DNA of 26,970 nt. Origin: Chrysochromulina tobinii (Eukaryota; Haptophyta; Prymnesiales; Chrysochromulinaceae). The translations under genes were made by a program, and so were the position numbers. The stretch covers positions 1 to 26,970 of the forward strand of contig JWZX01002392.1 of assembly GCA_001275005.1 (NCBI GenBank), read 5' to 3'. Shown here in pieces: positions 1-26,970 of the stretch (position 1 is the first letter of the stretch; each line of letters starts with the position of its first letter). The notes beneath the pieces were generated by a model, which worked only from the letters and a program-made list of their open reading frames with translations, did not search any database and had not been told where the DNA came from.

Positions 1-1790
1 ACAGCGACGGCATTAGCCTGTGTGTGCACAGCACGTGAGAGCGAGCGAGTGAGAGCGCGAGGACATCAGCGGCGTACGCGCCGCGGGGGCAAGCATGATG
101 GACAAAGCTAATGGCCACACGCACCCCATTAAGAAGAGACGACGACACCACGCTGCCGCGGATGGCTGGAGACGCAGGGTTGCTGATGTCGACCACCACC
201 AGCGAATTGGAACTAATCGCCGACAAGTAAGCGTACGAGCCGCTCACGTCGAGGTCCCAAGCCTATGTGCACAGCACGTGAGAGCGAGCGAGGGAATCAG
301 CAGGCGGTGGCGCCGCGGACACGAGCACGATAGGCGGTGCGGACGCATGCCGCGGCGCCCGAGGCCATACGCGCGCGCAAAACTCCAGGCCGCACGCACG
401 AATTGCATAAGAGACAACGACACCACGCTGCCACGGATGACTGGAGACGCAGGGTCGCTAATGTCGATCACCACCAGCGAATTGGAGACACATGCCGTCA
501 CGTAAGCGTACGAGCCGCTCACGGCGACGCCAGCCACCTGTGCGCACAACACGTGAGCAAGTGAGCGCTCAAAAGAGCATCAACGGCGGTGGCGCCGCGG
601 GTGCGAGCATGATGGGCGGTGCGGACGCATTCCGCAGCGCCCGATGCCATCCGCGCGCGCAAAGCACCAAGCCGCACACGCACCGCAACCAGAAGAGACG
701 ACGACACCACTCTGCCACGGATGACTGGAGACGCAGGGTTGCTAATGTCGACCACCACCAGCGAGGCGGAATCATGCGCTGTCACGTAAGCATACGAGCC
801 GCTCACAGCGACGCCCCAAGCCTGGGAGCACAGCACGTGAGGGCGAGCAAGTAAGCGCGAGAGAGCTTCAGCAGGCGGTGGCGCCGCGGCCGCGAGCATG
901 ATGGACGGTGCGGACGCGAGCGCGGCACGCCCGACGCCATAAGCGCGCGCAAAGCACCAGGCCGCACACGCACCCCATCCAGAAGAGACGACGACACCAC
1001 GCTGCCCCGGACGGCCGGAGACGCAGGGTTGCTAATGTCGACCACCACCAGCGAGTCGGATAGATATGCCGTCACGTAAGCGTACGAGCCGCTCACGGCG
1101 ACGAAATGAGACTGTGCGCACAGCACGCGAGAGCGCGAGAGGGCTTCAGCAGGTGGTGGCGCCGCGGCCGCGAGCATGATGGGCGGTGCGGACGCATTCC
1201 GCAGCGCCCGATGCCATCCGCGCGCACAAAGCACACGCACCCTATCCAGAAGAGACGACGACACTACACTGCCACGGATGACCGGAGATGCAGGGTTGCT
1301 AACGTCGACCACCACCAGCGAGTCGGACAGTTCCGCCGCCACGTAAGCGTACGAGCCGCTCACGGCGACGGAACGCGCCTGTGCGCACAGCACGTGAGAG
1401 CGCGAGAGGGCTTCAGCAGGTGGTGGCGCCGCGGCCGCGAGCATGATGGACGGTGCGGACGCAAGCGCGGCGCGCTGACGCCATCCGCGCGCGCAGCTCC
1501 CCGCCTCACGCACCCCATCCAGAAGAGACGACGACACCACGCTGCCCCGGACGGCCGGAGACGCAGGGTTGCTAACGTCGACCACCACCAGCGAGTCGGA
1601 TTGAGACGCCACCACGTAGGCGTACGAGCCGCTCACGGCGACGGCCATAGGCTGTGTGCACAGCAAGTGACTCGCGAGCGCGAGAGGGCATGAGGGGCGT
1701 GCAGGTGGGCAAGCAAGCTCGAGGGGCGTGGGAGCGCGGCGCGGCGTCCGAGGTCAGAGCGCGCAGAGCGCAGGGTCGAGTCGCACGCAC
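1..1790 (-). repeat. Tandem exon-intron units, one LVIVD repeat per exon
   Basis: Six and a part units follow one another at a period of 267-290 bp, measured on CGAGCC anchors at 236, 511, 795, 1085, 1352 and 1625. Each unit holds a 138-nt exon plus an intron of 107-152 nt. The introns are as alike as the exons: their last ~75 nt (CATCATGCTCGCGGCC ... CTGTGCGCACAG) are nearly identical between neighbours. The array has therefore grown by duplicating exon plus intron as a block. Confidence 0.9.
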
Positions 1791-2209
1791 GAAATCCAAA
1801 ACGGACGCAGAGGTGACGCTGCCCACGATCGACCCGGAGCCCACGATGGTTGTGGAGTGCGCGAGCTGTCGCCCATCATGCTGGCTGCCCGGGAGGGCTC
1901 GTCCGAGCTCCGTCGAAGGCGGTCGCGGTGGCGGCGATGGCGGGGCAAGTGGCATGGGCGAATATGGCTGTACTGCGAGCACCCCGGCAACAGGGTGGTG
2001 GTGGCTCGTTACAGCGCCTTCCAAGACCATGAGGCCCGAGGGGCCAGGAGGGGAAAGCGAACACGTGCCGCACGCGACCGGGCAAGTAGCCCGCGCGATG
2101 GAATAGGAAGCGCAAGCAGAGGGCTGTGCGTAGAAGTAGGAGCACGGCATGGGTGCGCCACCTGAGTCGAAAGCGCCGCTGTCCACATCGTCAGCGCATA
2201 TTTGAGTGA

Positions 2210-2240
<31 letters not shown>

Positions 2241-3551
2241 AGGAGGAGGCGGCGGAGGAGGAGGAGGCGGCGGCGGCGGAGGAGGCGGAGGCGACGGCGC
2301 CGCCGCCAACGCCGTCTGATGCGCACGACTTCCATCGCCATCAGGCCGTGTCGAGTCCATGGCGCTCACCCGCGGGATGCAGAGCATGAGGAAGGCCAAA
2401 CCGAGGCACTGGTGACGGGCGGACCCTTTTTGCCTCCAGCAAACGGCGAAGACGAGCGACCCCAGCCTTAAGAGTACGTTGCCAAAGTTGAGCCATTCCA
2501 CCGCATCCCAACGCACACCGCTGCCGTCGCCGACCACATGCGCCGCTTCCTCGACGGTGGGGCGAACACGCTTGCTGGTGTAGCGCACGAGCTTGCCGGT
2601 GCTGCCTGAGCGCAGCTCCGACGTCTTGTAAAGCAGCAGCGGGGGCGGCTGTGCGCGCGGGCGGCAGTCCGCGCAATCGGTGCCATACTGGCAGTCGGAG
2701 AACTCGGTGCCGGCGCCACCGTCGTCGCAGGGGCCGCCGTCGTCGCACTTGGAGCCGTAAGCGTGCATTCCAATGCACGCGGCGGAGCACAGGCTGGGAG
2801 GCGGTGGGGTCGCAGGCGGTGCCCTTGGAGGCAATGGTGGCCCAGGCGGTGCCCTTGGAGGCAATGGTGGCCCAGGCGGTGCCCTTGGAGGCGATGGTGG
2901 CCCAGGCGATGCCCTTGGAGGCGATGGTGGCAACTGTTGGCACGATCCACAGCCCACACAGTCGGTGCCGTACGCGCACACCGGGAACTCGGAGCTGGGG
3001 CCGCCGTTGTCGCAATCGGCGTAGGAGCACGTCTCCGAGCAGATGGTCGTGCTGGCAGGCAAGGGGGCTAGGCTGGCTGTCGGCGGTGGCAGCGGTTGGC
3101 GCATGCCGCAGTCGGCGCCGTCGGTGCCGTACTGGCCATCCGGGTACTCGGTGCCCGGGCCGCCGTCGTCGCAGCAGTAGCCATCCGAGGCACAAGCTGG
3201 CATTCCGATGCGAGTGACAGTGTTGATGCAAAGGGCAGGAGGTGCCGCGGTTGCCGGAGTTGACGCGATGGGGCGCGGTGGGCTGGAGACCGGTGGCTGC
3301 GGGGGCGAGCGCGGCATGCGCGGGGCGCAGTCCACGCAGCCGGCGCCGTGCGTGCACATCAGCAACTCGGAGCCGGGGCTGTCGCAATAGTTGTCCGAGG
3401 CGTCCACGCCCGTGTTCATGCAGAGAGAATGGGGGGGAGGCGAGGTGCCGCCGAGGAAGAGTCGATGACTCGCCTGCAGCACGTTTGCCCCAACAAAGGG
3501 TGTAGAGGTTACGCTCTCGGCAGCGACGACGAGCAGGAAGGTGCCCCACAT
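1..3551 (-). CDS. Secreted Cys-rich / ShK-like / LVIVD-repeat protein, 3' end cut by window edge
   Basis: The ATG at 3551 opens a hydrophobic signal peptide (MWGTFLLVVAAES). Exon 1 (3551-1791, 587 codons) then encodes four cysteine modules of the DGGPGTE...YGTDC..C type, common in secreted algal proteins, near 3420-3360, 3200-3105, 3040-2945 and 2790-2665. They are separated by PPGPPLPPRA repeats. A hydrophobic stretch near 2375-2400 (LGLAFLMLCI), a polyproline run and a six-cysteine ShK-like domain (about 2200-2059, ending CPVACGTC) follow. Exon 1 ends in half an LVIVD repeat. Next come 138-nt exons at 1651-1514, 1378-1241, 1111-974, 821-684, 537-400 and 262-125, and a cut one from 17. Each is phase 0-0 and encodes one 46-residue repeat with SGSYAYV, LVVVDVSNPASP and RGSVVSSSLL. 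LVIVD repeats are thought to form beta-propeller-like structures. Introns are GTGCGT...AG, 107-152 nt. Function is unknown; a cell-surface or wall role is inference. The hydrophobic stretch could instead be the signal peptide of a separate downstream gene. Confidence 0.78.
2205..2310 (-). repeat. GGC/GGA trinucleotide tract encoding polyproline
   Basis: An almost pure CCG/CCT run on the coding strand gives about 30 consecutive prolines just before the ShK-like domain. Such tracts are prone to slippage, so the exact length may vary between strains or assemblies. Confidence 0.9.
2815..2937 (-). repeat. 30-bp coding minisatellite (GPPLPPRAPP), about four copies
   Basis: The unit GGCGGTGCCCTTGGAGGCAA plus ten more bases on the + strand repeats four times with one- or two-base differences. 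On the minus strand it encodes a ten-residue Pro-rich spacer between cysteine modules 3 and 4 of the secreted protein. Confidence 0.9.
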
Positions 3552-3685
3552 TGTGCTCCTCCGCACATGCACCTTCAGAATGTACAGTACACGGAGTACT
3601 TGACCTACTTTGCAGACCTACTTGTACAGTATGAGGGTCGTACCAGAACTGAAAACTCTTCATTCACAGCACACCAACACGCGTG
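3552..3685. promoter_or_regulatory. Short divergent intergenic region
   Basis: Only 134 bp separate the ATG of the secreted LVIVD protein (-) from the ATG of the small + strand ORF. It must hold both 5' leaders, so a shared bidirectional promoter is likely. It contains TGTACAGTACACGG and TTGTACAGTATG (shared TGTACAGTA, 3581 and 3623 areas). No TATA box is convincing. Confidence 0.4.
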
Positions 3686-4072
3686 ATGGCATCAGCAGCC
3701 CCGCCGAGCGCCCGCATCATTCACGGATGGAACTGCCCGATGCCCATACCGGGCACGTCGCCTATTGGCAAGCGGATCGCAATCCCTTACCTTCGCGCAG
3801 CGGCCTCGCTAGCTCGCGCAATTTACCATCTCATTTCCATCTCGCAGGCGAAAACGACTAACGGACGGGCGCTTGTCGCACATCAGCTTATCGCCGAATA
3901 TCTTGCTTCGGCAGAAGGCGGCTCTTTCGATGCCGACACGGCCGAAGGTCTCATGTTCAACCTGGAGGAATCCGACATCGTCGCCGTCACGTCACACAAG
4001 CCCGGTGGGCAAGAAGAGATTCAGTACTTTTACGAGTTCCTCGTGGAGCCCAACTTCACCACGTCCGGATGA
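3686..4072 (+). CDS. Small conserved-looking hypothetical protein (128 aa)
   Basis: Not recognised. The ATG at 3686 directly follows a possible GTG at 3683. The product is acidic toward the C-terminus (FNLEESDIVAVTSHKPGG, then EEIQYFYEFLVEPNF) with an amphipathic central helix (YLRAAASLARAIYHL...). There is no signal peptide and no transmembrane segment. Composition is balanced and unlike the low-complexity shadow frames around it, which supports real coding. It diverges from the LVIVD gene and points toward the decayed LRR copies. A missing upstream or downstream exon cannot be excluded. Confidence 0.55.
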   Translation: MASAAPPSARIIHGWNCPMPIPGTSPIGKRIAIPYLRAAASLARAIYHLISISQAKTTNGRALVAHQLIAEYLASAEGGSFDADTAEGLMFNLEESDIVAVTSHKPGGQEEIQYFYEFLVEPNFTTSG

Positions 4073-4114
4073 AGGTGCGCACACACCAGTGCTCTTCCCG
4101 ACACACTCCTTAGT

Positions 4115-4520
4115 TGAGTCAGGTATGTCCAAGAACCATGAACCTCTTCACAGCAGAGATCCACACTGCACACACAATGCTTGCACGCACATCTCTAGCT
4201 TCAACTCAAATCCACTTCGAAAATCCACTCCGATCCTTCACTAGAACTCGCACCGCTTTCCCCCCTGCTTTTCCGTTCCCAAGTTAGTGTCTTGTGGATT
4301 TCCAGGTAGGTCAGGACCCTTCACACCCTCGTCCCCAATTTAATTGCCCACGAGCACCAGCATGGTCAAGACCGCGTTATCCGTTGACGCCTTCAGCGCG
4401 TCCGCGATCGCGATGCATGTCGCGATGGCACCCTCATCCCTGATGTGTGATGATGTTGCGTCCGAGGTCAAGTGGGTGGTCACCACCCAATTGAAAACGC
4501 CTAATCGACAGCTTCCAAAT
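4115..4520 (-). pseudogene. Strongly decayed second copy of the LRR gene 3' end
   Basis: Fragments of the 28-residue LRR unit can still be read on the minus strand near 4450-4360 (matching the ALKVNA and IAIA parts of the intact gene), but stops and indels break them. Near 4235-4280 is a copy of the terminal segment (CTCGCACCGCTTTCCCCCCT), as in the intact 3' end near 4950-4975. It lies about 700 bp from that original and is more degraded than the copy at 4582-4883. Confidence 0.6.
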
Positions 4521-4581
4521 TAGGAAAAACCTTCACAGAAAACACAGCAGCGGTCCACACATGTTCACAGTGCTCGCACAC

Positions 4582-4883
4582 TTATTTTCTACAGCAGCAC
4601 CAACTCAAACCATTAGAAAAAATCCACTCCGGTCCTTCACCGCGTCTCACACCGCTTCCCCCCCTGCATCTCCCCAGTAATTGCCACCAAGCCACAGCTT
4701 GGTCAGGATCGCGTTGACCTTCAGCGCCTCCGCGATTGCGATGGTTCCCTGCGCACCGATGTTGTTCCAAATCCAATCAAGGCGCAACTCGGTCAGGACC
4801 CTATTGAAAACGCCTTCAATTTGTTCAAAGGCAGCTTCCAAACTAGGGAATAACTTCACAGAACCTCCAAAAGCGATCCACAC
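4582..4883 (-). pseudogene. Decayed first copy of the LRR gene 3' end
   Basis: The minus strand encodes two LRR-like units (NNIGAQGTIAIAEALKVNA, then LTKLWLGGNYWGDAGGEAV) and stops at 4647, where the intact gene has an arginine codon. A shifted frame then runs to a stop at 4582, aligned with the normal terminus. Upstream of the LRRs is FPSLEAAFEQIEGVFNRV, absent from the parent. Spacing to the intact 3' end is about 305 bp. It is either a duplicated pseudogene tail or, less likely, an alternative last exon. Confidence 0.65.
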
Positions 4884-4904
4884 ATGTTCACAGTGCTCTC
4901 ACAA

Positions 4905-7169
4905 TCATTTTCCGTACAGCTCCAACACAAATCCACTCCGGCCCTTCACCGCATCTCGCACCGCTTTCCCCCCTGCATCTCCCATGTTATTGGCCCGGAT
5001 GTCCAGTTTGGTCAGGACCGCGTTGACCTTCAGCGCCTCCGCGATCGCGATGGCTCCCTCTGGACCGATGTTGTTGCGGAACAAGTCCAGGGTGGTCATG
5101 ACCGCGTTGACCTTCAGCGCCTCCGCAATCGCCTTGGCACCGTCGTTGCCGATGTTGTTGTTCCAGAGGCTCAGCTTGGTCAGGACCGCGTTGACCTTCA
5201 GCGCCTCCGCGATCGCCTTGGCACCCTCTGCACCGATTCTGTTGCCGTCCAGGCGCAGGGTGGTCAGGACCGCGTTGACCTTCAGCGCCTTCGCGATCGC
5301 GATGGCTCCTTCGTCCCCGATCTTGTTGTCTCCGAGCAAGAGTATGGTCAGGACCGCGTTGACCTTCAGCGCATCTGCGATCACCTTGGCACCCTCTGTT
5401 CCGATGTTGTTGTCGTCCAGGCTCAGGGTGGTCACGACCACGTTGACCTTCAGCGCCTCCGCGATCGCAATGGCACCCTCCGCACCAATCTGGTTCAGGC
5501 CCAGTTGCAGGGTGGTCATCACCGCGTTGACCTTGAGCGCCTCCGCGATCACCTTGGCACCGTCGTCGCCGATCATGTTCCAATGCAAATCCAGGTTGGT
5601 CAGGACCGCGTTGACCTTCAGCGCCTTGGCGATCGCGATGGCACCCTCCGCACCGATCTTGTTCAGGTCCAGGTTCAGGGTGGTCAGGACCGCCATGAAC
5701 TTCAGGTCAGACGCGATCAGGATGGCGTCTGCGGGTTGGAGGTGCTGGCTCGAGAAGCCGGCCTCCGTCTGGTCGCGCGTCATGCCCGAGAGCATGATGC
5801 CCTTCTCCATGCCGATCTTGGCGAGCTTCTTGGCCGACTCAACGTCGAACCTGTTCTTGAGCAAGTTGCAGTTCTTGAGCACCGACGTGGCAGGAATGAG
5901 ATAGGCGACAAGCATGGCCGCAGGCACATGGAGCCCCCTATTGGACAAGTTGAGCTCCGTGACGCTGTCCTCGCGCAGTTGCTGTACCGGAATGCCACAA
6001 ATGACTCCCGAGCCTGCACAGGCAACGGCTGCGATCGTCAGCCTCAACGGTGGTTCTCCCTCGCCTGAGATGCAGCTGTTGAGAGCATCCTTAGCAGCAC
6101 CATGTAGCAATGGATGGCAGAGCCAGTTGCGCACCGTCCCGCATTGCAGATCCGCGGCCCGAACGGCGGCCACGTCCACCACATAGCCGTAGCCATGGAG
6201 GCGCGCAAGCCCAGGCAGCGTCCACCCTGCTACGGCCGCGTCCCCGGGCCGGCCAGCCTCGATGAGCTGCTCCACGTCAAGGTCGGTGATCTCATCCAGA
6301 CGTGTGGGTACTGGCTGCCTGTCGCGGCGGCACAGGCGCGAGCAGAGGACACGTTGCGCCAGCGCCCGCCAAGATCGAGTCAGGCCCTTGAGCGCGGCCA
6401 ACGTGGCCACGTCCACCAGGCCCAGAGCAGCCTCCATGGCGTCCGCCGAGAACGAGGCCTGCTGCATCGGCTCGGGCGGTAGCGTGGAGCTGGCCGGCTG
6501 CTGCGGCGCCTCAACATCTTCCGGTACAAATGCCGGCTCGGCGATGGACGTTGCTGCACCGGCCATCTCGATCAGGCGCTCATTCAGGCGCGCGATGAGC
6601 ACGGGCTTGGTGCCGTTGGTCGTGAGGCCAAGCGTGCGCAGCTCCCAGCGCAGCTCCACGACGCGCATCCGACTGTAACGCTTACGAAGCTCGTCAGCAC
6701 TCTGCGCGTCGAACGCGTGCGCCTCCGCGCTGCCAAAGTCACCATCCGCGCCGATGAGCGCGCATAATTCAGGAGCGCGCTTGCCGTTGAGTTGGGAGGC
6801 GATCGCGCGCTGGAGGTGCTTGAGCGCGATGGGGGCGTCGAGATAGAGGGCGTCCTCGATGAGCTGGATGAGCTGGAAGAGCGAATTCTCGTCAGAGCTC
6901 GGCCACGTGTAGTCTGGGTCGTTCAGCTTGCACACCATCTGAAGCGTCGAGGCCATGATTGTGGGCATGGGATAGATGCCATCCTCGGAGGTGGCGAGGT
7001 CCATCAGATCCTTCAAGGTGCCCATGAGTCGGGCTGCGTCGCGCGACAACGTGACCTCCTCTCCGTCTCGCGCTCGCACGCGTATTTGCTCCTCGTGTTT
7101 GGCCTTCTTCGCCGTGGGCGCCTCCTCGTGCTCCTCGGCCGACGGCTCACGCATCCCCACGCGGCGCAT
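4905..7169 (-). CDS. Skp1-like / SAP / F-box-like / LRR protein (754 aa)
   Basis: A single exon from ATG 7169 to TGA. Residues 21-24 are KKAK, a possible nuclear signal. Residues 29-135 resemble the Skp1 family (VRARDGEEVTLS, LFQLIQLIEDALYLDAPIAL, then ASQLNGK). Residues 167-200 fit a SAP motif (VVELRWELRTLGLTTNGTKP), which in known families binds DNA or chromatin. Residues 243-285 look F-box-like (LAALKGLTRSWRALAQRVL). From 493 to 744 are nine 28-residue LRRs of the ribonuclease-inhibitor/NLR type (L..L.L..N.IG.EGA.AIAEALKVNA), probably a protein-binding horseshoe. Combining Skp1-like and F-box-like parts suggests a ubiquitin-ligase adaptor fused to its own substrate receptor. That is inference: the LRRs and SAP are firm, the Skp1-like call good, the F-box call weak. 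Confidence 0.8.
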   Translation of the reverse strand: MRRVGMREPSAEEHEEAPTAKKAKHEEQIRVRARDGEEVTLSRDAARLMGTLKDLMDLATSEDGIYPMPTIMASTLQMVCKLNDPDYTWPSSDENSLFQLIQLIEDALYLDAPIALKHLQRAIASQLNGKRAPELCALIGADGDFGSAEAHAFDAQSADELRKRYSRMRVVELRWELRTLGLTTNGTKPVLIARLNERLIEMAGAATSIAEPAFVPEDVEAPQQPASSTLPPEPMQQASFSADAMEAALGLVDVATLAALKGLTRSWRALAQRVLCSRLCRRDRQPVPTRLDEITDLDVEQLIEAGRPGDAAVAGWTLPGLARLHGYGYVVDVAAVRAADLQCGTVRNWLCHPLLHGAAKDALNSCISGEGEPPLRLTIAAVACAGSGVICGIPVQQLREDSVTELNLSNRGLHVPAAMLVAYLIPATSVLKNCNLLKNRFDVESAKKLAKIGMEKGIMLSGMTRDQTEAGFSSQHLQPADAILIASDLKFMAVLTTLNLDLNKIGAEGAIAIAKALKVNAVLTNLDLHWNMIGDDGAKVIAEALKVNAVMTTLQLGLNQIGAEGAIAIAEALKVNVVVTTLSLDDNNIGTEGAKVIADALKVNAVLTILLLGDNKIGDEGAIAIAKALKVNAVLTTLRLDGNRIGAEGAKAIAEALKVNAVLTKLSLWNNNIGNDGAKAIAEALKVNAVMTTLDLFRNNIGPEGAIAIAEALKVNAVLTKLDIRANNMGDAGGKAVRDAVKGRSGFVLELYGK
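4938..5693 (-). repeat. 84-bp coding repeats of the LRR domain, nine copies
   Basis: Each LRR is one 84-bp unit. The + strand shows GACCGCGTTGACCTTCAGCG in almost every copy. The high nucleotide identity of the ALKVNA part against the variable LxL part fits recent unit duplication with change at the presumed binding face. Confidence 0.9.
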
Positions 7170-7672
7170 GTAAGACCTTTTCTGGCTGTCGCGAATTCTT
7201 CACAGTTCGGGGATGTGGTTGCGAACTAGGCGACCAATTCCTTCGAGAATGACACGTTTGATACACACGTGGACTCGGTCGAGCCTGACGGAGCAGATTC
7301 TTTGCGTCATCAAGTTCTTGCGAGTCTGACCTCAAGGATTCGTCAACGTTTATTTTGTTCCTTGTTCCTGTGAGTTGTTGAGCGAGAAGTTTCGGCCACC
7401 CAAAACAGCGATCAGTCAGTCAGTCAGCCAGTTTCGTCGCGGTTCCCCCGCGCTCACCACACCGTCTCAAAGGACGGCTCCGCTCCCCTCCGTCAACACA
7501 ATCGCCATGAATCGCGGTATGGATACCGGTAGCGCTGGAGCTCATTGAAGCCCGCGGCCGGCGCGCGCGGAACCAGTGGCCAGTCCCGGACGCACGCCCG
7601 CGTACGATACTACGTTCGATACTACACCCGGCTCCACGCGCGCAACGCTCCGCGCCCGGCCTACGATACCAC
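7170..7672. other. Intergenic stretch between the LRR gene and the methyltransferase-oxygenase gene
   Basis: Both flanking genes are on the minus strand, so this should hold the promoter of the LRR gene and the 3' end of the neighbour. A short GTCAGTCAGTCAGCCAG run lies near 7412-7430. No ORF with convincing composition was seen. A weak open frame continues the oxygenase gene at 7420-7797 in another frame and could be a last exon. Confidence 0.4.
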
Positions 7673-9864
7673 TCATCGTGCATCAAGTCGAGTATGTGGG
7701 GGGGGCGAGAGTGTAGAGCTCGCGCCTCGGGATGATAGAGGGATCGCGGCTGCCACAGCATGCAAGTGCTCACCACGGCGCTCGGTCCCTTCCCCACAGG
7801 CGAGAGGGTAGAGCTCGCGCCTCGGGATGGTCTGGTATTCGACGCACTCGTCGTCCTCGCGCAGCACGAAGAAGAGAGCGATCAGTGAATACCTCACGCC
7901 AGCGCGGATCGCCGAGACCGCATGCATCAGATCGTCCGAATGGCCGGTCACCTCGCCCTCCTCGCGCGTGAGGATCCTGTGACGACCGCCCAGGATGGCA
8001 TGCAATCGGCCACCCGTGACGGCGCCATCATCGCTCAGCGCCACGTTCAGAGTGACGCCCGAGACGTCCTGATGAAACGCAATCCACGGGCGGCCCTCAA
8101 GCGTGTATCGGCGCAAGAAGAGGTCGACATGGAAGCCGCCATGCGCCGCCTCAGTGGCGGCCGCTGTCTCCACCGGCACAACCTTACCCACGGCGTCCGC
8201 ATGCGCGTACGCCTCTTGACGCTGTAAGGCAAGCACCTCGTCGGCGAGGCGCCAGAGAGATTCGATCTCGGAACGAGATGTGAGCTCAATCAGACGCTCG
8301 ACGCTGATGCGTAGCTTTTGCTGTGCCAGGCCATCTTCCGATTCGTCAGTCCCGTCACGCGCCGTCGTGGGCATCTCGGAGTCGATCACTCGCCGAAGAG
8401 CCGCACAGCTTTCGGCGGTGAGCGCCCGCTTCCTGGTCACCACCGATCGCGCATGCTGGGCGGGCCGGCCCGGACCACGCAGCAACGCCGCTAGCGCCGT
8501 GGTGAGCGCCTCACCGCCGTCCTCGTCGACCGCATCGTCCATGAGTGCCCGTCGGAGCACCGGCTCCATTCGCTCCATCGCCGTGGCGAAGTCCGCACAG
8601 GCGGGCGGCATCGCGTCCGCCAGCACTGCCTCCCCCCTGGGTGCTCCCTTCCCCTCGGGCACTCCCCCCCCCTCGGGTGATGGGATTGCTACTAGGGATG
8701 ATGAGGTCAGCTGTGGACTCGGAGCCGAGATCTCGTCGGCGATCGATGGACGCTGTGGAATCGGGTCGTCGGCGATCGATGGACGCTGTGGAATCGGGTC
8801 GTCGGCGATCGATGGACGCGGGCTGCTCGGCTGCGCGGCACTCGCCTGGCTGAGGATCTCAGGGTGTGTACCGGTAGCTGCGTGAGACCATGTACCGGTA
8901 GCTGCGCATGCGGGCAGAGCGAATCCACGCGCCGTCGTGGGCGTGGCGTACATCCGCACCATCCCCAGGAGCGCCGTCGCCTCGGGCACCAGCTCGCCTA
9001 GAGAGTTGCCCGCGCTCCGCTCGACATTCGGCCGCGCGCCGGGCTGTACCTCACAAGGGTCGCACCCCGACGGACAATAGATCACCACACGCCTGCCTTG
9101 ATGCACCGCTCGCTGCAGCACGGGCTCGATCTGACCAACCAACCTGATGAGGGAGGCAATTAACGCGGCGGTCAGCATGCACGCAGCACGGGCTCGAGTT
9201 AGCCAACTCACCTTCGTGTGAGGAAGAGAAAAAGGACAGTGACACGCCCGTATGCAGCGTACTCCTCGAGAGACATGAAGTCGTGCTTGGCCACCTCGAT
9301 CAGGTGGGAGAGGCCGGAGCGCTCCGCCGCAGCTCGTGACCTGGCAAGGCACGCGCGATCGACGTCGATACCGATCGCGTGCGCGCCGCGCGCCGCAGCA
9401 GCCAACAGCACTCTGCCATCGCCACAGCCAACGTCAAGGAGCACATCGGAGGATGTCAGCCTGCAAAGATTCATCGCTGCGTCGACGGCTTGGTCGGGCG
9501 TGTGGACCACAGGGCAGATGATGGCGGACGAGAAGCTTGAGCGTGGCTGCTTGTACAGTTGCTGTCGCCTCGTCTGCTGCTGCCGTCTCGTCTGCCGCCG
9601 CAACTCCTCGGCACGAATCAGCCCCTGCTGTCGGTGGTGCTGTCGCTGCTGCTGCGGCCGAAGGTGCTGTGGTCGCTGCTGCTGCCGATGCTGCTGCTGT
9701 CGCACTTGCTCACGCGGACACTCCCTGAGCCTGTGCTGCTGCACGTCCTTGAGTTTGTGCAACATTGTTGTGGCGCGTGGCTCCAACCAGTTCCATGCTG
9801 TCCGGCCGCTCGTAGTGACGGTGTGTTCGACGAGCTCATCGAATTCAGACAGAGTGTTCTTCAT
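7673..9864 (-). CDS. Fused SAM methyltransferase / 2OG-Fe(II) oxygenase (two exons, 707 aa)
   Basis: Exon 1 (9864-9212) and exon 2 (9143-7673) join in phase across a 68-nt GTGAGT...CATCAG intron. Residues 47-105 are Gln/Arg-rich. Residues about 120-290 form a class I methyltransferase: motif I VLLDVGCGDGR (143-153), acidic loop GIDVD, a VLFLFL strand at the exon junction, then the terminal VLQRAVHQGRRVV. A Ser/Pro linker with 11-residue repeats (RPSIADDPIPQ) follows. The C-terminal part starts LTAESCAALRRVID and carries HxD (H575, D577), a distal His (about 625) and Arg (about 635, GVRYSL), the iron and 2-oxoglutarate ligands of prolyl-4-hydroxylase-like enzymes. Substrates are unknown. The C-terminal end is uncertain because ATCCCGAGGCGCGAGCTC occurs twice (7811-7829, 7716-7734 on +), which may mark another intron. 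The start is the only in-frame ATG. Confidence 0.78.
8733..8819 (-). repeat. 33-bp coding minisatellite in the interdomain linker
   Basis: Copies start at 8733, 8766 and 8799 (+ strand TCGTCGGCGATCGATGGACG...), the last partial. They encode RPSIADDPIPQ. Nearby, GCAGCTACCGGTACA is also duplicated at a 24-bp period (8870-8905), adding AATGT twice in frame. Confidence 0.9.
9144..9211 (-). other. Intron whose 5' part copies the start of the next exon
   Basis: The 68-nt intron opens GTGAGTTGG and closes CCCTCATCAG. The sequence GCAGCACGGGCTCGA (+ strand) occurs in the intron at 9183 and again in exon 2 at 9115, each a similar distance from a GGT. One ATTGCCTCC unit, the motif of the long intronic minisatellites at 17-23 kb, precedes the acceptor. 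This is the simplest member of that intron class. Confidence 0.8.
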
Positions 9865-9981
9865 GTGCTCCCTCTCAAGAGGAGCATTCGTGTGAATCAA
9901 AGGTGTGAATGAAATTGCGACGGAATCACATTTGTCAGGTCGCGCTTGAATCGGCACAGTACTACTGCTCGGTTCTCCCGC

Positions 9982-10908
9982 TCACGCGGCGCGCCGGGTG
10001 GACTTGACGATAAACATCGGATCATTCGTGCCGGGCCCTCGCGGCGAGATGTCGAGTGCTCGAGGCTCGTCGAGCCCGCCCGCAAAGTGGACATACGTGC
10101 CGAGCACGCGCAGGTGGGCCGCATCGCTCATGTCGCGCGTCCACACGCCCACGGCCTTGGTGAAGAAGCACCGATTTGATTGCGAGAGGATCACCTGCCC
10201 ACCAGGCCGCAGCACTCGCACCACCTCCTTGATCACCTCCAGTGGGCGCGTCAGGTAATCGAAGGAGACGACGCAGGTGACGCAGTCAAAGGACCGATCG
10301 GGAAACGGTAGCTTCGGGTTCTGGTTGAGGTCCTGGGCCACGTGGCGACTCAGCTGATCGTTGCACGCGAGCTCGATTTCCGAGATCCCCACGCCCACGA
10401 GCGACTTCATCCGTGTGGGAAAGTCGCGAGGAAAGTGAGAGACCCACGAGCTGCAAATGTCGAGCACGTCGGACCCATCCGGGATCTGCGCGTCGTAGTA
10501 TCGCGTCAGCGCCGACACCGCGCCCTCGTCGATGTGATACACGAGCTTGGGGAACTTGTAGAATTCTGTGTCGGGAGCCTCATCCAGACGCTTGAAGTCG
10601 GCAGCTGCGTATGGGAACTTTGCAGGGAACGGCTCGGCATAGATTGCTGAGCTGATGTCGCGCTGCCCAAACGTCCAAGCAGGATCGCCAGCGCCGGTGA
10701 GCCGCGGCCGCGTCACCTTGACGGGCGGCTTTCCCTTGACGGCAACCACCTCGATGGTCGTGACGACCTCCCGATCGCCGGCCACTGTGGAACTCGCCGG
10801 CAGCGGCTGGAGCAGCAGCATGCCTCCGGTCGCAAGAGCAGCCCGTCGCGACGCCGCAGGCAGTGCCAGCGCGGGCAGAAGCACTGTCCACACGACGCCG
10901 ATGACCAT
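9982..10908 (-). CDS. SAM-dependent methyltransferase of the plant/algal plastid type
   Basis: The ATG at 10908 gives about 308 residues beginning MVIGVVWTVLLPALALPAAS, a signal-peptide-like leader. The following RRAALATGGMLLLQPLPASS could be a plastid transit or lumenal signal. The methyltransferase core has VLDICSSWVSHFP (motif I variant), VGVGISEIEL, QDLNQNPKLPF, SFDCVTCVVSFDYL and EVVRVLRPGGQVILSQSNRC. It ends in DISPRGPGTNDPMFIV, the pattern of a plant and algal methyltransferase family of unknown substrate. Motif I lacks the usual GxGxG, as is typical for that family. It lies 117 bp upstream of the fused methyltransferase gene, same strand, so two unrelated methyltransferases sit in tandem. 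It diverges from the HRDC gene. Confidence 0.85.
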   Translation of the reverse strand: MVIGVVWTVLLPALALPAASRRAALATGGMLLLQPLPASSTVAGDREVVTTIEVVAVKGKPPVKVTRPRLTGAGDPAWTFGQRDISSAIYAEPFPAKFPYAAADFKRLDEAPDTEFYKFPKLVYHIDEGAVSALTRYYDAQIPDGSDVLDICSSWVSHFPRDFPTRMKSLVGVGISEIELACNDQLSRHVAQDLNQNPKLPFPDRSFDCVTCVVSFDYLTRPLEVIKEVVRVLRPGGQVILSQSNRCFFTKAVGVWTRDMSDAAHLRVLGTYVHFAGGLDEPRALDISPRGPGTNDPMFIVKSTRRAA

Positions 10909-11146
10909 CTTCGCTTCACTGTCTTTTCGCTTTACGAAAACCTGAGCGTGTGATTGCCGCCCAATCAAACGCCCGTATACAAGTTTCCAGAGTATTTACA
11001 CAGCGTGTAGTGCTTGGCGGTTACAATTGTAAGCGCACGTGCGCCAATTGAATCGAGAGCCCAATACGGCGCATGACGGCGCACGCGTCTGTCGTGTTAC
11101 ATGTAACGTTCACGCGGTCGTGAGAGGCTCGCGGGTTTTTTGCGAT

Positions 11147-11851
11147 ATGTCGGCATCTCTGTCCGCTTACGAACTGGAGCGGCTCGACAACATAAGAGAG
11201 AATAATTTGAAGCTTATGGACCTTGGTCTCTCGGCACCACCGCCTTGGAATGCAGCACCGCTCGCCAAGAAGCGCCCAACAAAGCCAAAGCCCGTTCTTC
11301 AGGAGCCGATCGAGCCGCAACGTCGCTCCAGCCGGATCAGGAGTGCACCAGCTCCGGAGGTGTACGTCGAAGATGAGATTGACGCGGAGGATCGGCGTAA
11401 ACGCCGGAAAAGGCCCGGGCCGGCCCTATCGCTCGGCGGTGCCGATGCGGAGAGTGTCAAGGCTGAACTTGCGAATGACCCGGCTGTCCGTGACCCAGAT
11501 GGTATACCCATTGAGCCGGAGGAGCTGACCCCGACCGAGCGAGAGGTCTATGAGGCCATCAGGGAGATTCGGAACGCGAAGGCCAAGTCGATGGCACGCT
11601 CCATGTTCATCGTCTGCGGCAACCGGACGATGGTCGAAATGTGCCGGCTGCTGCCGACGTCAAAGGCTGAGCTCCTCGAGCTGCACGGCATGGGCGAGCT
11701 CAAGGTGCAGCGGTACGGCGAGCTCCTGCTGGACGCGCTTCGGCCGCACGTGGATCGGCTGCGAGCGCATCACGAGGCCATGGGGCTTAGTCCTGCGGAG
11801 AGCGCTGGCGAGCAGAGCGTCTCCACCCTGGTTGCCGAAGAAGCGGATTGA
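11147..11851 (+). CDS. HRDC-domain protein without helicase (234 aa)
   Basis: The ATG at 11147 (MSASLSAYELERLDNIREN) was chosen because the upstream open frame lacks protein-like composition. The N-terminus has the pattern Y-E-x-x-R-x-x-x-I-x-x-N followed by a short linker and RRSSRIRS, as seen at the start of WDR76-like nuclear proteins. A basic patch RRKRRKRP follows. Residues about 140-220 are an HRDC domain (LTPTEREVYEAIREIRNA, LLELHGMGELKVQRYGE), a DNA-binding helical bundle known from RecQ helicases and RNase D. No RecQ or exonuclease domain is present here, so it is probably a nuclear accessory DNA- or chromatin-binding factor. It is convergent with the transporter gene, with 72 bp between stops. 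Confidence 0.8.
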   Translation: MSASLSAYELERLDNIRENNLKLMDLGLSAPPPWNAAPLAKKRPTKPKPVLQEPIEPQRRSSRIRSAPAPEVYVEDEIDAEDRRKRRKRPGPALSLGGADAESVKAELANDPAVRDPDGIPIEPEELTPTEREVYEAIREIRNAKAKSMARSMFIVCGNRTMVEMCRLLPTSKAELLELHGMGELKVQRYGELLLDALRPHVDRLRAHHEAMGLSPAESAGEQSVSTLVAEEAD

Positions 11852-11923
11852 TATTCTGAATAGTGAATTCGTGTTTTGCACGACACACTTTTACTGTAGA
11901 CCGGCCCTATTTCGTCCTACATG

Positions 11924-13234
11924 CTACAGTACGCCTCCGCCACTCGCCTTGAGCGCCACGGCGCCCGCGAGCACTACGACCGACGAGCTTGCAAAGAGGG
12001 CGCGAGCGCGCGGCTGGGGTAGCTCGCCAAAGAAGAGGATTCCCCACAGGGCGCTGATGACCACGCACACCTGCGTGAGCGGGAAGCCGACGGCCTGGCC
12101 GAGCCTCATGGACGCGTGCACGGAGAGAACGTTGCCGGCCGCCCAGAGCGCCCCACAGCTCATGCCTGAGAGAGCGCAGCTCAGGTTGAGGAAGCGTGCT
12201 GGTGAGCGCCCGTCGAGCGGGAGCAAGCGGCGGGTGCTGCGTGCGCCTTGGCGCAGGTGCTCGACGAGCAGCGCGAGCAGCAGGGGCAGCAGCGCGACCA
12301 CAGGCAGCGCGAGAGCGAAGCCACCCAGGTACCTTAAAGCTACTTGGTCGCCGGGCGCGAGACCCAGAGAGGTCTTGTAGCTCGAGAAGGGAGCCATCAA
12401 GCTGCCGTCGAGGAGGCCGGTGCCGAGCGCGCAGGCCACGCCGAGGACGAGGGCACTCAGCGGCTCGCTCGGTCGCTCGAGAGGCAAAGCCGGCGAGGCC
12501 GATGCGCTCACCACGGCGCTCGAGCCGCTGCCGTCGAGCTCCTCTGCTGCTGGCGAGAGGGGGGGCGGCTGGGACGGCGGCGGCGGCTGGTTCGAGGCGT
12601 CCCGATGGTTGAGAACCTGCGATGATGCGACGCCGCCCACGCCGCCGACGAGCATCACGAGCGCCATCACCGCCAGAGCCGGCGTCTTGAAGGGCTCGTG
12701 AAAGACGAAGACTCCCCACAAGAAGCTTGTGAGCATGCCGACGCCGCACCAGATGCCCGGCCCGACCGCGGCACCGAGCCGCTGGATGGCGGGCCAGGCA
12801 AAGAGCTGCGTGCCAGTCAGCACGGCCGCGCCCACGACTCCGTACTGGCTCCACTGAATCGGCACGTTGAGGAGCAGCAGAAGCATCAGGTTAAGGGCCG
12901 AGTTGCCGATGGTGACCCACAGCTGGAAGCCCAGGGTTCCGGCAGCAGCGGCGGCTGGATGCTTTGCCGGCAACGAGCTCCCACCGAAGACGAGGGCGGC
13001 ACCCGCGGCCGCCATCCAGCCCTGCATGTCGGGCTGCGAGCGGAGCATGCTCACGCCGCTCAAGACTCCAACCGCGATGGCCAAATTGGCCAAGGTGCTC
13101 TGCGTCACGCGGCGGGTGATTTGTGCCTCATCCAATGGCATCGCCACGCTCGCATCCAGCCGGTGGTGCTTGAGCGTTTCGACGTGCGTTCTGGAGAAGG
13201 CCAGGATGAGCGGAGTCAGATTCCGCCGAAGCAT
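11924..13234 (-). CDS. TMEM144-like / DMT-superfamily membrane transporter (about 436 aa)
   Basis: Two groups of about five hydrophobic helices flank a Pro/Ser linker. Signature regions are FGGSSLPAKHP, GNSALNLMLLLLL, GIWCGVGMLTSFLWG, then in the second half GVACALGTGLLDGSLMAP, CGALWAAGNVLSVHAS and GFPLTQVCVVISALWGILFF. This matches the TMEM144 family, related to sugar/carbohydrate-type drug/metabolite transporters. The substrate is unknown. The ATG at 13234 is the longest; ATG 13141 (MPLDEAQITRR) would still include all helices and may be the true start, because the first 30 residues look less conserved. It reads away from the transposon-like element, whose left end lies about 250 bp upstream. 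Confidence 0.85.
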   Translation of the reverse strand: MLRRNLTPLILAFSRTHVETLKHHRLDASVAMPLDEAQITRRVTQSTLANLAIAVGVLSGVSMLRSQPDMQGWMAAAGAALVFGGSSLPAKHPAAAAAGTLGFQLWVTIGNSALNLMLLLLLNVPIQWSQYGVVGAAVLTGTQLFAWPAIQRLGAAVGPGIWCGVGMLTSFLWGVFVFHEPFKTPALAVMALVMLVGGVGGVASSQVLNHRDASNQPPPPSQPPPLSPAAEELDGSGSSAVVSASASPALPLERPSEPLSALVLGVACALGTGLLDGSLMAPFSSYKTSLGLAPGDQVALRYLGGFALALPVVALLPLLLALLVEHLRQGARSTRRLLPLDGRSPARFLNLSCALSGMSCGALWAAGNVLSVHASMRLGQAVGFPLTQVCVVISALWGILFFGELPQPRARALFASSSVVVLAGAVALKASGGGVL

Positions 13235-13487
13235 CTTCACCGTCAGCCGGTGCCCCTCGGGCGGGCGCGAGATGCGGCACCTGAGCTGCCTCCGCGCGCG
13301 CGCGCCGCTCTCGAGCGCGGCCTTGCTCGGCGACTGTGCTCGGCGAGCGCCTCCTCTCCGTCACGTGTGAATACTAGTGTGTGAATTGGCCGTCTAACCG
13401 GAGAGCGGAGCCTCTTTGTTGAAACGTGACCTCTCGAGTTTTGCGACCTTTCGCGATCTCGCGCCGTTTTTGTTGCGAAAAAACCCT

Positions 13488-13540
13488 CACTGTCCCGTTA
13501 TGAAGTTGAAAATGAACTTCATAATGTGGAAGGTATTCAT
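13488..13540 (+). repeat. Left terminal inverted repeat (53 bp)
   Basis: Exact reverse complement of 15532-15584. It contains an internal hairpin, TTATGAAGTT and AACTTCATAA, separated by seven bases. Confidence 0.95.
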
Positions 13541-13771
13541 AATGCAGCTAAAATGAAGCCCACGGCTTCATAACGCAGCGTTAGGAAGCCGTTATGAAGG
13601 CTCTGCTTCGTAACGCTCGGCGTTTTGGCCGCGTTATGAAGTCGTTACGAAGCGGCGCTTCGTAACGGCTTCATAATGGGATTATGAAGCACTTCATAAC
13701 CTCGGTGATTTTCTCTTTTGGCGCGCGCGCGGCGAGCAGCACACGAAAACCCAGTGCTTCTGCTGCGCACG

Positions 13772-14320
13772 ATGGCAGGCAACGTCGACCCACAGAACGT
13801 CAGGATCCTGACGATGAACATGTGCCACAAGAAGGGCGAGGAGCTCGGCATGGTCGTCATCTGGGATAAGATCGGCGTGGAGCTCGCAAACGCGGGCCTC
13901 TTCAACTGGGAGGAGCTCAAGAGGGCCACCCAGAAGGGCGTGAAGGACGCGCTCATGAGAGTCGTGGGCTCCAACGCCATGAAGGGCTTCCTCGACGAGC
14001 TCATCGACATGCTGGGCATCAGCGAGTTCAAAGCGGCACAGGTGGGGCCCGCGGCAGCCGGGAAAAAAAGGGCCAGCAAGACGGATCGCACGTATGAGGC
14101 AGCGCGGATTGTGGAGCCGCCAGCGCACGACACGATCGAGGTGACGCGCCAGTTCTTCGTCGACCATGGCATCGAGGGCCTGCCTCTGGGCAACGGCATT
14201 GAAATAGCAGCAAGAGCATGGCGGCAGCGCCGGCGTCCATGGCGTGTGCTTCCATTGCGCGTGGCACGGCAAGAAAAAAAGCAGTGTGAAAGAGTGGTGA
14301 ATGAAGCATGTCAAGTCTGA
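13772..14320 (+). CDS. Unidentified ORF inside the transposon-like element (182 aa)
   Basis: Not recognised. From ATG 13772 the product reads MAGNVDPQNVRILTMNMC. It has a helical, charged middle (NWEELKRATQKGVKDALMRV, then FLDELIDMLGISEF), a short Gly/Lys linker (AAAGKKRASK) and TIEVTRQFFVDHGIEGLPLG before a basic tail. Codon third positions are GC-rich and the first 140 residues look protein-like; the last 35 look like run-on. There is no transposase catalytic signature. It may be a captured host gene fragment or an accessory protein of an autonomous relative. Confidence 0.5.
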   Translation: MAGNVDPQNVRILTMNMCHKKGEELGMVVIWDKIGVELANAGLFNWEELKRATQKGVKDALMRVVGSNAMKGFLDELIDMLGISEFKAAQVGPAAAGKKRASKTDRTYEAARIVEPPAHDTIEVTRQFFVDHGIEGLPLGNGIEIAARAWRQRRRPWRVLPLRVARQEKKQCERVVNEACQV

Positions 14321-14600
14321 TTAAGCGGGGGCAAAATGGTTACATGTAAAGAAGAACAAACACACTTGCGCCGCGAGCGCTGTGGGGAATTGTGGACCGG
14401 GTTCAACTGTGGTGCAGAAAACGTTCAAGGGGCGCGTCGGGTAAATATTGCTTGCAAAGGCTGGCGGTGCACCGAAGGTACGTGCGCGTGCGCGTGCGCG
14501 CGCGCGCGCGTGCCTGCTTCTCGCATCACTCTGTGTGCCTGCAGGCTGCCAACCTCTGTGAACGCCCGCCGGCTGCTCCATCGGTTGCTAGGGATAGCGC
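14321..14600. other. Non-coding interior of the element
   Basis: Apart from an alternating GC/GT run (about 14485-14515), I see no gene or regulatory signal here. Confidence 0.4.
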
Positions 14601-14860
14601 GCGCTCGTGGGTGTGAGGCAGCTGGACAATAGCGTGAGGTGTGCATGTGAGGCTGCTGCAGAAGGCGCGCCCAGCGTGTGTGAGGCTCTTGCTGCCAAAG
14701 GCCTCCGTAGGTGGGTGCGCCCGGTGTGTGTAAGGCTGCTGCCGAAGGCGCGCCTGGAGTGTGTGTGGCTGCTGCAAGCGCGAGCTGATCGGTGTGTGTG
14801 TCTGCTGCCAAGGCGCGCCCGGGTGTGTGGGACTGCTGACAGGACGCGCTGCACTACCTG
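14600..14860. repeat. Degenerate ~45-55-bp minisatellite inside the element
   Basis: Units built on GTGTGTGAGGCTGCTGC...AAGGCGCGCC recur about five times with many changes. They carry no convincing ORF, though all frames are partly open because of composition. Confidence 0.7.
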
Positions 14861-15059
14861 CACCTGTCTGGCCGTTGGCTGCTGCTGCTCCTGCATGCGG
14901 TGCTTGCGCTCACGACTGCCATTGCCCCTCTCGCAGATGTGCCAAAGTATCGACAACGTGCGGCTACGCATCACCTCGTGCGTCAACACCATCACCTATC
15001 CCTGAGGATCGTTCGCCGCCGCAGGTATCGATCGCGTTGTAGCCCGAGCCAACAGGCGA

Positions 15060-15530
15060 CCGCAACTCAACATCACGAAGCTGATCATGAAGCCGGGCGG
15101 CCGCATTACGAAGCAGCCGTTATGAAGGCGGGCGCCGCATTACGAGTACGAAGCCGACGTTGTGAAGCCGAGCGCCGCATTACGAAGCCGGGCGCCACAT
15201 TACGAAGCCGGGCGCCACATTACGAAGCCGCCGTTATGAAGCCGGGCCGCATTACGAAGCCGCCGTTATGAAGCCGCCGTTATGAAGCCGGGCCGCATTA
15301 CGAAGCCGCCGTTATGAAGCAGGGCACCGCATTACGAAGCCGCCGTTATGAAGCCGGGCGCCGCATTACGAAGCCGCCGTTATGAAGCCGGGCGCCGCAT
15401 TATGAAGCCGGCGCTATGAAGCCGGGCGCCGCATTATGAAGCTGGGAGCATTATGTTATGAAGCGCGTTATGAAGCACTTCATAACACCGATATGAAGTA
15501 GCTTCATACCAAAAGTGTTATGAAGTACAT
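15060..15530. repeat. Subterminal repeat array (GTTATGAAGCCG / ATTACGAAGCCG)
   Basis: About 25 copies of a 12-17-bp motif alternate between GTTATGAAGCCG and CATTACGAAGCCGGGCGC, becoming GTTATGAAG and CTTCATAAC near the right end. A shorter set lies at 13540-13700 inside the left end. The asymmetry (long right, short left) and closeness to the inverted repeats fit subterminal binding sites. Confidence 0.85.
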
Positions 15531-15531
15531 A

Positions 15532-15584
15532 ATGAATACCTTCCACATTATGAAGTTCATTTTCAACTTCATAACGGGACAGTG
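15532..15584 (-). repeat. Right terminal inverted repeat (53 bp)
   Basis: Exact reverse complement of 13488-13540. The first base outside is 15585, 131 bases before the sulfotransferase ATG. Confidence 0.95.
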
Positions 15585-15715
15585 CTCGCGCGATGAGGGT
15601 CGGCGTCTCATTCGCGCACTGCCCGACAGCCGCGTGACCGCCCCAGGACCCGACAGAGGAAAGGCGTGAATCGGCGCCCCCCCCTGCCCGCACATTGCAA
15701 GCTCACTCGTGGCCA

Positions 15716-18239
15716 ATGCCCGATGAACTCACTCGTGAACAAGTGATGCGGTCCATACTGGAGCGGGAGCGGTGGGATGCCCGCAAGAACGCCAAGCTCA
15801 TCGCCAAAGCTCCCTCATTCTCCAGCCTCATCGATCACAGAGGCAGCGCTGAGTATAGCGATAACTGGACGGCCCCGACGCGCTATGTTCAGGAGCACAT
15901 ACCAACGCGTCCACTCGAGGAAGTGGCTCGCTTCAACCCGCTCTCACCCACGCACCGCGCTCCGATTCTGCCCACGCTCTTCATGCCCGGCTTTCCCAAG
16001 TCGGCGACCTCGTGGTTGTATGGCTGCCTGCTCCATGCATTCAGCCCAGAAGCCGTCGGCTGCGGTCGGCATGCACATCGATGGGGCGCGGACAAGTGCC
16101 CTCACCGCTTCGCCATGACCGCACTCTATTCTACCGCTCGCGGTGAGTTTCGCGAGAAGAAGGAGCTCTTCTACTTTGGCGGCATCAGGGGGGACGAGCA
16201 GTTCAGGTTCCGGCACGATCTGATGGACCTGCATGGGCCCGACCCGACCGTGCCGCACCTGCCACCCCTCTGGCCCTGGGAACAGAGTATGGGCACGATG
16301 GTGTCGAAGCGGGAGATGCTGCATGCCATGTGTTCGAAGAGTGTCCACTCGCAGTCTTGCCTGCTCGAGCGTCGCGACAAGAACTGCACGAAGGCGACCT
16401 GCAGCGAGCCCTGCGCTCTGCCTCCCCGCTGCTCCAATTTGGGCACCGCGGCTTGTGAGGATCCGAATTGGTTCAAGTTCAGGTTCAGTTGCAAGGCGCA
16501 AGGCAGCAACAAGCCACTCCCGAGCAGTGGCTGCTACCACCCAGCTTGCGTGCGCACGGCCCCGGCGAGCCCTCAGCTCTCGGGCCAGTTCATCAAGTGC
16601 GCCTGGGATCGTGCGTTTGCGTTCGATGGGCGGGGCGCGATCACGAAGGAGGCCTATTGCGTGCACTCCTTGCTGCCGTGGGCGAAGAAGGACGAGCTGA
16701 ACGTGAGTGTCGTGGACTTCACGCCCAATTACATTTGCGACGCGGAGGCGATGAGGCGGCTGCATGAGGGAGCTGCCGGCCAGCACGGTCGGCTACGCTT
16801 CATCGTCGTGATGCGCGATCCGATCATGCGTGCCTTCTCGGAATGGGCCATGTTCTCACTCGGTTGGAATTGGGATCCGGTCAAGAACTTCTCCGCGTCG
16901 ATGGCCTTCAAGATACGAGACCTGAAGCAGTGTAACGAAACTCTCTTCAATCGGCCCGACTTGCTGCGCCACCTGCCCACCGAAGAGGTGGCCCAATACA
17001 TGCGCAGCTGCTTCCGATACGGCGCGGCCACCATGTACCCGACCACGTCGATGTACAGCGTGTGCATGCTGCATGCGCTGCGCTACTTCCGACGCGACCA
17101 GTTCTTGGTGCTTCGGTACGCGGATCTCATGCGGTGGCGGTTAGATGCTCGGCTGATGCTCGGCTGATTGCGCCTGAGGGGCTCTCCGATAGCCTCCCTC
17201 ATTAGCGCCTGAAGGTCTCTCTGATGGCCTCCCTCATTAGCGCTTGAGGGTCTCACTGATGGCCTCCCTAACTAGCGCATGAGGGTCTCACTGATGGCCT
17301 CCCTGATTAGCCATTAGCGCCTGAGGGTCTCTCTGATGGCCTCCCTCATCAGGTATGAGGATCTCATGCGAATGGATGCGAACACAATCGTCTCGACCCT
17401 CTCGAACTTCACTGGCCTTCACCTGAGCACTCGGATGACGAATGCCTCCCAGTGCCAGCCCGCGACAAAGACGTACATGAAGTCCAAGAGCGCCAACGGC
17501 TCCCTAACGACCAAGGAGCAAGGCAAGCCCACTTCACCTTTCTGAGTGCCTTCTGAGTGCCTCTCTGAGTGCCTCTCTGTCTCCCTAATTAGGCAAGCCC
17601 AACTCGTACTCGTCCATCACGCCCTATGCCGCCGAGATGCTCGAGGAAGCTTCGGCGCCTCTGGAGCGCTTCTTTGCCCCGTACAACCAACTGCTGCGGG
17701 AGATCATTGGGCCAACCTTTGGATGGGAAGCGAAGGACCATCGTAAGCGACCCCTCAGCCCGGAGCAGAGGGCGGCTGCGCTCGCCACCATCAAAAGGGA
17801 CCTCAAGAAGCAGCGGAACGGGCATGTGAGCCGACGAATCGCCGAGAAGATGAAGGTCGACGAGGTCCGCAAAAGGACGAGTCGTGGCGTCGTCACGCCT
17901 CTCAAGGAACTGCCTTGGGCAAGCTCCCCAAGCGACCGTGGGCGCGGACGGGGGCGCGGGCGGGAGGGCGGCGGTGGTGATGACAAGGAGGGCTTGCGTG
18001 CTGCGCGCAAGAAGAAGAAGCTGGCCCACAAGGCAGAGCTTCAGCTTGGCGGCGACGGCAAAGCGGATTATTCGAAGGCGCTGCGTAGGCAGAAGAAGCT
18101 CAAGCTGGGGGCCAGGGCTGCCGACTCGGCGGTGGGTGTGGCGGCGGTGGCGGCGATCACTCGGAGGCGAAGGGGCGAGGACTCAAGCGCTTCAACCGCC
18201 CGGCGGCAAAAAGGAGCTCGACCTCAAGTGCTGGCCTAG
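15716..18239 (+). CDS. Sulfotransferase with Cys-rich insert and basic C-terminal tail (three exons, 738 aa)
   Basis: Exons 15716-17115, 17353-17522 and 17593-18239 join in frame. The 5'-phosphosulfate-binding loop is GFPKSATSWLYG (about residue 92). The 3'-phosphate site is RFIVVMRDPIMRAFSEWAMF (about 360-379). A cysteine-rich insert lies between them (about 205-280). RYEDLM at the exon 1/2 junction and FFAPYNQLLREIIG in exon 3 are usual C-terminal sulfotransferase features, so it should move sulfate from PAPS to a glycan or similar acceptor. The last ~165 residues are very basic (RKKKKLAHKAE, LRRQKKLKLG) and foreign to the family; they could be a fused or mis-joined neighbour. No N-terminal signal anchor is seen, so a first exon may be missing, perhaps displaced by the element ending at 15584. 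Intron 1 is GT-AG, intron 2 GC-AG. Confidence 0.8.
17116..17352 (+). repeat. Intron 1 of the sulfotransferase: exon copy plus five ~36-bp repeats
   Basis: The intron starts GTACGCGGATCTCATGCG, a near copy of the start of exon 2 (GTATGAGGATCTCATGCG). From 17168 five units of 35-42 bp follow, each GCGCCTGAGGGTCTC...GATGGCCTCCCTCATTAG. Every unit ends in a pyrimidine tract plus YAG, so each could act as a 3' splice site. The last one, TCATCAG at 17352, keeps the frame. Confidence 0.9.
17523..17592 (+). other. GC-AG intron 2 of the sulfotransferase bounded by direct repeats
   Basis: The donor is CAAG|GCAAGC, the acceptor CTAATTAG|GCAAGC. AGGCAAGCCCA occurs at both edges. The 70-nt intron is filled by CTGAGTGCC units. 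Splicing gives EQ-GKPNSYSS in frame. Confidence 0.85.
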
Positions 18240-18441
18240 CCCTAGCGCCTAGGGATTCTTTCTTTATAGGGACAGCGTCAAATGATTGAAGCATTTCTTA
18301 GCACGAAAAAGCAAAATAGCTTTCGGTCGTTCGGTCAGCGTTCAGTCACGGTGCGAAACAGGAAATCTAAGAAAGTCAGTTTGTCTCCCGCGACCAACCG
18401 TACGCGCGCCCGGCATGGCGCCCGGTACGGTACGACGGTAC

Positions 18442-18906
18442 CTAATCGCGCCGGGCAAGGGTGCCCGGCCAGGGGTCATGTGCGGGGTCCTGAGTTGAGA
18501 GTGTCGTGCGTTCTGAGATTGGGCCGGTCTCCTGCACGGCCACGCACGCCGCCGAAGCAGAATCACGGCTCAGCACCAAGTCCGAGAATTGTTGCATGGA
18601 GGAGTTGATCTCGAGGTCGAGCTCTTCTATCGATGCGGTCAAGTCCGAGGCCGATATGGAGTGCCGCCCCTGGCTCGTGCCCCGCTCGTTTGCCTCGTCT
18701 GAGGCGAAGCGCATGAATTCAGTCCCCATAGTCTGCATCAACGCAGTCACCTCCGCGCTGATTTTTGTGCCAGGCGGGAGCTCTTTGACCAAGGTTTGTG
18801 CCACATTTGCGGCGGGGACGAGATAGTCACTGTCACGCGTTTCACTGCTGGAACTTGCTTCTGGTTTCGATGAAGGCCTTGCCATGGGGTCTGTGAACCT
18901 CTGCAT
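18442..18906 (-). CDS. NF-YB-like histone-fold protein (154 aa)
   Basis: From ATG 18906 (ATG 18885 is also possible) a Ser-rich leader is followed by the CBF/NF-YB/archaeal-histone pattern: YLVPAANVAQTLVKELPPGT (helix 1), KISAEVTALMQTMGTEFMRF (helix 2), ASDEANE, then ISASDLTASIEELDLE (loop 2 and helix 3). Such proteins pair with an NF-YC-type partner to bind DNA (CCAAT boxes in NF-Y itself), or act in Dr1/NC2 or polymerase epsilon complexes. The HSISASDL segment is shifted from the classic TINGDDL, so the exact subfamily is open. The tail after helix 3 is unstructured. It is convergent with the sulfotransferase, 202 bp apart. Confidence 0.8.
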   Translation of the reverse strand: MQRFTDPMARPSSKPEASSSSETRDSDYLVPAANVAQTLVKELPPGTKISAEVTALMQTMGTEFMRFASDEANERGTSQGRHSISASDLTASIEELDLEINSSMQQFSDLVLSRDSASAACVAVQETGPISERTTLSTQDPAHDPWPGTLARRD

Positions 18907-19641
18907 AGTACGTGTAGGGTTGCAGGTTGAGGAGAGAAGACGTGTCCCTTTGCCGCTGCACTGGATTGGCACAAGATGAGCTGTGGCAGGAGATCGATCA
19001 AGCGCGATGGAGCGGGTCAAGGAGGCGGGTACGCCGAACGTGGTTGGCCATGGGTCAGGCTCGGGAACGCGCGAGATCGATGCAGCAAGCAGTCACCTAA
19101 AGAGCCCTTGCCGCCACGACCAGACCTCGAGGCGCGGAGCCGCGCGGTGCGGGAAAAAGCTCCTCGAAGCTCCGATAGCAAAACTCGGGGTTTTTTCGAC
19201 GGGCCTACAGCTCGGGTAGTTTTAATCTGATACGAGCGATGGAGCGAACAATATTCTATTTTCGCTCGTATCAGATTTTCACGCTCGACGGGCGGCGGGC
19301 CTATGCAGCCTATGACTCCTAATGTGGATTACCTACATTGTAGAGCCTATTCGTAGACGCACAGCCCCACAGAGCACACAGTGTTCGACCTCGGACCTGT
19401 TCGGCACCATCGGAAACATACTGCAAACACAGAGTTCAGAGGGTTTAGTTTTATCGAAAATTTAGTAGTTTTTCGCCAGCTGATAGACAGAAGTCCGTCG
19501 CTTCACGCTTGCCGCACGCACCCATCATCTGCCTCGAGTCTTTGCACCCTGCAGCGGCATGACGTACACGATTATCGACGTGTCGCGCAGATGCGTGTGC
19601 GTGTGCACATCGCGTGGCTCGCAATTCGGGCGCTCGTCAAG
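18907..19641. other. Intergenic region with a strong hairpin
   Basis: It lies between two minus-strand genes, so it should hold the NF-YB-like promoter side (left) in part and the 3' region of the O-methyltransferase (right). A weak open frame on + (19381-19695) has no start ATG or recognisable domain. The inverted repeat at 19224-19277 is the only clear structure. Confidence 0.5.
19224..19277. repeat. Perfect 16-bp inverted repeat with 22-nt loop
   Basis: AATCTGATACGAGCGA (19224-19239) is exactly matched by TCGCTCGTATCAGATT (19262-19277). The AT-rich loop reads ...AATATTCTATTT. GGTTTTTT lies just upstream. Confidence 0.9.
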
Positions 19642-21111
19642 CTAGCCGATCCAAGACAATTTGGACGCCAGGCTTGTCTTGCCCTTATTTGGTAGCTCGT
19701 CGAGCGTTGTCGTGAGCGCACCCTCGCCCTTGGTACACATGTAGAGCTGTGCAGGGGGCTGGTACTGCTGCAGCTTGTGCTTGGGTGTCACGGGAGAGCT
19801 CCACGCAGCTCCAGGCGGTCCGAACGGCAAGGCGTTCGAAGGGTTCAAGCTGCCAGGCACCCGAACTGCTCCACTCCGCAAGCCAAGCACCGCGCCGATC
19901 AGTGGCAGTCAACGGCAATCGATGGCAATCGATGGCAATCAACAGCAATCAGCGGCAGTCACCTGTTCCATCTCCCAAGCAAAGCGGTCGATTCCTCACC
20001 GCCCCCCCCGGCTTCCGCCAGTAGGCGCCCCGCACGACCTCGTTTCGCTTGTGCGGCACGAGTACGATCGGCGCTGTGATGCGCTGCTCGGCGCGGTACC
20101 TGTCGACCGCCTCGCGCAATCAGAGGTCATCAACGCAATCAGTGGTCATCAGCGATGCGCTGCTCGGCGCGGTACCTGTCGACCGCCTCGCGGCAGGTAG
20201 TCCAATCTGTGAAGTCGTCGATGATGACGAACCCGCCTGCCAAGAGCGGCGGGTAGAGATGCAATCAGTGGCCATCAGATGTGATCCACGCAATCAGACG
20301 TCATCAGCGGTCCGCACCTGGCGAGAGCCGCGGGTAGAGCACGGTGAGCGCCTCGTAGGTGGACCAATACGCATCGCCGTCGAGTCGAATCGTTAAGAAG
20401 GTGAGCGAAGGCTCTTCGCGCGCCAACCGCGGCAACGACTCGTTGAAATAGCCGGGCACCCAGCGTAGCGTCGGGCCCAGCTTCATCATCGCAGCATCCT
20501 CACGCACCTGAGAATGGGGAGACGGGTCGTCATTCGCACTCACAGCCCATCACTGGCACTCAAAGGTCATCAGTGGCACTCAAAGGTCGTCAGTGACAAT
20601 CAGGCCCCGGTCTCATCATCGCAGCGCCCTCACGCACCCTTCTTAGGGAGTTGTTGTTCAGAATGGAGGTTGTGTGCGCGGTCCGGTCCATTTCCTTGAC
20701 GGCATGCACGTGGTCTCGGCCGCTCCCGTAGGCTGTCTGCTCTGGGATTCCGGAGAAGCTGTCGGCGAGGTACACCAGGCGCGGAGGCGTCGCCACTCCA
20801 GTACGCTCCGTCTCAAGAGCCGCGAGCACCTCGAGCGTCTTGGCGGCCATGAATGACATGCCGCCACGCCACACGCCCGTCTCGATGAAATGGCCTGGGA
20901 TGCCGTCATTGATCGCCGTCGCGAGGACCGCGACGGTGTGGTCCAGTCGCCTCTGCCCAGCCATCGTCAGCGCGTTCGCACCAGGCGGGTACTTGGATCC
21001 GTCGACGTCGGCCTTGGCCGGATACTTGACGTATTGGCGGTTCAGAAGCGTGTCACGATAATGCTGCAGGTATTCGAGCAAAAGGAAGTGCACCGTGGCG
21101 CCGAGGACCAT
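19642..21111 (-). CDS. TylF/macrocin-type O-methyltransferase (five exons, 361 aa)
   Basis: Exons 21111-20638, 20507-20318, 20236-20176, 20099-19963 and 19865-19642 join with consistent phase (1086 nt). Key family patterns read straight through the junctions: GHFIETGVWRGGMSFMAA (SAM-binding), RLVYLADSFSGIP, LTFLTIRLDGDAYWSTYEAL, LYPRLSPG-GFVIIDDF, CREAVDRYRAEQRI and GAYWRKPG. This is the TylF/MycE family, which methylates sugar or polyketide hydroxyls using SAM and usually a divalent metal held by the Asp residues. The acceptor is unknown. The last ~75 residues, after YWRK, are not part of the family and depend on intron 4, whose junction is the least certain. The only in-frame ATG near the start is 21111; an upstream exon is possible. 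It sits 168 bp downstream of the PPR-SMR stop. Confidence 0.82.
20078..20191 (-). repeat. Intron 3 formed between two identical 38-bp copies
   Basis: Bases 20078-20115 and 20154-20191 are identical (38/38, period 76). The splice junction GACAG|GTACC lies at the same place in both copies. The 76-nt intron (20175-20100) runs from one copy to the other. The 38 bases between the copies are four TGATGACC/TGATTGC units. Confidence 0.95.
20508..20637 (-). repeat. Intron 1 of the O-methyltransferase: exon copy plus 10-bp repeats
   Basis: The intron begins GTGCGTGAGGGCGCTGCGAT and exon 2 begins GTGCGTGAGGATGCTGCGAT, with ATGA next in both. Between them are ACTGACGACCTTTGAGTGCC-type units. The acceptor is CATTCTCAG. 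Confidence 0.9.
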
Positions 21112-21279
21112 TTCGCGTCCCGAAGAAAACGCGTCCACGCCGAGGGGTACATGTACAGCCGCGAGGCGCTGTCACGGGCGCAAATCTGAAATTGCTGTAT
21201 TTGAAGGGCAGTCTAATTAAGTTTCGTTAAGCGTCGTCGTGGCCTTACGTTAACTGCATAGGGTCTCTCTCTCGAATCA

Positions 21280-24200
21280 TCAATGGCGGTGCTGCCTATT
21301 CCGTCCCGCCTGCGGACTTGCCTGTGCCTGCGCCCTAGTGACCTGTCCCTGCGGCTTTGCGCGCGCCGTGTTGAGCGACCTCTCGGGCGCGGTGCCGCAC
21401 GCCGTGTTGAGCGACTGCTCGCGCTCGAGAGCCTCAGCCTCGAGGCGCCTCTGCTCGGCCGCGTGGCTCGCGCGCAGCTCGGCCGCGTCAGATCGCATCT
21501 GGCAAGAGAGGAGCCAGAAGATGCGATCAGATGCAATGCGATGAGCTCAGATGCACGCATGCACTCCCGCTGCGTGGCAATCCGAGGCAATCCGAGGCAA
21601 TCCGAGGCAATCCGAGGCGATCCGAGGCAATCATAGGCAATTATAGGCAATCCGTGGCAATCAGTGGCAATCAGAGGCAATCAGAGGCAATCAGTGGCAA
21701 TCCGATGCAATCTCACCTGGCAGATTCTGCGGAGCGCCTCAACATCAAGGAAGAAGGCGCCGATCGTGCGTGAGCTGTACCGGGCGCCGCCCTCCAGCCC
21801 GTGGGCGAGCGTCGAGATGGGCACACCCAGCTCGAGGAGGAACGTCTCGATGTGGTTACGCAAGTCGCCCTGATGAAGGCGGCCATCCGAGGTGATCAGA
21901 GAGGCGATCAGAGAGGTCATCGCACCAGAGAGGTCATCAGGGAGGCCATCAGGGAGGTCATCAGGGAGGTCATCAGGGAGGTCATCAGGGAGGTCATCAG
22001 GGAGGTCATCAGGGAGGTCATCAAGGAGGCCATCGGAGAGGCAATCGCACCTGCCCGTAGACTGGACGCGACTTGCCGTAGCCTGTGATGATGCTCAAGG
22101 TGTGAACATACTCCACAGAGCCACGCCAGTCGTTACGTAGCAGCCGCTCGGGCAACGCCTCTTCGACCCACCAGCGCACCTGATGAGGGCGGCAAACAAA
22201 GACGCAATCATACGCAATCAGGCAACGCCTCTTCAACGCATACGCGCACCGCCACTTCGGCCGCCGCCGATGAGAAGTTCTGCAATCATACGCAATCATA
22301 CGCAATCAGCGCACCGCCACTTCGGCCGCCGCCGATGAGAAGTTATGCAGATCGAGGGAGCCCGCGAGGCCCAACGGGCGCTTCGTTGGGCGCCAATATT
22401 CAAACGGGACGTACACTTGGCGCGAAAGCGCACGACGCCAAAACATCGCTGTGAGCTCCCGCTGCCCTCGTACCTGATGAGGGGCGCAATCGAGGGAGGC
22501 GCTACGGGAGGCGCTCAATGGCACTCCGTGGCAATCCGGTGGCACTCAGTGGCACTCCGTGGCAACCCGTGGCAGAGTGGCAACCCGTGGCAACCCGTGG
22601 CACTCAGCAGCCACCAGTGGCCAGCAGCGCCGCACCGCGTCTAAGATGGCATTGAAGACGACGAGATTGGAACGGTTGAGTGACGAATCCGACTCAAAAG
22701 CTGTGAATAGGTCGAGAGCGCGTCCTGTGAACGCGGGGCCACCCGAGGCACACGCCTGGAGAGCGGCACCGAAGAGCACCTGCGCCAAAGGGGCAACCAG
22801 AGGTCATCAGGGAGGTCATCAGGGAGGTCATCAGGGAGGTCATCAGACTCAAATCCGGCGCCACTCGGCGCACCTCATTCGGCTTCACGCCGCGCGCAAG
22901 CATCTGATCCCATAGCTTCAACGCCTCCTCCACCTGGCCGCTCTTATGCGCGGCCGTGATGGCGGCGGAGAAGCAGTACTGCAAGTCCTTCTGCTTGAGG
23001 ACACGGCCCGAGGCAAGGGCGGCGGTGGCCTCAGCTGCAGCGGACTCAGCTGCAGCGGCGGCGGCGGTCTTGTCGGTGAGGGCTGGGTCGATGACGTCGA
23101 GTGAGGCTGCCTTGTCGGCCAAAATCTCGTGCCCGCAGCGCTCTTCCAACTCCCTGATGAGGCAGGCAATTAGAGGCCATTAGAGGCAATTAGAGGTCAT
23201 CAGAGGTCATCAGGACCTCCACAGCTCCCTGATGAGCGAGGCAATCATGCACCTCATGTACTGCTCGACCATTGAGTACCGTCCGAGCTTCTCTGCAGCC
23301 GAGAGCGCATTCGAGTCGAGGAATGGGTCCCACAGCCACCGGTGTGACAACCCGTGCGATCGCACCCGACGTAACGCCTCAAACACGCGAAGCAGCAACT
23401 CGTACCTGAAGGGGGAGCGGCGCCGTAGTGGGCACTTGCATGCAAGGCACGACCGACGTAACAACTCAACACGCGAAGCAGCAACTCGTACCGGTAGAGC
23501 ACGAGTAGGTTGAGGAAGGTGTCGTCAGTGGCAATCAGTGGTCATCAGTGGTCCTCAGCGATCGCATACCGGTAGAGCACGCCGGCCGAGCTCCCGAGCG
23601 CCGTGCCGGGCGGAGTGCCGTGCGCCGTGCCGAGCGGACTGCCGGCCGCCACGCCGCCGCCGCCCGCCGCGCTGCCCATCGTCGCCTGGCACGCAGCCAC
23701 GGCTTCATTCCACGGGAACTGGCTGAGCTCATCCTCGAGATCGTTCCGAGATGGAGCCGAGATCTTGTGACGCCCTTTCGGCCGTGGGCGTACTTCGCTG
23801 CTGTCGCTCTCGCCGCCGCCGCCGCCGCCGCTGCCGCCTTCGCCGCCTCTGCCGCCCTCGCCGCCCTCCGCCGCCGATAGCTGATCCAGCTGGTCAATCA
23901 GCGATTCAAGCGACGGGAGCGCATCGTGGACCAGCGCCACCGCCTTCTCGTTGAACTTGGCGCGCTCCGCCGTGCCGGCCGCCACGTGCCGGCTTCTCTC
24001 ACACGCCAGGATCGCCGACCGGTACGTGCGCAGATTCGGGCCGACGCCGTCGGCGAGCATGCTGCTCCACAGTTGATCGATCCGCTCGTACTTGGGCCCT
24101 GGTGACCTCTGGGTCTGAGCCACCATGCCCGTGAACAGGATCGTATACGTGAACACGTTCGGCTTCACCTTTGCCTCTCGCATGCTCGCGAGCAGCTCGT

Positions 24201-24546
24201 AGGCAGGCTCGATCTGGCCGGCGCGCGTGCACGCGGTCATCGCTGCCGTGAACGTGTAGACGTTGGGCGCGACGCCGCCGCCGTCTGCGCTGCCCATGCC
24301 ATGCAGCAGATCGAGCGCTTGCTTCCACGCCTCCACGCGGCCGCACGCATCGATGGCAATCGTGTATTCGGTGGCGCTCCGCAGCGGCTGCAGCTTCCCG
24401 AGCGCGGCGAGCGCCTTGGCCTGGTCGCGGACCGACCGGAGCTCAACGAGCTGCTTCGCCCGACGCGCGACCTCCTTCCGGCTAGCCGCCGCCACGGCTG
24501 GAGCCGTGCTCAGCAGCCGACGCCCATGAAGAAGCACCGCCCTCAT
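21280..24546 (-). CDS. PPR-SMR protein, probably organellar (eight exons, 737 aa)
   Basis: Exons: 24546-23570, 23405-23253, 23153-22874, 22779-22636, 22473-22315, 22179-22051, 21869-21717 and 21498-21280; the total of 2214 nt stays in frame. The N-terminus MRAVLLHGRRLLSTAPAVAA looks like a mitochondrial presequence (an upstream ATG at 24585 would add 13 residues). PPR motifs follow: TEYTIAIDACGRVEAWKQAL, NVYTFTAAMTACTRAGQIEP, NVFTYTILFTGM, LQYCFSAAITAAHKSGQVEE and LFGAALQACASGG. Exons 5-7 encode an SMR domain (LDLHNFSSAAAEVAV-RWWVEEALP, TGYGKS, LLELGVPIS). The C-terminal exon is a Glu/Ala helix. PPR-SMR proteins bind organelle RNA and act in its expression, and SMR can be a nuclease; the TGYGKS loop matches the usual TGxGxxS. 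A Gly-rich stretch in exon 1 is low complexity. Confidence 0.85.
21499..21716 (-). repeat. Intron 7: fourteen perfect-register 10-bp repeats
   Basis: From 21576 to 21715 the + strand reads GGCAATCCGA or close variants every 10 bp, fourteen times. The array ends one base from the donor (CTGCCAG|GTGAGATTGC). The acceptor TCTTGCCAG|ATGCGAT resembles the donor region TCTGCCAGGTGAGAT. An earlier candidate acceptor (CACGCAG near 21570) would lead into an Arg-rich frame and is less likely. Confidence 0.85.
21870..22050 (-). repeat. Intron 6: 12-bp minisatellite GGAGGTCATCAG
   Basis: About thirteen copies (21889-22047) of a 12-bp unit. On the coding strand the unit is CTGATGACCTCC. Because 12 is a multiple of three, the + strand is open (REVI repeated), but this is not a gene. 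The acceptor is GCCTTCATCAG|GGC, the donor GGGCAG|GTGCG. Confidence 0.9.
22180..22314 (-). repeat. Intron 5: contains a third copy of the exon5-exon6 junction
   Basis: A stretch matching the end of exon 5 (starting AACTTCTCATCGGCGG and ending GTGGCGGTGCGC, 36 identical bases) recurs inside the intron. There it runs on into GTATGCGTTGAAGAGGCGTT, a copy of the start of exon 6. Three tandem copies of the same coding segment therefore exist. Splicing uses the left half of the first and the right half of the last. Between them are TGATTGCGTA units. Confidence 0.9.
22474..22635 (-). repeat. Intron 4: degenerate 10-bp repeats
   Basis: Between donor GACGCG|GTGCGG and acceptor CCCTCATCAG|GTACG, the coding strand is made of GGGTTGCCAC, GAGTGCCAC and AGCGCCTCCC units. 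Junction duplication is only weakly visible (GTGCGGCGCTGCTGG against GTACGAGGGCAGCGG). Confidence 0.8.
22780..22873 (-). repeat. Intron 3: four 12-bp CTGATGACCTCC repeats
   Basis: The 94-nt intron (GTGCGCC...TTTGGCGCAG) holds four exact or near-exact 12-bp units of the intron 6 type. Confidence 0.85.
23154..23252 (-). repeat. Intron 2: 10-bp repeats and duplicated CTCATCAGGGAG
   Basis: CTCATCAGGGAG occurs inside the intron (about 23224-23235) and at the acceptor/exon 3 border (about 23149-23160), giving two possible 3' splice sites. The inner one leads to a stop within six codons. Units of CTAATTGCCT and CTGATGACCT lie between. Confidence 0.85.
23406..23569 (-). repeat. Intron 1: holds a complete copy of the exon1-exon2 junction
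   Basis: The intron contains CGTGCTCTACCGGTACGAG running into TTGCTGCTTCGCGTGTT, the exact spliced sequence of exon 1 end plus exon 2 start, although in the gene the two are 164 bp apart. Short CACTGATTGC units precede it. The acceptor is CCCTTCAG|GTACG. Confidence 0.9.
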
Positions 24547-25019
24547 CGCGTCCAAACACATCAACACCGTGAACACGTCTTTCATTCTAATACACACCAC
24601 ACGTAAAACTCTCAAATACGTTCACAGTGAGGGTCCCTGACTTAACAGGTGAAGGCACGCAGCCGGCCGAGGCGGCCCAGGAGGATGCGCTCGCAGAAAC
24701 GCGAGCTCAATGAGGAGAATCGACGGCAGCACAACGACGTCCAGCATCGCTCACCGGTTCGAGGGACCCTGATCCGATCTCCCTCAAGAGATATCTGATC
24801 TTTCTCGAGAGGTATCTGACATTTTCGTCAATCGTCGAGGCGTGGGTGGAATCTGGAATGCCGAGCGAGTCCGAGTGTCCACTGTATTATTATCTGGCGG
24901 GTTAGTGGCCGGGCCGGCGGGCGTGCTGGCTGCTGCATTTGAGACCTTTACGCGTAATATAGTACGTCGCATAGCGTAGTACTTTAAGTAGTATTAGTAG
25001 CAACAGTGTCATTTCAGAG
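24547..25019. other. Divergent intergenic region
   Basis: It separates the PPR-SMR gene (-) from the receptor-like kinase (+) and should carry both promoters. GAGATATCTGATCTTTC and GAGGTATCTGACATTTT (about 24788-24825) form a short imperfect direct repeat. ATATAGTACGTCGC and repeated TAGTA elements occur near 24956-25000. No gene was seen. Confidence 0.45.
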
Positions 25020-26970
25020 ATGGAATACAGTACGCGGTGGTTGCGACGTAGTGGGCGAGGGCGAGTGCGATGGAGACGGTGGTGGAGGCGGACCTCAGAG
25101 TGCTGTCATCGAAGCTCGCAGGCAGCTCGAACGCCGCCACCGTCACCACCCCCTCCATTGCCCCCACCTCCGTCGCCACCCCCGCCCTCCCCCCCCACCG
25201 CCCTCGCCCCCACCCGCCCCTCCGACCGTGATCCTGACGCCCAACATGATCGTGCACAGCTCCATGGCCACCATCACGGTGAGCGGGATCACAAGCAATG
25301 GCCACCACCTCATCTTCCTACCTTCTGGCTCCCGGACCTGCGCAGGCGCAGCCTTCGCACGTGCCGCGCAGCTGGGCGGCACGATCAGCAACGGCGCCAT
25401 CTCGGTCGAGCTTTCCACCATCGGTCTCTATAAGACCTGCCTCTCAACGCTAGCCACCCCGTCGCTGATGATCAGTTTGATTACCTGTCGGCCACGCAGC
25501 TGTTCGTCATCAACGGATCTCCGCCGCCGCCATCGCCCCCGCCGCCCTCACCCTCGCCGCCGCCGCCGTCGTCCTCACCACCGCCTCCGCCATCGCCGCC
25601 GCCGCCCTCACCGCCTCCGCCCTCGCCCTCACCACCGCTTCCACCATCACTGCCGCCGCCCTCACCGCCTCCACCATCGCCCTCCCCACCGCCGCCCTCG
25701 CCGCCTCCGCCATCGCCCTCCCCACCACCGCCCTCGCCGCCGCCATCTCTGCCACCCTCGCCGCCAGCGATGAGCGTCGTCGACTTTGCTCTCCGACTCG
25801 CCGGCGACGTCTCCTCCTTCACCCCGAGCGTGCGGACCGAGATGAAGAGCGCGATCGCAGCCTGGGCAGGCGTCGACCCATCAGCCGTGATGGTGACGGT
25901 CACGCCGGGCAGCGTCATCGTCGGCGTGCGCATCCTCACGCCCCCGGCGATGGCGACCTCGGTGCAGTCGGCGATGGCCAGCGCGACTAGCAGCCCAAGC
26001 AGCGCGACCTCAATGCTCGCGAGCGTCACCGGCATCTCGATCGCCGTGCTCGCGGTCGTGACGCCGCCCATCATCGCGAACGTCGCACCTCCGCCACCGC
26101 CTTCCTCGCCCTTGACCTCGCCGCCCCCGCAAAGGCCGCCGGGCGCGCTAAATAGCGCCGGTGGCGGCGCCATCACCATCCTCGGAATCGCCGTGCCCGC
26201 AACGATTATTGTGCTGTGCTGCCTGGCGATGGTTGGCTGGTGGATGAGGCGCCGACAAGTCCAGCTGCGGCGGCACAAAGATGTTAACCATTGGGTCCGC
26301 AATGTGTCCGTGAGCACGGTCACCGCAGATGACCATCATCAGCAAGAGCCACCCGAGGGCGGAGGCGCGGCCTCCATTCCCAGCGGCGGCGGCAGCGGCA
26401 GCGGTGGAGGTACATGTAGCAGTGGTGGCGTTGGCATCGAGATGAGCGGTCGCTTCGATCGTTCTTCCAGTGCCAAGGAACGCATGACCCGGGCGCAGGA
26501 GCTCCTCAAGGCGTGGGAGCTCGACGCGAGCGAGATCAAGATCCTCGAGAAGCTCGGCGAGGGCGGGCAGGGGGTCGTGGTGCGCGGCTGGTGGCATGGG
26601 ATGGAGGTCGCCATCAAGCAGCCGCGGCCGCTCAAGGGGAGCCGTGGCAAGCCAATTTCACCGGATGCCTTCGGCCCAACGTCCCCGCACGATTCGTTCA
26701 ACCAGGCACTCCGGCGAGAGGTGCGCGCGCTGTCCCGCGTGCGCCATCCGAATGTCATCAAGCTGCACGGCGCATGCTTCGAGCCGGCGCCGATGGTCCT
26801 GATGAGCTACGCACCGAGCGGCACGCTGCAGGACGCGCTCGACAACCGCCAGTTCCAGACGCCCTTGGCCATGGTGCGGCTGCTCGCGGGCATCGCGCGC
26901 GGCATGGAGGCGGTGCACGCGCACAAGATCATCCACCTCGACCTGAAGCCGGAGAATGTGCTCATCGGGC
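25020..26970 (+). CDS. Pro-rich transmembrane receptor-like protein kinase, 3' cut by window edge; frame broken twice
   Basis: A Pro/Ser linker opens the frame (start uncertain; ATG 25020 is the first candidate and lacks a signal peptide). An extracellular domain follows (TVILTPNMIVHSS..., CAGAAFARAAQLGGTISNGA, LYKTCLST, then DDQFDYLSATQLFVIN), a second Pro tract (25515-25765) and a SEA-like domain (MSVVDFALRLAGDVSSFTPS to about 26080). One transmembrane helix is ITILGIAVPATIIVLCCLAM. A Gly/Ser juxtamembrane region leads into a kinase domain with LGEGGQGVVVRG (P-loop), VAIKQ (catalytic Lys) and IIHLDLKPENVLIG (HLD in place of HRD). It looks like the tyrosine-kinase-like group, for sensing at the cell surface. 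The first domain is in frame +1 relative to the rest, with switches at a C8 run (25189-25196) and near 25445. The two shifts cancel. Confidence 0.72.
25515..25765 (+). repeat. CCG/CCT/TCG codon repeats encoding a Pro/Ser linker
   Basis: Repeated SPPPPSPPPP-type coding over about 80 codons. The minus strand is also open here (Gly/Glu-rich), which is only a composition effect. Confidence 0.9.

Follow-up and report, generated by a model that had tools for sequence, protein, structure and literature searches.

The origin of spliceosomal introns has long been a question, and few such events can be dated; several routes of gain have been described. Introners have been sought with a pipeline that groups four or more similar, non-paralogous introns and demands similarity at both splice boundaries, low-complexity families being removed by hand (PMC9860276). 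In the part of that survey drawn on here, short target duplications, a common but optional trait of introners, were recorded for 49 of 130 scorable introner families, with examples of 4 and 8 bp and a range of 3-9 bp for earlier families. In the tandem-duplication scheme, as outlined in a review, the duplicate contains an AGGT and itself forms the intron (PMC3443670). A case of intron gain by tandem genomic duplication has been reported in potato (PMC4974935).

Predicted introns of three genes

The window, that is, the whole stretch of 26,970 nucleotides that was analysed, comes from a probable marine alga, likely a haptophyte, and contains three genes with 13 predicted introns (two in a sulfotransferase, four in an O-methyltransferase and seven in a PPR gene) and one more intron elsewhere (Table 1). 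A preliminary description of this DNA had listed the same introns, and rejoining the exons without the 13 restored open frames with relatives. The sulfotransferase and PPR frames reach their own stops once spliced in silico, and the Pfam domains Sulfotransfer_1 and PPR repeats were found in the spliced products. A gene finder blind to repeats returned identical borders for 8 of the 13 introns and for the additional one. It shifted the acceptor of O-methyltransferase intron 4, and it shifted the donors of sulfotransferase intron 1 and O-methyltransferase intron 3 into or past the exon copy. The window holds either 13 or 15 introns depending on the model, because the gene finder split PPR introns 2 and 5. 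Among 85 predicted introns there were 66 GT and 19 GC donors, GY..AG borders having been imposed on the gene finder, and the branch-like A lies a median of 23 nt from the 3' end in the 45 introns with arrays. U1 and U2 genes were found.

Splicing of these segments is predicted from sequence rather than from RNA-seq, and the assembly resembles a metagenome bin (none of the contigs listed is shorter than 10 kb), so that coding or assembly minisatellites could have been misread as introns. However, removal of the segments restores proteins with relatives, and their repeat units are confined to introns and to one orientation. Proteins of the same species also run into the same intron starts, in clusters of 122 (P0128) and 47 (P0003) sequences, the ORF P0128 entering the intron copy of sulfotransferase intron 1. 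We find this explanation hardly credible.

Table 1. Predicted introns of the window and their repeated segments
Feature	Position	Strand	Description
Sulfotransferase intron 1	17116..17352	+	237 bp, GT-AG, downstream-type; interior 35-bp array; cassette at end
Intron copy of sulfotransferase exon-2 start	17116..17133	+	16/18 identical
Exon-side copy, sulfotransferase exon 2	17353..17370	+	codes YEDLM, as relatives do
3' splice cassette of sulfotransferase intron 1	17334..17352	+	19 nt, 1 mismatch to TGATTGCNTCCCTCATCAG
Sulfotransferase intron 2	17523..17592	+	70 bp, GC-AG; exon-3 start copied in first 9 nt (9/9)
O-methyltransferase intron 1	20508..20637	-	130 bp, downstream-type
Intron copy in O-methyltransferase intron 1	20613..20637	-	23/25 to exon start 20483-20507
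O-methyltransferase intron 2	20237..20317	-	81 bp, upstream-type; end of upstream exon (20318-20339) copied in last 22 nt (19/22)
O-methyltransferase intron 3	20100..20175	-	76 bp; junction within perfect 39-bp direct repeat
39-bp direct repeat of intron 3, upstream copy	20154..20192	-	
Filler of O-methyltransferase intron 3	20117..20153	-	37 bp, branch-point-like units
39-bp direct repeat of intron 3, downstream copy	20078..20116	-	
O-methyltransferase intron 4	19866..19962	-	97 bp; weak upstream-type copy, 17/23; border 19866 from gene finder (better frame)
PPR intron 1	23406..23569	-	inner copy of junction and downstream exon, ~23459-23506 (by eye)
PPR intron 2	23154..23252	-	inner copy of own CTCATCAGGGAG 3' end; two introns per gene finder
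PPR intron 3	22780..22873	-	12-bp array; edge copy not found
PPR intron 4	22474..22635	-	10-bp array; 3' end CCCCTCATCAG
PPR intron 5	22180..22314	-	30-bp in-frame exon copy (NFSSAAAEVA) inside
PPR intron 6	21870..22050	-	12/36-bp array
PPR intron 7	21499..21716	-	10-bp array
Further intron	9144..9211	-	68 bp, downstream-type, copy 23/29; terminal cassette with 1 mismatch

Exon copies at the junctions and empty sites

The preliminary description had seen edge repeats in at least nine introns of the window; we count 9 to 10 of 14, and the four words it quoted are all present. The copy inside PPR intron 2 spans the intron's own 3' end plus only ~7 exon bases, the second junction of PPR intron 5 has a downstream-type copy (26/32), and PPR introns 3, 4, 6 and 7 have no junction-anchored copy at score 7.

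The introns that keep a copy have an exon segment (D) in two direct copies around a filler (F), and this D-F-D structure exceeds chance. Junction-anchored exon copies with a score of at least 8 were found in 14 of 85 introns (8 downstream-type and 6 upstream-type), while 1000 permutations gave a mean of 0.17 and a maximum of 3. Thus the earlier claim of exon edges duplicated at the junction holds against shuffling, and it does so with the window left out (8/67 versus 0.14 expected). In a second test, the acceptor was set by a terminal cassette without regard to copies, and the downstream exon start was copied at the GY donor in 34 of 113 introns at a score of at least 11 (1.7 expected), in 18 introns at a score of at least 20 (0.18 expected), and in 8 of 25 when only evenly spaced stretches and the window were counted. 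Among the 34, one (L036) is probably spurious, the sulfotransferase introns of the window and of its paralogue C1499 are one homologous pair, and 8 have a further CATCAG cassette end just before the upstream copy, indicating stacked units. The duplicate measures 9-40 bp, 14 of 33 anchored cases have flanking copies with an identity of 95% or more, and the copy rate is similar in introns with few and with many units (6/40 and 8/45). Residues common to relatives are coded by the exon copy, not by the intron copy. The unanchored enrichment over local exon repeats is modest: at score 12, local exon sequence alone reached 4.85%, and introns 13/85 and 12/85. When sequences were strictly filtered for complexity, introns exceeded local exons at score 12 (p 0.002 and 0.01), but not significantly at score 14 (p 0.16 each).

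Paralogues and relatives provided insights into the age of these introns. The O-methyltransferase paralogue C1189 has no intron 1, and C1193, which is 57% identical, reads through the sites of introns 1 and 2. Relatives continue uninterrupted at the O-methyltransferase intron sites and at the site of sulfotransferase intron 1; these are mostly metagenome proteins, some of which may derive from transcripts. Meanwhile, the sulfotransferase paralogue C1499 matches the window copy at 700 of 744 spliced positions (94%) and carries a third intron (72 bp, with a 28/29 exon copy) that is missing from the window gene. By this presence and absence among paralogues, the predicted introns are gains. Direct repeats of 20-40 bp would also allow the precise loss of old introns by recombination between the flanking copies, leaving empty sites behind, but the introns are missing from several relatives and from paralogues in the genome itself, and the copies in the 14 cases above are still at least 95% identical. 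We regard old introns as highly improbable.

Filler units, the splice cassette and the mode of insertion

The branch-point-like units are confined to introns and to the sense strand. Of 226 paired units, 217 lie in introns in sense orientation and only 2 are intergenic, which upholds the preliminary description in the test it had named for its own refutation. The motif density is 25.8/kb in intron sense sequence and 0.38-0.56/kb in every other compartment. Units are mostly spaced by 10 bp (99 gaps), then 11 bp (22) and 12 bp (17), and some arrays have a period of 35 or 36, in line with the interior repeats of 10, 12 and ~36 bp described before.

The fillers also have a longer sequence in common. 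A 20-bp branch-plus-acceptor cassette, TGATTGCNTCCCTCATCAGG, occurs ~2,400 times (1181 + 1243 when up to 1 mismatch is allowed; 0 + 0 for the reversed control), so the earlier statement that no mobile sequence is shared beyond the short units does not stand. In 227 kb, 17 of 24 matches with at most 3 mismatches end exactly at predicted intron 3' ends, a test not wholly independent because the final 6 bases of introns were part of what the gene finder had learned, and none of the 24 is an antisense match within a gene. CATCAG ends 18 of 85 sampled introns, in unrelated genes. In a prokaryote collection of 257 billion bases, the cassette had an exact match in 3 stretches.

Young inserts already hold units. 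An extra unit beyond the cassette's own was seen by eye in 13 of the 14 cassette-anchored inserts with flanking copies at least 95% identical (these hold the cassette itself by selection), and O-methyltransferase intron 3, with its perfect repeat, has four units and no cassette. Therefore the filler was present at or near birth. Among anchored cases with flanking copies at least 90% identical, filler length is 21-74 bp in 21 of 26.

These observations bear on a purely local origin, in which an exon segment is duplicated in tandem, minisatellite growth follows, nothing is imported, and units are alike only through a branch-point optimum. O-methyltransferase intron 3, with AG|GT inside a perfect duplicate, has the textbook layout. 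Unit numbers do change (sulfotransferase intron 1, at 237 bp in the window, is shorter than its 328-bp counterpart in C1499), and an intron's best match was within its own gene in 17 of 47 cases versus 5.5 in permutations. Yet this explanation is already strained by the units in young introns and by the cassette copies, which in our judgement far exceed what a branch-point and acceptor consensus needs, and we hold it to be very unlikely. Of the earlier scheme of local duplication followed by minisatellite growth, the junction duplication and the length change stand, but not the late arrival of the filler. Its AGGT-bearing segment is also too narrow: AG|GY lies within the duplicate in O-methyltransferase intron 3, but in the remaining anchored cases the duplicate has one splice site at its end and the filler has the second.

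We consider it likely that short, low-complexity, introner-like fillers were inserted, each accompanied by a long exon duplication of variable length, with the duplicate completing the splice sites and the units expanding later. A filler would be inserted into a coding exon, recently and repeatedly, and become a spliceosomal intron, with 9-40 bp of exon duplicated at the target. It would consist of one to a few units of the type (C)TGATTGCNN or (C)TGATGACCN, often ending in the 20-bp 3' splice cassette TGATTGCNTCCCTCATCAG|G, and would bring the branch points. The insertion would be silent after splicing where D begins with GY and F ends with AG (downstream type), where D ends with AG and F begins with GY (upstream type), or where AG|GY lies inside D. 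All three layouts were observed, and a rule of silence may be their cause; the exon duplicate would therefore provide whichever splice site the filler lacks. Later, unit number would grow or shrink, and the intron copy of D would decay while the exon copy stays conserved. A copy is detectable in only 14 of 85 blindly predicted introns, or 34 of 113 cassette introns.

The fillers may have been copied from existing introns, although single donors are not traceable: the filler of O-methyltransferase intron 3 scores 45 against a neighbouring intron and 43 against unrelated introns, and that of the third intron of C1499 scores higher against an intron in another stretch (L027; 42) than against the neighbouring intron 2 in the same gene (39). 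Insertion could have involved fill-in at staggered nicks or breaks together with a templated filler, or else a transposase or a reverse transcriptase. Double-strand-break repair capturing arbitrary filler, as proposed for Daphnia, would suit the variable duplicate length and the D-F-D layout, but these fillers are not arbitrary, belonging to one unit family with a cassette, and the exon-intron repeats given for Daphnia are 4-12 bp (PMC4202315); we think it quite unlikely. An ordinary introner, that is, a non-autonomous MITE-like DNA transposon whose target-site duplications happen to be long, would agree with the common terminal sequence, the flanking direct repeats, the genic bias, a probable marine alga, and the splice-site co-option from duplications on record (PMC9860276). 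There is also a weak terminal inverted match, CTGAT..ATCAG, of at least 5 nt in 9 of 32 fillers versus 6% with the first 15 nt shuffled. However, the filler ends of O-methyltransferase introns 2 and 3 lack ATCAG, the interior is a variable minisatellite, paired units are nearly absent between genes, and the 3-9 bp recorded for earlier families in that survey contrast with the variable length of 9-40 bp, a spread at odds with a simple transposase. This explanation is unlikely.

A bolder version of the filler-insertion reading is an active intron factory, neither a classical transposon nor simple slippage, in which the repair of nicks or breaks with a wide stagger would write a portable cassette of branch-point units and a 20-bp 3' splice site into transcribed exons, perhaps with existing introns or their RNA as template, and the 9-40 bp exon duplicate would complete the splice signals. 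We offer it tentatively, as possible rather than probable. If true, it would have produced thousands of introns of a class discarded by a published introner screen as low complexity. The exon-edge copies make intron birth directly testable: within ~0.28 Mb of a single genome there are 26 cases with both target copies at least 90% identical, besides two within-genome empty sites and a simple rule for silent insertion. Our data also suggest that introner screens that drop low-complexity introns or require similarity at both ends can miss a productive class, and that the long target duplications point to a repair-coupled or unfamiliar insertion chemistry.

Comparison with described routes of intron gain

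Exon-edge repeats are not restricted to this alga. The Daphnia neointrons ascribed to staggered breaks also show an exon-edge repeat at the opposite intron end and internal repeats, but with shorter repeats than the alga's, and the part of that account drawn on here mentions no common filler family (PMC4202315). The same three repeat arrangements at borders were described for direct repeats near the splice sites of several intron classes (PMC11782384), where the repeats span 4-30 bp (mean 11.4, 213 introns) and, in the portion consulted, a common insert is not mentioned. Tandem genomic duplication, as reviewed in PMC3443670, likewise doubles an exon segment and takes splice sites from the copies, which O-methyltransferase intron 3 fits exactly; unlike in that scheme, the copies in the alga are set apart by a distinct filler that carries branch points and often also the acceptor.

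There is also a likeness to introners (Gozashti et al. 2022, PMC9860276). As described there, many introns arise from related inserts into exons, mostly in aquatic lineages, with a genic bias, and the target duplication can be co-opted to supply one of the splice sites. The alga's cassette copies, with CATCAG ends in unrelated genes, exceed the four similar introns asked of an introner group. Similarity extends to the 3' boundary, and downstream-type introns have no common 5' end, which is the exon copy. The alga differs from the introners of that survey in its body, a low-complexity minisatellite of 10-12 bp tandem units, in its longer duplications and in inverted repeats that are not clear. 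On the reading favoured here, the algal introns are a variant of introner-type gain and belong to a class that the main introner survey filtered out.

Junction copies in predicted introns

The genome of Chrysochromulina tobinii (53.15 Mb, 2,253 contigs, the window being contig C1250) contains U1 and U2 RNA genes; the 5′ end of U1 and the branch-pairing part of U2 look canonical. We sampled the first 10 kb of each 110th contig, giving 20 stretches (L011–L030; GC 62–67%) that together with the window amount to 227 kb. Further sequence came from 12 stretches picked for a shared intron-terminal cassette, from smaller loci found in other searches (L001–L010, L031–L034) and from whole-genome pattern counts. 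A two-strand hidden-Markov gene finder was trained on the 20 stretches and the window; it is blind to repeats, but learns the 6 bases at each intron end. It predicted 122 genes and 105 introns, and 85 of the introns (length at least 45 bp, flanks present) formed the intron set. Predicted introns were very unevenly distributed, with 79 of the 122 predicted genes intronless and three genes holding 9, 12 and 14. Despite the canonical-looking U1 5′ end, GC donors were found in 19 of the 85, an unusually high share. Chaperonin genes (PF00118) were tried as an intron yardstick and yielded no introns, since 8 of 21 matches were near full length in a single frame; some of these may be organellar or bacterial.

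All thirteen introns named in the preliminary description, as well as the lone intron, could be placed with predicted borders, and the four edge words quoted there are present in the window. Removal of the predicted introns restored the frames of the sulfotransferase and PPR genes, with the expected Pfam matches following, and likewise that of the O-methyltransferase. The edge copies displayed three layouts: the intron opens with a copy of the next exon start (downstream type), it closes with a copy of the previous exon end (upstream type), or the junction lies within the repeat. PPR introns 3, 4, 6 and 7 had no edge copy at score 7 in the anchored comparison. At PPR intron 5, a 30-bp in-frame exon copy places NFSSAAAEVA twice in the gene-finder protein, with a possible mini-intron of 35 bp between; alternative splicing could turn such a copy into an exon duplication.

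Edge copies and other repeat features, with positions (in the window unless a locus is named)
Feature	Position	Observation
Sulfotransferase introns 1, 2; O-methyltransferase intron 1		Downstream type
O-methyltransferase intron 2; intron 4 weakly		Upstream type
O-methyltransferase intron 3		Junction within perfect 39-bp repeat
PPR intron 5	22250–22345	Site of the 30-bp in-frame exon copy; this intron also has a 26/32 edge copy
PPR introns 1, 2		Inner copies; that of intron 2 mostly of its own 3′ end
Lone intron	9144–9211	
O-methyltransferase segment matching L031	20010–20508	499 bp spanning introns 2 and 3
Tandem repeat	114–1670	267-bp period, 5.6 copies
Tandem repeat and GAAGCC-rich array	5001–5705 and 15087–15476	84-bp repeat, by eye could encode leucine-rich repeats; array of irregular period
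Tandem blocks, locus L044	~819–960	~60–70 bp; exon copy, filler and cassette repeat as one unit
Tandem blocks, locus L017	~7990–8105	As for L044

An unanchored search for edge repeats was discarded in favour of anchored tests because exons themselves hold local repeats (4.85% background at score 12), so that it overstated the enrichment. Under a strict complexity filter its excess over local exons was significant at score 12 and not at 14, and the filter discarded true cases such as O-methyltransferase intron 1. The anchored test compares sequences position by position from the junction in the 85 predicted introns. A score of at least 8 was reached by 14 of the 85, against a mean of 0.17 and a maximum of 3 in 1000 rounds of partner shuffling, which bears out the proposed excess of direct repeats at intron edges. 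With the window excluded, 8 of 67 introns reached this score (0.14 expected), and pseudo-introns cut from exons predict 0.27 for one type and 0.37 for the other. Copies were found in 8 of 45 introns with at least three units, the short branch-point-like tandem repeats, and in 6 of 40 with fewer, indicating that possession of a copy does not depend on long arrays.

Repeat units and a shared intron-terminal cassette

The unit motif TGA[TG][TG][AG]C[CGA] reached 25.8 per kb on the intron sense strand and 0.38–0.56 per kb elsewhere, intron antisense included. Of 226 motifs lying no more than 13 bp from another, 217 were intron-sense, none intron-antisense or exon-sense, 7 exon-antisense (in three places, perhaps gene-model errors) and 2 intergenic; the units are thus confined to introns and to the sense orientation, as the preliminary description had proposed to check. 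Their spacing is chiefly 10 bp. The 45 array introns were confined to 7 of the 21 stretches. For introns with at least two motifs, the best match lay in the same gene in 17 of 47 cases, part of these pairs being adjoining tandem copies, against 5.5 when permuted (maximum 16 in 5000). This excess suggests that units spread or are homogenised locally. The viral collection held no matches to the units.

Since intron ends looked alike, we counted the 20-bp branch-plus-acceptor cassette TGATTGCNTCCCTCATCAGG across the whole genome. Allowing one mismatch, it occurred in 1,181 forward and 1,243 reverse copies, and the reversed pattern in none on either strand. Within the 227 kb, 24 matches were found when up to three mismatches were allowed (none for the reversed control). 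Of these, 17 coincide exactly with the 3′ end of a predicted intron, 3 lie at other intron positions in sense orientation, 2 fall no more than 14 nt from an intron end and 2 are intergenic; none is antisense in a gene. The preliminary description had proposed local exon duplication with no sequence shared between introns beyond the short units; duplication at the junctions stands, and the cassette copies overturn the second part. Viral contigs gave no cassette matches, and the exact cassette occurred in three stretches of a 257-billion-base prokaryote collection, two in Gluconobacter, which we take as chance.

The cassette also sets the acceptor blindly to copies, and 113 cassettes were examined over all loci, including the 12 cassette-picked stretches and loci fetched by units. 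The downstream exon start recurred upstream at a G[TC] donor in 34 of 113 at score at least 11 (1.7 expected), and in 18 at score at least 20 (0.18 expected). By source, the 34 comprise 21 of 73 picked cassettes, 8 of 25 from the evenly spaced stretches and window, and 5 of 15 others; the L036 case is probably spurious, and the sulfotransferase introns of the window and of contig C1499 are homologous. Copies measured 9–40 nt (38 cases at score at least 9), 40 being the upper limit of the test. At score at least 12 (n = 33), 14 copies were at least 95% and 26 at least 90% identical. The filler had a median of 56 bp, ranging over 21–168 bp in these 26 cases; in 18 of 33 cases its start lies no more than 5 bases from a unit, the cassette standing at its end by choice of anchor. 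In 8 of the 34 another cassette end precedes, forming stacked exon-plus-insert units (L044 and L017, two each; L038, L039, L040, L043). The L044 and L017 blocks look as if insertions had stacked at one site.

Intron sites in paralogues and relatives

Comparison with paralogues and relatives points to gain of the introns. The sulfotransferase paralogue on C1499 is identical to the window copy at 700 of 744 aligned spliced positions and shares introns 1 and 2, with differing unit numbers. It also carries a third intron of 72 bp, absent from the window copy: 29 nt copied from the next exon (28/29) come first, followed by a filler of 43 bp with the cassette at its end. On C1189, the O-methyltransferase paralogue carries introns 2 and 3 but its intron 1 site is empty, and that on C1193 (57%) reads through the intron 1 and 2 sites. 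Between the window and L031, O-methyltransferase paralogues are 97% identical over the 499 bp that take in introns 2 and 3 and 82% over 343 bp upstream of intron 1, a contrast in sequence that suggests gene conversion. Protein P0008 resembles a mosaic of the two paralogues.

Proteins from a protein collection gave a similar picture. O-methyltransferase relatives P0005, P0006, P0007 and P0009 are without introns 1–3, P0002 is without introns 1 and 3, and P0001 is without intron 1 and ends at the intron 2 site. P0001 and P0002 look genomic, since both appear to continue into an intron; the other read-through relatives could be transcripts. Among the sulfotransferase relatives aligned, P0121–P0124, P0126 and P0129 are without the intron 1 insertion, and no copy was seen at the poorly aligned intron 2 site. 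The only organism-named haptophyte match (Prymnesium parvum, 59% for the sulfotransferase) is an annotated, maybe spliced protein and thus uninformative on intron absence. Relatives P0152 and P0153 of the L016 cellulase (GH45; PF02015 on relatives) run through four intron sites; this gene had no match on any other contig of the genome. A transporter-like gene of L027, presumably UNC93-like, had only a 28% match elsewhere. In the window sulfotransferase and O-methyltransferase, the residues common to relatives are kept by the copy within the exon rather than by its intron counterpart.

Possible origin and nearest known systems

An insertion in which filler F is flanked by both copies of a duplicated exon stretch D would leave no trace in the spliced message in three situations: a GY at the start of D is paired with an AG at the end of F, a GY at the start of F is paired with an AG at the end of D, or D itself holds AG|GY. 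These match the three layouts observed; the rule itself we infer from intron anatomy. The six upstream-type introns of the anchored test (n = 85) end in an exon-derived CAG in place of the cassette. A unit read as donor opens 7 of the 45 array introns, which begin GTGATT or GTGATG. With its variable length of 9–40 bp, D argues against a standard transposase; nicks or breaks that are widely staggered and then filled in would suit it better. That F is common to these introns points to copying from a pool of introns already present. A whole-genome search with the filler of O-methyltransferase intron 3 recovered only itself and its own paralogue, and tracing by similarity to neighbouring introns was not decisive. 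That such inserts are almost missing between genes may stem from targeting of genes, from RNA templates or from the loss of copies there.

Human introns reportedly arose from tandem arrays (a 2007 report), and plant tandem duplications are said to come from paired nicks (2016). No title or abstract opening describing introns of the kind reported here was found in a literature collection with few subscription journals, and they go unmentioned in the accessible portions of the genome papers on Chrysochromulina tobin (PMC4580454), Phaeocystis globosa (PMC11347835), Diacronema lutheri (PMC8379373) and Pelagomonas calceolata (PMC9481584). According to its available text, the introner survey (PMC9860276) required similarity at both ends and removed low-complexity families by hand, so the class described here would probably have been missed. 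Because these introns lack the former and are of low complexity, we describe them as working like an introner, yet outside the membership of that pipeline. As far as the portions available describe them, the nearest kin are introners (PMC9860276), tandem genomic duplication (PMC3443670), the staggered-break introns of Daphnia, with repeats of 4–12 bp (PMC4202315), and several intron classes with border repeats of 4–30 bp (PMC11782384). We read the introns described here as gains of introner type in which a stretch of exon is duplicated as well.
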